Shown here: positions 1 to 64,000 of the stretch, piece after piece
Layout: every line of letters begins with the position of its first letter
Numbering within the stretch: the first letter of the stretch is position 1
Source: Komagataeibacter xylinus NBRC 15237
Lineage (GTDB): Bacteria; Pseudomonadota; Alphaproteobacteria; Acetobacterales; Acetobacteraceae
Length of the DNA: 64,000 nt
Direction: 5' to 3'
NCBI RefSeq assembly: GCF_001571345.1
Contig: NZ_BCTP01000016.1
Span: 1 to 64,000 of the forward strand
The notes under the pieces: generated by a model
What the model saw: only the letters and a program-made list of their open reading frames with translations
What the model was told of the DNA's origin: nothing
Databases searched by the model: none
Position numbers and translations under genes: made by a program

Positions 1-168
1 AATATATTTTAATTCTACTTTCTGGAAAGTGCCCTTTCAGATACCATTACCCAATGCCGACATTAAAAAACGACATGAAGATATCTAAGTACTCAATTTC
101 CATACATAAATATGTTATATTTAATTTAACTGTATCTACAAAATAATCTTCCAGATTATTTTTATTTA

Positions 169-306
169 CTATTTATTCAGTTGTTCAATAAAAAGGCTTT
201 CCGTACTTGGACTTGCATCATTAACAATGTCATTCCATTTTCTGATGCGCTCTCTGTTGCATTCAAATAATTCTTCCCGATATTGATTGATGGCACTAAG
301 GCACAC
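169..306 (-). CDS. possible short ORF or gene remnant in AT-rich DNA
   Basis: A 45-residue reading frame starts at a GTG (304-306) after a GAGAG sequence and ends at TAG (169-171). The peptide is charged and protein-like (it contains RERIRKWNDIVND and ends FIEQLNK), but it matches no family I recognise. It could be the tail of a broken gene. The rest of 1-495 is AT-rich and I see no other convincing gene there. Confidence 0.25.
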   Translation of the reverse strand: MCLSAINQYREELFECNRERIRKWNDIVNDASPSTESLFIEQLNK

Positions 307-495
307 GTTCTCTCAATCTGATGATTTGAAGCTTTTTAATGCCTCGTTCCATTACTTTCAAATTGACCCACAACACGAAACCACACGACCGCACGTAACT
401 GGTCCAGGGCGCTGCGTGTTTCTTCTTTCATTCATAATGGCCTTTTTCCTTGCACGGGGGGCCTGCATGTTCCTGCTCAAACGTTGGTTTCGCCT

Positions 496-1764
496 CTAAT
501 TTTCCAGTAATGATACGGCGGTCGCAAAGCTTGGCGCAAGTGGCAGCAGTGGCGTGAGGGTGGCCTGCCAGGCGTGGTACAGGTCGGCCTTGCCTGCATA
601 GACCACGGCGGATGGCCGGTTGTTGCGGTCAAGTTCCTGTATCCAGCCACCCCGTTTGCGGTCGATCATGTAAAGGTCGATATAATCCCATATCGTACGG
701 TACCACTGTTCATATTGCGCGTGCCCGGTGCGCTTGAGCAGGGCGGCGGCGGCGGTCATGGCCTCGGCCTGGCACCAGTGGGGGCGGTTATGCACTACGG
801 GCTGGTGGTTCCAGTCGATGGTATAGACCAGCCCCGGCGCGCCATCCCGCGCCCAGCCGGTTTCCATGCCACGGTGGAACAGGGCCACGGCATCATCCAG
901 CAGCCACGATGGCGCATTGCCCTGCGTGCGCAACAGGGCGGCTTCCAGCTTGAGCAAAAGGTGCGACCATTCCACAAAATGCCCCGGCGTCATGCCATAG
1001 GGGCGCAGGGCGTCAGTCGGGGTGTCGCGGTGGTAGTCGGGCAGGCGTGTCCAGCTCCGGTTGTAATGTTCGGGCAGGACATAGTCAGCCTCGCGGGCCA
1101 GTGTGTGGATGAAGCGCTCCACCACACGCAGCGCGCGCTGCCGCCATATGGGGTTGTCCGTTACGTCCGCCACCGCCATGCAGGCCTCGACCGAATGCAT
1201 GTTGGCGTTGGCGCCGCGATAGTTTTCCTCATCCGACCAGTCAGCGGCAAAGCTTTCGCGAAAGACGCCTTCCGCCTCGCTCCAGAAACGCTCTTCCCAT
1301 ACCTTCAATGCCGCATCGAGCAGCGTGCGCCCCTCCGGCACGCCCGCGACGGTTGCGGATGAAGCAGCAAGGGCCACGAAGGCGTGCAGGTACGCCTGCT
1401 TGCGGGCATCTTCTGGCTGTGCGCCATCGGTCGGGGGCGTGAGGAACCAGCCATCATGCAGGCGGTCGCGCAGCGGGCCGAGCAGGCTCGCCACGCCATG
1501 GGCGGCAAGCGGCCCGCAGCCCGGCAGGCCGCGCCCTGACGCCACGGCATAGACATGGGTCATGCGCGCGCTGAGCGTGGCATCCGCCGTGGCGGGGGGC
1601 GACAGGTTGCCGTCATCATCAAGGGCGGCAAACCCCTGCGCCACGCGTGATGGCTTGGAAAAATCAAGCAGGCGCTGGCCCTGCATGTCGAGCCAGCGGC
1701 GATGGGGCGAGAGGCGCAACCAGGATGCGGCAGGCAGCATCAGCGCGGGCAGCGGCTCAGCCAT
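496..1764 (-). CDS. AGE-family sugar isomerase/epimerase (YihS/mannose isomerase-like)
   Basis: Cytoplasmic (alpha/alpha)6-barrel enzyme of the N-acylglucosamine 2-epimerase family. At 422 residues it fits the 390-420 residue size of YihS (sulfoquinovose isomerase) and mannose isomerases. Visible family landmarks are the NANMHSVEA segment (~185), the TPGHFVEWSHLL segment with its catalytic-type His (~258), HWCQAEA (~330) and YHAWQATL near the C-terminus. It probably interconverts an aldose and ketose; the substrate cannot be read from sequence, and no other sulfoquinovose gene is nearby. The start overlaps the stop of the upstream SDR gene by 8 nt, so the two are probably co-transcribed and translationally coupled. 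Confidence 0.85.
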   Translation of the reverse strand: MAEPLPALMLPAASWLRLSPHRRWLDMQGQRLLDFSKPSRVAQGFAALDDDGNLSPPATADATLSARMTHVYAVASGRGLPGCGPLAAHGVASLLGPLRDRLHDGWFLTPPTDGAQPEDARKQAYLHAFVALAASSATVAGVPEGRTLLDAALKVWEERFWSEAEGVFRESFAADWSDEENYRGANANMHSVEACMAVADVTDNPIWRQRALRVVERFIHTLAREADYVLPEHYNRSWTRLPDYHRDTPTDALRPYGMTPGHFVEWSHLLLKLEAALLRTQGNAPSWLLDDAVALFHRGMETGWARDGAPGLVYTIDWNHQPVVHNRPHWCQAEAMTAAAALLKRTGHAQYEQWYRTIWDYIDLYMIDRKRGGWIQELDRNNRPSAVVYAGKADLYHAWQATLTPLLPLAPSFATAVSLLEN

Positions 1765-2617
1765 TGACGATCATGCCGCCATTGACGTGCAGGGTCTGCC
1801 CGGTCACGAACGATGAATCCTGCGCTGCCAGATACACATAGGCTGGCCCCAGTTCGCTGGGCTGGCCCACGCGGCCAAGGGCGGTCTTGTCACCCAGATG
1901 GGCGACGGAGTCCGGGTCAACCGGCCCCCAGCTTGCCGGTTGCAGCGGGGTCCAGACCGGGCCGGGAGCCACCGCGTTTACCCTGATGCCCTTTGGCGCA
2001 AGCTGTAGGGCCAACGCGCGGGTAAAGCCCATTTCGGCGGCCTTTGTGGTGGTATAGGCCACGAGCGAGGCATTGCCCGCGAAGGCATTGATGGAGGATG
2101 TGTTGATGATGGCGCTGTCACGCCCCAGATGTGGCAGGGCGGCGCGGGTGAGGTAGAAATAACCGTTGATGTTCACATCCATGTGGTGCTGCCACATGTC
2201 ATCGGTAATATCGGTCAGATCCTCGCTGACATACTGCACGCCCGCGTTGTTCACCACGATGTCGAGGCCGCCCAGCGTATCGACGGTCTGCCTGACCGCA
2301 TCATCACACACGGCGCTGCTCGCCACGTTGCCGCGTATGGCCAGCGCCTGCACGCCCTCGGCCCTGGCCAGGCGCACCGTCTCGTGCGCGTCTTCATCTT
2401 CTTCAAGGTAGAGAATGGCAACATCGGCACCCTCGCGGGCAAAATGCAGCACGGCGGCCCGCCCGATTCCGCTATCGCCACCGCTGACCAGGGCGCGGCG
2501 TCCCTTCAGCTTGCCGCTGCCGCGATAGCTCTCGCGGATATGCTCGGCCTGCGGGTTCATCAACCGCTCGACGCCGGGCTGGTGGGGCTGGCTCTGGGGG
2601 GGAATGGTGGTGGTCAT
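1757..2617 (-). CDS. SDR family oxidoreductase (YghA-like)
   Basis: NAD(P)-dependent short-chain dehydrogenase/reductase, about 286 residues. The ATG at 2617 is preferred because a GGAG lies 7 nt upstream; an upstream in-frame extension has poor protein character. The Rossmann glycine motif SGGDSGIGRAA follows a variable N-terminal tail, NNAG is conserved, and the catalytic Ser (NTSSINAF) and YTTTK (Y-x-x-x-K) are present. The N-terminal extension (..HIRESYRGSGKLKGR) is typical of the YghA/general-stress SDR subgroup that reduces aldehydes. It overlaps the downstream AGE isomerase gene, suggesting a two-gene carbonyl/sugar operon. Confidence 0.88.
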   Translation of the reverse strand: MTTTIPPQSQPHQPGVERLMNPQAEHIRESYRGSGKLKGRRALVSGGDSGIGRAAVLHFAREGADVAILYLEEDEDAHETVRLARAEGVQALAIRGNVASSAVCDDAVRQTVDTLGGLDIVVNNAGVQYVSEDLTDITDDMWQHHMDVNINGYFYLTRAALPHLGRDSAIINTSSINAFAGNASLVAYTTTKAAEMGFTRALALQLAPKGIRVNAVAPGPVWTPLQPASWGPVDPDSVAHLGDKTALGRVGQPSELGPAYVYLAAQDSSFVTGQTLHVNGGMIVNG

Positions 2618-2724
2618 GCACGCGCTCCGTCGTGGTGGAGGAAGGGCAGGGCGATGCCCCGCTCCTGTCCTAACGCATGCACCATGCAGGATGTTGCCTG
2701 TCATCTGCCCGCCCCGGCATGGTG

Positions 2725-2898
2725 CTACCAGCGCCCGCCGGAGCCACCGCGCATGCGCGCGCCATGAGGGCCGTAGCCATCATCGTAATGACCATCCTGC
2801 CATTCCCGATGGTGGCGGTGATGATGCCGCCCGTCGGCGCAACTGGTCATGGACAGGGTAAGGGAAAGGATCGCGAGGATCTGTAGGGTCCGGCTCAT
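2725..2898 (-). CDS. small His/Gly-rich lipoprotein, 57 aa
   Basis: Short gene with a strong ribosome site (AGGAG, 7 nt before ATG). The product begins MSRTLQILAILSLTLSMTSC, a lipoprotein signal peptide ending in a lipobox (MTSC, Cys ~20). The mature part is rich in His, Gly, Tyr and Arg (GRHHHRHHREW, then DGHYDDGYGPHG). It is likely lipid-anchored in the periplasm; the His cluster could bind metal, but the function is unknown. It is monocistronic between the SDR gene and a hairpin at 3013-3050. Confidence 0.7.
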   Translation of the reverse strand: MSRTLQILAILSLTLSMTSCADGRHHHRHHREWQDGHYDDGYGPHGARMRGGSGGRW

Positions 2899-3012
2899 GG
2901 GGATCTCCTGTGACTGCCGGATGGCAACGTGGCAGGAGGCGGAAGGTTTGGGCCGGTGCGAAGGAATATCGGATCAGACCCGCTGTCCTGCATTTCGGCA
3001 GACCGACGCAAA

Positions 3013-3050
3013 ACGGGCCTGCCCGGTTTTTCCTGACCCGGCAGGCCCGT
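3013..3050. terminator. GC-rich hairpin
   Basis: An 11-bp perfect inverted repeat (ACGGGCCTGCC / GGCAGGCCCGT) with a 16-nt loop lies between two small leftward genes. There is no long T-tract on either side, so it may be a weak terminator or an RNA-stability structure. Confidence 0.45.
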
Positions 3051-3072
3051 CGTGAAGACCTTTTGCCTAAGA

Positions 3073-3202
3073 CACTGTTTGACAACAAATCATTGATAAA
3101 AAACAATAAAAGTTTTTGGGTGCCGCCTTTTTGAAAAAAGCTTCACCAAAAAACTTCCTTATGATTTGTAGATGTTTTCCTGGCTGACTTTTCAAGCAGC
3201 CT
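3073..3202. repeat. dispersed intergenic repeat, copy 1 (full length)
   Basis: About 130 bp, AT-rich. It begins ACTGTTTGACAACAAATC and ends TTTTCAAGCAGCCT, giving imperfect inverted ends. The interior carries AAGTTTTTGGGTGCCGCC and GAAAAAAGCTTCACCAAAAA, shared with the copies near 19.6, 23.5, 30.0 and 62.0 kb. The right end directly touches the stop codon of the small leftward gene at 3203. Confidence 0.8.
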
Positions 3203-3337
3203 TTAAAGGAAGAAGATCATCGCCGTTGAGAGCGCGAAGGCAATGGCCAGCAGGGCGGGGCCCATGATGTCCCACCAACTGGCATGGCCGGGGTTGTCCG
3301 TGCCGGTATGAAAGGCACGACGGAGATGAAGCTGCAT
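3203..3337 (-). CDS. small membrane protein, 44 aa
   Basis: Begins at ATG 3337 with a strong AGGAGG ribosome site 5 nt upstream. The product has a polar N-terminus (MQLHLRRAFHTGTDNPGHAS) followed by one membrane segment (WWDIMGPALLAIAFALSTAMIFFL), so it is probably a single-pass inner-membrane protein. It resembles no family I can name. A similar small membrane gene (3396-3503) lies just upstream in the same direction, so the two may form an operon. Confidence 0.65.
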   Translation of the reverse strand: MQLHLRRAFHTGTDNPGHASWWDIMGPALLAIAFALSTAMIFFL

Positions 3338-3395
3338 TGACGCCTCCTGTGTCCGGGGCATGCGACCGATCAGGCGTTCCTGTCGGGCTGCGTGT

Positions 3396-3503
3396 TCAGA
3401 TGAAGATAAAGGACAGCCATAACGCCAGCGTCAGCAGGACCATGCCCAAGCCAACCAGATCCATGACACCGGGGTTTGTGCGGTAACGTGTTCCCATATT
3501 CAT
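3396..3503 (-). CDS. small membrane protein, 35 aa
   Basis: ATG at 3503 follows GGGAGG with 5 nt spacing. The product is a short basic N-terminus (MNMGTRYRTNPG) plus one hydrophobic helix (VMDLVGLGMVLLTLALWLSFIFI). Size, clean ribosome site and the adjacent 44-aa membrane protein support a real single-pass membrane microprotein. Function unknown. The gap 3504-3727 to the MYG1 gene holds no other ORF I trust. Confidence 0.6.
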   Translation of the reverse strand: MNMGTRYRTNPGVMDLVGLGMVLLTLALWLSFIFI

Positions 3504-3727
3504 GGCAACCTCCCTTGCGGGGGGGACATGTCCCACCCGATGAAGGTGAGGTGGGATGCGCCGGGGCTGCCGGAAAGAGGGGCAAGGGCCGGATGACAGG
3601 CCCATTCCATCACGTTTGCGGCATCATCTGGTGCAGGCGCGTGGCCTGTGCCCGCCGTCTTTTTTCAACAGGGCGGCGGGTGGGCTGCAAAAGGCCGCGC
3701 CCCTGTGGTTCAGGGGCGCATGCGGGT

Positions 3728-4750
3728 TCAGTTTTTTGCCTGTGCGGCGTCGATCTCAAGGGCGAGCTGCGCCATTTTCAGCGCGCCCGCGCGGCTTGCG
3801 GCCCCGCAGATGAAGCGGGCCGGATGGGCGAAGACCGCATCGGCCACGCCTGATACGCTGGCCAGCGTCGCGCCATCAAGGCCACGCCAGGCCTCTGGCA
3901 GGGAGACGCGCTGGCCAAAATCACCGCGCACGGGCGGGATGGCCTTGACGTTCCAGCGATCGGGCGCGGCGGGGGAAACCACATAGACCACCGGCAGGTC
4001 GTGGTCGAAAATGACCTTTTCGGTCGGCATGCCGGTTTCCATGAGCAGGATGCGCTTGTCTTCCGCCTGCGCATAGGCGGCCAGCACGCGGCTTTCCGCC
4101 TTGAGGCTGGCGCGCACGCGGTCGATCATGTTGACGAGATGCCCCGCCACTGCCACCGCGGCGTTGGCGAAGCCTTCGGTCTCGCGCGTTTTGGCTGCAT
4201 CGGGGCCGTACTGCTCCACCGTGTCCCATGTGGGGCGGCAGGCGGAGACGATATCGGCCAGCGAGAGCTTGCCCATCTTGGTCACGCCATTATCATCAAG
4301 GTCGATGGGCAGCACGAGCGAGCGGTCAAGGCTCAGCCAGATGGCGGCAACCTCGGGTTCCGGCGCCGGGTTTTTCAGGATGCTGCGGATCGCGGCCATG
4401 CCGTAATCCTTCCACAACAGCCCGGCAGCGCTATAGGGCGTGCCATCCTCGCGCAGGGGCTTTTCCTTCATGTGGTGGTCATAGCGGCCCGTGGCGGGGT
4501 CGTACCTGCCGCCCACGTCAAAGACGATGTCGGCTGCGGCAATGCGCTCGGGCGAGCGGGTGCGCGCAAACGCCAGCCGTCCGTCCGGGCCGGTGCCCAT
4601 CACGCGCCCGCGCAGGTCACCATCGGGGGCCAGCGCGTAATGCAGGATCACATAGCCCAGCGTCTCATCAAGGTGGAAGTTACCTGAATGTGTCACCGCG
4701 CTGACGGGAGCGGTGGGGTTTTCAAGACCGATGGGCGTATGTTCTGACAT
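3728..4750 (-). CDS. MYG1 family protein (predicted metal-dependent hydrolase/exonuclease)
   Basis: About 340 residues, the usual MYG1 length. The N-terminal metal-site motifs are visible: THSGNFHLDE (~18-27), then FDVGGRYDPATGRYDHH (~75-92), matching the DHH-phosphoesterase-like fold proposed for the family, whose eukaryotic members act as 3'-5' RNA exonucleases. The start at ATG 4750 (MSEHTPIG) is favoured; an in-frame ATG at 4795 would add 15 residues. It lies directly downstream of a phosphoribosyltransferase gene in the same direction, so a nucleotide-metabolism operon is plausible. Confidence 0.85.
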   Translation of the reverse strand: MSEHTPIGLENPTAPVSAVTHSGNFHLDETLGYVILHYALAPDGDLRGRVMGTGPDGRLAFARTRSPERIAAADIVFDVGGRYDPATGRYDHHMKEKPLREDGTPYSAAGLLWKDYGMAAIRSILKNPAPEPEVAAIWLSLDRSLVLPIDLDDNGVTKMGKLSLADIVSACRPTWDTVEQYGPDAAKTRETEGFANAAVAVAGHLVNMIDRVRASLKAESRVLAAYAQAEDKRILLMETGMPTEKVIFDHDLPVVYVVSPAAPDRWNVKAIPPVRGDFGQRVSLPEAWRGLDGATLASVSGVADAVFAHPARFICGAASRAGALKMAQLALEIDAAQAKN

Positions 4751-4828
4751 AAGGCGACCTGCTGCGGGCAAAAGTGAATTTGATAGTGTCGTCATGCCGC
4801 AAACCCCCCGGCAAGACAATGGGCAGTT

Positions 4829-5515
4829 TCAGGTGCCGGGCAGGGGGTGCCAGCCATCGGGCTGCCTTCCAAACAGCGGAATATGGCCCAGCGCGTGCAC
4901 CGGTGGCACGGTATTGGGGCAGGCTGCCGCCAGCGCCGCCCGCCAGGCCCAGCCTTCGGTCAGCACGGCTGTAATGGCCACGACGCATGCGCCCGCGCGC
5001 TCGAGCAGGTGCACGGCAGCCGCCGCCGTACGCCCGGTGTTGAGCACATCATCAATCACCACCACGCGCCTGCCTCGCACGCGGTCCACCAGCGCGGGGT
5101 CCAGGTAAAGATGCTTGGTCTGGTCAGGGCTGGTTGATGAGGTCAGCGGAATGGCAAGGGTGTCATCGTACCAGAATTTGCGTGAGTGCCCCAGCGCCAC
5201 ATAGTCATTCAGTCCAAGCTTTTCCGCCACGGGCCGGGCATAGGCCAGCCCCATGGTGGGCACGCCAACGATCGCCTCGGGCGCAAGCGGGCTGACCATT
5301 TCAGCCAGCAGGCGGATGAGCTGGCGCTCGACGGTAAAACTGGTCTGGTTGGCCATGAGCAGGGCAATGGCCTGCGTGCCGCCGGGCAGGGGCCGCAGCG
5401 GCAGGGTCAAGGTAGAGCCATCATGCAGCCGCACCGGATAGGATTGACTATGAGGCGAAGCAGCAGCGGGCGCGCCATCAGGCGACCATGTGGCGTGGTA
5501 GGCGGAAAGGGTCAC
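4829..5515 (-). CDS. phosphoribosyltransferase family protein
   Basis: 228 residues, GTG start. It contains the PRPP-binding motif of type I phosphoribosyltransferases, VVVIDDVLNTGRTA (~145-158), preceded by a hydrophobic core sheet and a VGVPTMGLAYARPVAEKLG segment. The family attaches or removes PRPP from purines/pyrimidines or acts as a regulator; the base specificity is not readable. Its stop lies about 80 nt upstream of the MYG1 start in the same direction. A strong hairpin separates it from the pirin gene upstream. Confidence 0.8.
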   Translation of the reverse strand: MTLSAYHATWSPDGAPAAASPHSQSYPVRLHDGSTLTLPLRPLPGGTQAIALLMANQTSFTVERQLIRLLAEMVSPLAPEAIVGVPTMGLAYARPVAEKLGLNDYVALGHSRKFWYDDTLAIPLTSSTSPDQTKHLYLDPALVDRVRGRRVVVIDDVLNTGRTAAAAVHLLERAGACVVAITAVLTEGWAWRAALAAACPNTVPPVHALGHIPLFGRQPDGWHPLPGT

Positions 5516-5547
5516 GGATCAATCGGTCCCGGTTATGGCGTGTGTCA

Positions 5548-5579
5548 GGTCAGGGCGCGCGGTGTTGCGCGCCCTGACC
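5548..5579. terminator. 13-bp perfect hairpin between pirin and phosphoribosyltransferase genes
   Basis: GGTCAGGGCGCGC and its exact complement are separated by a 6-nt loop. It lies just past the stop of the leftward pirin gene, where a terminator is expected. No T-run follows on the minus strand, so efficient intrinsic termination is uncertain. Confidence 0.5.
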
Positions 5580-5603
5580 TGCATGATACACACCCCTGGC
5601 GGT

Positions 5604-6305
5604 TCAGGCGATGGTATCGACCAGAATGATTTCGGCATCCTCCAGCGCGCGCACATGCACGGTCTCGATGTCGGACAGGGCCGCGCCGTCACGCTCGCTG
5701 ACCCGCACGCCGTCTATTTCCACCGCGCCGCGCGCAGGCACGAGGTAGCCCAGCCGATCGGCACCCAGCCTGTAGGTGGCTGTCTGCCCCTTGGCCAGGG
5801 TGGCCCCGAGCACGCGGGCATCGGCGTTGATGGGCAGGGCGTCGTCATCACCCGCCCGCCCCGAGGCCAGCACCACGAACTGCCCGGCACGCTCATTGCG
5901 CGGGAAGGCGCGCGTGCCCCATGAGGGGGCATGGCCCGCGCGGTCGGGCATGATCCAGATCTGGAACAGGCGCGTGGCGACAGTGTCGCGGTTGTATTCG
6001 CTGTGGCGGATGCCGGTTCCAGCCGACATCACCTGCACGTCGCCCGCCTCGGTGCGCCCGGTATTGCCCAGGCTGTCGGTGTGGGTAATGGCGCCTTCGC
6101 GCACGAAGGTGATGATTTCCATATCCCGGTGCGGATGGGTGCCAAAGCCGGTGCCGGGTGCGATCATGTCATCATTCCATACCCGCAGCGCGCCCCAGTG
6201 CATGCGGGCGGGATCATGATACCCCGCAAACGAGAAATGATGCCGTGCATCGAGCCAGCCATGGTCGGCGTGGCCCAGTTGGCCAAAGGGTCGGACTTCG
6301 ATCAT
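5604..6305 (-). CDS. pirin family protein (YhaK/YhhW-like bicupin)
   Basis: 233 residues, the usual bacterial pirin size. The N-terminal cupin carries THPHRDMEIITFVREGAI and the second metal segment SAGTGIRHSEYN, giving the His/His/His/Glu iron ligands. Such proteins are iron-binding quercetinase-like or redox-sensing proteins in the cytosol. An AAGGAAG ribosome site precedes the ATG. It is divergent from a LysR-type regulator, with a palindromic operator-like sequence between them. The same arrangement, LysR yhaJ next to pirin yhaK, is known in Escherichia coli. Confidence 0.9.
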   Translation of the reverse strand: MIEVRPFGQLGHADHGWLDARHHFSFAGYHDPARMHWGALRVWNDDMIAPGTGFGTHPHRDMEIITFVREGAITHTDSLGNTGRTEAGDVQVMSAGTGIRHSEYNRDTVATRLFQIWIMPDRAGHAPSWGTRAFPRNERAGQFVVLASGRAGDDDALPINADARVLGATLAKGQTATYRLGADRLGYLVPARGAVEIDGVRVSERDGAALSDIETVHVRALEDAEIILVDTIA

Positions 6306-6362
6306 CGGGTTTCTTCCTTTCTGTTGCCCTCATGGTATTCGGACCGGGCCTGGTGTTTATAT

Positions 6363-6388
6363 GGAAATGAATGAAACCTTTCATTTCC
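6363..6388. promoter_or_regulatory. palindromic operator-like site between pirin and lysR genes
   Basis: 9-bp perfect arms GGAAATGAA and TTCATTTCC are separated by 8 nt, about 60-80 nt upstream of the pirin start and 100 nt upstream of the LysR start. The right half, GAAACCTTTCATTTCC, recurs with 14 of 16 matches upstream of wrbA at 8158-8173. This fits a LysR-type regulator binding site. Confidence 0.65.
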
Positions 6389-6487
6389 CATTTTTACATC
6401 ATCAGCGCATGTCAGGGCGGGGTAGAGACAGGAGCACGCAGATAGGCTAGGGAAACACATGGCACGCACCCTTTTCCGAGTTTGCCG

Positions 6488-7414
6488 ATGAGACTGCCGG
6501 ATTTCGAGGCCTGGGCCATTTTTGCAAAAGTGGCGGAACGCGGCTCGTTTGCCCGCGCGGCGGAGGACATACAGCTCTCCAAGCCCACCGTATCAAAGGC
6601 CATCAGCCGGCTTGAGCAGTCGCTTGGCGTGGCCCTGTTCAACCGCAATTCGCGCCAGATGTCGCTAACCGAAACCGGGCGCCTGCTGCTGGGCCATGCC
6701 AACACCATCGTGGCCGAAGCCGAGGCCGCCGAGACACAGGCCCGTGGCGGCACGCGCGTGCCTTCGGGGCTAATTCGCATGGCGGCCCCCATGACCTTTG
6801 GCATACAGCACCTTGCCCCCGTGCTGCCCGAATTCCTGCAGCGCTACCCTGAAATCGACCTCACCATCGATTACAGCGATGCGCTGGTCGATCTGGTGGC
6901 GGGTGGCTACGACCTGGCGCTGCGGATTGCGGCGCTGGCCGACTCATCGCTGCGTGCCCGGCGGCTGTGCAGCGTGCGGCTGGCGCTGGTGTGCACGCCC
7001 GCCTATCTGGCGCGGATTGGCGCGCCCGATGACCCGCATGCGCTCGAGGGGCACAAGAGCTTTGTCTATACCAATACCGCCGCCCCCGGCATGATCCGCC
7101 TGCACCATGAAGGCGATGGGCGGGAGTTCGTGCTCTCGCAAACGGCGCGGCTGAGGGCTGATAATGCCGGGGGCTTCCTGCCAGCACTCGAGGCCGGGCT
7201 GGGGTTCGGCCTATTCCCCGAATTCATGGTGTGGGAGGGGCTGAAGGCAGGCCGCTTAGTGCGCATGCTGCCTGGCTGGGAAGTACTGCCGGTGGGCCTG
7301 TACCTGATTACGCCCGCAAGCGGGCTGCGGCCCATCCGGGTCAATGCATTTATTGATTATCTGGTGGGCGCTTTTGGCCAGCCGCCCTGGGCCCGGCAGG
7401 GGGACTGCGCTTAG
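6488..7414 (+). CDS. LysR family transcriptional regulator (quinone/redox-stress type inferred)
   Basis: 308 residues. The N-terminal winged HTH (~1-60) has the classic FAKVAERGSFARAAEDIQLSKPTVSKAISRLEQ sequence (quoted over 20 positions in two overlapping halves: FAKVAERGSFARAAEDIQ and LSKPTVSKAISRLEQ), followed by a periplasmic-binding-like effector domain (~90-300). ATG 6488 is preferred to a TTG six bases earlier. It is divergent from the pirin gene and convergent with wrbA. Both of those promoters share an operator-like sequence, so I infer it controls both, perhaps in response to quinones or electrophiles. The effector is unknown. Confidence 0.88.
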   Translation: MRLPDFEAWAIFAKVAERGSFARAAEDIQLSKPTVSKAISRLEQSLGVALFNRNSRQMSLTETGRLLLGHANTIVAEAEAAETQARGGTRVPSGLIRMAAPMTFGIQHLAPVLPEFLQRYPEIDLTIDYSDALVDLVAGGYDLALRIAALADSSLRARRLCSVRLALVCTPAYLARIGAPDDPHALEGHKSFVYTNTAAPGMIRLHHEGDGREFVLSQTARLRADNAGGFLPALEAGLGFGLFPEFMVWEGLKAGRLVRMLPGWEVLPVGLYLITPASGLRPIRVNAFIDYLVGAFGQPPWARQGDCA

Positions 7415-7458
7415 GCGGCAGGGGTTCCCCCCGGCGCTACGGGCCGGGGGAGGTCAGG

Positions 7459-8064
7459 TCAGGCGGAAAGCTTGCGTGCAAGTCCTGCCACGTGCTGGCC
7501 AAGAAAATGCGCGCCATCAAGCTCGGTGGGGCTGGGCTGGCGCGAGCCGTCGCCTGCCGCGATGGTGGTCGCACCATAAGGCGCGCCCCCGGTCACTTCA
7601 TCCACCCGGGTCTGGCCCTGAAAGCTGTAGGGCAGGCCGGTAATGACCATGCCATGATGCAAAAGGTTCGTTATCAGCGAAAACAGCGTGGTTTCCTGCC
7701 CGCCATGCTGCGATGCGGTGGAGGTGAACACCGCGCCCACCTTGCCGACTAGCGCGCCCTTGAGCCACAGGCCACCGGTCTGGTCCCAGAAATTGGCCAT
7801 CTGCGAAGGCAGGCGGCCAAAGCGGGTGGGCGCGCCCACGATGATCGCATCATATTCCGGCAGTTCCGCCGTGGTGGCCAGCGGGGCGGCCTGCTCGGTC
7901 TTGAAATGATGGTTTCTGGCAACATCCTCGGGCACGAGTTCAGGCACGCGCTTGACCACGGCCTCCAGCCCGGCCTCGCGCACGCCTTCGGCCACGGCAT
8001 GGGCCATCGTTTCCACGTGGCCGTAGGATGAGTAATACAGTACGAGAACCTTGGGCATCGTCAT
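7459..8064 (-). CDS. wrbA: NAD(P)H:quinone oxidoreductase, type IV (WrbA)
   Basis: 201 residues, the family's normal length. The flavodoxin-like FMN loop is [17 protein letters not shown] (~5-21); [22 protein letters not shown] (~77-98 overall) and the [12 protein letters not shown] segment (~116) are WrbA signatures. It reduces quinones by two electrons in the cytosol, avoiding semiquinone formation. Two ATGs (8064 and 8058) are possible; the second is better spaced from AAGG. It is convergent with the LysR gene and shares an operator-like motif with the pirin promoter. Confidence 0.93.
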
Positions 8065-8157
8065 GACCTTCCGCTATGTTGCACGTAGCACTACCGGATC
8101 AGCCCGGCAGAAGCCTCAACAATACGGCCCTGTGGGCCTGCCGATACGCCAAAATTG

Positions 8158-8173
8158 GAAACGCTTCATTTCC
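8158..8173. promoter_or_regulatory. operator-like motif upstream of wrbA
   Basis: GAAACGCTTCATTTCC, preceded by TTG, lies about 94 nt upstream of the wrbA start. It also forms a small inverted repeat GGAAA-N7-TTTCC and matches the pirin/lysR operator-like half-site at 14 of 16 positions. The rest of 8065-8242 shows no gene. Confidence 0.6.
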
Positions 8174-8242
8174 GGGGAGTGAAGGTTGCCGTTAGGCAGA
8201 ACTCTATTTTTCAATAAGAAACTGACAATAAACAATAAAATT

Positions 8243-9205
8243 TTATGAGGGCAGAGGCAGGAACATCGTGGCCATGACCCCGTCCGCACGCCACTGCATG
8301 TCGAACGTGCCCGCGCAGGCCTTGACGATGCGGCTGATCAGGCGCAGGCCCTGCCCGCGCGCGCCGGGTGTTGCCAGGGTGGGCAGGGCTGCATCTTCCA
8401 CCCACTCCAGCCGCACCGCGCCTGGCTTGCCCCGCCAGTGCAGGCTGATGCGCCCGCCCGTGCTGACCGCGCCGTATTTGGCTGAATTGACACATAATTC
8501 CCCAACCACCAGCGCCACGGCATCGGCCGTGCGCCGGTCAAGGGTGAGACCGGGGGGAATATCCAGCGTAAAACAGTTCTCTGTTGCACCGCAGAAGGGG
8601 GTGACCAGCACCTCGATCAGTTCCCGCAGGTCGGCTGCCGTCGTGTCATCATCAAACAGGGACTGCGCGCGGGCCAGCGCCATGATGCGCTGCTCCATAT
8701 CCGCCACGAAGTCACCAAGCCGGGGGTCATTGCCGGCAAAGCGGCGCAGCAGGCTGCACACGATGGTATAGCTGTTGCGCAGGCGGTGGCGCATCTCCCC
8801 GATCATGACCCGCAGGGCTTCGCGGTCGTTCTCGGCCTGGGTCACATCGCGCGATATGCTCAGAAAGCCGATTGGCCTGCCGCCATCATCACATACCTGC
8901 GTTATGCTGACTTCCCACCAGCGCGGGTCTTTCTTGGCCGTGGGGCACGCCCCGCGAAAACGGGCGGTCTCGCCTAGCCGGGCGGAGCGGAAGGCGCTGT
9001 CTATATCGGCCTGGAGCGCATCGGGCCATAGGCTGGCCCATTGCATGCCTGCAACCTGCGTAAAGGAATCAATCTCCATGGCGCACAGGCCATTGGCATT
9101 CATCCAGATCAGGTTGCCATTGCAGTCAAGCAGTTTGACGCAGTCCGTGCTCTGTTCAAGAACGCGAGCCAGATCCGTAGCCGTAAGCGAAGCGCGTGTT
9201 AACAT
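8243..9205 (-). CDS. PAS-domain sensor histidine kinase (HisKA_2/HWE type)
   Basis: 320 residues, no membrane segment, so cytosolic. A PAS domain covers ~10-125 (DCNGNLIWMNANGLCAME at its start, SISRDVTQAE at its end). The phospho-acceptor box is GEMRHRLRNSYTIVCSLLRR (~137-156), then an ATPase domain with N-box VVGELCVNSAKYGA (~238) and the G-box GARGQGLRLISRIV. The His-Arg-x-(K/R)-N pattern places it in the HisKA_2/HWE group common in alphaproteobacteria, often tied to light, redox or general stress signalling. No response regulator is adjacent, so its partner is elsewhere. Confidence 0.85.
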   Translation of the reverse strand: MLTRASLTATDLARVLEQSTDCVKLLDCNGNLIWMNANGLCAMEIDSFTQVAGMQWASLWPDALQADIDSAFRSARLGETARFRGACPTAKKDPRWWEVSITQVCDDGGRPIGFLSISRDVTQAENDREALRVMIGEMRHRLRNSYTIVCSLLRRFAGNDPRLGDFVADMEQRIMALARAQSLFDDDTTAADLRELIEVLVTPFCGATENCFTLDIPPGLTLDRRTADAVALVVGELCVNSAKYGAVSTGGRISLHWRGKPGAVRLEWVEDAALPTLATPGARGQGLRLISRIVKACAGTFDMQWRADGVMATMFLPLPS

Positions 9206-9424
9206 TACCGTACGCTACAGCAAAAAAATCAGCGGCGGAAGGCACGCCACCGGGGAAACGGTTTTTACATGGGCCTGTTCATGGAAGTGACTTCCGGCCC
9301 CGCGGGCTTTATAGAAAGGGGCAACACGGGGCCGGGCGTGGGTGGCACGCACCATCAGGGTTTCTGGCCTTCATCTGGCCCGGTCGGATACGGCCCCGGC
9401 ACCCATACGGATACAGGCGGAATC

Positions 9425-9661
9425 ATGCGATCGATTATAGAACACGTCCGGCAGATCAACGCGGAGCGCACACTGGTCATGAATCTGTGCGCCTGCCTGT
9501 GCGTTGTGGTCATGCTGGGACTTGCCAATCTGGTCTGTCACTACGTGCTGCATACGGACATGTCCTTCCTCATGCCCTGGATGCTGGCGGCCACGGCGCT
9601 GTATTTCTTCATACCCGCGCTGGTGTTGTGGATTGCAACGGGCAACCCCTCGGGCAAGTAA
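9425..9661 (+). CDS. small two-helix membrane protein, 78 aa
   Basis: Begins MRSIIEHVRQINAER and has two hydrophobic segments (NLCACLCVVVMLGLANLVCHYV and FLMPWMLAATALYFFIPALVLWI) divided by a short loop. The ATG at 9425 is chosen because the sequence before it is low-complexity Gly/Pro-rich and unlike a protein N-terminus. Inner-membrane location is likely; the family is not recognised. It is divergent from the histidine kinase and convergent with tpm. Confidence 0.6.
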   Translation: MRSIIEHVRQINAERTLVMNLCACLCVVVMLGLANLVCHYVLHTDMSFLMPWMLAATALYFFIPALVLWIATGNPSGK

Positions 9662-9689
9662 GGATGGAGGGCGGCACGCCGGTGCAGGC

Positions 9690-10334
9690 TCAGGGCCGGG
9701 GCATGAGGGTCCACACGCTTTCCCAGGCCGGGCAGGCGCCTTTCAGGCCGCCGGGCACGGCGTGCCGGGCCACGCGGGTTGGCAGGAATGTCGTGGCGTA
9801 ATACTGGCGCACCATCGTTTCATCCACCGCGAAGGGTGGGCCGGCCCGGCATGATGGATCATATTCCAGGCAGATGAGCAATTGCGGCGCGGCATGGGTC
9901 AGGGCAACGAGGTGTCGGGCATAGGCCACCCGCATGGGAGCGGGCAGGGCAATCAGCGCTGCACGGTCATAGACGGCGTCCACCGCCCCAAGCCGTGCCG
10001 GGGCGAGGTCAAGGATATTGCCAACAAAAACGCAGAGTTTGCCCGCCTCGAAGCGCTCAAGTGCACCAAGGGGCGTGACATGAGGCTCCAGGTCAAGTGC
10101 CGCAAAAAGGCGTGTGACGGCAATACGGCTGAGTTCGCAGCCCACCACCGCGTAGCCCTGTGCCAGAAGCCAGTGAATATCGAGGCTCATGCCGCACAGG
10201 GGCACGAAAACCCGCGCGCCCGCAGGCAGGTGCAGGGCGGGCAGGTAGCGGGTCAGCAGGGCGTTGGGGCGGGGTTCATGAAAGCCGGTCTCGCCGCGTT
10301 CCCACTTCGCCTGCCAGAAAGCTTCGTCCATCAT
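9690..10334 (-). CDS. tpm: thiopurine S-methyltransferase
   Basis: 214 residues, typical of bacterial TPMT. Seen: N-terminal FWQAKWERGETGFHEPRPN, which is the family signature, the SAM-binding FVPLCGMSLDIHWLLAQGY (~44-62), the VVGCELS acidic turn and VDAVYDRAALIALP (~120-133). It methylates thiopurines or, in many bacteria, selenium and tellurium oxyanions, using SAM in the cytosol. Monocistronic and convergent with the 78-aa membrane protein gene. Confidence 0.92.
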   Translation of the reverse strand: MMDEAFWQAKWERGETGFHEPRPNALLTRYLPALHLPAGARVFVPLCGMSLDIHWLLAQGYAVVGCELSRIAVTRLFAALDLEPHVTPLGALERFEAGKLCVFVGNILDLAPARLGAVDAVYDRAALIALPAPMRVAYARHLVALTHAAPQLLICLEYDPSCRAGPPFAVDETMVRQYYATTFLPTRVARHAVPGGLKGACPAWESVWTLMPRP

Positions 10335-10407
10335 ATGCGCCTTTGTGCCAGCAATAATGCTGCCTGTGGTAGCGCGTTCCCTCCGGCGTGAACAGGCAGG
10401 CCCTGCC

Positions 10408-10725
10408 TTATTGCCACGCGCCTGCCTGTGTCATGCATTCTGCAAAAAAGTTGCGGTGCGAGGCCTGGCTGACCCCGATGGTCGTTGCCGTATAGTCACT
10501 GCCGAGCGAACGGCCCTCGCATCCGGCCTCGATGTTACGGTAACGGCTGCTATCGGTCGGGATGGCGGCACGATGCCCCGTCACGTAGCCATAGACTGAA
10601 TTGACATGGTTATGGGCGCGCAGGTGCGCGGGCAGGCCGATATGATAGCTGTGGCTGGCCGCGGGCCGGGGCAGGGCGGCGAGCATCGTGACGGACAGCG
10701 CCACGACGGTGATCCTTTTGAGCAT
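10408..10725 (-). CDS. secreted hypothetical protein, 105 aa
   Basis: ATG 10725 follows GAGG by 8 nt. A clear signal peptide (MLKRITVVALSVTMLAALPRPAASH, about 25 residues, shown in overlapping parts: MLKRITVVALSVTMLAAL and ALPRPAASH) precedes a His-rich mature part (SYHIGLPAHLRAHNHVNSVY) with two cysteines (EAGCEG, FAECMTQ) that could form a disulfide. Periplasmic. No family recognised. The 10726-10850 gap is AT-rich with no ORF. Confidence 0.6.
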   Translation of the reverse strand: MLKRITVVALSVTMLAALPRPAASHSYHIGLPAHLRAHNHVNSVYGYVTGHRAAIPTDSSRYRNIEAGCEGRSLGSDYTATTIGVSQASHRNFFAECMTQAGAWQ

Positions 10726-10850
10726 GAGCAATACCTCGCGTGGGTTTGCAGCACTTGTAAGGAAGTAATGTTACGGCATTATATGCATATAGCGCTTTTT
10801 TGTTTCAAATGGATTATATATTATTCATCTTGTAGCAATAAAAGCCGGTT

Positions 10851-11036
10851 CTACCAGCCCATGTTACCCGGTCCGCCCCAGCCACCGCCCAGACTGCCCC
10901 ATTCGCCCTGCGGGCCGCCATTGCCGTGATCCGATGCCGCGCGCGCATTGTCATCAAGGCGCGGATTGTTGTCCGCGCAGGCGCTCAGTGCGGCAATACA
11001 GGCAAGGAGCAGGAAAAAGCGCGGGACCAGACGCAT
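10851..11036 (-). CDS. small Gly-rich lipoprotein, 61 aa
   Basis: Starts MRLVPRFFLLLACIAALSAC: a lipoprotein signal with lipobox LSAC (Cys ~20). The mature part is Asn/Gly/Trp-rich and disordered in character (GEWGSLGGGWGGPGNMGW at the C-terminus). Short proteins of this kind are common in acetic acid bacteria; the function is unknown. No strong ribosome site is visible, so the start is less certain. Confidence 0.55.
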   Translation of the reverse strand: MRLVPRFFLLLACIAALSACADNNPRLDDNARAASDHGNGGPQGEWGSLGGGWGGPGNMGW

Positions 11037-11203
11037 GGCAGCCGCTACCGGCTTTTCCCACGCATCGGACGCAACCGGGGGGTGCGGCCCCGGCCCAGGT
11101 GGATGGCCGGGCAAGCCGGGACCGCGGGCGCCATCATACGTCATGCCTGTGCGGCACTGTGTGAATAAACCTGACCAAACGTAACAGACCGCAGGCCCTG
11201 TCA

Positions 11204-11701
11204 TCATGACAGCACGCAATCCATTCTGGCGGCGACAAGCGCAAATTGCGCGGGTGCATAGACGCTCACCCCGTGCTGGCGCAGGAGGGCTGCGGTGACT
11301 CCCGTCCCGGCATGGCGCGTGCCGCTGAATGTACCGTCATAAATAAAGCTGCTGCCACATGAAGGGCTGCCATCCATCAGCAGCGCGAGGGCGCAGTGAT
11401 GCTTCCGGGCCAGGGCCAGTGCCAGATGGGCACCCGCCACGAACGCGGCTGATACATCCTGCCCTGTCGCTTCATGAACCTGGCCCAGGCCGTCCAGCAC
11501 GGCGGCACCATCGCGGCCCTGCACAATTTCAGCCGGTGCACGGGGGGTTGTGAGGCCAGCCTGCGTTTCAGGACAGCAGACAATTACACGCCCTTCCGCC
11601 CGCCATCGCGCCAGACCATGCTCCATCAGGGGGCGGGCCGAGCCATCATACCGCACGGGCAGGCCCGCCAGGCAGCCACTGATCAGCAGGTTGGGTTTCA
11701 T
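11204..11701 (-). CDS. DUF523 domain-containing protein
   Basis: 165 residues starting MKPNLLISGCLAGLPVRYDG, with the conserved cysteines of DUF523 (SGCLAG, VCCPE and MDGSPSCGSSFIYDGTFSG). The family's fold and cysteine pattern suggest an iron-sulfur or thiolation role, but no reaction is established. Cytosolic. An AGGG lies ahead of ATG 11701. Monocistronic. Confidence 0.85.
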   Translation of the reverse strand: MKPNLLISGCLAGLPVRYDGSARPLMEHGLARWRAEGRVIVCCPETQAGLTTPRAPAEIVQGRDGAAVLDGLGQVHEATGQDVSAAFVAGAHLALALARKHHCALALLMDGSPSCGSSFIYDGTFSGTRHAGTGVTAALLRQHGVSVYAPAQFALVAARMDCVLS

Positions 11702-12054
11702 GCGGCCCACCCTGCCACGAACGGGCGGCAAGGAAAACCGCCATGGGGCACACGGGCAGGGGCGGGGTGGAAAAACAGAAACGGCAGGAGCCGAAACTCC
11801 CGCCGCATGGTCTTTCTTCATCACGGATGTGTCGACCAACACATACAGACTAGTCTATGGTTGTTATGACATGATGTCATATGAAAAAAATGCAGCCCTA
11901 CCATCCGTTAAAGCATTGTTGAAAAAGCACATCCTTGTCGCGCAGCGCATATGGTTTCGATGCCGGAACATATACTTTGCGGATGCAGCCTTTAAGCTGA
12001 TAAGATGGCCCTGCCTGCGCGGGGCAATCAATGCGGACAGGGCAGCAACATCAT
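11702..12054. other. gene-poor stretch
   Basis: About 350 bp between the DUF523 gene and a pair of small ORFs. GC falls sharply after 11840. I see no convincing ORF, RNA gene or terminator here; it presumably holds divergent promoters. Confidence 0.5.
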
Positions 12055-12201
12055 ATGACGGATGGCAACATGATATTCTGGTATCGATCTGCCCCCGATC
12101 AAGAGAATATCAGGCAAGAAATGCTGGCAAATCAAGGCGTGAGGGTGCACACGCATATCACGAAGCAAGAATTCCTGGCTCGAAGGAACAATGACGCGTG
12201 A
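12055..12201 (+). CDS. possible small soluble protein, 48 aa
   Basis: ATG 12055 to TGA 12199. The peptide is charged (includes RSAPDQENIRQEMLANQG and ends FLARRNNDA) and has protein-like composition. Its stop overlaps a GTG start (GTGA, 12198-12201) of a small membrane protein that has an AAGGA ribosome site, suggesting translational coupling. The upstream ribosome site is weak (AGGG, 12 nt). No family recognised. Confidence 0.35.
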   Translation: MTDGNMIFWYRSAPDQENIRQEMLANQGVRVHTHITKQEFLARRNNDA

Positions 12202-12335
12202 CCCAATGGAATGTGATTTATCAGATTTCCATCGTAATCCGTAACGGCATCCTGCTGTGTTTTTTAACATGGGCGGTGATGCGGCTGGCCATGTGGGCGA
12301 TCGAATTCCTGTTCGGCTCGGGTGGTGAGGAATAA
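12198..12335 (+). CDS. possible small membrane protein, 45 aa
   Basis: GTG start 10 nt after AAGGA, overlapping the preceding ORF by 4 nt. The core ISIVIRNGILLCFLTWAVMR then LAMWAIEFLF would be one long membrane helix, ending in a polar GSGGEE tail. It sits 80 nt before dgt in the same direction and may be co-transcribed with it. Function unknown. Confidence 0.4.
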   Translation: MTQWNVIYQISIVIRNGILLCFLTWAVMRLAMWAIEFLFGSGGEE

Positions 12336-12415
12336 TGGTCGTGCCCCTGCTTCTTGACCGGGGCAGGAGCAGCACGGATGATGGCCCGCATATTGCCACC
12401 AGGGATTGACCGGGC

Positions 12416-13789
12416 ATGCAGTGGAACACGCTTCTCAGAACCGAACGCCTCAACGACCCTGACTACAGGCAGGAAAAGCACCGCCCCGCCTATATGCAGG
12501 ACATGGACCGCATCCTGTTCTCGCCGCCTTTCCGCAGGCTGGCGAACAAGACCCAGGTTCACCCGCTTTATGATAATGACCATGTGCATCATCGCCTGAT
12601 CCACAGCCTTGAGGCCGCGACCGTGGGGCACTCGCTGGGCACCGAAGTGGGGTCATGGCTGGCCGATGACCTCAAGGCCCTCACGGCCGATCAGGTCAAG
12701 GTCGTGGCGGGCCTCGTGCAGACGGCGTGCATGGCGCATGATATCGGCAACCCGCCTTTTGGCCATTCCGGGGAAGAAGCCATCGGGTCATGGTTCAAGG
12801 AAAAATTTGCCGCAGATCGCGATATCATGGGCGATATCCCACCCGCGCAGCGTGTTGAATTCAATGCCTTTGAGGGAAATGCGCAGGGTTTTCGCATCCT
12901 TACCCGCACCGAGATGTACAGGAACAGGGGCGGCATGCGGCTTGCGCTCGGCTCGCTTGGGGCTTTTACCAAATATCCGGTTTCAGCGCCCGTGCGGCTT
13001 AAGGCGGGGGCTGAGGGAGTGGTGGAAGGCACGCCCTATATCGGCCTCAAGAAATATGGATTTTTCGAGAATGACGTGCCCACCTTCGCGCATGTCGCAA
13101 CTGAACTTGGCCTGCGGCGCACGGATGTGCGCGACGGCAGCGGGCAGGTCATCGGCTCATGGTGGCGGCGGCACCCGCTGGCCTTCCTGATGGAGGCGGC
13201 GGACGATATCTGCTACAATATCATGGACCTTGAAGATGCCTTCCTCTCGGAAGATATAAGCTTCGAGGTGGCAACCCGCCTGCTTGGCGCGCTCACCACG
13301 CGCTCGGGCAAGGAATACCCTGAACGCAGCCGTGCCGATATCGTGTCCATCTATCGCGCCAAGGCCATCAGCGGCGCGATTGCCGCCTGCGTGGACGCCT
13401 TTCGTGAGAATTACGCGGCCATCATGGATGGCACTTTCCCGCGCTCACTGGTCGAGGCCTCGCGGCTCGGGGTGGAATTCCAGGACATAAGGCAGGTGTC
13501 GCGGACCGAGATTTTCAACGCGGCGCGCAAGACGGAACTCGAGGTTTACGGGCGCAATGTCGTCTACCGCATTCTTGATGGCCTGCTGCCACTTTTCAAT
13601 GAACTGCGCGCCGTGGAATGGGACTGCACCCGGCTGAGTGCCTATCATGCGCAACTGGTGCGCGCCCTGCGGTTGCCGGTCGCCCATGTCACCAACGCCT
13701 ATGACGCGCTCCATGCGCTGACCGATTTCGTATCGGGCATGACGGATCGCTATGCCGTGAAAGTGGCGGACATGATCGGGCGGCGCTAG
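12416..13789 (+). CDS. dgt: deoxyguanosinetriphosphate triphosphohydrolase
   Basis: 457 residues. An HD-superfamily enzyme that splits dGTP (or other dNTPs) to deoxynucleoside and triphosphate, affecting nucleotide pools and phage resistance. N-terminal signature FRRLANKTQVHPLYDNDHVHHR (~39-60 in total), first metal His in RLIHSLEAATVGHSLG, HD doublet in ACMAHDIGNPPFGHSGE (~103-119) and the distal Asp in AADDICYNIMDLEDAF. Length and the Glu/His-rich N-terminus fit the type found in Proteobacteria. Probably monocistronic or with the 45-aa ORF upstream. Confidence 0.93.
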   Translation: MQWNTLLRTERLNDPDYRQEKHRPAYMQDMDRILFSPPFRRLANKTQVHPLYDNDHVHHRLIHSLEAATVGHSLGTEVGSWLADDLKALTADQVKVVAGLVQTACMAHDIGNPPFGHSGEEAIGSWFKEKFAADRDIMGDIPPAQRVEFNAFEGNAQGFRILTRTEMYRNRGGMRLALGSLGAFTKYPVSAPVRLKAGAEGVVEGTPYIGLKKYGFFENDVPTFAHVATELGLRRTDVRDGSGQVIGSWWRRHPLAFLMEAADDICYNIMDLEDAFLSEDISFEVATRLLGALTTRSGKEYPERSRADIVSIYRAKAISGAIAACVDAFRENYAAIMDGTFPRSLVEASRLGVEFQDIRQVSRTEIFNAARKTELEVYGRNVVYRILDGLLPLFNELRAVEWDCTRLSAYHAQLVRALRLPVAHVTNAYDALHALTDFVSGMTDRYAVKVADMIGRR

Positions 13790-13945
13790 GCTGACTGGCG
13801 TGGCAGGGCATTGGCAAAGCCTGCGCGCATGATCTGAGGGGAACCAATCACGCTTTGACACTGTTCTGCAGGCAGGGAAGAGGGGCTGACGGGTTGATCC
13901 GGTTGCTGCGTTTTCCTGTTTTTCGGGAATACGGAGCGTGCATGC

Positions 13946-15055
13946 ATGAGTTTTCCCTTTGAGGCCCTTGAGGCCTGCCGCGCCGAACTCGAGGCGGAAG
14001 CCAGCACGAATGACGCGCAGGCGATTTTCCCCACGCATGGGCTGGCGCGGCTGCAAGCGCTTGGCGTCCTTTCAGCAGCGCTGCCATTGGCACTGGGTGG
14101 TGCATGGCCCGATGCAACGCCTGCGGCCGCCACCGGCCTGCTGCGCCTGTTGCGTTTGGTGGGGCAGGGCAGCCTGGCGCTTGGCCGGGTGGTGGAGGGG
14201 CATGTCAACGCGCTGCGCCTTGTCAGCCGTTATGGCTCTGAGGCCCAATGCGCCGCTGTTGCAGCCGATGTGCGCGGCGGCGGCCTGCTTGGCGTGTGGG
14301 TGACGGATGGCGCGCATCCCCTGCAACTTGAACAGACAGCGCAGGGCCTGACCTTGCGGGGGCAGAAAGCCTTTGCCTCCGGCGCGGGGCATGTGACACC
14401 GGCGCTGGTTACAGCCCGCACGCAGGCGGATACGACGGTGATGCTGCGTGTTGCTGTAGGGCAGGGCTGTGTCATTCATCCTTCTGTTGGCGGGCTGTGC
14501 GGCATGCGGGGGGCAGGCACGGGGCAGTGCGATTTCGTGGGTCTGGCCGTCACCCCGGAGAACCTGATCGGGCAGGATGGGGACTATCTGCGCCAGCCGG
14601 AATTTTCAGCCGGGGCCTGGCGGGCCATGGCCGTGGCTCTTGGCGGGATTGAACGGCTCACTACCGTGCTGCGCGCGCAGCTTGCCGCGCGGGGGCGGGC
14701 GCAGGCCCCGGCCCAGCTCGCGCGCATTGGCCGGGCGCTGATTGCTGCCCAGACCGCCATGGACTGGACACGCAGGGCCGCTGTGGTCGCCACCATGCAG
14801 GACCGCTACGAGGCGGGTGATGTCACCGCCACCGTCAATCTGGCGCGTATTGCGGTAGAACGGGCGGGGCTGGAGGTGATCGAACTGGCCCAGCGCGGTC
14901 TGGGGCTTTCGGCCTTCATCAGGACAAACGTGGCGGAACGGCTGACCCGCGACCTGGCCACCTATCTGCGCCAGCCCGCCCCGGATGAAACATTATGCGA
15001 GGCGGCTGCATGGTTCACGCAGCGCGACTTGCCACCCACGGAGGCATGTGCATGA
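13946..15055 (+). CDS. acyl-CoA dehydrogenase family protein
   Basis: 369 residues with the alpha/beta/alpha layout of acyl-CoA dehydrogenases: helical N-domain (~1-110), beta domain (~115-215, GVWVTDG and LRGQKAFASGAG), helical C-domain (~225-365) with VNLARIAVERAGLEVIELAQRGLG. The flavin-binding ARG/glutamine signatures are weak and the catalytic Glu is not obvious, so it may oxidise an unusual acyl or amine substrate, or act as a flavin hydroxylase. First gene of an operon with overlapping PIG-L deacetylase (ATGA overlap) and methyltransferase genes. Confidence 0.75.
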   Translation: MSFPFEALEACRAELEAEASTNDAQAIFPTHGLARLQALGVLSAALPLALGGAWPDATPAAATGLLRLLRLVGQGSLALGRVVEGHVNALRLVSRYGSEAQCAAVAADVRGGGLLGVWVTDGAHPLQLEQTAQGLTLRGQKAFASGAGHVTPALVTARTQADTTVMLRVAVGQGCVIHPSVGGLCGMRGAGTGQCDFVGLAVTPENLIGQDGDYLRQPEFSAGAWRAMAVALGGIERLTTVLRAQLAARGRAQAPAQLARIGRALIAAQTAMDWTRRAAVVATMQDRYEAGDVTATVNLARIAVERAGLEVIELAQRGLGLSAFIRTNVAERLTRDLATYLRQPAPDETLCEAAAWFTQRDLPPTEACA

Positions 15056-15780
15056 AAGCCGCCAGCGTGCACGCGGCGTGGCGCAACCTGCCGCTGGTCC
15101 CGCTGGCCGCCATCGCGCCCGGCACGGCACTGATCCTGGCCCCGCATGCCGATGATGAAAGCCTGGGCTGTGGGGGACTGATTGCCGCAAGTTGCCGGGC
15201 CGGGCGGCCGCCTATTGTCGTTATCGTGACCGATGGCGCGGCCTCGCACCCCCATTCACGCCAATGGCCTGCAGTAAGGCTGCGCCAACAGCGGCGGCAG
15301 GAGGCCCTGCGCGCGTTGGCCTGCCTGGGGCTGGAGCCGGAGCGCGTGGTGTTTCTCAACCAGCCCGATGCCTCCACCGCGCATGAGGGGCCGGTTTTTG
15401 ACCATCTCGTGCGGGAGCTGGCCCTTCTGGCTGCACGGCATGGGTGCAGCACGGTTTTTGCGCCATCGCCGCTTGATCCGCATTGCGATCATGAAGCCGT
15501 ATGGAAAATGGGCCTTGCCCTGCACCACCGTCATGCCCTGCCGCTGCTGGCCTATCCGGTCTGGGGCTGGCTTGTGGCGGCAGAGACGGCGCTTGACCTT
15601 GGCCCGCCCGTGGGGGTGCGGCTGGACATTACGCCCTACCGCGCGCTCAAGGCCCGTGCCGTCAGCGCGCATGAAAGCCAGTATGGCGGCCTGATTACCG
15701 ATGACCCCACCGGCTTCAGCCTGCCTGCCAGCCTGCTGGCGGCGCTGATAACGGATTTTGAAGTTTTTCTTGCGCCATGA
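15052..15780 (+). CDS. PIG-L/LmbE family deacetylase
   Basis: 242 residues from ATG 15052 (GGAGG 7 nt upstream; ATGA overlap with the acyl-CoA dehydrogenase stop). Zinc-site motif LAPHADDESLGCGG (~28-41) with the family's A-H-P/A-D-D-E pattern, and a second His segment DPHCDHEAVW (~147). PIG-L proteins remove acetyl groups from N-acetylglucosaminyl compounds, as MshB does for mycothiol and BshB for bacillithiol. Context suggests a glycosylated small molecule or lipid as substrate; this is inference. Confidence 0.87.
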   Translation: MKAASVHAAWRNLPLVPLAAIAPGTALILAPHADDESLGCGGLIAASCRAGRPPIVVIVTDGAASHPHSRQWPAVRLRQQRRQEALRALACLGLEPERVVFLNQPDASTAHEGPVFDHLVRELALLAARHGCSTVFAPSPLDPHCDHEAVWKMGLALHHRHALPLLAYPVWGWLVAAETALDLGPPVGVRLDITPYRALKARAVSAHESQYGGLITDDPTGFSLPASLLAALITDFEVFLAP

Positions 15781-16385
15781 GCGGGGCAAGCTGGCCGCGT
15801 GCCGTGTTCGAGCGCATTCATGCAGATAGCGCCGACCCGTGGGGCGTGGGAAGCCGCCCGTATGAGCGTGATAAATACCGCCGCACCCTTGCGCTGCTGG
15901 CGGGCCTGCGGTTCCATCATGCGCTGGAACTCGGGTGTTCCATTGGCGTCATGACCGCCTGCCTGGCACGGCAGTGCGATCACCTGCTGGCCGTGGATGT
16001 GGCCGAAGCCGCCCTTGCGCAGGCACGGCACCGCTGCGCGAACCTGAAAGGGGTGAGGTTTTATCGCGGGCAGTTGCCTGATGACTTTCCTGAACTACCA
16101 GCAGCGTCGTGTGACCTGATCATTATTTCAGAACTGCTGTATTTCCTTTCACGCGCCGATATTGCGCGGCTTGCGACCCATTGCCTGCGTGTGCGGCAGC
16201 CCCGAGCACCAATCGTGCTGGTCAACTGGACCGGGCCGACCGACACGCCATGCAATGGCAACGAAGCCGCCCGGCGCTTCATAGCGACCTGCCTTGCCGC
16301 CGGGCTGCATGTGACGCATGCCCAACATCATGCGCATTACCGGTTGGACATGCTGGGCCATGTGGCAAAAGCGGCTAATCAATAA
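15777..16385 (+). CDS. class I SAM-dependent methyltransferase (NodS-like)
   Basis: 202 residues, starting in an ATGA overlap with the PIG-L gene. N-terminal FERIHADSADPWGVGSRPYE and SAM motif I ALELGCSIGVMTACLARQ (~52-69), acidic VDVAEAALAQA, and motif IV region CDLIIISELLYFLS. The N-terminus and motif style match NodS, the N-methyltransferase of Nod-factor synthesis that acts after NodC and the deacetylase NodB. Order deacetylase then NodS-like methyltransferase suggests it N-methylates the amine freed by the upstream enzyme. Confidence 0.82.
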   Translation: MSGASWPRAVFERIHADSADPWGVGSRPYERDKYRRTLALLAGLRFHHALELGCSIGVMTACLARQCDHLLAVDVAEAALAQARHRCANLKGVRFYRGQLPDDFPELPAASCDLIIISELLYFLSRADIARLATHCLRVRQPRAPIVLVNWTGPTDTPCNGNEAARRFIATCLAAGLHVTHAQHHAHYRLDMLGHVAKAANQ

Positions 16386-16440
16386 AACAGAAGTTTTTTG
16401 ATGAAGCGTTTTTTAAAAAAGCTTCAAGGAACGTTGCCTT
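16384..16440. repeat. dispersed repeat, copy 2 (partial)
   Basis: Starts on the stop codon of the methyltransferase. It includes AACAGAAGTTTTTTGATGAAGC and TTTTTTAAAAAAGCTTCAAGGAA (each read in parts of at most 20 bases), which match the interior of the full-length copies. It separates convergent genes and could act as a bidirectional terminator. Confidence 0.65.
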
Positions 16441-16449
16441 ATACCTCCA

Positions 16450-17556
16450 TCACCCACCAAGCGCCGGCAGAACCGGAGCCTGTGCCAGTAACAGGCGCTG
16501 CACAATCCGGGCCGCCTGCTGGTGTTCGGCTGCAAGGCCTGCACGCCGGACAGGACGGCGGCGCAGGAGGGGGCTTGCGGCCTCGATCCTGTCCCATGCC
16601 ACGCCAAAAAACGGTTCCGCGTAGGTCTCGATCAGCGTGGCGGAGGGCAGCATCAACTGACCCGCCAGTGTTTCAGCCCGTGCCTGCCAGGAACCATGAC
16701 GCATGGCGTTGCCCCATAACGGGCGCAGGGCCGCGCGGGCCTGGGCGCGGTGCAGGCAGCTCACGGCAGGTTCAAGGCTTTCATCGAGCATTTCGTCCTG
16801 CCGGATCATGCGGCGGGCCATGGTATCGGCCATGCCGCCACGCGCGCGTCCTGCAATCCGGCCTGACACGCTTACCCACACATCAGGCGCGTGGCGTATG
16901 GCGGCATCCACGCGGCGCAGGGCCGCCAGAAATTCCCGGTCCTCGCCAAGTGGTACGGCGGGAATGCCACCCGCGCGGTGGTACAGGCCAACCCGCACCG
17001 CAATACTGGCTCCCGAATGCTCGACATGGCGTGGCCACGGATCATGCGGATCGGGGTCGGCAAGGTCGTGAATCCGGTCAAGCATGGTGGCGTAGGCGGT
17101 TTCCGCCCGGTCATCATCATGCAGGCAGGCGGGCAGGCGCGCGGCCTCCACCGGGTCGATCAAGGCGCGGCCACAGATGGCATCGGCCCCTTGGGCAAAG
17201 GCGGCAAGCGTCTGGGCCAGCCAGTCCGGCGCCACCAGGGCATCGGCATCAGTCGTGAGCACGATGCCTTTTGGCCCCGCAAGCTCAGCCGCGCGGGCCA
17301 TGGCTGCGCGCCGTGCGGTACCGGCATGGGCAATCGCGGGTGGATAGGTGCGCTCAACCACATGCAGGCCGAAAGGCAGCCTGCTGCCCAGCGCCTTTAC
17401 GATAGGTAATGTCGCATCGGTGCAGTTGTTGAGCAACAGCACCACATGGCTCAGGCGGGCTGCGTGCTGGCGGGCGAGTGCAAGCAGGCAGGGGCCGATG
17501 CGCTCAGCCTCGTTCCGCACGGGAATGGCCGCGACAAGGGGGCGGTCAGGCTGCAT
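16450..17556 (-). CDS. glycosyltransferase family 2
   Basis: 368 residues. GT-A fold N-terminus: VAAIPVRNEAERIGPCLLAL (~9-28), LLLNNCTDAT, and the metal-binding DxD equivalent LTTDADALVAPDWL (~96-109). HVEHSGASIAVR and PLGEDREFLAALRRVDA are acceptor-side GT2 motifs (the ED in the second is the base-type motif). No membrane helix. It is convergent with the acyl-CoA dehydrogenase/PIG-L/methyltransferase operon and, by proximity, probably part of the same pathway. Confidence 0.8.
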   Translation of the reverse strand: MQPDRPLVAAIPVRNEAERIGPCLLALARQHAARLSHVVLLLNNCTDATLPIVKALGSRLPFGLHVVERTYPPAIAHAGTARRAAMARAAELAGPKGIVLTTDADALVAPDWLAQTLAAFAQGADAICGRALIDPVEAARLPACLHDDDRAETAYATMLDRIHDLADPDPHDPWPRHVEHSGASIAVRVGLYHRAGGIPAVPLGEDREFLAALRRVDAAIRHAPDVWVSVSGRIAGRARGGMADTMARRMIRQDEMLDESLEPAVSCLHRAQARAALRPLWGNAMRHGSWQARAETLAGQLMLPSATLIETYAEPFFGVAWDRIEAASPLLRRRPVRRAGLAAEHQQAARIVQRLLLAQAPVLPALGG

Positions 17557-17683
17557 GGGTCACCTGTGGACAGGGAGAACGCTCAACGCCCGATGGGCAG
17601 GCCCGGTTGCATAAACGCAGATTGCGCCCATGCGGAATGGTGGCAACCCGATTAAATTCGGATACGCGACCGCATGGATGCTT

Positions 17684-17914
17684 TTAATGACCTACGAGGT
17701 TATAATTGATTGTGAGATCAATATGAAACACGGCGCCCTTGAGGGGTAGGTTGTCAGGGAGCGTCTTGCCGATGAACATGTTCATGGTCGCATTGTCGAG
17801 AAAAATAGTACCTGAATATTTTACAAAACGAACGGGCCGGATTGATCTTTTTATGGAGGTGGATGATTCCTGATTGTAGGCATATCTATTCCATACCGTT
17901 ATGCTTATTTCCAT
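17684..17914 (-). CDS. uncertain ORF in AT-rich DNA, 76 aa
   Basis: Reads MEISITVWNRYAYNQESSTS and ends FHIDLTINYNLVGH. Composition is protein-like (beta-rich, aromatic) but codon use is AT-rich and unlike the neighbours, and no family is recognised. It could be a transferred small gene or remnant. The flanks 17557-17683 and 17915-18204 contain nothing else I can identify. Confidence 0.35.
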   Translation of the reverse strand: MEISITVWNRYAYNQESSTSIKRSIRPVRFVKYSGTIFLDNATMNMFIGKTLPDNLPLKGAVFHIDLTINYNLVGH

Positions 17915-18204
17915 TCCTTACTTTATGGACCTAGCTGGCGCAGCCTGATTTTGGGTGCCGGGCAATACAGATCCTTTTTCACCGTGCTGTCATTTCGTGC
18001 CGGGCAGGCATTGCGGGCAGCAGGCAAAGCGTCTGCCTGTAAGGATCATTGTTTTTCGGAATTTTCATAACGCTATATTCAAGGCAGACCACAACATGGC
18101 GCCTCATGCCTTGCCGATCATGGATGAGTGACCACATTTCATAGAACCATTTTCAATAAGGAGCGTTTTATATTGTAACTATAACGATAAAAAGGCTTTT
18201 CATC

Positions 18205-19628
18205 GTGAATGACGATACTGTAAAGCATGATGACCTGTCCTATCGGGACAGCGTGCAACAAGGACGCCGGAACGCCTTTCTTTTTGCCGGGGCGGCTGGA
18301 CTTGCCGGGCTTATGTTTGGTCTCGACACCGGTGTCATTGCCGGTGCGCTCAAATTCATGGGCCTTGACCTCGGGGCCAATGAGCGCGCGCAGGAATGGA
18401 TTGTCTCCTCGCTCATGCTGGGTGCCGCAGGCGGCTCGCTGCTGGCCATCCCGGTTTCGCATTACCGGGGCGGCGGGGGGCCATGTTCTATGCCGGCCTG
18501 CTGTTCCTGCTTGGCACCGCCCTGTGTTCGCTGGCCCCGTCCATTCCCGTCATGATCGCAGGCCGTGTCTGCCTTGGCATTGGCGTTGGTTTCGCGTCTT
18601 TTTCAGCACCGCTCTACATTGCTGAAATTACCGAAAAGAGCCAGCGCGGCACCATGATCTCGCTCTACCAGCTTGTCATTACCGCAGGCATGCTCCTGGC
18701 CCTGCTGTCAGACAGCCTGCTTTCTTATGGCGGGCACTGGCGGTGGATGCTGGGTATTCTGGCCGTGCCCACGGTGTTCTTCATTCTGGCCACGACGCGG
18801 GTGCCTTATTCACCGCGCTGGCTGGCCATGCATGGGCGCAGGCGCGAAGCCCGTGGCGTGTTGCAAAAAGTGCGTGGCTCACGCGAACGCGCCAATAATG
18901 AACTTGACCGGATTGAACAGAACCTCCGCAAAACCAAGGGAAATGGCTTCCAACTCCTCAAAACCTCAAGGGGTTTTCGCAAGACACTGGCCCTGGGCAT
19001 GGCGCTCCAGATGTTCCAGCAACTCGCGGGCATCAATATCCTGCTGTATTACGCCCCGCATCTGCTTGAACATCTTGGTTTTTCGGCTCAGGCGGCAGTA
19101 TGGTGCACGACACTGCTCGGCCTCGCCAACATGGTGGCGACCGGCGTAGCTATTGTGCTGATCGACCGCTGGGGGCGCAGGCCGTTGCTGCTGCTCAGCA
19201 CGCTCATGGCCTCTTCCAGCCTGTGTGCGTTCGGGTTCGTGCTGTTTGCGCATGTGGAGGGCAGCATGGGCAGCATTGCCATCATTGGGCTGCTGGTGCT
19301 GTTCACGCTGGGCTATGCCCTGGGGGAAGGGCCGGTGCCGTGGACCATGTGCACCGAGATCCAGCCCCTGCAGGGGCGCGGGCTGGCCATAGCGTGCTCC
19401 ACCTTCGCCAACTGGATGACCAACTGGCTCATCAGCAACGTTTTCCTGTCCGTCATGAGTCTTATCGGGGATTACGGCATTTTCTGGCTTCTGGCTGGTT
19501 TCAATGCGGTTTTCTTCCTGATCGGTTACTTCCTTGTGCCTGAAACGCGCGGCTGCTCGCTTGAAGAGATCGAGCAGCGTGTCAACGCGGGCTACCCCTT
19601 GCGTGAAATCGGGCAACCGGGAGGCTAA
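18205..19628 (+). pseudogene. sugar porter MFS transporter with -1 frameshift
   Basis: Two frames together encode a 12-helix sugar porter (GalP/XylE type, about 474 residues). The first (18205 to about 18480, GTG start) carries the first two helices with GLMFGLDTGVIAGALKFM; the second (about 18470-19628) carries GRVCLGIGVGFASFSAPLYI, QMFQQLAGINILLYYAPHL, DRWGRRPLLLLSTLM, PVPWTMCTEIQPLQGRG and the C-terminal VPETRGCSLEEIE. The break falls at GGGGCGGCGGGGGG (18467-18480): one base appears missing in a G-run, in the cytoplasmic loop where D-R-x-G-R-R is normally found. Either a real mutation, a homopolymer sequencing error, or slippage. Confidence 0.85.
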
Positions 19629-19630
19629 AA

Positions 19631-19757
19631 GACTGTTTGAAAACAACTCTTTTATAAAAAATAACAAAAGTGTTTGGGTGCCGCCTTTATTTTAAAAAGG
19701 CGGCGTTCCTCGAAGCTTTTTTAAAAAATCTTCACCAAAAACTTCTGTCTTTTGAAT
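19631..19757. repeat. dispersed repeat, copy 3
   Basis: Begins GACTGTTTGAAAACAACTC two bases after the transporter stop. Contains GTGTTTGGGTGCCGCCTTTA, a CCGCC/GGCGG hairpin flanked by A/T runs, then GAAGCTTTTTTAAAAAATCTTC and CACCAAAAACTTC. The right terminal repeat is degenerate. Confidence 0.75.
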
Positions 19758-19765
19758 TTCAACCT

Positions 19766-19812
19766 AAAAAAAGCCTGCCGCACCGGGAGGAAAACGTCCC
19801 GGTGGGCAGGCT
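19766..19812 (-). terminator. intrinsic terminator of the YidB-like gene
   Basis: On the minus strand, a GCCTGCCCACCGGGA / TCCCGGTGCGGCAGGC hairpin (one mismatch) is followed by seven T. It lies about 32 nt past the stop of the leftward gene at 19844. Confidence 0.8.
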
Positions 19813-19843
19813 GAAAAACCAGTGGCCCTGAGTGCTGCGTGTG

Positions 19844-20251
19844 TCAGTGCAGGTTGGGGTCAGACGTGTTTTCAGGCTGCCAGCCTGCGCGGGCGTTCAG
19901 TGCCCGGTGGCGGATGGCCGAAGGCAGCATCTCGCGCAGGATCTTCATCGCGGCCTGTGCGGAAAGTCCTGTCTGGGTGGAGAAACGCTCGAGTTCCGTC
20001 GGGCGGAACAGGGCAAGGATCGTGCTTTCATCGGCATGCGGGGCCTTGTCGTGTTCCTGCCAGGTGCGGATCAGCGGCAGCATGCCCGCTTCCTCCGCGC
20101 GGTGCTCGAGCATGCTGGGCTCGTCTGGCGCAGGCAGGGGACCAAGAATGTCGTTGAGCACCGACAGCGCGCCGGAACGGTCGCCCTGCGCGCCTGTCAG
20201 GAAATCACCGATGCGGGTGGTCATGTCGGTTACGTTACGTGAAATCGTCAT
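19844..20251 (-). CDS. YidB family protein (DUF937)
   Basis: 135 residues from ATG 20251, which has GGAGG 5 nt upstream. It contains the DUF937/YidB landmarks: IGDFLTGAQ..., VLNDILGPL, then a C-terminal part ALFRPTELERFSTQTGLSAQ and LREMLPSAI. In the family the C-terminal helices form a small bundle; the biochemical role is unknown. Cytosolic, monocistronic. Confidence 0.8.
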   Translation of the reverse strand: MTISRNVTDMTTRIGDFLTGAQGDRSGALSVLNDILGPLPAPDEPSMLEHRAEEAGMLPLIRTWQEHDKAPHADESTILALFRPTELERFSTQTGLSAQAAMKILREMLPSAIRHRALNARAGWQPENTSDPNLH

Positions 20252-20317
20252 GTGAACCTCCGGGAAACGGTAGCGGGGCACCACCAGGCCATGGCGTGCC
20301 CCGGTCACGGGACGGTA

Positions 20318-20551
20318 TTATTTACCCTGCACGGTGTCCCGGCATGCAGGCGACAGACGGGTAACCTTGCGTTGCATGCAGGCTTCAACCTGTCTTGTAT
20401 CCGGTATGTCCAACGGGCACAGCCGCAGGGCATCGGCCTTGCAGGCCGCGACCTGCTGCGGTGTTGCCGGATCATCGGCATAGGCTTGTGTTGCCATCCC
20501 GATCCCCAACCCTAAAGCGATGGGGAGGGCGGGAAAAACGGTGAACCGCAT
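20318..20551 (-). CDS. secreted Cys-rich small protein, 77 aa
   Basis: ATG 20551 has GGAGG 7 nt upstream. Signal peptide MRFTVFPALPIALGLGIGMA cut near QAYA-DD, then a mature domain with four cysteines spaced VAACKADALRLCPLDIP and VEACMQRKVTRLSPACRD. This pattern resembles the cysteine-rich repeat of GLG1-type proteins, often found singly in alphaproteobacterial periplasmic proteins. Function unknown. Confidence 0.7.
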   Translation of the reverse strand: MRFTVFPALPIALGLGIGMATQAYADDPATPQQVAACKADALRLCPLDIPDTRQVEACMQRKVTRLSPACRDTVQGK

Positions 20552-20677
20552 CCTGTATCCTCCGTGGTTTTCAATAGGGTGGCAAGGATCAAACGCGCCC
20601 GCCTTCAGGGGGTTTGCCCCACCTGAAGGGATAAAAAACACGTTGCCGTGAATAATCGCGCAGCCCTTGCCACGACT

Positions 20678-20971
20678 TTACATGCCCGGCGCGCTGGCGG
20701 CACCGGGGCTCTGGTCCTGTCCTGCCTGCTGGGGGGAGCCGGTGGGGCCACCCATGCCTTCACCCACGGCATTGCCTGTGGGGGCGGCGGGATCGTGCCG
20801 GGGCGCATCCGTTTTTTCCGCCGAGCAGGAAATGCAGGCATCTTCCCCAATGCGGCCACTGCAGGCCATGAGGGGCAGGGCGAGCCCCATGCTCACCGCA
20901 AGGGCGCATGAACGGGCCATAACCCCAAGGGACATGAAGCGGGGCGGGTTGATGGTCGCGGCTACGGGCAC
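20678..20971 (-). CDS. lipoprotein, 97 aa, GTG start
   Basis: The GTG at 20971 follows AAGGAGG with 5 nt spacing, deciding the start. A long N-region precedes a hydrophobic signal and lipobox (ALAVSMGLALPLMAC, Cys ~37). The mature part has CISC and a disordered Gly/Pro/Gln-rich tail (GMGGPTGSPQQAGQDQSPG). Membrane-anchored in the periplasm; function unknown. Confidence 0.65.
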   Translation of the reverse strand: MPVAATINPPRFMSLGVMARSCALAVSMGLALPLMACSGRIGEDACISCSAEKTDAPRHDPAAPTGNAVGEGMGGPTGSPQQAGQDQSPGAASAPGM

Positions 20972-21142
20972 GGGTTCCTCCTTGTTGCTTCAGGAGGCTG
21001 TTTCAAAAAACACCATGCCGGGTAAAGGACGGGTCGGCCCTGCCACAGGCAGTGGCTGACCGGCAGGGGGCCTTGTGAAACAGCCTGCCTGACCCATAAC
21101 GGATGACCCGCGCCACAGTTGCATGCGGCGTGCCTGCAGCGG

Positions 21143-21367
21143 CTACGGCGTGTTGCGATGGCGTGGCACAATGCGTGCACCGGCCACGCCTGCGCCCGGC
21201 GGCAGGGTGCACAGCCCGGTGTGGCCATCAGGCGTTACACGCCATGTTCCGCCGCGCTGTCTGCAGTCCTGGGCCGGGGGCAGGTTGCGCGCCATCAGTG
21301 CATCGCCACAGCCCGCAAGCCCGAGCAGCCCCAGCAGGGCGAGGCGGGCAGGGCTGCGTGATTTCAC
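21143..21367 (-). CDS. small DUF333-like lipoprotein, 74 aa
   Basis: GTG start at 21367 overlaps the upstream stop (GTGA), so translation is coupled. The product begins as a lipoprotein signal with lipobox LAGC (LALLGLLGLAGC). The mature part DCRQRGGTWRVTPDGHTGLCTLP resembles half of the upstream DUF333-type protein (two cysteines around a G-x-x-x-x-C), suggesting an old duplication. Periplasmic, function unknown. Confidence 0.6.
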   Translation of the reverse strand: MKSRSPARLALLGLLGLAGCGDALMARNLPPAQDCRQRGGTWRVTPDGHTGLCTLPPGAGVAGARIVPRHRNTP

Positions 21368-21645
21368 TGCGGCCGGGCGGAATGATGGCTGCGGAACAGG
21401 GCCCATTCCTCCATCACAGTGCCATCTGGCAGGTGGCACCAGCCCGTCGTGCCCTGTGGGGACGTGCGCAGTTCAAGCCTGCCGCCCAGGTGCACGCAAT
21501 AGGCGGAAGCCGGGTTGGGCATGCCGATCCGCGCCGCCTGCGCCGGGTCATAACGGGCAGTGCAGGCCCCCAGCACAACAGTTGCGCCAAGGGCTGCAAG
21601 CCGCATCAGGGCGCTGCGGACCGGGGTAGGGAAGAGGTTCATCAT
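21364..21645 (-). CDS. DUF333-type lipoprotein
   Basis: About 93 residues starting MMNLFPTPVRSALMRLAALG with lipobox LGAC (~26). The mature part holds the DUF333 motif: YCVHLGGRLELRTSPQGTTG then WCHLPDGTVMEEWALFR, with two conserved cysteines. Members are often called putative hemolysins or YiiX/YoaF-type lipoproteins without proof of activity. The following gene starts in its stop codon. Confidence 0.78.
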   Translation of the reverse strand: MMNLFPTPVRSALMRLAALGATVVLGACTARYDPAQAARIGMPNPASAYCVHLGGRLELRTSPQGTTGWCHLPDGTVMEEWALFRSHHSARPQ

Positions 21646-21719
21646 CTCGTTTCGTGCCACATGCAGCAAAAAATGTGTTGGGGTCTTGATAACAGGCCCA
21701 GGCCCATTGGCCAAACCCG

Positions 21720-22052
21720 TCAGGGCGCGTGACGGGCTGGCGGCAGGGCAGCCTGCACTGCGCCGAATGCCGCGCCATGGCCTAGGGCGCGCAGCATGAT
21801 GGCCAGGTTGGCATGGTCCATCACGGCGCTGTTGGTCAGGCGCGGCAGGCCATGGGCATCATACCACATGAGCCAGAACCGTGCACCTTCCGGCCCGCGC
21901 ACATATTCCAGCCACAGCGTATCGCCCGTATCGGCCCGTGTGACCAGTGGCGCGGGCAATACGCTGCCACGGACCTGCCCCGGGCCGTGCGGGTGGCCGT
22001 GGCGGGTATCGGTGCGATAGCGGGCGTTGGCGCAGGTAAACGGCTCGGTCAT
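21720..22052 (-). CDS. hypothetical protein, 110 aa
   Basis: Begins MTEPFTCANARYRTDTRHGH at ATG 22052, preceded by GGGGTTGG. The middle is well ordered (LWLEYVRGPEGARFWLMWYD, LTNSAVMDHANLAIMLRAL). No signal peptide or membrane helix. No family recognised. It is divergent from the Hsp70-like gene, separated by about 80 nt. Confidence 0.6.
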   Translation of the reverse strand: MTEPFTCANARYRTDTRHGHPHGPGQVRGSVLPAPLVTRADTGDTLWLEYVRGPEGARFWLMWYDAHGLPRLTNSAVMDHANLAIMLRALGHGAAFGAVQAALPPARHAP

Positions 22053-22134
22053 GATGCCAACCCCTACGCCACCGCGCGCAAAATGTGAATGACCCCGATG
22101 GACACGGCCCGCATCGGCGCGTATGGGAGGCCGC

Positions 22135-23421
22135 ATGTCTTCCATAAAGCCCCCCCATGGCGTGCGGCTTGGCATAGATTTCGGCACGACCAATACCGTT
22201 GTGGTGGTGCTGGACGCCAAGGGCCAGCCGCAGCCCGCGCGCTTCCATTTTCCCCATCATCCGCCCACCGAGACATGCCGCACGCTGCTATGCCTGTGGC
22301 ATGACGAGATGCAGGCCCGTAGCACCTCGCTACAGGAAGCCATCGGTGCCGCGGCGGTGGATGCCTACCTGGAAGACCCGGCGGAAAGCCGCCTCATCAT
22401 GTCCATGAAGTCGTATCTGGCGCAGTCGTCCTTTCGCCAGACACGGCTTTTGGGTCAGGTGATGACGCTGGAATCACTGGTTGCGCGTTTTCTGTCATGC
22501 CTGATGCGCACGCTCGATATCGACCCCGCTCATGTCAGCGCCACGGTGGGGCGACCGGTGCATTTTGCCGGTGTCCGCGCCGATGACGCTTTTGGCGAGG
22601 ACCGCCTGCGGGCAGGCTTTGCGCAGGCGGGCTTCCATCATGTTGACGTAGCACTCGAGCCCGAAGCGGCAGGCTGGCACTTTGCCCAGCGCCTTACCGC
22701 CCCCGCCACCGTTCTGGTTGGCGATTTTGGCGGCGGCACGAGCGATTTTTCCATCCTGCGTTTCGACCCCGCAAGCGGGCAGGGGGCGACCCCGCTGGGC
22801 TATGCGGGCGTGGGCATTGCAGGCGACCAGCTTGACTACCGCATCATCGACAACGTGATCGCGCCCGAACTGGGCCGCAACACCACCTATCGCGTCATGG
22901 GTGGCCAGCCGCTGCCTGTGCCCGCCGAATGGTATGCGGCTCTTGGCCGCTGGCACCGGCTGGCGCTGATGCGCACGCCCCAGACATTGCGCGACATGGC
23001 CGACGTGGCCCGCACCGCCGCCGAGCCAGAAAAGATACAGGCGCTGATCGACATCATCGAGGCCCAGCAGGGTCAGGCGCTGTACCGCGCCGTAGGCCAG
23101 GCCAAGCGTGACCTGTCCAGCGCCCAGAGCGCCACGCTGGATTACGAATATGGCGATGTGCGCATTCACCGCACCATAACCCGTGCGGAATTCGAGGGCT
23201 GGATCACGCCTGACCTCGCGCGGTTTGACGAGGCGGTGCAAACAGCACTCGAACGCGCAAACCTGCCCGCAAGTGCCATTGACCGCGTGTTCCTGACTGG
23301 CGGCACGTCCTTCGTGCCTGCCGTGCGCGCGCTGTTCACCCGCCGCTTTGGCGCAGACAGGGTGGACATGGGCGGTGAGTTCGTATCCGTGGCGGAAGGG
23401 CTGGCGCTGATGAACGGGTGA
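22135..23421 (+). CDS. Hsp70 family protein (YegD-like)
   Basis: 428 residues, ATG 22135 after GGGAGG (5 nt). It consists of an actin-like ATPase domain only: phosphate-1 GIDFGTTNTVVVVLDAKG (~12-29), phosphate-2 LVGDFGGGTSDFSILRF (~197-213), and the adenosine loop VFLTGGTSFVPAVRALF (~383-399). There is no substrate-binding domain, which matches YegD-type proteins. It is probably an ATP-dependent cytosolic chaperone-like protein with unknown client. No DnaJ/GrpE nearby. Confidence 0.88.
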   Translation: MSSIKPPHGVRLGIDFGTTNTVVVVLDAKGQPQPARFHFPHHPPTETCRTLLCLWHDEMQARSTSLQEAIGAAAVDAYLEDPAESRLIMSMKSYLAQSSFRQTRLLGQVMTLESLVARFLSCLMRTLDIDPAHVSATVGRPVHFAGVRADDAFGEDRLRAGFAQAGFHHVDVALEPEAAGWHFAQRLTAPATVLVGDFGGGTSDFSILRFDPASGQGATPLGYAGVGIAGDQLDYRIIDNVIAPELGRNTTYRVMGGQPLPVPAEWYAALGRWHRLALMRTPQTLRDMADVARTAAEPEKIQALIDIIEAQQGQALYRAVGQAKRDLSSAQSATLDYEYGDVRIHRTITRAEFEGWITPDLARFDEAVQTALERANLPASAIDRVFLTGGTSFVPAVRALFTRRFGADRVDMGGEFVSVAEGLALMNG

Positions 23422-23460
23422 TAGCGATTTTAAACCCGCTACCCTGCCGATCTCCTGGAC

Positions 23461-23586
23461 ACTGTTTAAAAACAACTCATTGACAAAAAATGATGAAAGT
23501 TTTTGGGAACCGCCTTTTTTAAAAAAGCTTCACCAAAAACATCCTTATGATTCCTGGATGTTTCCCGGGCGAATTTTTCAAACAGT
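23461..23586. repeat. dispersed repeat, copy 4 (full length, clear terminal inverted repeats)
   Basis: 126 bp bounded by ACTGTTTAAAAA and TTTTTCAAACAGT. The interior has GAAAGTTTTTGGGAACCGCC, AAAAAAGCTTCACCAAAAAC and ATGATTCCTGGATGTTTCCC. It has no ORF, so a MITE-like or REP-like non-coding element. The rest of 23422-23791 shows no gene. Confidence 0.85.
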
Positions 23587-23791
23587 CTCCCATAACCTGA
23601 AGAAGGCTCTCGACGTCTGACAGCGTGAGTTCGGTACCATTCTGGACTGGGACGATCCCGGTGGCCCCGCCCCTGCCGCTTTCCTGCGGGATTGATCTCG
23701 TTACGTATGTAGGACCGAAACACGCGGCCTTGGCGCCATTCATGGCGATTGTCTGTTCCCTGCAGGCCGAAGGGGTGCTTAACCTGCGGAG

Positions 23792-25852
23792 ATGAAACCG
23801 ATTGCCCCCGGCCTGCCACCAGTTGCCCCCACCCGTATTGCCCGCCGCCTGCGTTGCGCCAGCCTGCTGGTTGCAGCCCTGCTTGCAGGGTGTGCCGGGC
23901 CGGTCAGCGTGCGGCAGGTCTCGCTGGTGCACAGCTATCGTGCTGCCACGCGCACGGCGCTGGCGGGGCGCGAGGCAAGCGATACCACGCTGATCGTGCT
24001 GCGCCGCCACGGCCTGCTGCCGCTATGGCGCAGAAGGCCCGACAGCGCCATAGCCACCCTGCGCACGCAGGCGGCGGGCCGCGATGATGAGGCCGATGTG
24101 CTGTTTGCGTTAGCCGAACTGAGTTACCGGCAGGGCCTGCGCCACCACCATGAACAGGATTTTCTGGCCGCCAGCCTCTATGCCTATGCCTTTTTGCAGC
24201 CGGGGCAGGCGGATGGCCCCAGCCCGTATGACGCGCGTTTCCGACAGGCCTGCGACCTGTACAATCTTGGCCTCGCGGCAGCTTTTCCGGCCCCGGTCAA
24301 TATTGCCGGCCAGACCCGCGCCCTGCCGTTTGGCACGCTCGAGTTGAGCGCTGATCCTGCCCAGTTACGCTGGCATGGGCGCGTGCTGGACAATATCCGC
24401 CCCACCGCGACCCTTGGGGTGGCTGGCATCAGTAATGTCTATCATACCCCCGGCCTTGGCGAGGCCCTGACCGTGCTGGCCCGCGCCACGCCGGATGTGC
24501 CCGCCCGCCCGGCCAGCAGCGGCCAGACGTTGCAGCACGCAGGCAAGCGCGCGCCATCCGCCGTGGCCGACATCGCGGCACCAGCGCAGGATGACGCGAC
24601 GCGCAACCGCGCTACACCACAAGATCAGGCACCCCCTGAAGGCACGCCCGATGGCAGCTTCGTCATAGCGGAGAAACTGCGCCTGCCCGCAAGTCTGGTG
24701 CTGGAAATGGATAACCCGCGCATGCAGGTGCTTGGCGAGCACCCCAGTGGGCGGCTCATGCTGCGCATAATGGATGAAAGCACCGACACCCACATAGCCG
24801 ATGCCTACGTGCCCGCCGCCTATGACCAGACCACCGCCCGCGCCCTGAGCCTGGTGGATACCGCGCTGGGCACCAAGGAATACCGGGGATTCTTTGACGG
24901 CACGACCTATGACGGCACCCGCCCGCGCCTGATCGCCATGAACCCGCACCACCATGGCAGCATGCCGGTGGTGTTCATACACGGCACCGCCTCCAGCCCG
25001 TACCGCTGGGCCAGCATGGTCAATGACCTGCTGGAGGACAGGCGTATCCGCGACCATTTTGATTTCTGGTTCTTCTCCTATGCCACGGCCAATCCCATCC
25101 CGTATTCGGCGTGGCAGTTGCGTCATGCCATTACCGAGGCCGTGGCCAGCCTGGGCGGCGTGCAGGCCGATCCCGCGCTGGGGCACATTACGCTGATTGG
25201 CCACAGCCAGGGCGGGCTTCTGGCGCGCATGCTGGTCATCAACCCCGGTGACAGGCTGTGGAATGGCACGGCTGGCCGGCCTCTTTCCAGCTTCCACCTC
25301 AATGCCGACACCATGGCGCTGATCCGCCAGACCATGTTTCCCACCCCTATGCCCGAGATCGACCGGGTGGTGTTCATCTCCACCCCGCAGCATGGCAGCT
25401 ACCTTGCGGGCAAGTCGATCGCCCAGTTCGTGGGCGGCATGGCCAGCCTGCCGCTGCGGGTGACCGAAACCGCGCGTGAGATCGTGACCGGAGCAGGTGA
25501 CAGCACGCATGTCGACAACCGCATTCCCCGCCTTGGCAGCGTCTATGCCATGTCGCCGCACAGCGCGTTCATGCGCACGTTGCCCACCATCCCGATCATG
25601 CCCGATGTGCATGTGCATTCCATCATTCCCGTATGCGGGGCAGGGCGGGACCTGGCCCATGCCGATGATGGCGTGGTCTCCTATGCCAGCGCGCATATCC
25701 CTGATGTGGAATCAGAACTGATCGTGCGCCATTCGGAGCATTCCACTCAGTCCAATCCCTTCACCATAGCCGAAGTGCAGCGCATCCTGCTTGAACAGCT
25801 TGCCCGGTATGCACCCGGCCCGCAGGCCACGCGCCCTGCCGCGCGGCCATGA
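23792..25852 (+). CDS. lipoprotein alpha/beta-hydrolase, 686 aa
   Basis: N-terminal lipoprotein signal with lipobox LLAGC (~34). An N-terminal helical part (~40-180, LFALAELSYRQGLRHHHE) resembles TPR-like all-alpha folds; residues ~230-290 are a disordered Ala/Pro/Gln linker. The C-terminal alpha/beta hydrolase has the oxyanion loop VVFIHGTASSPYRWA (~390) and nucleophile elbow LIGHSQGGLLARML (~467). A lipid-anchored esterase or lipase at the envelope is likely; the substrate is unknown. It overlaps the DUF4105 gene by ATGA, so the two likely act together. Confidence 0.82.
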   Translation: MKPIAPGLPPVAPTRIARRLRCASLLVAALLAGCAGPVSVRQVSLVHSYRAATRTALAGREASDTTLIVLRRHGLLPLWRRRPDSAIATLRTQAAGRDDEADVLFALAELSYRQGLRHHHEQDFLAASLYAYAFLQPGQADGPSPYDARFRQACDLYNLGLAAAFPAPVNIAGQTRALPFGTLELSADPAQLRWHGRVLDNIRPTATLGVAGISNVYHTPGLGEALTVLARATPDVPARPASSGQTLQHAGKRAPSAVADIAAPAQDDATRNRATPQDQAPPEGTPDGSFVIAEKLRLPASLVLEMDNPRMQVLGEHPSGRLMLRIMDESTDTHIADAYVPAAYDQTTARALSLVDTALGTKEYRGFFDGTTYDGTRPRLIAMNPHHHGSMPVVFIHGTASSPYRWASMVNDLLEDRRIRDHFDFWFFSYATANPIPYSAWQLRHAITEAVASLGGVQADPALGHITLIGHSQGGLLARMLVINPGDRLWNGTAGRPLSSFHLNADTMALIRQTMFPTPMPEIDRVVFISTPQHGSYLAGKSIAQFVGGMASLPLRVTETAREIVTGAGDSTHVDNRIPRLGSVYAMSPHSAFMRTLPTIPIMPDVHVHSIIPVCGAGRDLAHADDGVVSYASAHIPDVESELIVRHSEHSTQSNPFTIAEVQRILLEQLARYAPGPQATRPAARP

Positions 25853-26868
25853 GCTGGCCCGTGCGGCACCGATGGCGCATGGTCGGCCTGCGGTCCGTTC
25901 TGGGCGTGGTGACAGTGATGGGCACGGGGGCGCTGTATTATTCCACCCTCATGCCCGATGCGTTACGGCTGGGCCTGAGCGCGGCATTCGCCGCCGTGAT
26001 GGTGGGGGCAGGGTGGCTGCGCCCGGCTCGGCTCGGGCATGCGGCGCGGGGCATTGCGACCGTGGCACTCATGGGCTGGTACGTGACCGACCCGCCGCGC
26101 AATGACCGGGTCTGGGCAGAGGAATACGCCATACCCGCCGATACATGGCGTGAGGGCAATATGGTGCATGTTCGCAACGTACGCAATTTTCGCTACCGTT
26201 CAGTAACCGATTACCTGCCTGCATGGTATGACGCGACATATGACCTGAGCAAACTTGAGCGGGTCGATCTGGTTACATCCTATTGGGCGGGTGAAAATAT
26301 TGCCCATGTCTTCCTGAGTTTTGGCTTCAGCGATGGGCAGCACCTTGCCATGTCCATCGAAACCCGCAGGCAAGCGCGTTTTCCCTATTCCACCATTGCG
26401 GGATTCTTCCATCATTATGAACTGTTCTATGTAACGGCCGACGAACGCGACCTGATCGGCGTGCGCACGGATGTGCGCCGCGAGCGGGTTTATCTATACC
26501 GGCTTGATCTTTCGCCTGCCGTGCGTGAGCGGCTGTTCCTGAGTTATGTGAGTGCGATCCATGACATTATCCGCCATCCGCTATGGTACAACACGCTAAG
26601 CGATAACTGTACCACGGGTATTCTGGCGCGCGCGGGTGCAAAACTGCGCTACCGTTTTGACTGGCGCATCATACTGAGCGGGCACACCGCCAGCATGGCC
26701 TATGACATGAACCTGCTCGGCCCCTATGACCCGAAGCGTTACCCCGATTTTGCCGCCCTGCACGCGGCAAGCCGCATACAACGCCCGGCAGGGGTGGTTA
26801 TCGGGCCGGACTATTCCATTGCCATCCGCGCCGCGCTGCCCCCGCCAGAAGGGCCGGGCCTGCCATGA
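25849..26868 (+). CDS. DUF4105 (Lnb N-terminal-like) membrane protein
   Basis: 339 residues. Two or three N-terminal membrane segments (~12-75) lead into a periplasmic DUF4105 domain: VHVRNVRNFRYRSVTDYLPAW, AHVFLSFGFSDGQHLAMSIE and the conserved NTLSDNCTTGIL with Cys (papain-like Cys/His fold suspected). Family members are linked to lipoprotein N-acyltransferase Lnb, an intramolecular lyso-form transferase of Gram-positives; whether that holds here is unproven. Translationally coupled to the upstream lipoprotein hydrolase. Confidence 0.8.
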   Translation: MSWPVRHRWRMVGLRSVLGVVTVMGTGALYYSTLMPDALRLGLSAAFAAVMVGAGWLRPARLGHAARGIATVALMGWYVTDPPRNDRVWAEEYAIPADTWREGNMVHVRNVRNFRYRSVTDYLPAWYDATYDLSKLERVDLVTSYWAGENIAHVFLSFGFSDGQHLAMSIETRRQARFPYSTIAGFFHHYELFYVTADERDLIGVRTDVRRERVYLYRLDLSPAVRERLFLSYVSAIHDIIRHPLWYNTLSDNCTTGILARAGAKLRYRFDWRIILSGHTASMAYDMNLLGPYDPKRYPDFAALHAASRIQRPAGVVIGPDYSIAIRAALPPPEGPGLP

Positions 26869-26977
26869 TCCTGCCTGCGCATTGACACGCGGTAGGATAT
26901 GGCGTTTTGAATTCGTGGTAATTTCATGGGTAACGATTCAACATATACCAGAAAATAAATATACCTCATAAAGATGT

Positions 26978-26999
26978 ATGGTAAATGAATATTTACCAT
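26978..26999. promoter_or_regulatory. AT-rich palindrome upstream of the OmlA-like gene
   Basis: ATGGTAAAT and ATTTACCAT, a perfect 9-bp inverted repeat with a 4-nt centre, lies in the otherwise gene-free 26869-27146. It could be an operator or a weak hairpin. Confidence 0.4.
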
Positions 27000-27146
27000 G
27001 GGATTTAAATTATTTTTCCTTAAATAAAATATCGGAATTCCGCATTTTTATCTGTATTTTTATCCATGAAGATTATATTCTCAACTCCGGATATCGCGAT
27101 TAGCGATTGGTTTGATACTTTTCCATGACTTGTTAGGAAATTGTTA

Positions 27147-27527
27147 ATGAACAAGGTTTCCCTTGCAGCGTGCCTCGCTGCGGTGCTTCTCGTTGCAGGC
27201 TGTCAGTCTGCTGGCAATACCTCGATCCGTAAGGAAACGGCCGAAAGTGTTGACCAGAAGATCCATGATAACGTAACCACCAAGGAGCAGGTGCGCAGCA
27301 TGTTCGGTGACCCGATGAGTGTGCACTTTACCGATAGCGGACGTGAAGAGTGGCAGTACAGCTACGAATACAGCCGCCAGAATGGCACAAACTTCGTGCC
27401 GTATTATGGCTCCTTCTCCAGCGGAACGCATGGGCGTGAGAAGAACCTGACAATCATTTTCAATAATGATGTCGTGTGGCATCATAGCATGACCGCTTCC
27501 AAGGTGCAGGCACATAACGGCCTGTAA
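27147..27527 (+). CDS. SmpA/OmlA-like outer-membrane lipoprotein
   Basis: 126 residues. Signal MNKVSLAACLAAVLLVAGC with lipobox VAGC (~19). Mature SmpA/OmlA-type domain: KIHDNVTTKEQVRSMFGDPM then EEWQYSYEYSR..., as in BamE-fold proteins (ttk-qv-lGxP, WxY). Probably an outer-membrane lipoprotein, but the N-x-x-V-x-x-L binding loop of BamE is not clear, so it is a paralogue rather than BamE. It has its own terminator. Confidence 0.82.
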   Translation: MNKVSLAACLAAVLLVAGCQSAGNTSIRKETAESVDQKIHDNVTTKEQVRSMFGDPMSVHFTDSGREEWQYSYEYSRQNGTNFVPYYGSFSSGTHGREKNLTIIFNNDVVWHHSMTASKVQAHNGL

Positions 27528-27580
27528 TATTAAAAGGTCAGTTCTGCCGCTTATATATATATTTGAGCCATTCCTTACGG

Positions 27581-27616
27581 CGCGCCTTTTCCATAAAGAA
27601 AAGGCGCGTTATTTTT
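27581..27616 (+). terminator. intrinsic terminator after the OmlA-like gene
   Basis: CGCGCCTTTTC / GAAAAGGCGCG (11 bp, loop 6) followed by TTATTTTTT, 54 nt past the stop. The A/T symmetric flanks would also work on the minus strand. Confidence 0.85.
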
Positions 27617-27844
27617 TATTGATATGGTCTGCATGGCGCAGGCTGGTACGGATCGCCGTGATATTCGTGCGGCTTATCGATTTCCTATATTCCGGCATGG
27701 TCCATCATTCCCGTCGCCATATAAAATCATGGGAAGTGACGCAGCGTATCGGGAAAAGCTGACACGCCCGGCATGATGTGCCCGCTCTTGCGGCTGCGCC
27801 CCGATACGCCCATTATCGCGGCCACTGAACCGTGGAGACGTGAC

Positions 27845-28909
27845 ATGCCAACCCTGTTCACACCGCTGAAGATCGGTGCCCTTACGCTGCCCAACCGCAT
27901 TATCATGGCGCCGCTGACGCGCCTGCGCGCAGGGCCTGATCATATTCCAAACGATCTGATGGCCGATTATTATGCCCAGCGCGCGCTCGCGGGGCTGATC
28001 CTGTCGGAGGCAACCCCGGTTACGCCCCAGGGCATCGGCTATGAAGATGTGCCGGGCATCTGGTCGGAAGAGCAGGCGGAAGGGTGGAAAAGGGTCACCG
28101 CAGCCGTGCATGCGGTGGGCGGGCGCATTTTCATGCAGCTCTGGCATGTTGGCCGTATTTCGGACCCGTATTTTCTCAATGGTGCGGCCCCGGTGGCCCC
28201 AAGCGCGATTGCGGCCAAGGGCCATGTCAGCCTGCTGCGCCCCAAGCGTGATTATGTAACGCCGCGCGCGCTGCGCACCGATGAAATACCGGGCATTGTC
28301 GCAGCCTTCCGCCGAGGGGCGGAACTCGCCAAAATTGCCGGTTTTGATGGCGTGGAAATTCATGGCGCCAATGGCTACCTGCTCGACCAGTTCCTGCAGG
28401 ATTCCACCAACCACCGCACCGACCAGTACGGTGGCCCGGTCGAGAACCGGGCGCGGCTCATGCTTGAAGTGACCGATGCGGCGATTGATGTATGGGGGCC
28501 AGACCGGGTGGGCATGCATCTCTCGCCGCGCTGCGACCTGCACGACATGGGGGATTCTGACCCCGCCGCGACCTTTGGCTATGTCGCGCGCGAACTCGGC
28601 CGGCGTGGCATTGCGTTCATCTGCGCGCGTGAGGCGGAAGGGCCGGACAGTCTGGGCCCGCAACTCAAAAAACAGTTCGGGGGCGTTTATATTGCCAACG
28701 AAAAATTCACGCCCGCCAGTGCGGAAAAAGCCGTTGAGGCAGGCTGGGCCGATGCCATCGCCTTTGGCCAGGCCTTTATTGCCAACCCCGACCTGCCGGA
28801 GCGCCTGCGCACGGGCGCGGAGCTGACGCCGCCAGACCCCGGCACTTTCTACACTCATGGCCCGGAAGGCTATATCGACTATCCCACGCTTGGCGCCGCG
28901 GGCGACTGA
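27845..28909 (+). CDS. alkene reductase, old yellow enzyme family (NemA-like)
   Basis: 354 residues, ATG 27845 after GGAG. FMN-dependent TIM barrel: N-terminus LFTPLKIGALTLPNRIIMAPLTR, substrate-binding HGANGYLLDQFLQDSTNHRTDQYGG (His/Asn pair plus the YGG loop, quoted in parts: HGANGYLLDQFLQD and NHRTDQYGGPVENR), and the C-terminal GGVYIANEKFTPASAEKAV and FIANPDLPERLR. It reduces activated C=C bonds, nitrate esters and N-ethylmaleimide using NADPH, in detoxification. Monocistronic. Confidence 0.92.
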   Translation: MPTLFTPLKIGALTLPNRIIMAPLTRLRAGPDHIPNDLMADYYAQRALAGLILSEATPVTPQGIGYEDVPGIWSEEQAEGWKRVTAAVHAVGGRIFMQLWHVGRISDPYFLNGAAPVAPSAIAAKGHVSLLRPKRDYVTPRALRTDEIPGIVAAFRRGAELAKIAGFDGVEIHGANGYLLDQFLQDSTNHRTDQYGGPVENRARLMLEVTDAAIDVWGPDRVGMHLSPRCDLHDMGDSDPAATFGYVARELGRRGIAFICAREAEGPDSLGPQLKKQFGGVYIANEKFTPASAEKAVEAGWADAIAFGQAFIANPDLPERLRTGAELTPPDPGTFYTHGPEGYIDYPTLGAAGD

Positions 28910-28976
28910 ACCCGATCCAACCGGCCTCCTCCCGTCATCGTGGGGGCCAATGCATTAAGGCAGGACGAAATCTGCC

Positions 28977-29702
28977 TTAATGGCCCTGCCGGGTCCGGGC
29001 GATCAGGTCATAGTCGGCCTGGTAAATCTGCCTGATCCGCCTGATCTGCTCAGGGTTCGGCAATTCACTTCTGTCACCGGCTGCCGTGGCATTGACATGC
29101 GCAATCGGCCCGCTGCCAAATGGTGCAATGAAGCGCTCGATGCGCGCCATTTCATCAAGCATGAACAGGTGGTTGACCGCAATGGCGCCGTCGTGCCCGG
29201 TGAGGTACCATGTCTGTGGCCGGAAAATATGGTCGATATGGTAGGGATTGCGTGCCTGTGCCACCAGATCAAGCGCATCATCAATGTCACGGAGCGCCAT
29301 ATATGGTGCGCGGAACCCTTGCGCCACCTGCCGCGCCCCGCTACCGCCCGCGCGGGCATAGCGATACGCCGAAAGGAAACGCTGGACCGGATCGCGCAGG
29401 ATGGCAAATGACGGAAAACGCACCAGATCGGGCAGGCGGCGTTGGAAATAGCGTATGGTTTCATGCCCCACATCCATGCCGTACAGGGCACGGGTTATGG
29501 ATGTTCCGGCATTTTTGGGCACATGAATGAACAGGAGGCCGCGCGCGCGCACCATTGCCGCGCGCCGTTGCCGTTTGGGGCCTGGGGGGTAGGCAATACG
29601 GAGTTCACCCAGGCGCTCATGCACGTCGCTGGACATTTTGACACGAAGCACAGGCTGCAGCAGCGTTTGCATAGGAAACGGATCCGATAATGATGCAGTC
29701 AT
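28977..29702 (-). CDS. sulfotransferase family protein
   Basis: 241 residues. The 5'-phosphosulfate loop is FIHVPKNAGTSITRALYGMD (~58-77) and the 3'-phosphate site is ILRDPVQRFLSAYRYA (~100-115), both characteristic of the Sulfotransfer_2 group that moves sulfate from PAPS to sugars or small molecules. No membrane segment. The start lies in a 20-bp perfect palindrome (29700-29719). A later ATG at 29672 is possible. Confidence 0.85.
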   Translation of the reverse strand: MTASLSDPFPMQTLLQPVLRVKMSSDVHERLGELRIAYPPGPKRQRRAAMVRARGLLFIHVPKNAGTSITRALYGMDVGHETIRYFQRRLPDLVRFPSFAILRDPVQRFLSAYRYARAGGSGARQVAQGFRAPYMALRDIDDALDLVAQARNPYHIDHIFRPQTWYLTGHDGAIAVNHLFMLDEMARIERFIAPFGSGPIAHVNATAAGDRSELPNPEQIRRIRQIYQADYDLIARTRQGH

Positions 29703-29719
29703 TATCCTGCAGGATAATG
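29700..29719. promoter_or_regulatory. 20-bp perfect palindrome over the sulfotransferase start
   Basis: CATTATCCTGCAGGATAATG reads the same on both strands and contains the start codon and an AGGATA ribosome-site-like sequence. It may be an operator or an RNA hairpin hiding the start. Confidence 0.6.
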
Positions 29720-29842
29720 TTACGGTGCATTACCAAGGTGAACCGATTGCAACAATGCCTGCGACACGGCTGCACGATTTTGTAAAACAACGGCCAAGGC
29801 TATCCATTCAGAAGGAGATGGTAACGCCCCATAATAACATTT

Positions 29843-29876
29843 CTGATACGGCCTTTTACGAATAAGGCCGTATCAG
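29843..29876. terminator. 13-bp hairpin in the sulfotransferase/dioxygenase gap
   Basis: CTGATACGGCCTT and AAGGCCGTATCAG with an 8-nt loop. There is no T-run and no obvious gene ends here, so the role is unclear. The gap 29703-30049 otherwise holds only a dispersed repeat. Confidence 0.4.
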
Positions 29877-29920
29877 GAAAACTGTATCAGTAGATCGTTT
29901 TTCAGTGCTGGCTCTCAAAG

Positions 29921-30048
29921 AGCGCTTGAAAAGTCAGCCCTGAAAATATCCAGCCATCATAAGGAAGTTTCTGGTGAAGCTTTTTTTCAAAAAGGCGGTA
30001 CCCAGGAACTTTTATTATTTTAACCAATGATTTGTTTTCAAACAGTCT
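29921..30048. repeat. dispersed repeat, copy 5 (reverse orientation)
   Basis: Reads GCTTGAAAAGTCAGCCCTG...(A)AGGAAGTTTCTGGTGAAGC ... TTGTTTTCAAACAGTC, the reverse complement of copies 1 and 4. It ends two bases from the stop codon of the DOPA-dioxygenase gene at 30050. Confidence 0.8.
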
Positions 30049-30049
30049 T

Positions 30050-30478
30050 TCAGATCGCCTTACTGCCATCGGGCCGTGTATTGACCTCGCCCGCGCGATC
30101 GGGGGCATCGGTCAGTTCGGGCAGGCGGTCGGCAAGGAGGGCGCGGGGGCGACCGATCCACATGCCGTCGCGCAGATGGTCGCGGCGGGGATTGGTTGTG
30201 TTCGGATGCACGAGAAGGCTCAACCCGCCATGATTGAGCATGAGCCAGGGCACGAAGGTTGCGAATAACCCTGTCTCGAACGCGATCTGGTACATAGGCG
30301 CCACATGCGGGCCGACCGCCACATCATGCCAGCGCCCCAGCCTGACGGCAAAGCGCTCGGCAATACGGTCTCGCAACTGGCCTGCAGCCTGCCGTGTCGT
30401 GGCATCGTCAAAATAGACATGCACATGATAGCTTGCAATCTCGGCCAGGGTGCGGGGGGCGGTCGTCTCATCGGTCAT
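30050..30478 (-). CDS. DOPA 4,5-dioxygenase family protein
   Basis: 142 residues, family length. Small ferredoxin-like fold: SYHVHVYFDDATTR (His metal ligands), PMYQIAFE, then FVPWLMLNHGGLSLLVHPNT with further His. Plant and fungal members cleave DOPA extradiol-fashion in betalain synthesis; bacterial homologues have unknown physiology. Cytosolic, monocistronic or with the YceI gene. Confidence 0.85.
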   Translation of the reverse strand: MTDETTAPRTLAEIASYHVHVYFDDATTRQAAGQLRDRIAERFAVRLGRWHDVAVGPHVAPMYQIAFETGLFATFVPWLMLNHGGLSLLVHPNTTNPRRDHLRDGMWIGRPRALLADRLPELTDAPDRAGEVNTRPDGSKAI

Positions 30479-30505
30479 GTGTCGTGCACTTTCTGCGCGG
30501 CGGGG

Positions 30506-31159
30506 TTAGTGGGGTAAATTGGGCAGGGTGATGCGCGTTTCGGTGCGCATGGGCTGCCTTACGGTATGCAGCATGGTGGACATGCCCCATTTGCGCCCAT
30601 CGAACGTGCCGGTGCTGTCAAGCACGCTGAGCGTGTTGCCGGTAAAGTCCATCCGGGTGTCAAACGTCATGGGGTGGGTCTGGCCGCGCAGGGTCAGTTG
30701 CCCCACCATGCGCGAGGCCACGCCGCCATTGACGATATGCGGCCTGCAGTCGCCCACGTAACGCGCGGTGGGCCAGCGATCCGTGCCCAGCATGCCGCCT
30801 GATTTCGCGGCCTTGCGCTCCAGTATGGTATCCATGTGCACGGTGGTGGCATCCATGCTCAGGTCCACATGGCAGGTCTGGCGCGACAGGTCATAGTCCA
30901 GCGTGCCGGAAACCTTGCCGAACTGCCCGTCCATCGCGCCGATGACACTGCTCGCGTGCAGCATCACGGCGGTATTGTCAGGCGTAAGCGTGAGATGCTG
31001 GGGCGTGGCATGGGCCGGGCGCGCAAGGGTGGGGAGCCCGAGGCAGCCCAGCGCCATGGCAAGCAGGGCGAACTGGCGCGCGCGGCGCGGGGCAGGGCGT
31101 TGTGCATGTTCTGTCATGGCAGGCTTAACGCACGGCGCCGCGTGAGGTTGTGCGAACAT
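30506..31159 (-). CDS. YceI family periplasmic protein
   Basis: 217 residues if started at 31159 (GGCGGG upstream) or 203 from ATG 31117. A signal peptide covers FALLAMALGCLGLPTLARPAHA. The lipocalin-like YceI domain is visible: SSVIGAMDGQFGKVSGTLDYD, LGTDRWPTARYVG and MVGQLTLRGQTHPMTFD. YceI proteins bind isoprenoid quinones in the periplasm and respond to acid or alkaline stress. Same direction as the dioxygenase gene, 28 nt upstream. Confidence 0.87.
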   Translation of the reverse strand: MFAQPHAAPCVKPAMTEHAQRPAPRRARQFALLAMALGCLGLPTLARPAHATPQHLTLTPDNTAVMLHASSVIGAMDGQFGKVSGTLDYDLSRQTCHVDLSMDATTVHMDTILERKAAKSGGMLGTDRWPTARYVGDCRPHIVNGGVASRMVGQLTLRGQTHPMTFDTRMDFTGNTLSVLDSTGTFDGRKWGMSTMLHTVRQPMRTETRITLPNLPH

Positions 31160-31301
31160 GGATCACCCGCCCCGGATGGGGCCGTGACCACGCGCGGGGC
31201 AAGGCGTGACAGGATGCATGAACGCCTGCCTACGCCCCGAATGCGGCGCCAGTAGGGCAGGGCGTAGCAGGCCGGATTTGTGTCAGGGCACGCGCCTGCT
31301 G

Positions 31302-31760
31302 TCAGGCCATGACATCGTGGCTGTATTTTACAATAAAATCGGCAAATGTGGGTGCGTACAGGGCGGCTTCATCACCAACCTTGCGCAGAACCGGGTATTC
31401 ACCCTGTGCATCGGCGCGGGTGGTGTCAAACACGAATATTTCCGCGAAATCCGTCTGGCACAGAACGATTTCCGTGGGTTTTATGCCGTTCTGGCGGCGG
31501 TAGAGTATGGTGCGCTCGGCAATGTCACCGCTGGGCATGTTGCGATCAAACCCGGGGTAGATGGAATATATTTCATCGCCAAAAATAGACGCGTAGCCAT
31601 AATGCCCGGCAAAGAACAGGTAACTTGGTGGCAGTTTCTGGCCCAATATGCTTTCGACCTCGGCAATATCTTTAGGGGTCGGGGCAATGCTTTCATCACC
31701 AACCTCAAGAGAATGACACGAATTGTTTTTTATGCAGGCTACCAGCTCGTGAAAAGGCAT
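31302..31760 (-). CDS. SMI1/KNR4 (SUKH) family protein, immunity type
   Basis: 152 residues from ATG 31760, which lies 4 nt past the repressor stop and has GGAAG 7 nt upstream. SUKH fold: APTPKDIAEVESILGQKLPPSYLFF then GHYGYASIFGDEIYSIYPG (segments quoted at up to 20). SUKH proteins often neutralise DNase/RNase toxins of polymorphic toxin systems. It is tightly coupled to a phage-type repressor and begins a run of immunity-type genes with no toxin partner in the window. Confidence 0.82.
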   Translation of the reverse strand: MPFHELVACIKNNSCHSLEVGDESIAPTPKDIAEVESILGQKLPPSYLFFAGHYGYASIFGDEIYSIYPGFDRNMPSGDIAERTILYRRQNGIKPTEIVLCQTDFAEIFVFDTTRADAQGEYPVLRKVGDEAALYAPTFADFIVKYSHDVMA

Positions 31761-31764
31761 ATTC

Positions 31765-32736
31765 TTACTTCCAGACCCATTTACCAACCACGCGCCCATT
31801 GATCACGAGGTCAGAGGCATCGACCTCATCCACCGGATAGGTCGGGTTGACGCTGATGATGCGGATGCGCGGCGGGCGGGAATTGGGCACCAGCATCAAC
31901 TGCTTGATGACCACGCCCATGCCGTTCCACAGCACATACACGCCGTCGGGCGAGGGAATGCGGTGGCCCGTATCGACCAGCACGCGATCACCTGCCACGA
32001 ATTCCGGCTCCATGGAATTGCCCGCCACGCGGATGATGGCAAGCCCCCCGGTATCAGGCAGGTAATTGCGAATGAAATCACTCGGAATGCGCCATGAATC
32101 CAGCGTGGGATGGCCTTCACCATCCCCACAGGCCGTGTGGTCCACGATTGCGCCAGCACCGGCCTGGGGCGAAATATCGTATTCGTGCACGGTTACCGCA
32201 CCATCTTCGTTATGCACCGGCATGCTTGCGCGTTCGGCACGGCTTATGCTCTCGTTGAGGTCCGTCGCACCCGGCACGATGCCGCACAGGGCCCAGACTT
32301 CGGATGCGGCAATGGGCGGGTCGCCACGGTCAGTCAGCAGGGGCACCAGTTTGCGCACCAGTTCAACGGGAATGAAGTCTTTTTTCAGCTTGTTCTCATA
32401 GAAAGCATAGCTGGAAAATCTCTCTCCCATGCCCACGTCGCGCGCCAGCGCCCGCACGGTGTAACCCGCCCGCTCCCGCAGGGCCTTGAGCCGCGAGGCT
32501 GCGGCACTCGCTCCCCCGCTACTGCCGCTACGCAGCAGGTCGCTTGCGGTGCAGCCCAGAATGGCAGCCACTTTTTCCAGCCGGTCGCCTCCGGGATTGC
32601 GGGATTTGCCGCGCAGGATGTCATGCACGTAGGTTTCGTTCAGCCCGGCCAGATCGGCCAGACGTTTTTTATTGAGGTTAAGCCGCTCCATGCGGCGTTC
32701 AATCTCGACTGCGGCGGGGGAGCGTGTGTCATCCAT
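31765..32736 (-). CDS. HTH/S24 peptidase phage-type repressor (CI/LexA-like)
   Basis: 323 residues. An N-terminal XRE-type HTH (~10-65, KKRLADLAGLNETYVHDILRG) is followed by a second HTH-like segment (~85-125, LKALRERAGYTVRALARDVG). The C-terminal S24 domain has RVAGNSMEPEFVAGDRVLVD (catalytic Ser ~245) and GVYVLWNGMGVVIKQL (catalytic Lys ~283). Such repressors cleave themselves on RecA activation. Three TGGGA-N4-TCCCA operators lie directly upstream, so it is autoregulated. It is the only repressor near the prophage. Confidence 0.9.
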   Translation of the reverse strand: MDDTRSPAAVEIERRMERLNLNKKRLADLAGLNETYVHDILRGKSRNPGGDRLEKVAAILGCTASDLLRSGSSGGASAAASRLKALRERAGYTVRALARDVGMGERFSSYAFYENKLKKDFIPVELVRKLVPLLTDRGDPPIAASEVWALCGIVPGATDLNESISRAERASMPVHNEDGAVTVHEYDISPQAGAGAIVDHTACGDGEGHPTLDSWRIPSDFIRNYLPDTGGLAIIRVAGNSMEPEFVAGDRVLVDTGHRIPSPDGVYVLWNGMGVVIKQLMLVPNSRPPRIRIISVNPTYPVDEVDASDLVINGRVVGKWVWK

Positions 32737-32738
32737 AA

Positions 32739-32816
32739 TGGGAAATATCCCACATCATTGGCACAAGGGGTAGAGGGGATATATCCCATTATATTAAATT
32801 AATGGGAATCATCCCA
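32739..32816. promoter_or_regulatory. three tandem operators for the S24 repressor
   Basis: TGGGAAATATCCCA (32739-32752), GGGGATATATCCCA (32775-32788) and TGGGAATCATCCCA (32803-32816) share the dyad T/G-GGGA-N4-TCCCA. Starts are 36 and 28 bp apart. They lie between the repressor start and a divergent region. This is the classic layout of a phage repressor switch. Confidence 0.85.
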
Positions 32817-33186
32817 CTTTCCGGTATCGCCCACACCCCGTGGCATCGAGTGATCCCGCATTCCTGAATGGCGACGCATCGGTGGGGCCAGCCACAAACC
32901 CCACAAGCGGTACATCCATCACACAAACGGATGCCCTACGGCAGGCTGAATAACACCGTGTCACGATACGTACATCAATATGATGGCAACAGGGGAGTTG
33001 AGAGGCAAGCTGCCATTTGTGTAGCGTGATTTTCCCAATACGGAAATTCCGGTTTCCGTCTTTAAAAAATCTTCACCAAATATGTTCTCATAGTTAGTCG
33101 AGCGGCGGAGCAGACGGGGGAAACTGCCTGCCTGCACATTGTGGCGATAGTATGACTTTATTGCACAAAGTCGTACAGGAATTGCC
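32817..33186. other. region divergent from the repressor; partial repeat
   Basis: About 370 bp with no confident gene. A 54-residue ATG frame (32868-33032) lacks a ribosome site. A partial dispersed repeat (TTTAAAAAATCTTCACCAAA, about 33060-33080) lies here. A cro-like gene would be expected but none is recognisable. Confidence 0.4.
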
Positions 33187-33741
33187 ATGCCCGCTCCGCG
33201 TACTCCCTTTTCACCCGCGCCTGTCCATGCTGCCGCCGTGCTGCGGGCTGAACGCCGTGCCCGGTTGCGCGCGCGTGATATTGCAGCAGGACTGCAACCG
33301 GACATGGGCGCCGATGGCCCCGCGGCCCTGATGCGCCCGGCGGAGCAGGTTCGCGTGCAACATGCGCCCGGCGCCCGCCCGCACACCATGCGTCGCCTGA
33401 CCGATACATGCGAACTTGACCGGCTGTTCTATCGCGCCAATGCGGCCCTGAGTGCCGAGCAGCATGCGGTTGGGCTGCGCTTCAAAGCCTGCTGGCGTCG
33501 CTGCATAAGCACGGGGCGGCTGGTGCAGCGTTACAGCCCGCAAACCGGGCAGGGCGGTGGCACGCTGGAAGAAACCGAAATCAGCGTAAACGCCCGGCAC
33601 GCCATTGACCGTGCGCTGGCCCTGCTCACGCTTGCCCGGGCGCGCGTGGTCTGCGCCGTGTGCGGCCTGGATGAACACCCCGGCACCCGCATCCGTACCC
33701 TGCACAGGGCACTGGACCTGCTGCATGAAAAATGGCGGTGA
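33187..33741 (+). CDS. phage-associated hypothetical, DUF6456-like
   Basis: 184 residues, ATG after AGGAATTGCC. A basic N-terminus (RAERRARLRARDIAAG) is followed by a helical region SAEQHAVGLRFKACWRR and a C-terminal LHRALDLLHEKW. The pattern A-E-Q-x-x-A-G-x-R-F resembles a domain of alphaproteobacterial phage regulators annotated DUF6456. I infer a regulatory role for the prophage but cannot prove it. It is divergent from the repressor across the operator region. Confidence 0.5.
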   Translation: MPAPRTPFSPAPVHAAAVLRAERRARLRARDIAAGLQPDMGADGPAALMRPAEQVRVQHAPGARPHTMRRLTDTCELDRLFYRANAALSAEQHAVGLRFKACWRRCISTGRLVQRYSPQTGQGGGTLEETEISVNARHAIDRALALLTLARARVVCAVCGLDEHPGTRIRTLHRALDLLHEKWR

Positions 33742-33780
33742 TCGTTTAATCCCTACCAAACAGTCTTGCCCCGGAACTGT

Positions 33781-34331
33781 CTATTGAGCGCCCGATCCTG
33801 ACCCGATCGGCTGCCGGTGCAAATCGAGCAGGTCAGGATCAAGGCGGTCAAGTTCCTCCTCGAACTGGCGCCAGCCATGCGTCTCGATATAGGCTTTCTC
33901 GCATTCATAAACCGGGATCAGCCAGATCATGACAATCGGTCCCCCACCATCTGCCGGTTCAAGGCTGGCAAAGCCAGGGGAGCAGAAAACAGGCATGGTG
34001 CAATAAAGACCGGTCAACTGCGTGCCGGGCAGGATGGGGGCCGTGAATTTGATCACATCGCCCGCCTGCAGGGCGTCTTTTGATCGGCCAACAAGTTCGG
34101 ACACGCCTAGCACCATCCGCACGATATCATCCCCGCGAAGATGAGTTCGCAATGCAGGTTGCAGCCATCAGGCATCCGGGCGCTATGTTGCCCCAGCCCG
34201 CAGGTGGCAAAAAAGCGCCCGTTATGCGCGGGCGTGCCATTAAACGCGACAAGCCGCATGGGCCAGCCGGGCGTGCGGTCGCGGCAGTCCTGCGCCACAG
34301 GGCCGAGGTAGCGGGTATAATGATCCAGCAT
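33781..34331 (-). pseudogene. SUFU-domain immunity-type protein, frameshifted
   Basis: N-terminal part starts at ATG 34331 (GAGG 5 nt upstream): HYTRYLGPVAQDCRDRTPGW ... FFATCGLGQHSARMPDGCNL ... CELIFA. Near 34135 the frame changes and continues as DDIVRMVLGVSELV ... VIMIWLIPVYECEKAYIETH ... LDRLDPDLLDLHRQ. The second half has the typical suppressor-of-fused ending P-I-Y-E-x-E-(x)n-G-W. The joint sequence lacks one frame-restoring indel. SUFU-like proteins serve as immunity proteins in bacterial polymorphic toxin systems. Confidence 0.75.
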
Positions 34332-34336
34332 GCGTG

Positions 34337-34751
34337 CCTCAAGGCATCGGCATCACGGATCACCCCTGGCGTGGGCAGGGTGCTCGTGGCTGGCACGAAA
34401 ATAAACATGACCATGCTGCCGTCATATTCAAAATAGAGATCATAATTCCCCGGCGGGACGGGCAATGCAGGCGTGCTGCCATGACTGCCCAGCACCAGTG
34501 TCGCGCCGCTATCAACCTTGAAAGGCACGGCAATGATGGTGCGGGCGCACCGGACTGGGCCGGTAGTTTTTGTTCACCTCCACCACAAAGGCCATCTCGG
34601 CATTCTCGGGCAGGTGGAACGAAACGCTGCCCGGTTGCCAGACAAAGCCCTGTTCACGTTGCGTGGCATTCCAATCATGTGATGGCAGGCCAGAGCGACT
34701 GTCGAACAGGCTGATCTGGTGCCCCGCAATCCTGATACAACCTTCGAACAT
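34337..34751 (-). pseudogene. ComJ-like nuclease-inhibitor/immunity protein, frameshifted
   Basis: First part from ATG 34751: IRIAGHQISLFDSRSGLPSH, then DWNATQREQGFVWQPGSVSF, the ComJ core (Q-G-F-x-W-x-x-G-x-V-S-F). Around 34555 the frame shifts and continues RTIIAVPFKVDSGATLVLGS ... PPGNYDLYFEYDGSMVMFIF, matching the ComJ second half (I-x-V-P-F, G-x-Y-x-L). ComJ inhibits the NucA nuclease in Bacillus. The 3' end is unclear and may run into the SUFU-like gene. Confidence 0.65.
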
Positions 34752-34806
34752 CTGTTGTCTTTCCCCCGGCATGACAGGGGTGTATATGACATGATATATC
34801 TGGCGC

Positions 34807-35880
34807 ATGAAGACCACCGGCCTCTGCCTTGCCCTGCTTTCTGCCGTGCTGTTTGGCGCAAGCACGCCTTTTGCCAAGCTGCTGCTTGGCGACATGTCAG
34901 CCCAGATGGCGGCGGGCCTGCTCTATCTTGGCTCCGGCCTGGGGCTGGCACTGGTGCTGGCCGCGCGCGCTGGCCTGCGGCTCCCCACGCATGATGAAGC
35001 CCCCCTTGCACGCCGCGACCTGCCTTGGCTGCTGGGGGTGATCGCGACCGGGGGCGTAGCTGGCCCGCTGCTGCTCATGCTTGGCCTTGCCCGCACGGAT
35101 GCGGCGAGCGCCTCGCTTCTGCTCAATGTCGAGAGCATTGCAACGCTGCTGATCGCATGGGGGGTGTTTCGTGAAAACGTGGATCGCAGGCTGCTGTTCG
35201 GCGCTGCGTGCATCGTGCTGGGGGCGGGCGTGCTGTCATGGCAGGGCCATGCGGTGCTGGCGCCGGGCGCACTTTACATCGTTGCAGCATGCGTGTGCTG
35301 GGGCATTGATAACAACCTGAGCAATCACCTTTCGGCAGTTGATCCCGTGCGCATCGCCATGCTCAAGGGCGTTGTGGCGGGTAGTGTCAACCTGCTCGCA
35401 GCCCTTGTGTTGCAACACGCGCATCTGCCGGGGCCAGCGCTGGTGGTGGGGGCTGCGGCCGTGGGATTTCTGGGCTACGGGGTGAGCCTCGTGGCCTTCA
35501 TGCTGGGGCTGCGCCATCTGGGGGCGGCGCGGACGGGGGCATATTTTGCGCTGGCACCGTTTGTAGGGGCAGTGGTGTCACTCGCGCTGTTCCCGGCGCA
35601 GGGCGTGGCGCGGCTGCTTGTGGCGGCGGTGCTCATGGGCATCGGGCTGTGGCTGCACCTGACCGAACGCCATGACCACCCGCATGTGCATGAGCAAATG
35701 GCCCATACCCATCGCCACGTGCATGATGCGCACCACCAGCACGACCACGGCCCAGATGACCCGCCGGGCGAGCCGCACACCCATTACCACGTGCATACGC
35801 GGCTGGAGCACAGTCACGCCCATTATCCCGACCTGCATCATCGCCACGACCATGAGGACGGGCACAGCCACGCTGCCTGA
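34807..35880 (+). CDS. EamA/DMT-family transporter with His-rich C-terminal tail
   Basis: 357 residues. About ten membrane helices (~5-285) form two EamA repeats: ALLSAVLFGASTPFAKLLLG and the second-half ALYIVAACVCWGIDNNLSNHLS. After the last helix a cytosolic tail of about 70 residues has over 25 histidines in H-x-H patterns (e.g. THRHVHDAHHQHDHG, HYHVHTRLEHSHAH). The tail suggests binding of Zn, Ni, Co or Cu and a metal or metal-complex export role. Divergent from the ComJ-like remnant. Confidence 0.85.
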   Translation: MKTTGLCLALLSAVLFGASTPFAKLLLGDMSAQMAAGLLYLGSGLGLALVLAARAGLRLPTHDEAPLARRDLPWLLGVIATGGVAGPLLLMLGLARTDAASASLLLNVESIATLLIAWGVFRENVDRRLLFGAACIVLGAGVLSWQGHAVLAPGALYIVAACVCWGIDNNLSNHLSAVDPVRIAMLKGVVAGSVNLLAALVLQHAHLPGPALVVGAAAVGFLGYGVSLVAFMLGLRHLGAARTGAYFALAPFVGAVVSLALFPAQGVARLLVAAVLMGIGLWLHLTERHDHPHVHEQMAHTHRHVHDAHHQHDHGPDDPPGEPHTHYHVHTRLEHSHAHYPDLHHRHDHEDGHSHAA

Positions 35881-35905
35881 CAGAAAGTAGAGAAGAAGAT
35901 CCGTC

Positions 35906-36391
35906 TTGACCCAGCCTGATGCGTTACGCAGGCAGCCCGCCATCAGGATTGATGTCTACGCCACCCTGCGCGACCTGGCGAGAGATGCCAGCGTCCTGAC
36001 ACCACAGGAAAAAACATTTATCGATGCCCCGGCGCAGGGCATGGCCGAGCGGTTGTCATGGCGCGTGGAAGCGGCGCGAACGCTGGCCTGGGCGCTTTCG
36101 CCATCATCCGTATCACTCGGGCCGGCCGAAGGCGCGCTGGATGTGGATAATCTCGTGCATGTGCGCAAGGCCATCGGGGCAGGGGAAAGGCTTTCGCTAC
36201 GCCCGGCAGGCGAGATCCTTGACCTGCTCGACATGACATGGTGGCAGCACTGGACCACCCGGCAGGCGGGCGGGGCTGCCTGCGGCTTCAGCCCCGATAT
36301 CGTGATGGAGCGGCACGCGGCACTGAACTGGCTGACCGGCTTTGATAACATGCCCGACACGGCATGGGATGAGATCGATACGCCGACCTGA
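35906..36391 (+). CDS. DUF4272 domain protein (immunity type)
   Basis: 161 residues, apparent TTG start 25 nt after the transporter stop. DUF4272 landmarks: AERLSWRVEAARTLAWALSP (E-R-x-x-W-R-x-E-A) near 48-67 and the C-terminal VMERHAALNWLTGFDNMPDT followed by AWDEIDT. DUF4272 proteins occur near polymorphic toxin loci and among tandem orphan immunity genes. No signal or membrane helix. The start codon is uncertain. Confidence 0.78.
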   Translation: MTQPDALRRQPAIRIDVYATLRDLARDASVLTPQEKTFIDAPAQGMAERLSWRVEAARTLAWALSPSSVSLGPAEGALDVDNLVHVRKAIGAGERLSLRPAGEILDLLDMTWWQHWTTRQAGGAACGFSPDIVMERHAALNWLTGFDNMPDTAWDEIDTPT

Positions 36392-36481
36392 AAAGACCAT
36401 GCCCATGCATGGAAGCCGGATTGACAGCTTTCGCATGCCAAACGTAGCCTGAACGCCGCTACAGCCAGCAAGGACGGCGCA

Positions 36482-37573
36482 ATGGATCAGTATGACGTTG
36501 AGGATGACGCAGATCGGCCCTACTGGCTCAGCATGCCGCCACAGGACTTCACCGCGCTTGTCGACTTCATCATGCCGGAAATAGAAGCCAGGCTGGGGCG
36601 CGATGGCGTTTTTGCCCCCCTGGGCGCGCTGATGGCGCGCGAACCCTATCGCGGCGCCATTGAACTGTTCGATGAGCCAATGCCGGACAAAAAGGACGGC
36701 AACACCCAGCTTGACCATCTCAAGCAGGCCCTGCGTACCAGGGTGGCCTGTAGCCACCAGCGCGCGGCGGTAGTGGCGGCCAACTGCACCGTGCTGCTGC
36801 CCGGTAGTGGCAAGCAGGCCGAGGCTGCCGTGCTCATGTGCACGCATCGCGATGGCACGGCGGCGAATTACGTCTATCCCTACACCATAACCAACGGCAG
36901 GGTCACATTCGCGCCGCTTGAAATGACGGAAGGCACGCAGGACATTTTTCCGCCCATCCGCCTGCGCCCATGGATACGCGAAAGCTGCCCGCCGCGCCCG
37001 GTTGGCTACCAGGTGGGCCTGTTCCTGTTCCACGGTATCGACCGCGAGACCGTGCTGCAGCGTATGCACCTTGCTGATACCGGCAGGCCAGAGGCAGGCT
37101 GTCCGGCACCTGCCGCCATTGCCAGTCTGGCTGATGGATGGACGGTGGTATGGTTCAATGATTTTGCCACCTTCCTTCATCATGCCACGCATATGCAGAC
37201 CTATGCGGCGGGGTGCACGGTGCTTTCCCTATCCGTCGATGAACCGGACTACGCGACGGAAGCCACTGGCTATGCCAACGAATCACAGCAATGGGCTGTG
37301 CGCCATGTTGGTACATCGCGCGCCTGCGCCCTGCCAGGCGGCCCGCATGACCTGCACGTAACCGGCACGCCGCCCGCACAACTGGCCGACATTGTCACGA
37401 CCATGCAGAAGGAGGAGGCGGATAGCGGCTACCTGCCGGATATGATCGATTTCTACTTCGATATACCGGTGGAACTCATTTATGCGCTTGCCGGGTTTCG
37501 GTACTGCCAGCGGGAGTATGATGGCGGGCGCGTGATTTTTAACACGCTCCTTCCGACTTTACCGGAAGGTTGA
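36482..37573 (+). CDS. hypothetical protein, 363 aa, possible immunity gene
   Basis: ATG 36482 with AAGGA upstream. Soluble, mixed alpha/beta, no signal peptide. It has no family I recognise. Segments such as TMQKEEADSGYLPDMIDFYF and DIPVELIYALAGFRYCQREY are distinctive. Position after DUF4272 and close to SUKH/SUFU/ComJ genes suggests part of an immunity-gene island; this is inferred from context only. Confidence 0.6.
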   Translation: MDQYDVEDDADRPYWLSMPPQDFTALVDFIMPEIEARLGRDGVFAPLGALMAREPYRGAIELFDEPMPDKKDGNTQLDHLKQALRTRVACSHQRAAVVAANCTVLLPGSGKQAEAAVLMCTHRDGTAANYVYPYTITNGRVTFAPLEMTEGTQDIFPPIRLRPWIRESCPPRPVGYQVGLFLFHGIDRETVLQRMHLADTGRPEAGCPAPAAIASLADGWTVVWFNDFATFLHHATHMQTYAAGCTVLSLSVDEPDYATEATGYANESQQWAVRHVGTSRACALPGGPHDLHVTGTPPAQLADIVTTMQKEEADSGYLPDMIDFYFDIPVELIYALAGFRYCQREYDGGRVIFNTLLPTLPEG

Positions 37574-37964
37574 CCCCTGCATCCGTTTACGGTGTGTGAG
37601 AGAATCTATGCTTGTGGGAAAGTGGTTGCATTGTTCAGGTGCGAGCCTGCCTGCTTTACGTCACCTTATGTCGGTTTGAACCGCACAGGAAAATTGTTGC
37701 CTGCACGGTTTTTGGATACAAGAAACATATCCTGATAGTTCTGTATCCACCCCGCTTGCATGATACCAGTCCGGTCACGATAGAAATACATTAGCAGGAA
37801 CCATCCAGCGTAGTATAATACATGCTATCTGCTATGGTAGGTATTTCCTAAAACTGTATTTGCTGCCTGCGCGGTTTTTCAGCATAAAGAGCCTATCATG
37901 ACAGACCCACGCCCGGCACCGCTACCGCGGTTTCCGGGCGTCATGCCTTTTATGGAGAAACAGC
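37574..37964. other. gap at the left edge of the prophage
   Basis: About 390 bp of lower GC. I see no integrase, tRNA or direct repeat that would mark an attachment site. A CCCGG..CCGGG hairpin (about 37911-37938) precedes the first phage gene. Confidence 0.4.
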
Positions 37965-38363
37965 ATGCCCGAACTGGCCGCCACGGGCACGCGGCGCAGC
38001 GCCTATAGCCGCAGGCTGGCCGACGAGATCTGCCTGCGCCTGGCTGATGGGCAGAGCCTGCGCGCCATCTGTGCTGATCCGGCGCTGCCACACCGCGCCA
38101 CCATATTGCGCTGGCTGCGCGATAACCCGGCTTTTCGTGCGCTCTATGATACCGCACGCGAAGCCGCGGCCGACACGCTGGCCGAAGAGATCATAGCCAT
38201 TGCCGACCGCGCCACGGGCCGCGAGGATGTACCAGCCATAAAACTGCGCATGGAGGCCCGCATGTGGGTTGCAACGCGCCTGCGTCCACCAGCTTCCGCC
38301 ACGCGGGGCGAGGGGGCAGGCAGCATTTCCATTACCATCACCACTGATGACGCAGCCCTTTAG
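37965..38363 (+). CDS. phage terminase small subunit
   Basis: 132 residues, GGAG upstream of ATG. N-terminal HTH (YSRRLADEICLRLADGQSLR and ATILRWLRDNPAFRALYD) as in small terminases that bind packaging DNA, then a helical ADTLAEEIIAIADRA. It overlaps the large terminase start. Role: recognises phage DNA and recruits the large subunit. Confidence 0.85.
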   Translation: MPELAATGTRRSAYSRRLADEICLRLADGQSLRAICADPALPHRATILRWLRDNPAFRALYDTAREAAADTLAEEIIAIADRATGREDVPAIKLRMEARMWVATRLRPPASATRGEGAGSISITITTDDAAL

Positions 38364-39663
38364 CCTCACGCCCGACCAGCATGCCGCCAACCGGCTACTG
38401 GGGGGTGCGGCCACCCACATCCTGCTGCGGGGCGGGGCGCGTTCGGGCAAGACATTCGTGCTGGTACGCGCGCTGGTTATTCGGGCACTCCGGGCGACGG
38501 GCACGCGGCATGGCATATTTCGCCACAGGTTCAACGCTTTGCGGGCCACCATTGTGGTCGACACGTTTCCCACCGTCATGCGCCGGTGCTTTCCCTCCGT
38601 GCCGTGGCAACTTTCGCGCACCGACTGGAGCGTGACACTGCCCAATGGCTCCCTCATCATGTTTGGCGGGCTGGATGACGAGGAACGGACTGAAAAGATA
38701 CTGGGGCTGGAATTCGCCACCGTCTACCTTAACGAAGCAAGCCAGGTCGCTTATGGCGCGCGCAACATGCTGCTCACAAGGCTGGCGCAGAAATCGCCCC
38801 TGGCGCTGAAGGAATATATCGATGCCAACCCCCCAACCACCGCGCACTGACTTTACCGCGTGTTTGAATCCGGTATCGAGCCTTCATCGGGCCAGCCTTT
38901 GCCAGACCCCGCGTGCTACGCCACCATGCAGCTCAACCCGGAGGGCAACCGGGCCAATCTCTCGGCGGAATATCTAGCCCAGCTCGCGGCCCTGCCGGAG
39001 CGTGAACGCAGGCGCTTCGTGCAGGGAGAATACCAGCAGGCTGTCGATGGCGCTTTGTGGCACCTGGAGGATTTTCGCCGCGCCGCTGCAATAACACCCG
39101 CAACCCGCCGCCATGTGGGCACGCAGATGCGGCGCATCGTGGTGGCGGTTGACCCGTCAGGCTGCGCCGGGCCGGAAGATACCCGCTCCGATGAAATCGG
39201 CATCATCGTGTGCGGGGTGGATGGCGCAGGGTGTGGCCATGTACTGGCCGACCTGTCGCGGCGCGATACGCCTGCGGGCTGGGCGCGAACCGCGCTGCAG
39301 GCCCAGTCGGACTGGGCTGCCGAGCGCATCGTGGCCGAACACAATTTTGGTGGCGCCCTGGTTGAGGCCACGCTGCGCGGGCTGAACCCGAATGCCGCCC
39401 TGCGCATGGTCACCGCCAGCCGGGGCAAGGCGGCACGGGCCGAGCCGGTGGCGGCGTTATATGAACAGGGCCGCGTGACCCATCATGGCATCTACCCGGA
39501 ACTTGAGGAACAGCTCTGTCAGTTTTCAGCAGGTGGCTATCACGGCCCGCATTCACCAGACCGGGCGGATGCACTGGTCTGGGCGCTGACCGACCTCATG
39601 CTGTCCGCGCCGCCCGCCGCTCCCGCGCGCTGGGCGCCCACGCGTTTCAACATCGGTCGTTAA
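38347..39663 (+). pseudogene. phage terminase large subunit, interrupted by in-frame TGA
   Basis: 438 codons including the stop. N-terminal ATPase: Walker A LRGGARSGKTFVLVRALVIR (~27-46), Walker B-like EFATVYLNEASQVAYGA (~122). At 38848-38850, codon TGA replaces a residue where the family has Trp (NPPTTAH-stop-LYRVFE; the usual form is H-W-x-Y-x-x-F). The same frame continues to 39663 with the nuclease domain: VVAVDPSGCAG, RIVAEHNFGGALVEATLRG and HSPDRADALVWALTDLM. The TGA is followed by C, a leaky context. It is a nonsense mutation, readthrough, or a sequencing error. Confidence 0.88.
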
Positions 39664-39753
39664 CATCATACATTCCTGAATACTTTCTGGAATAGTCTTT
39701 ATACCTTTTGGCAATCCACTCTTTACTTCCTGAATAATGTTTCTGCTCCGCTC

Positions 39754-41217
39754 ATGGGCAGACATGACAGTGCAGGTTCACCCTATGCCGGAGATAACCC
39801 GCTCATGGACTGGCAGGAACTCAAGCGAACATACCCCCGTGACCCGGACCTGCCCGCGCGGGCCCATGCCCTTGCAGCCCTCGCGCGCGTGCTCGAGGGC
39901 ACGCAGTATGATGCCATACCCAACCCCTTTGGCACCGAATATAACGGGGCAGGGGAATACATACCGCTTGGCCAGCGCCGCCCGTCGGTGCGCACCAATA
40001 TGTGCCGCGCGGTGGTGGATGATGCGGTCTCGCTCCTGTTTGGCGCCAGCCACTGGCCCGCCACGGTTGCCACCGATCCCGCGCTGCCCGGTATTCTGGC
40101 GCAATTCGGGGCCGAAACCGCGTTGCCAGCCCTCATGCTCGATGCCGCCACGCGTGGGGCCACCGGATCGGTTGCCGTGCTGCTTGAGGCCGTGGCCCGC
40201 CGCCTGCGCGTGCAGGTGCATGATACCCGTTACCTCACCCCTCAATGGGATGGCGCGGGCGCGCTTGCCACGGTAACCGAGTGCTTCAAGGTGACGGGGG
40301 CTATGCTGGCAACCCAAGGCTGGCCCATCGCCGCAGATGATGCCACCACCATTTTCTGGTGGCTGCGCGTGTGGGACCGGGCGGACTGCCACGTTTATGT
40401 GCCCCAGCGCGTGGATGCCGGCCTGCCCACCCGCCTTGATGGCACGCGCAGCACGCATCACGGCCTTGGCTTCGTGCCGTGGGTGTGGATGGCCAATCTG
40501 GCCGCACCGGGCACGGTGGATGGCCCCTGCACCTTTGCCCCGGCCATCGATACGGTCATCGAGTGCGATTACCTGCTCTCGCAATCCGGGCGGGGGCTTA
40601 AATACAGTGCGGACCCAAGGCTTGTCATCCGCGCGGGGCCAGACCCTTATGCCGATGGCACGCCCGCCAGTACAGGCGGCGCATCAGCCGCCCTGACCCT
40701 GCCGCTTGATGGCGATGCCAAGCTGCTCGAAATCAACGGTGATGCCGCAGGGGCCATGCGCGACCATTACCGTGAACTGCGTGCCAGCGTGATGGAGCAG
40801 ATCCATGGCAACCGCGCGCAGGCCGATCGCCTTGCCGCCCCCACATCGGGCCGGGCGATGGAAATGCTCTATCAGCCCCTTTTGTGGCTTGTGGACCGCA
40901 TGCGTCTTTCATACGGCGAATACGGGTTGCTGGCGCTGTACCGCATGGTGTGTGCGTTTTCGCATGTGTTGGAAGGCGGCGTGCATATTGGCGGGCAGGA
41001 TTATGCCCGGCTCGATGCAACGGGGCTTGCACTGCAATGGCCGCCCTATTTTGCCGATACGGAAGCCGAGCTGGCGCAACTGGCCCAGGGACTTGGCGCT
41101 GCGGTGCAGGGGGGCTTCCTGTCGCGGCAGACGGCCTGCGTGCTCTTTGCCACCCGGGCGGGTGGTCCGGCCCCGCATGCCGAATGGGCGCGGCTGAACA
41201 CAGCCGACCCGACCTGA
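39754..41217 (+). CDS. phage portal protein
   Basis: 487 residues. Portal-type: N-terminal VLEGTQYDAIPNPFGTEYNG, NMCRAVVDDAVSLLFG near 85-100, and C-terminal LRASVMEQIHGNRAQADRL followed by TSGRAMEMLYQPLLWLVDRM, the tunnel-loop and crown-like helices. It forms the dodecameric ring at the head vertex through which DNA passes. Located between terminase and scaffold as expected. Confidence 0.82.
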   Translation: MGRHDSAGSPYAGDNPLMDWQELKRTYPRDPDLPARAHALAALARVLEGTQYDAIPNPFGTEYNGAGEYIPLGQRRPSVRTNMCRAVVDDAVSLLFGASHWPATVATDPALPGILAQFGAETALPALMLDAATRGATGSVAVLLEAVARRLRVQVHDTRYLTPQWDGAGALATVTECFKVTGAMLATQGWPIAADDATTIFWWLRVWDRADCHVYVPQRVDAGLPTRLDGTRSTHHGLGFVPWVWMANLAAPGTVDGPCTFAPAIDTVIECDYLLSQSGRGLKYSADPRLVIRAGPDPYADGTPASTGGASAALTLPLDGDAKLLEINGDAAGAMRDHYRELRASVMEQIHGNRAQADRLAAPTSGRAMEMLYQPLLWLVDRMRLSYGEYGLLALYRMVCAFSHVLEGGVHIGGQDYARLDATGLALQWPPYFADTEAELAQLAQGLGAAVQGGFLSRQTACVLFATRAGGPAPHAEWARLNTADPT

Positions 41218-41240
41218 TTTTTTTTCGTTGATGGAGAGAT

Positions 41241-41744
41241 ATGATGACCCGTGCAAGCGTGCCCCAGACCCCCGACCCTGAAACCCTGCACCGCGAGATG
41301 GAAACCCTGCGCGCCGAGCGTGACGCGGCGGTGAATGCCCGCACGACGCTGGAGGGCGACCTTGCCCGCGCTACCGAGCAGGTCAGCACGGCCCGCGCCC
41401 GCGCGGACCGCGCCATCATCCGCGCCGAGGCCCGTGCCCTTGCCGCCCGCATGGGGGCGGTGGAACCTGCCGATGTGGTCCGCCTTGTTGACCTGAGCGC
41501 TGTAACGCTCGGCGAAGATGGCGCCCCCCAGGGACTGGACACGATCATGACCGCCGCGCGTGAAAGCCGGGCTTACCTGTTCGCATCGCCGCAGGCGGCA
41601 TCGGGCGCTGCGCGCGGCACCACTGCCGCAGGCCTCGCACCCCGCGCGGGCGATCCGGCCCCGTTCGATGCCCGCACGGCGGGAACGCGCGATGTAAAGG
41701 CCGCAGCCATGGCGGCGGGACTGCGCTGGCCGGTGGCGAATTAG
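41241..41744 (+). CDS. phage scaffold-like (GP20 minor structural) protein
   Basis: 167 residues. A coiled coil covers ~12-75 (EMETLRAERDAAVNARTTLE, rich in Glu/Arg/Ala), followed by EPADVVRLVDLSAVTLGEDG and SRAYLFASPQA, as in GP20/scaffold proteins. The C-terminus has ATTAAGL and KAAAMAAGLRWPVAN. Scaffolds guide capsid assembly and are then removed. Sits just before the capsid gene across an AT-rich insert. Confidence 0.75.
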   Translation: MMTRASVPQTPDPETLHREMETLRAERDAAVNARTTLEGDLARATEQVSTARARADRAIIRAEARALAARMGAVEPADVVRLVDLSAVTLGEDGAPQGLDTIMTAARESRAYLFASPQAASGAARGTTAAGLAPRAGDPAPFDARTAGTRDVKAAAMAAGLRWPVAN

Positions 41745-41898
41745 GGCATGAGCCGACAGGCTGCAAAAGAGTTTATGGCCTGGAGGTGAAAATAGAGTTT
41801 AAGATGAATGCAGGATCTTTGCATTAAGATTGTATTTTATCACATTAAATATTAAAAAATAAATACATAAAATAATATGCAAATTTTAGGGGACAAAA

Positions 41899-42096
41899 AT
41901 GAGTGTGATAAAAAAGGGCATTATCAGGTCCGGAGAATATAACGGATGGAAAGTAGAGGTTGATTTTGATGAATTAGATACGAAGGGATATTACATATAC
42001 ATAATAAAATCATCCACCGAGGGGTATGATTATTGGTGTAAGGAAATGGCAGAAGTAATTAATGAATTGGAGGGATGGAATGTGAAATGGGAATAA
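41899..42096 (+). CDS. AT-rich small protein inserted in phage head module, 65 aa
   Basis: Starts GGGGACAAAAATG with MSVIKKGIIRSGEYNGWKVE and continues VDFDELDTKGYYIYIIKSST. It is clearly AT-rich compared with its neighbours and lies in an AT-rich patch (41790-42400), so it was acquired separately (a moron). The pattern G-E-Y-x-G-W then T-x-G-Y-Y-I-Y resembles small immunity-type proteins, but I cannot assign a family. Acidic, soluble. Confidence 0.6.
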   Translation: MSVIKKGIIRSGEYNGWKVEVDFDELDTKGYYIYIIKSSTEGYDYWCKEMAEVINELEGWNVKWE

Positions 42097-42205
42097 ATAC
42101 GCCAATATCGTACCCAGATTGAAGGTATGTATTGTATCAGGAAGGCAAAACTTATATTTTTCTTCCCCATTGCAGTCAGAATAGCCAATTATTCATGATC
42201 TGGAG

Positions 42206-42246
42206 CAGGGCGCACACTGGTAACGTGTAATACCAGATGCGCCCTG
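42206..42246. terminator. nested hairpin after the AT-rich gene
   Basis: CAGGGCGCA ... TGCGCCCTG outside and CTGGTA ... TACCAG inside, with an 8-nt loop. No T-tract follows. It probably ends the AT-rich gene's transcript. The rest of 42097-42538 holds no gene. Confidence 0.5.
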
Positions 42247-42538
42247 ACATGGCAATTCACTTCTAGTCTACTTGAAATGTAGGTAAGATACTGAAATTAT
42301 ACTGCTTCTTACTGTCTTTCCATATAATTATTGTTCATTATTTTATAAAAATACACTTGAGATAATAATCCAAAATTATAACGCCTGTTACCTGTTCCGC
42401 CCACGGTCAAGGCCGCCTGCGGAACAGGCAAGGGGCGCATGATCACTCAAATACATCATGATCGCACACCGTGCGCCACGGCCCCTTAATCACCCACCCC
42501 GGCCATAAATGGCACCTCGCTGCCATAGCCCGTTACCC

Positions 42539-42570
42539 GCCGCCACTGCATTGCGCATGGCGGCTTTTTT
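42539..42570 (+). terminator. terminator-like hairpin just before the capsid gene
   Basis: GCCGCCA / TGGCGGC (loop 12) followed by six T, ending 25 nt before the capsid start. It is one of five such structures upstream of phage genes. Confidence 0.65.
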
Positions 42571-42594
42571 CGTTTTTTCAAGGAAATGAAATTC

Positions 42595-43947
42595 ATGGCC
42601 ATTGCCAATTTCCCCGCTGCCCTCCAGCCTGTCATCCAGCAGGGGTTCCTGTCGCGTGCGTTCCAGGATGCGTTGCAGTCGCGCCTGGGTTTCCGTTCCA
42701 TTGCCGACCAGATGGAATTCCCCGCCCGCATCGGCCAGACCATTACCGATACCCGCGCAGGCCTGCTGCCGCCTGCCACCACGCCGCTCAACCCTGCCGC
42801 CAATACCAGCTTTGACAATGGCATGACGCCCGCCGAATGGTCGGTTGAGCAGTATACGCTCACCATCAACCAGTACGGCAACACCATGGACCTCAACCAG
42901 GTGACCGAAGGCGTGGGCATTGCCAACCAGTTCCTCGCCAACGCCTCGCGCCTTGGCATCAACGCCCGCCAGACACTCGACCGCCTGGCGCGCAACACGC
43001 TTTTTGGCGGGGCGCAGAACGGCGTTGGCGGCTACCTTGGCGGCAATACGCGCGTGAGCGTAACGCTCGGGGCTGCTGGCAGCACGGTTGCGGTGGATGA
43101 CATTCGCGGGTTCCAGAATATCCTTTCCGCTGAAGGGCAGGTGGTCTCGGTGGGCGCATCCGCCGGCATGACCGTTACCATCGGGGCAGGGTCTTACACG
43201 CTGGTGGGCACGACTGCGGATGCCGTCAATACCTCCACCGGACCGGATGGCATTTCGGGCACGCTGACGCTCTCGGCATCGGTCAAGGTGGCCGATGGCA
43301 CGGCAGGCAATCCGGTCATGGCGGCCACCGCGCCGCTGGTGCTGCGCCCCAATGCACGGGCCACCACGGCGGCACTCGCGGCGGGCGACCTGCTGACGGT
43401 CCAGTCCATTCTGGGCGCACTGGCCACCCTGCGCGACAACAACGTGCCCACGCCCGACGGCGGGGTGTATCACTGCTACCTGGACAATGCCCAGTTGCTG
43501 GGCCTGTTCCGTGATGAAGACTTCAAGCTGCTCTATCGCGGTCAGTATGGCTCCGATACCTACCAGAGTGGCCAGATCTTTGACCTGCTTGGCGTGCGCT
43601 TCATCCCCACTACCGAGGCCCCGCAGCAGGCATCGCTCGGCGCGGGCGCCATCCATCGTGCCATCATCTGCGGGCAGGGCGCGCTGATCGAGGGGGATTA
43701 CGCCAATATCGGCACCCATTACGCGCCGCTGCTTGATGGCGGCGAACTGACGGATGTGGAGGGCGTGTGCATGATCACCCGCCCCGCACTCGACCGCCTG
43801 GCGCAGATCATCGCGCAGTCGTGGTCGTGGATTGGCGGTTTCGCGCTGCCAACCGACCTGACCGCTGACACCTCGGTCATACCCACTGCCACCAACAGCT
43901 ACCTCAAGCGCGGCGTGGTGATCGAGAGCCTCGGCGCGGGCGCCTGA
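42595..43947 (+). CDS. phage major capsid protein (N4-gp56-like)
   Basis: 450 residues from ATG 42595 (AAGGAA 9 nt upstream); an ATG 9 nt earlier overlaps the ribosome site. HK97-type capsid features: N-arm FPAALQPVIQQGFLSRAFQD, NQYGNTMDLNQVTEGVGIAN, DRLARNTLFGGAQ, and the C-terminal GALIEGDYANIGTHYAPLLD and QIIAQSWSWIGGFALPTDL. Forms the head shell. The length is typical for the gp56-like family. Confidence 0.85.
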   Translation: MAIANFPAALQPVIQQGFLSRAFQDALQSRLGFRSIADQMEFPARIGQTITDTRAGLLPPATTPLNPAANTSFDNGMTPAEWSVEQYTLTINQYGNTMDLNQVTEGVGIANQFLANASRLGINARQTLDRLARNTLFGGAQNGVGGYLGGNTRVSVTLGAAGSTVAVDDIRGFQNILSAEGQVVSVGASAGMTVTIGAGSYTLVGTTADAVNTSTGPDGISGTLTLSASVKVADGTAGNPVMAATAPLVLRPNARATTAALAAGDLLTVQSILGALATLRDNNVPTPDGGVYHCYLDNAQLLGLFRDEDFKLLYRGQYGSDTYQSGQIFDLLGVRFIPTTEAPQQASLGAGAIHRAIICGQGALIEGDYANIGTHYAPLLDGGELTDVEGVCMITRPALDRLAQIIAQSWSWIGGFALPTDLTADTSVIPTATNSYLKRGVVIESLGAGA

Positions 43948-44028
43948 GCCTTTGGTCCGCGCGGCACCCTTATAGGGCTGCCGCGCGGGCCATCACACCG
44001 CCAGCCACACCATGCACGAAAGGCAGGC

Positions 44029-44574
44029 ATGACAGACATGACGGGAACAGCCAGTACCACGGACACCACCACAACGCCCGATACAGACGCAACCGGGGCA
44101 GGCACGGCGGCTGGTACCGCTACCACCAGCCAAAATGCCGTTGCCTGCTCGGACCAAACTCAGGCAGCCGCCATCATCACCGCTGCCACCATGCCCGATA
44201 CCCCCCTGACCGACACCGAACTGGCGCAGGCCCGGCGCTACATGGGCTATCCCGCCATGGGGAATGCCGATAGCGGCATGCAGTCGTGGCGGTTTTTTCG
44301 GGTTTATGGCTTCAACGAATGGCGGCTGGGTCATCTCTCTCCCGCCGAATGCGCCCAGGCCCGCGCCTTTGTCGCGCAATGCCAGATGCTGGAAAGCGCG
44401 GTGATGGCGGCAGGCAGCAACCTTGATACAGACCGCGCGGCGGTCTGGACACGCAACCGCACGGAAGTGACGGACCGCTTTACGCTGTACACGCGCTGGC
44501 GCGTGCAGTTGTGCAACTTCATGGGCGTGCCGCCGGGACCGGGACTGCGCGCCGTGGGGGAGATCATCATCTGA
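44029..44574 (+). CDS. phage neck/head-tail adaptor candidate
   Basis: 181 residues. The first ~45 residues are Thr/Asp-rich and probably disordered; then DTELAQARRYMGYPAMGNAD, MQSWRFFRVYGFNEWRLGHL and a helical C-terminus. No firm family match; position right after the capsid suggests the head-tail connector. The next gene starts in its stop (TGATG overlap). Confidence 0.55.
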   Translation: MTDMTGTASTTDTTTTPDTDATGAGTAAGTATTSQNAVACSDQTQAAAIITAATMPDTPLTDTELAQARRYMGYPAMGNADSGMQSWRFFRVYGFNEWRLGHLSPAECAQARAFVAQCQMLESAVMAAGSNLDTDRAAVWTRNRTEVTDRFTLYTRWRVQLCNFMGVPPGPGLRAVGEIII

Positions 44575-45224
44575 TGGACCTCAACGCCCTGTGCCGCCTG
44601 ACCACGCGCGGCTTCGCGCGCGCAGCGGCCCGTATTGGCGCTGCAACCGTGCAGTATCGGCCCGGCAGTGCGCTTGCGCCCTGTGCAAGCGCTTATGCCC
44701 AGGGCCGGGCCGCTTTCAGCAATGACCGGGCCTTCGGCTTTGCGGGGCCTGCGTTGTGGGATGTGCCTTTTGTCTATGCCCTGACAGACCTGCCGGACCT
44801 GCGGGCAGGTGATATCCTGACCTGCGGGGCAGAGACCTATTTCATCGCCCGCGCGGAGCCCTTCCGGCCACCTTTATGCGTGTTGTGCAATGCAACCGTC
44901 ACGCTGACCGCCACCGGGGCTGTGCAGAGTGATGCGGCCAGTCCGGGAGGCTATGCCACATCAGGCGATGCAGCCGCACAGGTCACGCTTGCCACCGGCT
45001 GGCCTGCCATGATCCGGCCGGGCAGCGGGGCAGGTGTGCCGGGACCTGCCCAGCCCGGTGCCATCCGCACGGGCGGGTTCGAGATGTTCCTGCCCGCCAT
45101 TATGGGCGTGAGTCTTCAGGCGGCCATGTGGGTCCACGATGGGAGTAGCCCGCGCTACACCATCGGGACCGCGCGCAGCAGCCCGTGGGGCGTGCGCTGC
45201 CAGATGGCCCAGCAGCAGGTCTGA
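44574..45224 (+). CDS. phage neck protein (stopper candidate)
   Basis: 216 residues, ATG overlapping the previous stop. Sequence includes RPGSALAPCASAYAQGRAAF, RAGDILTCGAETYFIARAEP and a Gly/Ala-rich C-half. Mostly beta with no membrane segment. Named only by synteny: it occupies the head-closure slot between adaptor and tail terminator. Confidence 0.5.
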   Translation: MDLNALCRLTTRGFARAAARIGAATVQYRPGSALAPCASAYAQGRAAFSNDRAFGFAGPALWDVPFVYALTDLPDLRAGDILTCGAETYFIARAEPFRPPLCVLCNATVTLTATGAVQSDAASPGGYATSGDAAAQVTLATGWPAMIRPGSGAGVPGPAQPGAIRTGGFEMFLPAIMGVSLQAAMWVHDGSSPRYTIGTARSSPWGVRCQMAQQQV

Positions 45225-45261
45225 GGTTCTTTTTACCAGCCATAACAGGAAGCGCCATGAC

Positions 45262-46134
45262 ATGGCCGATATCGCCACCATTTCCACCGCCATTGCAGAC
45301 GCCCTTGCCGCGGCACTCTGCCCGGACGGGAGCAGTGCCAGCAGTTGCACGGGCCGCCCCGTCATCATCCGTCGCGGCGGCCTGACACAGGCGGATCTGG
45401 GCAATGCCCTGCATACCTTGCAAGAAGGCTGCGACTTCATCAGCATTGCCGACACGCCCGAAAGCTGGACCCGCCTTGATGAACCGCTCGGCCGCCCCTG
45501 GCAGATGGACAGCACGCAGGCCGCCACCATCAGCATAAATATTACGGGTGGCACGGCAACACTCAGCCTTGTGCCCGACACGGTGCCCGGTGGTGTTGTC
45601 GGGCTACGGATACAGGGGCTTGCGGGCATCGTGGGTAGCGGGTGCTGCCTGTACAGGGCGCAATCGGGTGATACGGTGGCCAGTATCGCGGCGAGCCTTG
45701 CCGCGATGGTGTCGGGCGCCGTGGCGCAGGAGGGAGCGATCACGCTGCCCGCCGGCATCACGGCACAGGCCATCAACGCGGCCACGGCCACGGCGCGATG
45801 CGTGGCGCGCAGGCAGCAGCAGATGTTCATGCTCACCGCCTGGTCAGCCAGTCCGGCCGCGCGGGATGCGCTGGGGCAGGCCCTGGCCGATGCGCTGGCC
45901 CTGACCGACTGGCTGGTGGATGCCAATGGCTCCGCCTTCCGCATCGAGGCACGGGTGGCGAGCAATGATGATACCGCAATGAACCGAGGCATCTTTGCCC
46001 GTCCCGCCCATTATCTCGTCACCTTCGATACCGATCTGACGCAGTCAGTGCCGCTCATGCTGGCCGGTGGCATCGCAGCCGCCGGAGGCGTGGTTGCAGG
46101 CGATGTGCTGCTGGGCGCACCGGCAGAGTCCTGA
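45262..46134 (+). CDS. phage tail terminator-like/neck protein
   Basis: 290 residues, starting MADIATISTAIADALAAALC. Contains an internal Thr/Gly-rich beta part (TISINITGGTATLSLVPDTV) and ALTDWLVDANGSAFRIEARV. No firm family; position just before the sheath gene supports a tail-completion (gpU/terminator) role. Confidence 0.5.
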   Translation: MADIATISTAIADALAAALCPDGSSASSCTGRPVIIRRGGLTQADLGNALHTLQEGCDFISIADTPESWTRLDEPLGRPWQMDSTQAATISINITGGTATLSLVPDTVPGGVVGLRIQGLAGIVGSGCCLYRAQSGDTVASIAASLAAMVSGAVAQEGAITLPAGITAQAINAATATARCVARRQQQMFMLTAWSASPAARDALGQALADALALTDWLVDANGSAFRIEARVASNDDTAMNRGIFARPAHYLVTFDTDLTQSVPLMLAGGIAAAGGVVAGDVLLGAPAES

Positions 46135-46225
46135 ACGGCCCGCATGGCGCACAGCCCGATAACCCCGCCCCATTCTTGAACCGTTTCTTCACGCGGCATG
46201 CCGCGCAACAGGGAAAACGCATAAA

Positions 46226-47713
46226 ATGACCATCTATCAGTCCGGGCAGCTTAACACCAACAGCCTGAGCGTGCCGGATCTGTACGTGCAGATCCTCAAA
46301 CCGCAGACCCTGGCGCTCAACGGCGTGGCAACCGGGCGGATCGGCCTGGTGGGCACGGCAGGGTGGGGGCCGGTAGCGTCACCGGTCATCATCGGCAGCA
46401 TGGGTGACTGCCTGAGCGCGTTCGGCCCCAAGCAGGCGCAGGCGAACGATATCGGCACGGCGGTGAACATTGCCGTCGTGCAGGGCGCATCCGACTTTCG
46501 CTGCGTGCGGGTGAGCGATGGCACCGATGTGGCGGCCACGGGCACGCTGGCGGGCGTAACCCTGACCGCCATCCATACGGGCAGCGCGGGCAACGCCCTT
46601 GTGGCGACACTGGCGCAGGACCCCATCATCACCACGCATTACACGCTTACGGTCAGTCACGCAGTGCTGGGCACCCGCACCTATCGCGGCGCGACATGGC
46701 CGGTTCTTGCCGCCGCCATTGCAGCCGATGGCACGGCGCTTGTGCGCGTAACCGTGCCGACGACGGTGCCTGCGCCTGAAGCGGGTTCGGCAACACTTGC
46801 CGGGGGCAGCGATGGCGGCGTGCCCACGACCGCGCAATTCCTGGGCATGGATGGCACGAGCCGCACCGGCATGTATGCCCTGCGCGGGCAGGGCTGTGCG
46901 ATCGGGCTGCTGCATGGCGTGGTGGATGACACGTCATGGACCACGCAGGCCGCTTTTGGCCTGGGCGAAGGCATGTACATGATTGCCTGCGGCCCGGCAG
47001 GCGACAATATTGCCAATGCAGTGGCCATGAAAAATGCCGCGGGGCTGGACAGCTATGCCGTAAAGCTGATGTTTGGTGACTGGCTGTGGTGGGATGATGA
47101 CACCAATGGCGACATGCTGGTGCCGCCGCAGGCGTTTGCTGCGGGCATCCTTGGCGGCCTCTCACCCGAGCAGTCGAGCCTGAACAAGGAACTGTACGGC
47201 GTGATTGGCAGCCAGAAGGCAGGGCTGGCCAGTAGCGGGCAGGCCGCGACCTATTCCGGCGCAGAACTGTCGGCGCTGTTTACGGCGGGCATCGACGTGA
47301 TCTGCAACCCGGCACCCGGCGGCAGCTACTGGGCGGTGCGCGGCGGCATCAATACCGCATCCGATGACGTGACGGATGATGATACCTATACGCGCCTGAC
47401 CAACTACATTGCCGAAACACTCAATGCGGGCATGGGCGCGTTCGTGGGGGCCGTCATCTGCGCCACGCTGTATGGCGACATCCGCGCCGTGCTGCTGGGC
47501 ACGCTGTCGAACATGGTGGGTAGCGGCATACTGGGGGCAAGCACGGATTACGCCGTGCTGTGCGACACGAGCAATAACCCCCAGTCGCGCACGGCGCTGG
47601 GTTACGTGCGCGCTGACGTGCAGGTGCGCTATCAGGGGATTAACCGTTTCTTCGTGGTAAACCTGCAGGGTGGGGCGAGTGTTACGGTCAGCACCGCAAC
47701 AGCAGCGGCCTGA
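46226..47713 (+). CDS. phage tail sheath protein
   Basis: 495 residues, matching sheath size. N-terminal arm LYVQILKPQTLALNGVATGR and GTAGWGPVASPVIIGSMGDC, with the sheath core of VTLTAIHTGSAGNALVATL, and the C-terminal SNMVGSGILGASTDYAVLCD and NRFFVVNLQGGASVTVSTAT. Forms the contractile outer tail tube; shows that this is a myophage. A dispersed repeat lies directly after. Confidence 0.88.
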   Translation: MTIYQSGQLNTNSLSVPDLYVQILKPQTLALNGVATGRIGLVGTAGWGPVASPVIIGSMGDCLSAFGPKQAQANDIGTAVNIAVVQGASDFRCVRVSDGTDVAATGTLAGVTLTAIHTGSAGNALVATLAQDPIITTHYTLTVSHAVLGTRTYRGATWPVLAAAIAADGTALVRVTVPTTVPAPEAGSATLAGGSDGGVPTTAQFLGMDGTSRTGMYALRGQGCAIGLLHGVVDDTSWTTQAAFGLGEGMYMIACGPAGDNIANAVAMKNAAGLDSYAVKLMFGDWLWWDDDTNGDMLVPPQAFAAGILGGLSPEQSSLNKELYGVIGSQKAGLASSGQAATYSGAELSALFTAGIDVICNPAPGGSYWAVRGGINTASDDVTDDDTYTRLTNYIAETLNAGMGAFVGAVICATLYGDIRAVLLGTLSNMVGSGILGASTDYAVLCDTSNNPQSRTALGYVRADVQVRYQGINRFFVVNLQGGASVTVSTATAAA

Positions 47714-47722
47714 TCTCTAACC

Positions 47723-47803
47723 CAAAAAACAGAAGAAAGTTTTTGGTGAAGCTTTTTTCAAAAAGCTTCAGAAGAATACCTTACCCAGAAACTGTTATTT
47801 TCT
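47723..47803. repeat. dispersed repeat, copy 7 (partial, inside prophage)
   Basis: AAAGTTTTTGGTGAAGCTTT and TTCAAAAAGCTTCAGAAGAA match the interior of full-length copies. It begins 10-14 nt after the sheath stop, so repeats entered the phage after or during residence. Confidence 0.65.
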
Positions 47804-47834
47804 AAACCGCCTCCATAATCGCGCAATACTTCAC

Positions 47835-47860
47835 AAGCCACCTTCCATGGTGGCTTTTTT
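47835..47860 (+). terminator. terminator-like hairpin before the tail tube gene
   Basis: AAGCCACC / GGTGGCTT (loop 6) plus T-run to 47860, ending 13 nt before the tube start. Confidence 0.65.
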
Positions 47861-47873
47861 CATGGAGCCATGA

Positions 47874-48305
47874 ATGTCCCTCAAACCCTTCAATATCGGC
47901 CGCGACTGCCGCGTGGTGCTGGTCTATAACGGCAGCCGCATCGACCTGCCCACGGTCACAGGCTTCAATGCAGCCCAGCGCACCCATCAGCTGGAATCAA
48001 ATCCGCTGAACGACATGCCCCTGTTCTATGACGTGCCCGGTGGCTGGGGTGGCCAGTTTTCCTTCCAGCGTGATGGTTCGGGGGCTGATGACCTGTTTGC
48101 CGCGATCGAGAGCGGGTTCTGGTCAGCCGGTACGGTCATTCTGGGCAGCATCTACCAGTATGTGACCGAATGCGATGGTTCGCTGAGCACGTACGAATTC
48201 ATCGGCGCTTCCCTCAAACTGTCGGATGCGGGGCGCTACCAGTCCGAAACGCTGGTCACGCAGACCATCACGTTCACGGCCCGCGCCCGCAACCGCATTT
48301 CCTGA
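47874..48305 (+). CDS. phage tail tube protein
   Basis: 143 residues. Tail-tube fold: MSLKPFNIGRDCRVVLVYNG, LPTVTGFNAAQRTHQLESNP, GGWGGQFSFQRDGSGADDLF and a C-terminal beta strand TLVTQTITFTARARNRIS. Forms the inner hexameric tube. Follows the sheath as in other myophages. Confidence 0.85.
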   Translation: MSLKPFNIGRDCRVVLVYNGSRIDLPTVTGFNAAQRTHQLESNPLNDMPLFYDVPGGWGGQFSFQRDGSGADDLFAAIESGFWSAGTVILGSIYQYVTECDGSLSTYEFIGASLKLSDAGRYQSETLVTQTITFTARARNRIS

Positions 48306-48328
48306 TCTCCCAACCGGAAGACGCCGAC

Positions 48329-48640
48329 ATGACGGAAAAAACCGTAAAGACCCCTGATGGCCGCACCCTGACCTACCGCGAGCGCGGGCCGGGCGATGTG
48401 CTCGCCCTGCTTGAGTTCGGGCCGGATACGCCTTCAACCGCGTGGCTGGAATACGCGCTCATGGTCAGTTCGGTCGAGGCGATCGACGGTGTGCCCGTCA
48501 TCCGCCCGCAAACGCGCGTGCAGCTTGAGCAGCTTGCCAACCAGATCGGTAATGACGGCATTGAGGTGCTCAGCACGGCCCTGTTTGGCCCCGATGCACA
48601 GGCCACCGCCGATACGGAGGCCCAAGCCGCAAAAAACTGA
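48329..48640 (+). CDS. tail assembly chaperone, zero-frame product (gpG-like)
   Basis: 103 residues: MTEKTVKTPDGRTLTYRERG ... VIRPQTRVQLEQLANQIGND ... TEAQAAKN, ending at TGA 48638-48640. Positioned between tube and tape measure, as for lambda G or P2 E. The last codons GCA AAA AAC contain a slippery heptamer that leads to the longer product. Confidence 0.85.
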   Translation: MTEKTVKTPDGRTLTYRERGPGDVLALLEFGPDTPSTAWLEYALMVSSVEAIDGVPVIRPQTRVQLEQLANQIGNDGIEVLSTALFGPDAQATADTEAQAAKN

Positions 48641-48813
48641 GCCGGCACCCCGTGCTGATCGAAGTGGCGGCGTTAGTCGGGCACGGGGTGCCGTGGGATG
48701 TGGCCATGGCCATGCCGCGCGTGCGGCGCATGGCCTTTCTGGTCGCCTTCGGGGAACTTGCAGGCGGTCGCTATGACTGGAGCATGCAACAATGGGAGTA
48801 TCCTGATGGCTGA
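48329..48813 (+). CDS. tail assembly chaperone, -1 frameshift product (gpGT-like)
   Basis: After slipping back one base at A-AAA-AAC (48631-48637), translation continues KKLSRHPVLIEVAALVGHGV ... MAFLVAFGELAGGRYDWSMQ ... QWEYPDG and stops at TGA 48811. The added 58 or so residues include R-Y-D-W-S, typical of T-type tail chaperone extensions. It overlaps the tape-measure start (ATGGCTGA). Confidence 0.85.
48631..48693 (+). promoter_or_regulatory. -1 programmed ribosomal frameshift signal
   Basis: Slippery heptamer AAAAAAC (48631-48637) is followed by a 5-nt spacer and a perfect 13-bp stem, CGGCACCCCGTGC (48643-48655) pairing with GCACGGGGTGCCG (48681-48693), loop 25 nt. This is the full bacterial/phage -1 frameshift layout. 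Confidence 0.88.
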
Positions 48814-49834
48814 ATCCTGTCAGGCCACGACACGCCTGGTCATGCGGCTTCAGGCTGCGGGGGCCGCTGGCCTGTCCGCGCCGGTTGCACGCCTGCCGGG
48901 GCGACGCGGGCACCCGGCAGGTGCCATGGCAAGACTGGCTGCGGCGGTGGGACGGCTGGGGCAGGCTACCACCCGCCCTGTCATGGCGGCCCGCTTTCGC
49001 CTGCCTGAACGCCGCCATAAGGGTCTGGCGCAGGTCTCGACCGGGTCGGGGGAAGCGCGCGACACGCGGGCAATACAGCCGGGTCAGCCCGTCGGCCACC
49101 GTGCCCGTGGCTGGTTCCGCCAGGGTAAAAAAGGAGAATCATACAGGCGCGGCGCAGGGTCAGCAGTCACGAATAACCCTGCACCCGCCTTGGACAGGAA
49201 CGGGCGGGATGGCACAATGCGTACGCGTGTGCCCTATGACCCACGCATGGTGTCACGCCTGACATGCCTGAAGCGCCTGCCAACGGGCACTACATCGAAC
49301 GCCCGCCCGGACCCGGTGGCCTTTGCCGGAGCTACGCAGCAGCGGGGCAGGCTCATGAGCCGCGCCATGCCTGCGCCACGCAGGCCCAGGCCAGCCCCCA
49401 TGAGGGTTGTGCCGGGTCAGGGCCACATCATGTCCGTCCCGCCTGTGGCGGGCAGGCGGCAGGCGCCGTACAGGCCTGGCTTGCTGCACCACGGCCCGAA
49501 CAGCCATAGTACGCGGCGTAGTGTGCTGCCTGCGGGCATGCGTGGCTCCCGCAACATCCTCCCGCCACGCGTGCAACCCCGGACACAGGCCCGGCCCGCC
49601 TTCATCAGTCCGGCTCCCATGGTCCGTGCCCGCACGCCCGGCAGCGCGGATCAGGCCATGGCCGGTGCGCCCATCGTACAGGTCACCATTCCCGTAACAC
49701 TGGACCAGCATAATGTGGGGCAGGCTTTTGCCCGCATAGAAACCAGCCGCGCCCTTATCGAGCATCGCGCCACCGGCACCGCGCCCGATGGCATACAGCA
49801 TGTGCAGCTACCCGGCCGCTCCGTGGGTATATGA
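48806..49834 (+). CDS. short Arg/Pro-rich tape-measure candidate
   Basis: 342 residues from ATG 48806. Composition is rich in Arg, Pro, Ala and Gly, unlike typical hydrophobic coiled tape measures. Only the C-terminus looks structured (AGAPIVQVTIPVTLDQHNVG then FARIETSRALIEH). Position after the chaperones suggests tape measure or minor tail protein. It is far shorter than most tape measures, so it may be truncated, have moved function, or come from a short-tailed relative. Confidence 0.55.
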   Translation: MAESCQATTRLVMRLQAAGAAGLSAPVARLPGRRGHPAGAMARLAAAVGRLGQATTRPVMAARFRLPERRHKGLAQVSTGSGEARDTRAIQPGQPVGHRARGWFRQGKKGESYRRGAGSAVTNNPAPALDRNGRDGTMRTRVPYDPRMVSRLTCLKRLPTGTTSNARPDPVAFAGATQQRGRLMSRAMPAPRRPRPAPMRVVPGQGHIMSVPPVAGRRQAPYRPGLLHHGPNSHSTRRSVLPAGMRGSRNILPPRVQPRTQARPAFISPAPMVRARTPGSADQAMAGAPIVQVTIPVTLDQHNVGQAFARIETSRALIEHRATGTAPDGIQHVQLPGRSVGI

Positions 49835-49985
49835 ACACTGAACGCAAATGCTCCGTGCCGCCTGCATGGTGGCCCCGGAAGGTCGGCATGCGCCCCTTCC
49901 GGGGCATGGCGCGACAGAGGCACAGCCCCTTCTGCCACGGCATGTTGTCCTGCGCGCCCGGTATCTGTCCTGAGTGGAAAAATAC

Positions 49986-50903
49986 ATGTCCCTGACCCTT
50001 ATGAACGCCGAGACTGCCATTGGCGCGATCGGACGGCTATGGGCTTCGGCCCCTGTTACCATCGGCAGCCTGACCCTGACGGGGATGGAGGTGCCCCGGC
50101 TTATCCGTGATGGGGGCACCCAGCAGGTGGCCGTGCATCGCCTGCCCGGTGGTGGCAGGGTGATCGATGCCGTGGGCAATGACCCCGACCGGCTGGAACT
50201 GACCGGCACGTTTGTCGGCCCTACCGCCATTGAACGCGCGCGCGTGCTCAAGCAGATGCGGATTGCGGGCGTGCCTGTGCCGTTCAGCGGGGCGGGCTTG
50301 TCGCTTATGGTCCGCATCGTGCAGTATTCCTATGATTACGCGCAGAAAGGCGTAGTCATTCCCTACCGGCTGGTGCTCGAACAACCGCCCCAGGCCGCGA
50401 CTGGCACGAATGTGGTATCCGGCCTTTCGGCGCTTGTGGGTGCTGATACGGGTTCCGCCCTGTCTGGCCTTACGGATGCGCTTGCCAATGTCTCGACCAT
50501 TGCGGGCAACATGACCGGCCAGCTTGGTACCATCATCGGGCAGGTCACCCCCATTGCCGATATGGCTGGGGCGGGTGGCGTTCTGTCCGGGGTGGAGGAC
50601 AATCTGGGCATGGTGGGCGGCCTGTCTGGCGCAGGCGTCAACCTGGCCTCGGTGCCCGATAGCGCTGCCAGCGTGGTGTCGGGACTTGCGGCATCGGGCA
50701 CGGGGCTGACCGGTGCCATCGGCCAGACGGGGGCCAATATGGAAGGGATCGCGCCCGATAATGCCACCAGCCTCGCGACCCTGACCCAGAACGCACAGCT
50801 ACATAGTGCTACCCTCAACAGCGCGGGTCTGGTCAACCGCGCCTATGCCAACACGCTGCTGGCTACGGGCGGCGTGCAGGATGGCCCGATTGCCAATAAC
50901 TGA
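49986..50903 (+). CDS. phage baseplate/hub-region protein
   Basis: 305 residues from ATG 49986. The N-terminal half is ordered (SLTLTGMEVPRLIRDGGTQQ, NDPDRLELTGTFVGPTAIER, YDYAQKGVVIPYRLVLE), reminiscent of DNA-circularisation or gpN-like baseplate proteins. The C-terminal half is an Ala/Gly/Thr-rich repeat-like region with SALSGLTDALANVSTIAGN. Likely part of the baseplate hub. Confidence 0.6.
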   Translation: MSLTLMNAETAIGAIGRLWASAPVTIGSLTLTGMEVPRLIRDGGTQQVAVHRLPGGGRVIDAVGNDPDRLELTGTFVGPTAIERARVLKQMRIAGVPVPFSGAGLSLMVRIVQYSYDYAQKGVVIPYRLVLEQPPQAATGTNVVSGLSALVGADTGSALSGLTDALANVSTIAGNMTGQLGTIIGQVTPIADMAGAGGVLSGVEDNLGMVGGLSGAGVNLASVPDSAASVVSGLAASGTGLTGAIGQTGANMEGIAPDNATSLATLTQNAQLHSATLNSAGLVNRAYANTLLATGGVQDGPIANN

Positions 50904-50921
50904 GCAGGAGGTAACAGACCC

Positions 50922-51131
50922 ATGGCGCTTACCATAAAGGTTACGGCAGCGGATGGCACGCTGTACCATGTCGCGGCCCGGCAGTTGAATGATGCCACCG
51001 CGTGGTGGCGGATCGCGCAGCTCAACGGCATGACAGACCCTGACCTGTCCACTTTCACCACGCCCGTGACACTTGTGCTGCCTGCCATCGATACCGCGCT
51101 TGATAGCGGCGTGCCCGGGGTTACGGCATGA
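50922..51131 (+). CDS. LysM-like tail protein (gpX-like), 69 aa
   Basis: GGAGG upstream. The peptide GTLYHVAARQLNDATAWWRI then AQLNGMTDPD matches a LysM-type domain as in tail protein X. Overlaps the hub gene start (ATGAG). In P2-like phages this small protein connects baseplate parts. Confidence 0.75.
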   Translation: MALTIKVTAADGTLYHVAARQLNDATAWWRIAQLNGMTDPDLSTFTTPVTLVLPAIDTALDSGVPGVTA

Positions 51132-52285
51132 GTGGCAGCCTTTCTCTCACCACCGCAGGCCAGGCCATCTGGCGCACGCCGCGCGCGCGGCTGCTGGTCA
51201 ATGGCACCGAACGGGCGGAAACCGGGATTGAGCAGTTCACCCTGACCCGTACCCGCTACAGCCGGGCCGACACACTTGAAATGACACTGGCGCTGGACCG
51301 TGCCGCCATGCCCGCCACCGGATTATGGTTTGACCTCCCGCTCCCTTCAGATGGCAGCGCCCTGACTGAACTGGGCATAACGCTACAGATGCGTGACGCG
51401 GCAGATGGGGGTGCGCAATGGGACACCGTATTTACAGGTATCATCGACCATGTCGCCCTCAGCCCGGCACAGACAACGGTTACCATCGCCTGCCGCGATT
51501 ATCTGGCCAGGCTGCTGGACATGCGCATCTGCACCGACTGGATGAACATGACCGGGGCGGAAGTGATTACAGCCATGGCCACGGCTGCGGGGCTTACGCC
51601 ACAGGTCAGCATGCCGCAGGCCATGACGGGTCAGTTCTGGCAGGTGGAGCACAAACGGGGCAGCGCAGCCAGCCACAGCCGGTTCCAGACGGCCTTTGAC
51701 CTGGCCTGCACGCTCGCGACCGGAGCGGGCTGTGATCTGTACACGCAGGGCACCACTCTTGTCTGCGCGCCCTATCCCACGCCCACGCAAGCCAATACCC
51801 ATCTGCTCGACTATGTCGATAACGGGCCGGAGCAACCTGTCAGGGCGGGCGCTTATGGCCTGAATTTCACGCGTGATTACCAGATTGGCCGGGGTGTCAT
51901 CGTGCATGTCATGGCATGGGACAGCCGACAGCGCACGAAGGTTGACTATTACTGGTCGGCGGCGGGTGGCTCCACCACGCCACCCGCGCAGGGCGGCACG
52001 CTGCACAGCTTCAGCATGCCGGGCGTGCGACTGGACGAAGCAAGGCAGATGGCACGGTGCAAGTATGGGCAGATCATGGCCCATGCCCGCACCATTACCG
52101 GCGCCCTGCCGGGGCGTATCACGCTCCAGCCCCGTGACTTCATGCGGCTGACCGATACCGGCACGACATGGGACGGCACGCTGGACGTGGATGCCGTGAG
52201 CAGCCGTTTTTCATGGAATGGCGGCTTTTCGCAGCAGGTCACGCTGCGTAGCCGCAGCATGGCAGGAGAGAATGCTAATGACTGA
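51128..52285 (+). CDS. phage late control D-like baseplate hub protein
   Basis: 385 residues. gpD/gp27-like: SGSLSLTTAGQAIWRTPRAR, QFTLTRTRYSRADTLEMTLA, HVALSPAQTTVTIACRDYLA and RTITGALPGRITLQPRDFMR. Forms the trimeric hub under the spike. An 8-nt overlap with the spike gene indicates coupling. Confidence 0.82.
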   Translation: MSGSLSLTTAGQAIWRTPRARLLVNGTERAETGIEQFTLTRTRYSRADTLEMTLALDRAAMPATGLWFDLPLPSDGSALTELGITLQMRDAADGGAQWDTVFTGIIDHVALSPAQTTVTIACRDYLARLLDMRICTDWMNMTGAEVITAMATAAGLTPQVSMPQAMTGQFWQVEHKRGSAASHSRFQTAFDLACTLATGAGCDLYTQGTTLVCAPYPTPTQANTHLLDYVDNGPEQPVRAGAYGLNFTRDYQIGRGVIVHVMAWDSRQRTKVDYYWSAAGGSTTPPAQGGTLHSFSMPGVRLDEARQMARCKYGQIMAHARTITGALPGRITLQPRDFMRLTDTGTTWDGTLDVDAVSSRFSWNGGFSQQVTLRSRSMAGENAND

Positions 52286-52958
52286 TACCCGCATGGTCGC
52301 CGCAGGTCTGGCGCATGCGCAGGCCCAGCCCGGCTTCGGGCTGGTCAGCGCGGTGGATCCGGTCAATCACGCTGTCAAGGTTATGCTCCAGCCCGCCGGG
52401 GTGGAAAGTGGCTGGGTGCCCTGCGGCGCGTTACAGGCAGGCAGCCTGCGTATGGCTTGCCTGCCCGATATCGGCACGCATGTCGTGACCATCCCGGTCG
52501 AGGGTGATGCCGAACACATGATCATGGCCAGCCCGGTATTTGATGCCGTTATCATGCCCCCCACATCCCAGGCCACCGGCAAACCGGCCCAGCCCGGCGA
52601 AATGCTGATCGTGGCGGGCTGCCCCACGCCGCCCGCCAATGGCGCAACTGCGCAGGGCGAGGCCACGCAGAACGCGCCGTGGTGGCACATCACAAAGGAC
52701 ATGATCTACAGCGGGGCAGGGGACACTACCGAAACGCTGACCGCCACCGGCAAGGCATGGAAAGTTGGGTCAGTCGGCATGACGCTCGACGCCAACGGCC
52801 TTGCCGTTACCGGCGGCCCGATCACAACCGACGGGGATATGACCGCGCAGGGCACCGTGACCGGCAAGACGGACGTGCTCACGGCCGGCATCTCCGGCAA
52901 AGGCCACACCCATAGCGGCGTGCAGCCGGGCAGCGGATCGACGGGGGCACCGCAATGA
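52278..52958 (+). CDS. phage baseplate spike protein (gpV-like)
   Basis: 226 residues. N-terminal OB-like part VSAVDPVNHAVKVMLQPAGV, LPDIGTHVVTIPVEGDAEHM, then a C-terminal repeat-rich beta helix (NGLAVTGGPITTDGDMTAQG) ending in the spike tip SGKGHTHSGVQPGSGSTGAP with the H-x-H iron-binding type signature. Punctures the outer membrane. Confidence 0.85.
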   Translation: MTDTRMVAAGLAHAQAQPGFGLVSAVDPVNHAVKVMLQPAGVESGWVPCGALQAGSLRMACLPDIGTHVVTIPVEGDAEHMIMASPVFDAVIMPPTSQATGKPAQPGEMLIVAGCPTPPANGATAQGEATQNAPWWHITKDMIYSGAGDTTETLTATGKAWKVGSVGMTLDANGLAVTGGPITTDGDMTAQGTVTGKTDVLTAGISGKGHTHSGVQPGSGSTGAPQ

Positions 52959-53191
52959 GCGAAACAGTTATTCCTATGCGCAGGGCGGAAGCGCCTTACA
53001 AGCAGCATATGCTCGACATGCTGGATGGTATCCGTGCCGAGGTGGAGAATGGATCCATCATCAACCTGATGGCTCTGGCCATTCATCCTGACCGGGAGTT
53101 CACCAATTACAGCGCTGGTGAAATGAACGCAGTGGAAACGGTTGGCATGCTGGAGCGGCACAAGATGTCTCTCCTGCTGAAAATGTCATGA
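52955..53191 (+). CDS. phage hypothetical, 78 aa
   Basis: ATGA overlap with the spike gene and with the next gene. A helical acidic peptide: AEAPYKQHMLDMLDGIRAEV, NLMALAIHPDREFTNYSAGE, MLERHKMSLLLKMS. No family recognised; it may be a small baseplate or assembly factor. Confidence 0.6.
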   Translation: MSETVIPMRRAEAPYKQHMLDMLDGIRAEVENGSIINLMALAIHPDREFTNYSAGEMNAVETVGMLERHKMSLLLKMS

Positions 53192-53550
53192 GCGCGCTAT
53201 CGCACACCATGGGCGGCGACCTCGACCTGTCGGGCACCGGCAGCGTGGCCGTGGTGGCCAGTGCCGACCAGACAAGGCAGGCGCTCCTGCGCAGGCTGTG
53301 CACCAATGCAGGCGCCTATATCTGGCAGCCTGATTATGGCGCGGGCCTGCCAGCAAGGGTAGGCAGCGTGATGGACGAGGCAGGCGTGCGCGCCCTGGTG
53401 CTCGAGCAGATACAGCAGGAGAGCGGGGTGGACCAGACCCAGCCGATCACGGTCACGATCAGCAACCCGAGGGTGGAGGCCTATCTGCTGGCCATTGCCT
53501 ACACCGATGCTGACACCGGCACGGTGCAGGAACTGACACTGAGCACATGA
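53188..53550 (+). CDS. phage baseplate protein (gp25/W-like)
   Basis: 120 residues: QALLRRLCTNAGAYIWQPDY then GAGLPARVGSVMDEAGVRAL and a beta C-terminus. The L-x-T-x-x-G-(x)n-P-x-Y-G-x-G motif is diagnostic of gp25-like wedge proteins. Starts the sheath on the baseplate. Followed by a terminator-like hairpin. Confidence 0.85.
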   Translation: MSALSHTMGGDLDLSGTGSVAVVASADQTRQALLRRLCTNAGAYIWQPDYGAGLPARVGSVMDEAGVRALVLEQIQQESGVDQTQPITVTISNPRVEAYLLAIAYTDADTGTVQELTLST

Positions 53551-53552
53551 CG

Positions 53553-53576
53553 GGCGCCCCGCGGGGCGCCTTTTTT
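53553..53576 (+). terminator. strong hairpin-T tract between gp25-like and J genes
   Basis: The 18-bp palindrome GGCGCCCCGCGGGGCGCC followed by six T. It ends 15 nt before the TTG start of the J gene, so it falls inside the tail operon. Confidence 0.75.
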
Positions 53577-53590
53577 ATTGGAGGTCCGTC

Positions 53591-54715
53591 TTGGCCCTAA
53601 CCTTCCAGTCCTTCAGGACCACGCTGGGCAACATGGTGGCAAGCGCACAGGGCGCATGCCCGTCGCTGCTTGACCTCAATGTCGGCTCTCCCGGTCGCGC
53701 CATGCTCGAGGCCGTGGCGGGGCTGGGGCTGTGGTTCCAGTTCATCGCACTCCAGATCCTCTCACTCACCCGTCTCGCCACCTCGATCGGCACGGATGCC
53801 GATAGCTTCGTGCAGGATTTCGGGCTGACCCGCCTGCCGGGCACGGCTGCGACCGGCACGGTCACCTTTACCTCGTTCTCGCCCGCCAGCCAGTCGGCCA
53901 CGGTCGCGGTAGGGGCAACGGTGCGCACGGCGTCCAGCCTCGTGTTCACCGTGGTGCAGGACGAGACGAACGCTGCCTGGTCCACCAGCGCCGGAGCTTA
54001 CGTCCGGCCTGCGGGCACGGCGTCGATCACGGTGCCGGTGGAATGCGCCTCGACGGGGGTCACCGGCAACGTTGCGGCGGGGGCCATCTGCCTGCTGGGC
54101 ACGGCCATATCGGGCATCGACACGGTCACCAATGCCTCAGCATTGACCAATGGCAGCGATGGCGAGACGGATGCGGCCCTGCGCACGCGGTTTGTGTCCT
54201 ACATCAACAGCCGCTCCAAGGCGACGGTCTCGGCCATCGAGAACGCGGTGACCGATGTTTCCGCCGACCTGATCTATCAGGTGCTCGAGAACGTGGACAC
54301 GTCCGGCGCCTTCCTGCCCGGCAACGTGGTGGTGTTTGTCGATGATGGCTCGGGCGATGTGTCCGATAGCGTGATCGATGCGGTCTATGCGGCGGTGGAT
54401 GATGTGCGGCCTGCCGCCGTGTCCATTCAGGTCGTGCGGCCCAACGTGGTGCGGCCGCCTGTAACCATGACGGTAACCGTGAGCAATACCGGCGACCTCA
54501 CCACCGTGCAGGCGACCATCAGCACCAATATCGCAACCTACCTCAACAGCCTCGCCATCGGGGCCTCGGCCAGTTACTCGCGCCTGATCCAGATCGCCTA
54601 TGCCGCCAGCACATCGGTCACCAACGTGACCGATGTAACGCTTTCAGGCGGAACGGTGGACCTTCCCGCAACCACCGGCACGGCCTATCGGGCAGGGACG
54701 GTGACCTTTGGCTGA
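53591..54715 (+). CDS. phage baseplate J-like protein
   Basis: 374 residues. TTG start, chosen since GGAGGTCCGTC precedes it. Wedge motifs: SLLDLNVGSPGRAMLEAVAG (~22), GLTRLPGTAATGTVTFTSFS, TNASALTNGSDGETDAALRT and SRLIQIAYAASTSVTNVTDV. Baseplate wedge, triggers contraction. Confidence 0.88.
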   Translation: MALTFQSFRTTLGNMVASAQGACPSLLDLNVGSPGRAMLEAVAGLGLWFQFIALQILSLTRLATSIGTDADSFVQDFGLTRLPGTAATGTVTFTSFSPASQSATVAVGATVRTASSLVFTVVQDETNAAWSTSAGAYVRPAGTASITVPVECASTGVTGNVAAGAICLLGTAISGIDTVTNASALTNGSDGETDAALRTRFVSYINSRSKATVSAIENAVTDVSADLIYQVLENVDTSGAFLPGNVVVFVDDGSGDVSDSVIDAVYAAVDDVRPAAVSIQVVRPNVVRPPVTMTVTVSNTGDLTTVQATISTNIATYLNSLAIGASASYSRLIQIAYAASTSVTNVTDVTLSGGTVDLPATTGTAYRAGTVTFG

Positions 54716-55334
54716 TGTGACACAGAACGGCTTCGCGCTGCGCATCCGTGCCCTGCTGCCCACGGGCTGGTTCCCGGCAGCACCCGGCACGGGCGAGAGC
54801 GAACAGGCCCCGGTGCTCAACGCGCTTTTGCAGGGTTTTGGTAGCGTGTTTGCATGGGTGTGGGGCCTGCTGGACAGCACCAGAGACCAGACCCGGCTTG
54901 CCACCATGACCGGCGCGTTCCTTGACATGTTCGCCGCCGACTTCTTCGGCACTACGCTGACCCGCGCCACGGGCGAGAGCGACGACGCCTTCCGCACCCG
55001 CATCGAGGAAGCCCTGTTCCCCTCGCTCGGCACCCGGCCCGACGTGGTGAACGTGATTGCCGATGAAGTGGGCACCGCAGGCCGCGTGATCGAGCCGCGC
55101 AATGCCAGCGACTGCAAGGGGCTGGGCACGCTTTCCAGCCCGGCCATCGGCGGTGGCTACGGCTATGGCGTGGCGGCCCTGCGCTATGGCTCGCGCGGCG
55201 TGCCTTTCCAACTTTTTGCCCAGTTGCCGACCGGCGACACCAACCCGCCCGCAACCCAGACCCTGACCCGCATCGCCGCTGTCATGCCCGCAGGCACGAT
55301 CGCATGGGTGCAGGACGTGGAGACCCTTGACTGA
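54708..55334 (+). CDS. phage tail protein I-like
   Basis: 208 residues; TTG start overlapping the J stop by 8 nt. ALLPTGWFPAAPGTGESEQA, MTGAFLDMFAADFFGTTLTR, FRTRIEEALFPSLGTRPDVV. Occupies the gpI/YmfQ slot linking baseplate and fibres. Ends one base into the fibre start. Confidence 0.7.
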   Translation: MADVTQNGFALRIRALLPTGWFPAAPGTGESEQAPVLNALLQGFGSVFAWVWGLLDSTRDQTRLATMTGAFLDMFAADFFGTTLTRATGESDDAFRTRIEEALFPSLGTRPDVVNVIADEVGTAGRVIEPRNASDCKGLGTLSSPAIGGGYGYGVAALRYGSRGVPFQLFAQLPTGDTNPPATQTLTRIAAVMPAGTIAWVQDVETLD

Positions 55335-56530
55335 TGGACAGACAGATCGTCTACCCCGCGCAGATCCCGCTTGATAGCGACCTGCTCAACGCCCAGCGCA
55401 ATGCTTTGGTGGGCCTCGGCCACCTTGCGGGCATGGCTTATGGCGACAATACCGTGGCCGCCGGTGGCTTTGCCTGCACGCCGGGCGCGGGGCTTGCGGT
55501 GACCATCGCGCCCGGCTCGCTGCTGGCTGCGGGCGTTGTGGATGCGACAGCCTATGGCACGCTGGCCGCCAATGGCAGCGTGCTGGTGCGCCAGTATATC
55601 AGCCGTGACCCGGTCACGCTGACTGTTGCAGGGGCAAGGGCCACATACACGGTCTATGCCACGCCCGCCACGGTCGATGCCGATGCCACCGTGCTGCCCT
55701 TCTACAATGCTGCCGACCCGTCCGTGACCTATGCTGGCGCTGACAATAGCGGCAAGACCGCGCCCACGGTGCGGCAGGACGTAGCGCAGTTGGGCATTGC
55801 AGCGACCGTGCCCGAGGGTGCGTATCCGCTATGGACCATCACGGTACCAGCAGCGGCCACGGCCATTACGGCGGACATGATTGCGCAGGCCGAAGGCGCG
55901 CCGTTTTACGAGACCATTCCCGAACTCCAGGCCGATCTGGCCGGACGCCTGAAACTGGTCGATACCGAGGGCCAGACCGTAACCGGTCCCGTCATATTCG
56001 AAGGCGAGACCGAAGTCCCCGATACCGAAGATTTCACCGGAAAGGACGCCCTGAACGCGGAGACGGCAGAGGGGCGCTATGTGCGCTCCGTCCCGGCAGC
56101 GGGTTCCACCAACACCCGCATCGTGGATGTGCAGGAGGATGCGAGCGGTAATCTGATCGCCACGATGCCGGACGGCACAACAGAAAGCTATGCCCCGTTC
56201 AGTTACGGAGAGATTGCGGCATCCGGGGTCATTAAAGGGGGGTTTTGGACAAAGACGGGGAACGTCTTAAAGCAGAAGTTTCTTGTTTCGCAGAATGCAA
56301 GTCAGCAGTCGCAGACCATAGCGTTCCCTTTTGCATATTCCTCTGCGCCAATGGCTCAAGTGACAGCACAGATTTCATATCCGGGTTCGGCGGTTAGCGC
56401 GTGGGCAAATATTCAGGAGGGATACCCGACTGCGACAGCCATACAGGTTTTTTACCGATCCAATGCTGGTCAGAGTGACTATGACGCGGTTGGTCTTTTG
56501 TGGATTGAAGTTGAAGGGATACTATCATGA
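55334..56530 (+). CDS. phage tail fibre protein
   Basis: 398 residues. N-terminus MDRQIVYPAQIPLDSDLLNA attaches to the baseplate; the middle is Ala/Thr/Gly-rich beta. The C-terminal third (from ~295, SYGEIAASGVIKGGFWTKTG to LLWIEVEGIL) has lower GC, marking a swapped receptor-binding tip. Overlaps the fibre assembly gene by ATGA. Confidence 0.8.
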   Translation: MDRQIVYPAQIPLDSDLLNAQRNALVGLGHLAGMAYGDNTVAAGGFACTPGAGLAVTIAPGSLLAAGVVDATAYGTLAANGSVLVRQYISRDPVTLTVAGARATYTVYATPATVDADATVLPFYNAADPSVTYAGADNSGKTAPTVRQDVAQLGIAATVPEGAYPLWTITVPAAATAITADMIAQAEGAPFYETIPELQADLAGRLKLVDTEGQTVTGPVIFEGETEVPDTEDFTGKDALNAETAEGRYVRSVPAAGSTNTRIVDVQEDASGNLIATMPDGTTESYAPFSYGEIAASGVIKGGFWTKTGNVLKQKFLVSQNASQQSQTIAFPFAYSSAPMAQVTAQISYPGSAVSAWANIQEGYPTATAIQVFYRSNAGQSDYDAVGLLWIEVEGILS

Positions 56531-56982
56531 CAGATTGGAAAACGACTTATACAAGCCGATACTACGCGTTTTATGATACTGAAGCTATGCAGCCCGCCCC
56601 CATTACCGGATGGATTGATATCAATCTGTTTCAGTCCCAGCCTGCGTGGCTGCCCGCAGCGTCGGCCCTTCTGCCCCTGACGGAAGAACAATGGGCTGCA
56701 CGGTCACCGTCCGGGCAGGCCGTGCAGGGCGCAAATCTCGTGGCCTATTCCGCATTGATGGCGCAGGCACAGGCCACCTATGCTTCGGCCGAGGCATCGG
56801 TTTCTGCGGCCTATACGGCGAAAAATGTGGCTGTTCCCGCCGATGTGGCCGCCTATCTCGAGGCGTTGCTGGCCATCGCCAACGGCAGCGATACCACCAG
56901 CACGGCACTCCCTGCGGCTCCGGCAGACCTCAACGGGTCAACAGCCAGCGCGGCCACCACGACGACAGGAGCAACGACATGA
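56527..56982 (+). CDS. tail fibre assembly-like protein
   Basis: 151 residues: YYAFYDTEAMQPAPITGWID, LTEEQWAARSPSGQAVQGAN, then an Ala-rich helical C-half. Typical of small chaperones that fold the fibre tip; the first ~40 residues share the lower GC of the fibre tip. Coupled on both sides. Confidence 0.7.
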   Translation: MTDWKTTYTSRYYAFYDTEAMQPAPITGWIDINLFQSQPAWLPAASALLPLTEEQWAARSPSGQAVQGANLVAYSALMAQAQATYASAEASVSAAYTAKNVAVPADVAAYLEALLAIANGSDTTSTALPAAPADLNGSTASAATTTTGATT

Positions 56983-57389
56983 TCCCTCGCGGCATCCGCA
57001 ACAACAACCCCGGCAACCTGAATTATGCGCACCAACCCGGCGCGCATCTGGAAACTGGCGTGCCCGAGCCGCGATTTGCAGCCTTTCCGACCCTGGCAGA
57101 CGGCATCCGCGCCCTGCGCGACCAACTTGTGCGCTATGGCGAGCGCGGCCTTGATACGATCGCCAAGATCATCGAGACCTACGCGCCTGCCAGCGAGAAC
57201 GCCACCGGCGCTTACATTGCCAGCCTGTGCCGCCAGATGGGCGTGCAGTCTGATACCATGCTGGACCTGCACGATCCGGCGACCATGACACGCCTGATCT
57301 ACGGAATTGCCGCGATCGAGAACGGTCCCGGCCATCTCGGCCTGGCGCAGATCGAACAGACGCTCGGCGCAACGCCCGCCACAACCTGA
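56979..57389 (+). CDS. P5-like muramidase/endolysin
   Basis: 136 residues beginning MIPRGIRNNNPGNLNYAHQP, the start of phage structural protein P5/lytic transglycosylase-type lysins, with FPTLADGIRALRDQLVRYGE and AENATGAYIASLC-like segments (PASENATGAYIASLCRQMGV). It cleaves peptidoglycan at lysis or entry. No signal peptide; holin-dependent. Confidence 0.83.
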   Translation: MIPRGIRNNNPGNLNYAHQPGAHLETGVPEPRFAAFPTLADGIRALRDQLVRYGERGLDTIAKIIETYAPASENATGAYIASLCRQMGVQSDTMLDLHDPATMTRLIYGIAAIENGPGHLGLAQIEQTLGATPATT

Positions 57390-57417
57390 GTCGCTCGCAC
57401 AACCCGCACCTGACACG

Positions 57418-57440
57418 CCGCCTATCCGGGCGGTTTTTTT
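57418..57440 (+). terminator. terminator-like hairpin before the coiled-coil lysis gene
   Basis: CCGCC / GGCGG with a 6-nt loop, then seven T; ends 12 nt before the next start. Confidence 0.55.
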
Positions 57441-57452
57441 ATGAGAAAATGA

Positions 57453-57881
57453 ATGAGCGAAACCACATCCCTGACGCAGGGTGCCCCGGTGGCAACCATG
57501 CGCTGCGCCACGGTGGAGGATCTTGCCCGTGTGCGTGAGCGGCTGGCCAAGGTCGAGGGTGGCCACGACAACCTGCGCGATGGGCTGAATACCCTGTCCG
57601 TGCAGTTCTCCGATATGCGGCGCGACCTGACAAAATCAGTGGCCGACACGGCCGACCAGACCCGGCGCGAGATCATGGAGCGCGTGGACGACATGACCGA
57701 CACGGCCACCGAGCGCAATAACGAGATATCGGGCAGGCTGGCCCGCATCGAGGGCGGCCTCAAGCTGACATCGTGGGTAACCATGACCTTCATCGTGCTG
57801 GCCACCGGCCTGCTCGGCTGGGGGCAGATTGGCGATGCAGCGTGGTCATTCTGCAAGCGCGCCTTTGGTTACGGACCATGA
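57453..57881 (+). CDS. coiled-coil protein with C-terminal membrane helix (XhlA-like)
   Basis: 142 residues. A long coiled coil (VEDLARVRERLAKVEGGHDN ... REIMERVDDMTDTATERNNE) precedes a single membrane helix TSWVTMTFIVLATGLLGW. XhlA-like holin-associated proteins have the same layout. Overlaps the next gene (ATGA). Confidence 0.65.
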   Translation: MSETTSLTQGAPVATMRCATVEDLARVRERLAKVEGGHDNLRDGLNTLSVQFSDMRRDLTKSVADTADQTRREIMERVDDMTDTATERNNEISGRLARIEGGLKLTSWVTMTFIVLATGLLGWGQIGDAAWSFCKRAFGYGP

Positions 57882-58374
57882 CGACCGCGCCGCCCGGCCT
57901 GCTGGCTGACCTGAAGGCGCGTGTTATCGCGCCCACGCTCGCCTTCATCGGCCTCGGCGGTCCTGCTGCCGTCAACCTGCTGGCGGGCATCGCGCTGGTA
58001 GAAACCGGCTGCCGCGCCCTGGTGCAGGATGGCGGCCCGGCGCTGGGCCTGTAGCAGATGGAGCCGTTCACTCATGATGACATCTGGGCGACATTCCTGC
58101 CCGCACCGCGCCTGTCGGCCTCCGCGCCCGGCTGTTCGCCCTGCAGGCAGGATGGCCCGTGGGGGCGGACCGCGCCGCGCAACTGATCGGCAACCTGCCC
58201 TATGCCTGCGCCATGGCCCGGCTGAAATGCCACCGCGCACCCGACCCATTGCCAGCCACTGATGATGCCGCCGGGCAATGCCGGTTCTGGAAAGCCAATT
58301 ACAACACCGCGCTTGGAGCAGGGCACACCGACCCGGCGCATATCGCCCTGTTCGCGCAAGCCATCGAGGCATGA
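57878..58374 (+). pseudogene. phage lysis-module gene with TAG and frameshift
   Basis: Frame 1: MTTAPPGLLADLKARVIAPT ... QDGGPALGL then TAG at 58052-58054 where Trp is expected before QMEPFTHDDIWATFLPA. About 20-30 codons later the frame changes and continues GLRARLFALQAGWPVGADRA ... LIGNLPYACAMARLKCHRAP ... HIALFAQAIEA to 58374. Resembles phage muramidase-type proteins (E..GLWQMEP..TH), but I do not assign a family. Two defects make it non-functional unless they are errors. Confidence 0.65.
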
Positions 58375-58375
58375 C

Positions 58376-58717
58376 ATGAACACGACTGCAAAACTCGGCG
58401 GCCTCGGGGCCGTCATGGCACTCCTGCTGACCGAGGTGCCGGAGCAGTACACGCTCTACGCCGCGATCTTCATTTTCGCATGCAGCGCCGCCGCCGCCAT
58501 CATCCCGCCGCCGCATGCAGGCAGCCGGTGGGCCGTGGCCTACCAACTCATGACCACCATCGGCCTGAACATCGGCTGGGCGGAGAACCACTTCAAGCCG
58601 GGGCAGTCGGGCGTGCGGGTGCCGCTTGCCGAAAAGCCTGCCGCCAAGCAGGCCGTGACCGCAGCGGGCATTCCCGTTCTGGACAGGAAGGGCAGGCCGG
58701 AAATACCGCAAGAATAG
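58376..58717 (+). CDS. phage holin-like membrane protein, 113 aa
   Basis: Two hydrophobic segments (LGGLGAVMALLLTEV, LYAAIFIFACSAAAAIIPP) followed by a polar tail (VPLAEKPAAKQAVTAAGIPV). Size and layout fit a class II-like holin in the lysis module. Starts 2 nt after the broken lysis gene. Confidence 0.65.
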   Translation: MNTTAKLGGLGAVMALLLTEVPEQYTLYAAIFIFACSAAAAIIPPPHAGSRWAVAYQLMTTIGLNIGWAENHFKPGQSGVRVPLAEKPAAKQAVTAAGIPVLDRKGRPEIPQE

Positions 58718-58815
58718 GGGTGCAGCTTCGGCGCTAGGTGGATGGCCGATGTGAGCCGAAGCTGCATGCTCCATTCTGTCCTTCATTACGGCAAAAATAA
58801 GTCACGCATGTCCCA

Positions 58816-58836
58816 CCGCCCTCAGGGCGGTTTTTT
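58816..58836 (+). terminator. terminator-like hairpin before the phage lipoprotein gene
   Basis: CCGCCC / GGGCGG (loop 3) with six T, 14 nt before the lipoprotein start. Confidence 0.65.
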
Positions 58837-58850
58837 ACAGGAACAGGCAT

Positions 58851-59432
58851 ATGAACCTTTTTCTCTCCCGTCGGTGCGCGCTACGCATGGGGGCCGGAAC
58901 GCTGATGGCCGGTGCGCTCGCTGGCTGCACGCTCAGCCGCGCGGGCAAGGTTACCACCATTACCCTGAACGTGGCTGAAGTAACGGATTACGGCAATGCC
59001 ATCATGTCATTCGCCAATACCGCCATCAGTCTTTCATGTGTTGCGACGGCCATGGGCCCCGCAAACGTGGCGCTGGCCAATACGGTCATAACCGCACTCA
59101 GGGAGGCGCTCGATACGTTCAGGACTGCCGCCGGATCGAGCACATCCGTCAGTTATGACAGTACCAGCATTCACACGGCGTTCGACAATATTGTAACCGA
59201 TATCGAGCAGATCAATACACTGGTTATCGCAGTCGTTACCGGCATGGCGTCGGACCTGTCGGGCACTGTGGTCTCGGAGGCAAAAACGGCAGCGAATGCC
59301 GCGTCAACGCTGATCTCGCTGCTCAAGGCCATGGTGGACATGACTGCACGGCGCCCCGCAGTTGGCACGACACTGACGGCGCAGGAAGCACTCGGGCGGA
59401 TTACGGTTTTCGTGGCAACATATGGTGCATGA
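58851..59432 (+). CDS. phage-associated lipoprotein, 193 aa
   Basis: Signal MNLFLSRRCALRMGAGTLMA with lipobox LAGC (~26, GALAGC). The mature part is helical and Ala/Thr/Ser-rich (ANTAISLSCVATAMGPANVA, VTDIEQINTLVIAVVTGMAS). Anchored in the envelope of the lysogen; it may be a superinfection-exclusion or lysis factor, which is inference. Confidence 0.7.
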   Translation: MNLFLSRRCALRMGAGTLMAGALAGCTLSRAGKVTTITLNVAEVTDYGNAIMSFANTAISLSCVATAMGPANVALANTVITALREALDTFRTAAGSSTSVSYDSTSIHTAFDNIVTDIEQINTLVIAVVTGMASDLSGTVVSEAKTAANAASTLISLLKAMVDMTARRPAVGTTLTAQEALGRITVFVATYGA

Positions 59433-59456
59433 ATGATCATGAGCAGGTGAAGCAAT

Positions 59457-59603
59457 ATGGAACATGCCACAACTATATTTGCCTTTCTTTACGGCATTGT
59501 GGTGGGGAATGCCGTCAGCCTGCTGGCCGGGGGGCTTTTCATGCTACGGCACTGGCGGCGGCAACGGATGCTGCGCGAACGCCTTGGCCCGCCGGTGGCC
59601 TGA
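59457..59603 (+). CDS. small membrane protein, 48 aa
   Basis: ATG 59457 with AGGTG upstream. One membrane helix (TIFAFLYGIVVGNAVSLLAG then GLFML) and a basic tail (RHWRRQRMLRERLG). Last phage gene. Likely a lysis or envelope microprotein. Confidence 0.6.
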   Translation: MEHATTIFAFLYGIVVGNAVSLLAGGLFMLRHWRRQRMLRERLGPPVA

Positions 59604-59662
59604 GAAAAGTCAGTTGAAAACTTTACGCAATGCCGCCTTTTAAAAAAGGCGGCATCCAAAAT
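59604..59662. repeat. dispersed repeat, copy 8, with terminator hairpin
   Basis: Begins GAAAAGTCAGTTGAAAAC one base after the stop of the phage microprotein, then ATGCCGCCTTTT / AAAAGGCGGCAT (12-bp stem, loop 2). It separates convergent genes and should terminate both. Confidence 0.7.
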
Positions 59663-60558
59663 CACTTTCCGGGTTGTGAGCGTGCGGGCACCCTGATCTC
59701 ACTTGCCAGCACGCCTGCGACAATACAGCACGCGCCCAGAATCGAGGTGGCTGGCAGCAGGTCACCGGCCACGCGCCCGGCAATACCACCCCATACGGGT
59801 TCACCAGCGTAGATAATGGTGGCCCGCGTGGGCGAGACGGCTTTCTGCGCCCAGTTCATGGCCAGTTGCACAAGCATGCTGCCAACGCCCAGGCCCACGC
59901 CCCCGGCAACCCATATCCATGAAAATGCGGGCAGGCGCTCGCCCGCAACCGGCATGGCCAGCAAGGCCAGGAGCCCGGCTACGAGCAACTGCACCACGGT
60001 GATGCGCCTGCTGTCTCCCAACACTGCACAACGGCTGATCAGTATGATCTCGCCTGCCGCCGATACGGCACACAGTACGGTGGCCCATTCACCCCGGCCA
60101 AATCCACCCTGTGTGGCACTCGTACCTGCCAGCAGCACCAGGCCACAAAACGCCATCCCGATGCCTACCCAGTTCATGATGCGTGGCGGCCTGCGCAGCA
60201 CGATCCATTGCACAAGAGGCACGATCGGCACGTAAAGCGCGGTGAGAAAAGCGGAACGGCTGCTGCTGATGGTTTGCAGCCCGTAGGTCTGCAGGGTGTA
60301 ACAGCCCCATATCGCAATGCCGATTGCCATACCCGCGCCCATCTCGGCCAGGGTAATCCGCCGCAGGGCGCGATGGAAAACGGCGCAGCCGATCAGCCCT
60401 GCTGTCATGAAGCGCAACCCGACGAAGAACAGGGGGCCGCAATGTCGTAGCGTGACATGCACGATCAGGAACGTGCCACCCCAGAACAGCGTTACGGCCA
60501 TCAGGGCCAGTTCCTGCCGTGAGGGAAGGTTCATGATCGCCATGCGCGCGCCCGCCAT
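59662..60558 (-). CDS. EamA/DMT family transporter
   Basis: 298 residues, ten membrane helices in two EamA repeats: ELALMAVTLFWGGTFLIVHV and WAQKAVSPTRATIIYAGEPV. Exports metabolites (amino acids, sugars or drugs; not predictable). Several ATGs in the first 9 codons; start uncertain. Confidence 0.85.
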   Translation of the reverse strand: MAGARMAIMNLPSRQELALMAVTLFWGGTFLIVHVTLRHCGPLFFVGLRFMTAGLIGCAVFHRALRRITLAEMGAGMAIGIAIWGCYTLQTYGLQTISSSRSAFLTALYVPIVPLVQWIVLRRPPRIMNWVGIGMAFCGLVLLAGTSATQGGFGRGEWATVLCAVSAAGEIILISRCAVLGDSRRITVVQLLVAGLLALLAMPVAGERLPAFSWIWVAGGVGLGVGSMLVQLAMNWAQKAVSPTRATIIYAGEPVWGGIAGRVAGDLLPATSILGACCIVAGVLASEIRVPARSQPGK

Positions 60559-60697
60559 TGTTTTATTTCGATCCGCACCTCTTCCTCCAGATAACCAAAA
60601 ACAAAGTGGAACTTACCCTGCGCGAGGGCACGCAACCCGGCCTTCTTCCGGGCTGTTTAACACCCGGGCGCATGGTTTGAAGCAGAGGAGGGCCGTC

Positions 60698-61498
60698 TTG
60701 TCACTTTTTGCCAATATGTCATCGGGGGAAGGCTGGCTCCAGCTTGGGGAACTCGTGCTTGCTTTCGTGCTATCCGCACTCGTCGGGATGGAGCGGGAGT
60801 TCAGGCAGAAAAGTGCCGGCCTGCGCACTTACACACTGGTCGGGGTGGCGTCCGCGCTGTTCATGCTGGTGTCAAAATACGGTTTCAACAACATTCTTGA
60901 TGCGGGGCGCGTCGTGCTGGACCCCTCACGCATCGCGGCACAGGTGGTATCGGGCATCGGGTTCATTGGTGGCGGCGTCATCTTCATGCGCCGCGACATC
61001 GTGCGGGGGCTGACTACGGCGGCGTCAGTCTGGCTGACTGCAGCACTCGGCATGGCCTGTGGGGCAGGGCTGATTACGCTGGCGGTGGCGACAACCATCG
61101 GCCATTTCATCATCATGCTCGGCTTTCCGCGCATCAGCCATTTTATTCCACGCGACCATGCCACCCGCGCGGTCGGGCTGTTCGTGTCCTACCCCGATGG
61201 GCGGGGACTGCTGCGCGTGATCCTGATCCGCTGCACCAGGCTGCGTTTCGCCATTACCCGCGTCAAGCTCGAGCCGCCTGATCAATCCCTGCATGATCCC
61301 GAGGCCCTGCAGGATCTGCGCGACCGACAGCACGATGCCGAATTGCCACGACCTGATGAAAGGCCGGGCCACGGCACGGTCACGCTCTTCCTCAAGGTGC
61401 GCGGCAAACGGCCTGTCTCGCACCTTGTTGCCGCGTTATCGGATATTGATGGCATTATCAGCGTGGAAACCGATGAAGGCGATCATGACCCCGAATAG
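60698..61498 (+). CDS. MgtC/SapB family membrane protein
   Basis: 266 residues from TTG 60698, chosen since GAGGAGG lies just upstream; ATG 60716 is the alternative. N-terminal MgtC domain with five membrane segments: LVGMEREFRQKSAGLRTYTL (~30), VVSGIGFIGGGVIFMRRDIV and TTAASVWLTAALGMACGAGL. A C-terminal cytosolic domain (~150-266, ending DIDGIISVETDEGDHDPE) resembles an ACT-like tail. Acts in Mg2+/phosphate homeostasis. Confidence 0.88.
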   Translation: MSLFANMSSGEGWLQLGELVLAFVLSALVGMEREFRQKSAGLRTYTLVGVASALFMLVSKYGFNNILDAGRVVLDPSRIAAQVVSGIGFIGGGVIFMRRDIVRGLTTAASVWLTAALGMACGAGLITLAVATTIGHFIIMLGFPRISHFIPRDHATRAVGLFVSYPDGRGLLRVILIRCTRLRFAITRVKLEPPDQSLHDPEALQDLRDRQHDAELPRPDERPGHGTVTLFLKVRGKRPVSHLVAALSDIDGIISVETDEGDHDPE

Positions 61499-61517
61499 AG
61501 AGCCTGCATCAGATCGC

Positions 61518-61862
61518 TCAGACCGGTAGCTGCACGCGGCCCTGTATATCATGGGTTACGGCAGTAGTGGCGACAACCGCGCCAACCGGCAGGGCTGCAT
61601 ACAGATGCGGAAAGAGCTGCCCTCCGCGCGAGGGTTCCCAACGCACTGCCGCCGGATCAAGCAGGGCCAGATCGACCGCAAGCAGCACAAGGCCGCTCTG
61701 GCCTGCAAAATGCTTTTCAAGCGTGCCCTGCACCTGCGGCCCGGTGGAGAAATGGATGAAGCCATCCGCCACATCAGCCGGCGAGCCTTTGAACAGGCCC
61801 GCGCGGGCGAATGCTTCATGTTCGGGGGCAGTCAGGATTTTATAGACGATATGCTCTGTCAT
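61518..61862 (-). CDS. DUF952 domain-containing protein
   Basis: 114 residues, family length: IVYKILTAPEHEAFARAGLF, DGFIHFSTGPQVQGTLEKHF (the F-I-H-x-S motif), WEPSRGGQLFPHLYAALPVG (the F-P-H-L-Y motif). Related in fold to ADP-ribosyl-type or tRNA-modifying proteins; biochemical role unknown. Convergent with MgtC. Confidence 0.85.
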   Translation of the reverse strand: MTEHIVYKILTAPEHEAFARAGLFKGSPADVADGFIHFSTGPQVQGTLEKHFAGQSGLVLLAVDLALLDPAAVRWEPSRGGQLFPHLYAALPVGAVVATTAVTHDIQGRVQLPV

Positions 61863-62334
61863 GACGTTCTGGTCCGGTCAGGTGAGGGCGCAGCATAGGG
61901 TAGCGCGCTGGCAGAGGAAATATGCTGGCCATCGTAGCGCCGCGCTGCATGCAATGCGAGCCAGCCCTATCCATATCGCCGCCATAAGCGCCTGGAGATT
62001 GTTTAAAAAGTTAGAGCCTGTTTGAAAAGTCAGCCCGGGAAACATCCAGAAATCATAAGAAAGTTTTTGGTGAAGCTTTTTTCAAAAAGCTTTAAAGAAC
62101 GACCCCCATCGCAGGCATGACGATACCCATCATAAACTCATTTATCCCCGGCACGTCGCCTGCCTGCAATTACAGCAAAACGGGGCCGCTTTAATGCCAT
62201 ATCCGTAGGGCGAAAGGGGGGGGAAGGCGCACAATTACGGTCATGATGTAAAATCGGTCTGGTCATTGCAACGCCAAGGGCGCACCGTGGGACCAATCAA
62301 CCACCACTGCGCATGAATAGATGGAAAGGTTCGC
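61863..62334. repeat. gene-free gap with dispersed repeat, copy 9
   Basis: 62017-62101 holds CCTGTTTGAAAAGTCAGCCC ... AAGAAAGTTTTTGGTGAAGC ... TTTTTTCAAAAAGCTTTAAA, in the reverse orientation. A partial second end (TTGTTTAAAAAGTT, 61998-62011) precedes it, so two copies may be nested. No gene is visible in the rest. Confidence 0.6.
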
Positions 62335-62742
62335 ATGATGATGCCCCTCCCTGGCAATGATACGGGACCAGCCGTGCTGCATTTTCCGCGCCGGACCATT
62401 CTGCCTGCGGGAGAAGCATCGGATTACCTGGGCATCCGCCCGCGCCACCTGCGTGCCATGCGCCTGCTGCGTTGCGGGCCGAAAACCATCACCATCAACC
62501 GCGAGACGCTATATACCGAGGAAGACCTGCGCAGCTTCCGCCAGGGATTGCTCAATATGGTCGGCGTTACGGAAAACGGGGGGTTTTACCGGGAACTCAA
62601 GCCCGGCGAACGGACTGCCGCAACCGAGGGGGACCCGCTGATCGTGCTCCTGTCGCGTCATATCATTCGCCGCAGGGCCACACTGGTGGGCCTGTGGAGC
62701 ATGATGGCGCTGGGCATTGGCATTGACCTGATCCTGTTCTGA
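62335..62742 (+). CDS. hypothetical protein with HTH-like N-domain and C-terminal membrane helix
   Basis: 135 residues. An AlpA/MerR-like segment ILPAGEASDYLGIRPRHLRA followed by LYTEEDLRSFRQGLL resembles a winged HTH of excisionase type; the C-terminus is one membrane helix (TLVGLWSMMALGIGIDLILF). A membrane-tethered DNA-binding or adaptor protein is possible. Ends before a strong terminator. Confidence 0.55.
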   Translation: MMMPLPGNDTGPAVLHFPRRTILPAGEASDYLGIRPRHLRAMRLLRCGPKTITINRETLYTEEDLRSFRQGLLNMVGVTENGGFYRELKPGERTAATEGDPLIVLLSRHIIRRRATLVGLWSMMALGIGIDLILF

Positions 62743-62777
62743 ACAGAAGTGCTTACTGAGCACAGCCTATCGGGAAC

Positions 62778-62812
62778 AAAAAAAGGGGGCTCCATCAGGA
62801 GCCCCCTTTTTT
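62778..62812. terminator. bidirectional intrinsic terminator
   Basis: A-run, GGGGGCTCC / GGAGCCCCC with a 4-nt loop, and T-run (62807-62812). It terminates the rightward gene ending at 62742 and the leftward His-rich gene ending at 62837. Confidence 0.9.
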
Positions 62813-62836
62813 GACACATGGTGTCAGGCGCGCAGA

Positions 62837-63100
62837 TTACTGCTGGCCGTGATCGCCGTGCTCATGGTCGTGCTCGCCATGCTCACCACCGTGCTCGTGG
62901 TCGCCGTGCTCACCACCATGCTCGTCACCACCGTGGTCACGATCACCATGTTCGCCACCCTGGCCGCCCTGACCGTTCTGGTCATGACCGCCGCGATGGC
63001 CACGGTGCTCACCATGGTGCTGTTCGTTGTTGTCATCCGCATGGGCAGCGACGGGCAGGGCCAGGCCGAGAGCCGCAGCAAAAAGCAGTGCTTTTTTCAT
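62837..63100 (-). CDS. His-rich secreted protein, 87 aa
   Basis: Signal peptide MKKALLFAAALGLALPVAAH ending at AHA, then about 65 residues of His/Gly/Glu/Asp (e.g. EHRGHRGGHDQNGQGG, EHGDHEHGGEHGEHDHEHG), with around 18 histidines. It is presumably a periplasmic metal buffer or scavenger (Zn, Cu or Ni). Low complexity makes homology weak. Monocistronic with its own terminator. Confidence 0.75.
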   Translation of the reverse strand: MKKALLFAAALGLALPVAAHADDNNEQHHGEHRGHRGGHDQNGQGGQGGEHGDRDHGGDEHGGEHGDHEHGGEHGEHDHEHGDHGQQ

Positions 63101-63266
63101 GTAATCTATTCCTTCCTAACGAACTGATTTTTTCAAATCAGATATTGCCTTATAAAATAACGGCCCGATGATATAAAGGGCATACCGCTATTTCATTTGT
63201 AACCGAATGCATCACTTATATCTTTGAAGGTCAATACCTGAATTTTGCGTGATGCTGCCATGCATT

Positions 63267-63428
63267 TCAGGCATCATCATACAGAAAACCTTCGTCGGAT
63301 ACCGTATGCGCGGCATCCTGCGGGCGGGCATAGCCGCGCCTGCTGCGCCAGGCGCGCAGCAGGGCTTCACGCCACTCTTCATGCGGCTCTTTGCGGGGTT
63401 TTGGGGTGGAATCGGACTGTCCGTTCAT
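63267..63428 (-). CDS. small hypothetical protein, 53 aa
   Basis: Begins MNGQSDSTPKPRKEPHEEWR and continues EALLRAWRSRRGYARPQDAA, ending FLYDDA. Helical, charged, soluble. No strong ribosome site (AAAGG 10 nt away). An upstream ATG at 63482 would add 18 residues of poorer quality. The gap 63429-63774 shows no other gene. Confidence 0.5.
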   Translation of the reverse strand: MNGQSDSTPKPRKEPHEEWREALLRAWRSRRGYARPQDAAHTVSDEGFLYDDA

Positions 63429-63774
63429 GATCCGGAAACCTTTGAAAAAGCCCGCCAAAGCGCAGGCAGGGATGCTTAACAAATATGGAACATCATAAGT
63501 GTGACGATTGTATGAATCCTGTTTCGCGGCACCCTGGCTTTTCCCCCTATGCAGGTGGTCCGGATCGACCTGAGGGTGGTATTGTTAGGAATCTATTCTT
63601 CTCGTGCCGCAGGTAATCAGGTTTGTCCTGCCTCAATAAACGTGATGCCGAAAAATTGCCGGAACCGGGCGAAACGGCATGGCCATGCCCCTCTGGTCCT
63701 TGTGGATCATTCATGGTCTTGTGTGGCCAAAGGCGCGTGCGCGCGCTCCACCCACAAAGAAAGGAAGACCGACC

Positions 63775-64000
63775 ATGCAGATTGATCTGACCGGCCGCAC
63801 GGCCATTGTAACAGGATCGACCGGCGGGATCGGCCTGGCCATTGCCAAGGGCCTGACTGCAAGCGGTGCGCATGTCATCATCAACGGGCGCCGCCCGGCG
63901 GCAGTAGCGCAGGCGGTCAAGGCTCTTGGTGCATTGGGCAAGGGCAGCGTAGCTGGCTTTACGGGCGACCTGGGCACGGCGGAAGGGTGCGCGGCGCTGG
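63775..64000 (+). CDS. SDR family oxidoreductase (partial, runs off window)
   Basis: First 75 residues after [27 protein letters not shown] with the Rossmann T-G-S-x-G-G-I-G motif, then [20 protein letters not shown] and [18 protein letters not shown] cytosolic NAD(P)-dependent dehydrogenase; the catalytic Ser/Tyr/Lys lie beyond the window. Confidence 0.85.

Follow-up and report, generated by a model that had tools for sequence, protein, structure and literature searches.

A probable −1 ribosomal frameshift site on AAC heptamers in a phage-like tail locus of Komagataeibacter and its relatives

Introduction

A short open reading frame that lies in the −1 frame immediately behind a candidate tail chaperone gene may be reached by ribosomes that slip out of the first frame, may be translated from a start of its own, or may be a relic. 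We asked which of these readings best fits a locus of Komagataeibacter xylinus NBRC 15237, using a 64,000-nt stretch of DNA (the window), taken from one contig of its 3.6-Mb genome, together with the relatives of the locus in bacterial genomes and viral collections.

In phage lambda, a −1 frameshift near the end of gene G adds a short T domain to the product, with AAG as the A-site codon of the slippery sequence. In the contractile-tailed phages P2 (E/E′) and Mu (gp41/FS-gp41), too, the tail chaperone region contains a −1 frameshift. The P2 frameshift is among those described in the accessible part of PMC5009743.

Results

Anatomy of the site

The gene order in the window (sheath, probable tube, G/T gene, candidate tape measure, baseplate genes) is that of a contractile-tail module, with the following features around the G/T gene:

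46226–47713, + strand: sheath gene (phrog_23)
47874–48305, + strand: probable tail tube gene, 3′ of the sheath gene (phrog_12993, unknown function; putative tube role)
48329–48640, + strand: gene for a G-like, putative tail assembly chaperone, zero frame, 103 aa, an ORF ending GCA AAA AAC TGA
48631–48637, + strand: slippery heptamer A_AAA_AAC, in frame; a slippery heptamer occupies the same place in 136 of 137 loci
48638–48640, + strand: zero-frame stop TGA, directly 3′ of the heptamer
48643–48655, + strand: 5′ arm of the stem, conserved core 48644–48652 (synonymous constraint, pair counts)
48656–48680, + strand: loop, 25 nt
48681–48693, + strand: 3′ arm of the stem, conserved core 48684–48692 (GGGGTGCC nearly invariant)
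48637–48813, + strand: T-like −1 extension, 58 codons plus stop, from CTG 48637 to TGA 48811–48813
48806–49834, + strand: candidate tape measure gene, 342 aa, fast evolving; role suggested by position

A preliminary description of this DNA had reported an in-phase A_AAA_AAC heptamer with TGA directly after it, a 5-nt spacer, a perfect 13-bp stem with a 25-nt loop and a −1 frame open for about 58 codons. Inspection of the sequence bore out each of these elements: the stem arms are complementary at 13 of 13 positions, heptamer and stem are separated by 5 nt, and the −1 frame runs for exactly 58 codons to the TGA at 48811–48813. The downstream ORF, called tape measure in that description, is a candidate for this role. 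Its position fits the name, and so does its C-terminus, where 23 aa match (74%) a segment close to the end of a tape-measure-like protein (742 aa) from the Komagataeibacter phage phiKX2, but the 342-aa product matches no Pfam family at E 1. The length of this protein ranges from 342 aa in the window and 337–457 in four near relatives to 742 in phiKX2; its omega is 0.35–0.63, about 0.6 in two near pairs, and its neighbours evolve more slowly.

To gauge chance, the window was scanned for heptamers of the type XXX+AAA/TTT+N that have, 4–9 nt 3′, a perfectly paired stem no shorter than 9 bp and with a loop of up to 45 nt. Only one of the 125 heptamers on the + strand qualifies, and it is this site; one of the 128 on the − strand has such a stem (9 bp). 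Stems of 13 bp or more follow 9 of 20,000 random + strand positions. Single-sequence fold energy is unexceptional for such GC-rich DNA (z −1.93; 11 of 200 dinucleotide shuffles equal or better), and the case for the site is therefore one of placement and conservation rather than energy.

The heptamer and the frame relation among relatives

Used as a query, the joined G–T protein matched 2 of 50,697 phage records, 9 viral contigs and, within the window's family, 160 of 397 genomes. The set assembled for comparison has 137 loci: 30 genome loci, 96 further genome regions from the matches listed (weaker matches lie outside the set), 9 viral loci, 1 phage record and one locus, L001, gathered by DNA. 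The window's own place is included twice, as one of the 30 genome loci and as L001, and a 29-nt DNA match (L002) was excluded. These loci are related by descent, so the counts that follow are not counts of independent events.

An in-frame slippery heptamer stands exactly at the start of T in 136 of the 137 loci. The exception, L052, reads AAAAAAC (GCAAAAAACTGA) too, and its T frame is broken farther on. Where the preliminary description had raised the prospect of homologues without the heptamer and with no protein conservation in the −1 frame, the opposite was found: the heptamer is in place in 136 loci and its letters are present in the 137th. The 136 loci reduce to 130 distinct stretches, every one of which carries a heptamer by construction: AAAAAAC in 73, GGGAAAC in 54, and AAAAAAT, AAAAAAA and GGGAAAT in one each. 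No AAG heptamer occurs among the 130. The zero-frame stop lies directly 3′ of the heptamer in 121 of them and ends 21 nt on in 9. On the protein tree the first triplet of the heptamer changed five times between AAA and GGG, and no non-slippery intermediate of this triplet was found among the 137 loci. Wherever G is recognised beside T, L052 apart, the second frame is −1, and this relation is kept across proteins that are 40–50% identical.

T could instead be a separate gene with its own start (e.g. GTG 48652), translated by coupling after the G stop, the heptamer being incidental. That GTG does stand in the T frame, at least one ATG, GTG or TTG falls within the first 16 T codons in 87 of 130 relatives, and phiKX2 is annotated with two separate hypothetical ORFs. 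However, 43 of the 130 have no such codon, an open upstream one is found in only 15, the conserved T residues L-S-R-H-P begin at the heptamer itself, and a start within T would explain neither heptamer nor stem. We consider a separate T gene very unlikely.

Conservation of the downstream stem

When positions +7 to +129 were scanned for helices of at least 4 bp with all pairs formed in at least 80% of the 130 sequences, a single helix emerged. It is a 9-bp core that pairs +13 to +21 with +61 to +53, each pair being present in 90–99% of sequences, and it is part of the window's 13-bp stem. In a gap-free alignment of 126 distinct 70-nt elements, 85.7% of the cells at the window's 13 pairs are paired, against 80.0 in shuffles and 40.5–47.7% in slid controls, and the covariation score of 0.196 (0.116 in shuffles) was reached by none of 500 shuffles. 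The number of pairs changed on both sides, six, was reached by 157 of 500 shuffles and is not above chance; the core pairs vary little. Tree counts place both-sided pair-to-pair changes in core pairs 18-56 (2) and 21-53 (4), with mainly one-sided changes at 17-57, 18-56, 20-54 and 21-53. Pairs 12-62, 22-52, 23-51 and 24-50 often break, so that pairing outside the 9-bp core appears to be optional. The stem that the preliminary description had pointed to in the window is thus conserved among homologues as its 9-bp core, by pair counts and helix scan alike.

At least 6 of the 9 core pairs form in 120 of 125 single-sequence folds. Two loci, L048 and L085, have 5 core pairs each; in another two, L106 and L124, the stem is kept but shifted by one base, with SRHP replaced by AGTP or SRAP. 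A natural stem-less variant also exists: L114 (1040–1109) keeps AAAAAAC and the −1 frame and has lost the stem. RNAalifold did not return the stem from all 126 aligned rows; with 125 sequences it did so once L106, L114 and L124 were left out (122 remaining) or when other scoring was used, and the failure on the full alignment is therefore due, at least in part, to the register-shifted and stem-less rows.

The stem arms also encode protein, (S)RHP in one and GVP in the other, and codon choice separates the two constraints. Within the stem, Gly is GGG in 123 of 129 sequences (0.28 elsewhere in these genes), Val is GTG in 129 of 130 (0.48), His is CAC in 119 of 127 (0.45) and Pro is CCC in 86 of 113 (0.23). 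A Pro whose third base lies just outside the core uses CCG at 0.55, against 0.53 elsewhere, and a nearly invariant Gly farther 3′ uses GGC at 0.47, against 0.46. Furthermore, GGGGTGCC in the 3′ arm is nearly invariant despite two synonymous positions. These patterns in the alignment indicate that the protein code does not explain the conservation of the stem, which is selected as RNA.

Two further stimulators were considered. A pseudoknot between loop and downstream sequence was rejected for want of a conserved partner in the helix scan: +22 to +52 forms no helix of at least 4 bp with +62 to +109 at the 70% level. The window has a GGAGG at 48616–48620, ending 10 nt 5′ of the heptamer. Across the family, the frequency of strong Shine-Dalgarno-like sites upstream is 0.215; synonymous shuffles give 0.185, and a control position has 0.108. 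A family-wide upstream stimulator of the dnaX type, hardly above synonymous shuffles, has no clear support.

The heptamers and the stem together bear on transcriptional slippage, in which the run of six A residues would give rise to mRNAs that fuse the two frames. The window and 73 of the 130 distinct stretches do have AAAAAAC, but 54 have GGGAAAC, with no long homopolymer, at the same position and before the same stem, and a conserved RNA stem 5–6 nt downstream points to the ribosome. Slippage during transcription is, in our judgement, exceedingly unlikely.

The G and T proteins

G matches phrog_20383 (unknown function) with an E value of 2.2e-30. The PHROG family annotated as 'tail assembly chaperone', phrog_508, was reached by 4 of 61 aligned members (best E 6e-4), and none of the 61 reaches a Pfam family at E 0.01. 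The AlphaFold model of G (pLDDT 89.9) has weak and mixed viral fold matches, which include tail chaperones, Mu FS-gp41 and also baseplate hub proteins; the single viral match with E below 0.001 is an unnamed phage protein, and nothing significant was found in the PDB. A role for G as a tail assembly chaperone is plausible.

The −1 frame had been described as protein-like, and it is indeed under purifying selection: omega is 0.06–0.31 for T in five pairs of 57–58 codons, and 0.08–0.28 for G in five pairs. Among 20 aligned T members, none matches Pfam at E 0.1 or PHROG at E 0.01, and one touches an uncharacterised PHROG at E 0.085. With no Pfam match at that threshold, T is not Phage_tail_T, unlike the T of lambda. 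That the −1 frame is the decayed remnant of a continuous gene and the inverted repeat a terminator or chance hairpin has a negligible claim to belief: some decay of the phage-like element is seen in this genome, whose large terminase gene has an in-frame stop, but the omega values of T and G, a frame relation unchanged across proteins only 40–50% identical, and the lack of a T run behind the hairpin all argue against it.

Spread of the DNA pattern

The signal can be searched for as DNA. In the pattern AAACT N4-6 GGCAYYC N28-40 GGGGTGCC, bases one to three of the heptamer are left open and no protein information is used; it occurs in at least 120 stretches of IMG/VR, a few of them on contigs already among the viral matches. 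Among the 120 matches listed, the heptamer is GGGAAAC in 92, AAAAAAC in 27 and non-slippery in 1, and T was recognised in 118 and G in 117. One match, L158, looks like a chance match to the pattern. Another, L171 (3030–3093), belongs to a different phage type: its −1 frame matches Pfam Phage_tail_T (E 2.3e-10), and its T gene lies behind GGGAAAC and a similar long stem, possibly a convergence of an unrelated lambda-type T gene on the same signal.

Scanning genome contigs returned at least 119 stretches; the titles among the matches listed name acetic acid bacteria, Acidocella, Acidiphilium and Rhodopila, and those of MAGs name Acetobacteraceae, Rhodospirillales, Alphaproteobacteria and Proteobacteria. 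In a draw from the order, the pattern occurs in 73 of 250 genomes, all of the window's family among the matches listed, and the reversed pattern in 1 of 250; in a draw from the class, it occurs in 2 of 385 genomes, both of the window's family. A G profile found no match outside Acetobacteraceae: the only one of 142 genomes to match was the window itself.

Chromosomal setting

The G/T gene belongs to a phage-like locus with head and contractile-tail genes that spans window positions 31765–59432. The host genes to its left are shared with three of four other genomes of the genus (G135, G060, G281); in the fourth, G303, what was found on the left side is limited to genes of the element and, starting at 33.1 kb, the transporter. 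The neighbours to the right (60.7–64 kb) are shared with three of the four (G135, G281, G303), and both sides with two. In Komagataeibacter the locus thus seems to sit at one fixed chromosomal site. A close version of the gene is present in 13 of 14 genus genomes drawn, the window's included. At synonymous sites the element genes have diverged to a similar degree as a host gene at 24–26 kb in two pairs, and as an EamA gene inside the locus in four pairs. Except for the candidate tape measure, the element genes tested have omega values of 0.01–0.36, as under purifying selection. A search for the tyrosine integrase family gave 18 matches, none of them on the window's contig.

Within the locus, the EamA-type transporter gene (34807–35880) lies between phage-like genes, and it has the same relative place in four of four other genomes tested. 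The large terminase gene has an in-frame stop at 38848–38850, and the aligned stretch of four relatives contains none.

Discussion

The 3′ end of the G gene is, very probably, a −1 programmed ribosomal frameshift site; on the comparative evidence gathered here this is by far the best explanation. Most ribosomes would stop at TGA 48638–48640 and yield the G-like protein of 103 aa. Some would be held up by the stem, 5 nt 3′ of the heptamer, slip with both tRNAs (Lys in the P site, Asn in the A site) from AAA AAC to AAA AAA and resume reading at CTG 48637; their product would be a 161-aa GT-like fusion, terminated at TGA 48811–48813. Slippage at some rate, and a chaperone role for the products, are what we infer from these features. 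If the analogy to lambda and P2 holds, G would bind the tape measure, while the T part would recruit the tail-tube protein.

In tandem slippage, the Asn tRNA is accepted in the zero frame before the slip. The junction peptide KKLSRHPV, which the preliminary description had proposed as the product, should accordingly be at most a minor form: under this established model, with Asn decoded before slippage, the main junction would read ...AKNLSRHPV. The predicted Glu-C junction peptides are AQAAKNLSRHPVLIE (main) and AQAAKKLSRHPVLIE (minor).

The site seems to represent a new family of a known kind, that of lambda G/GT, P2 E/E′ and Mu gp41, the family of signals being what is new. The lambda precedent cited in the preliminary description stands as regards the kind of mechanism, but not the A-site codon, which is AAC and not the AAG of lambda. 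Shared with lambda are a putative chaperone gene before the candidate tape measure, a probable −1 shift near the end of G, a short T domain and an X_XXA_AAZ heptamer, and two overlapping ORFs, the second in −1, do lie between the probable tube and candidate tape measure genes. Unlike lambda, the locus has a contractile-tail module, an AAC A-site codon in place of AAG, a conserved stem 5–6 nt downstream and a T without a Pfam family. For Mu, the fold of the modelled G protein weakly matches that of FS-gp41 (BFVD P0DJY4; Foldseek E 0.089, prob 0.90); no Pfam family shared with P2 or Mu was found.

The heptamers themselves have precedents. G_GGA_AAC and A_AAA_AAC occur in g–t shift sites of the haloarchaeal viruses HCTV-1 and HCTV-2 (PMC5009743, accessible part); these are siphoviruses of archaeal hosts, and the likeness, also in a tail chaperone gene, covers the heptamers alone. 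The bacterial IS cluster A_AAA_AAC_1 has proven frameshifting on A_AAA_AAC with no established stimulator, according to the accessible part of PMC4066793; it shares the heptamer, but in a transposase gene. Closer to home, the Komagataeibacter phages phiKX1 and phiKX2 (LC644975, LC644976) have homologues at 43.8% identity, and phiKX2 has both heptamer and stem. Their records give two hypothetical proteins under the match; in phiKX2 (L042 6348–6527), the annotation makes the T domain a hypothetical ORF of its own, with its start inside T. A term search of PMC8566455 for 'frameshift' returned nothing, and among the matches listed from the open literature on tail-chaperone frameshifting, phages of Acetobacteraceae and acetic acid bacteria, GTAs and defective Komagataeibacter prophages, none describes this signal.

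Why the family should use AAC is a further question. In E. coli, A_AAA_AAG is a far more efficient shift site than A_AAA_AAC (PMC5009743), and AAC heptamers shift much less than AAG (PMC4066793), in the accessible parts of both sources; efficiency there may therefore be low. According to the accessible part of PMC5009743, roughly one half of the bacteria known have just one lysine tRNA. The window's genome has tRNA-Lys genes with anticodons TTT and CTT (ARAGORN), and a pattern search finds the CTT type, matched exactly, in 16 of 16 genus genomes. A tRNA-Lys(CUU) reportedly disfavours AAG sites, and we offer as a hypothesis that the CUU tRNA-Lys of the host is linked to the absence of AAG sites. 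Queuosine decides nothing here, since a tgt homologue is present in the host and in all 14 control genomes.

The locus has the look of a phage-like element passed on by vertical descent and not of a recently acquired prophage, and it is possibly domesticated, PBSX- or GTA-like. Prophage regions of Komagataeibacter are described as decaying and strain-variable in the accessible part of PMC13028821, which does not mention a fixed one. As a tentative and rather doubtful extension, the frameshift might be one kept by the host in a domesticated, vertically inherited PBSX- or GTA-like particle, with AAC and a strong stem in use because tRNA-Lys(CUU), as a second lysine tRNA, would blunt AAG sites of the sort found in E. 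coli phages.

Judged by comparison of sequences, the site is real and correctly read, ordinary in kind and unusually well supported. What it contributes is a probable bacterial frameshift signal on AAC heptamers that spans a whole family and is comparatively well supported, a T domain that no Pfam or PHROG search of this study recognised, and a DNA pattern by which the gene can be located with no recourse to protein sequence. The natural variants, with AAA or GGG triplets, G-U changes, stems shifted by one base and a lost stem, form a ready test set, which bears on how bacterial ribosomes shift on AAC and on what the stem contributes.
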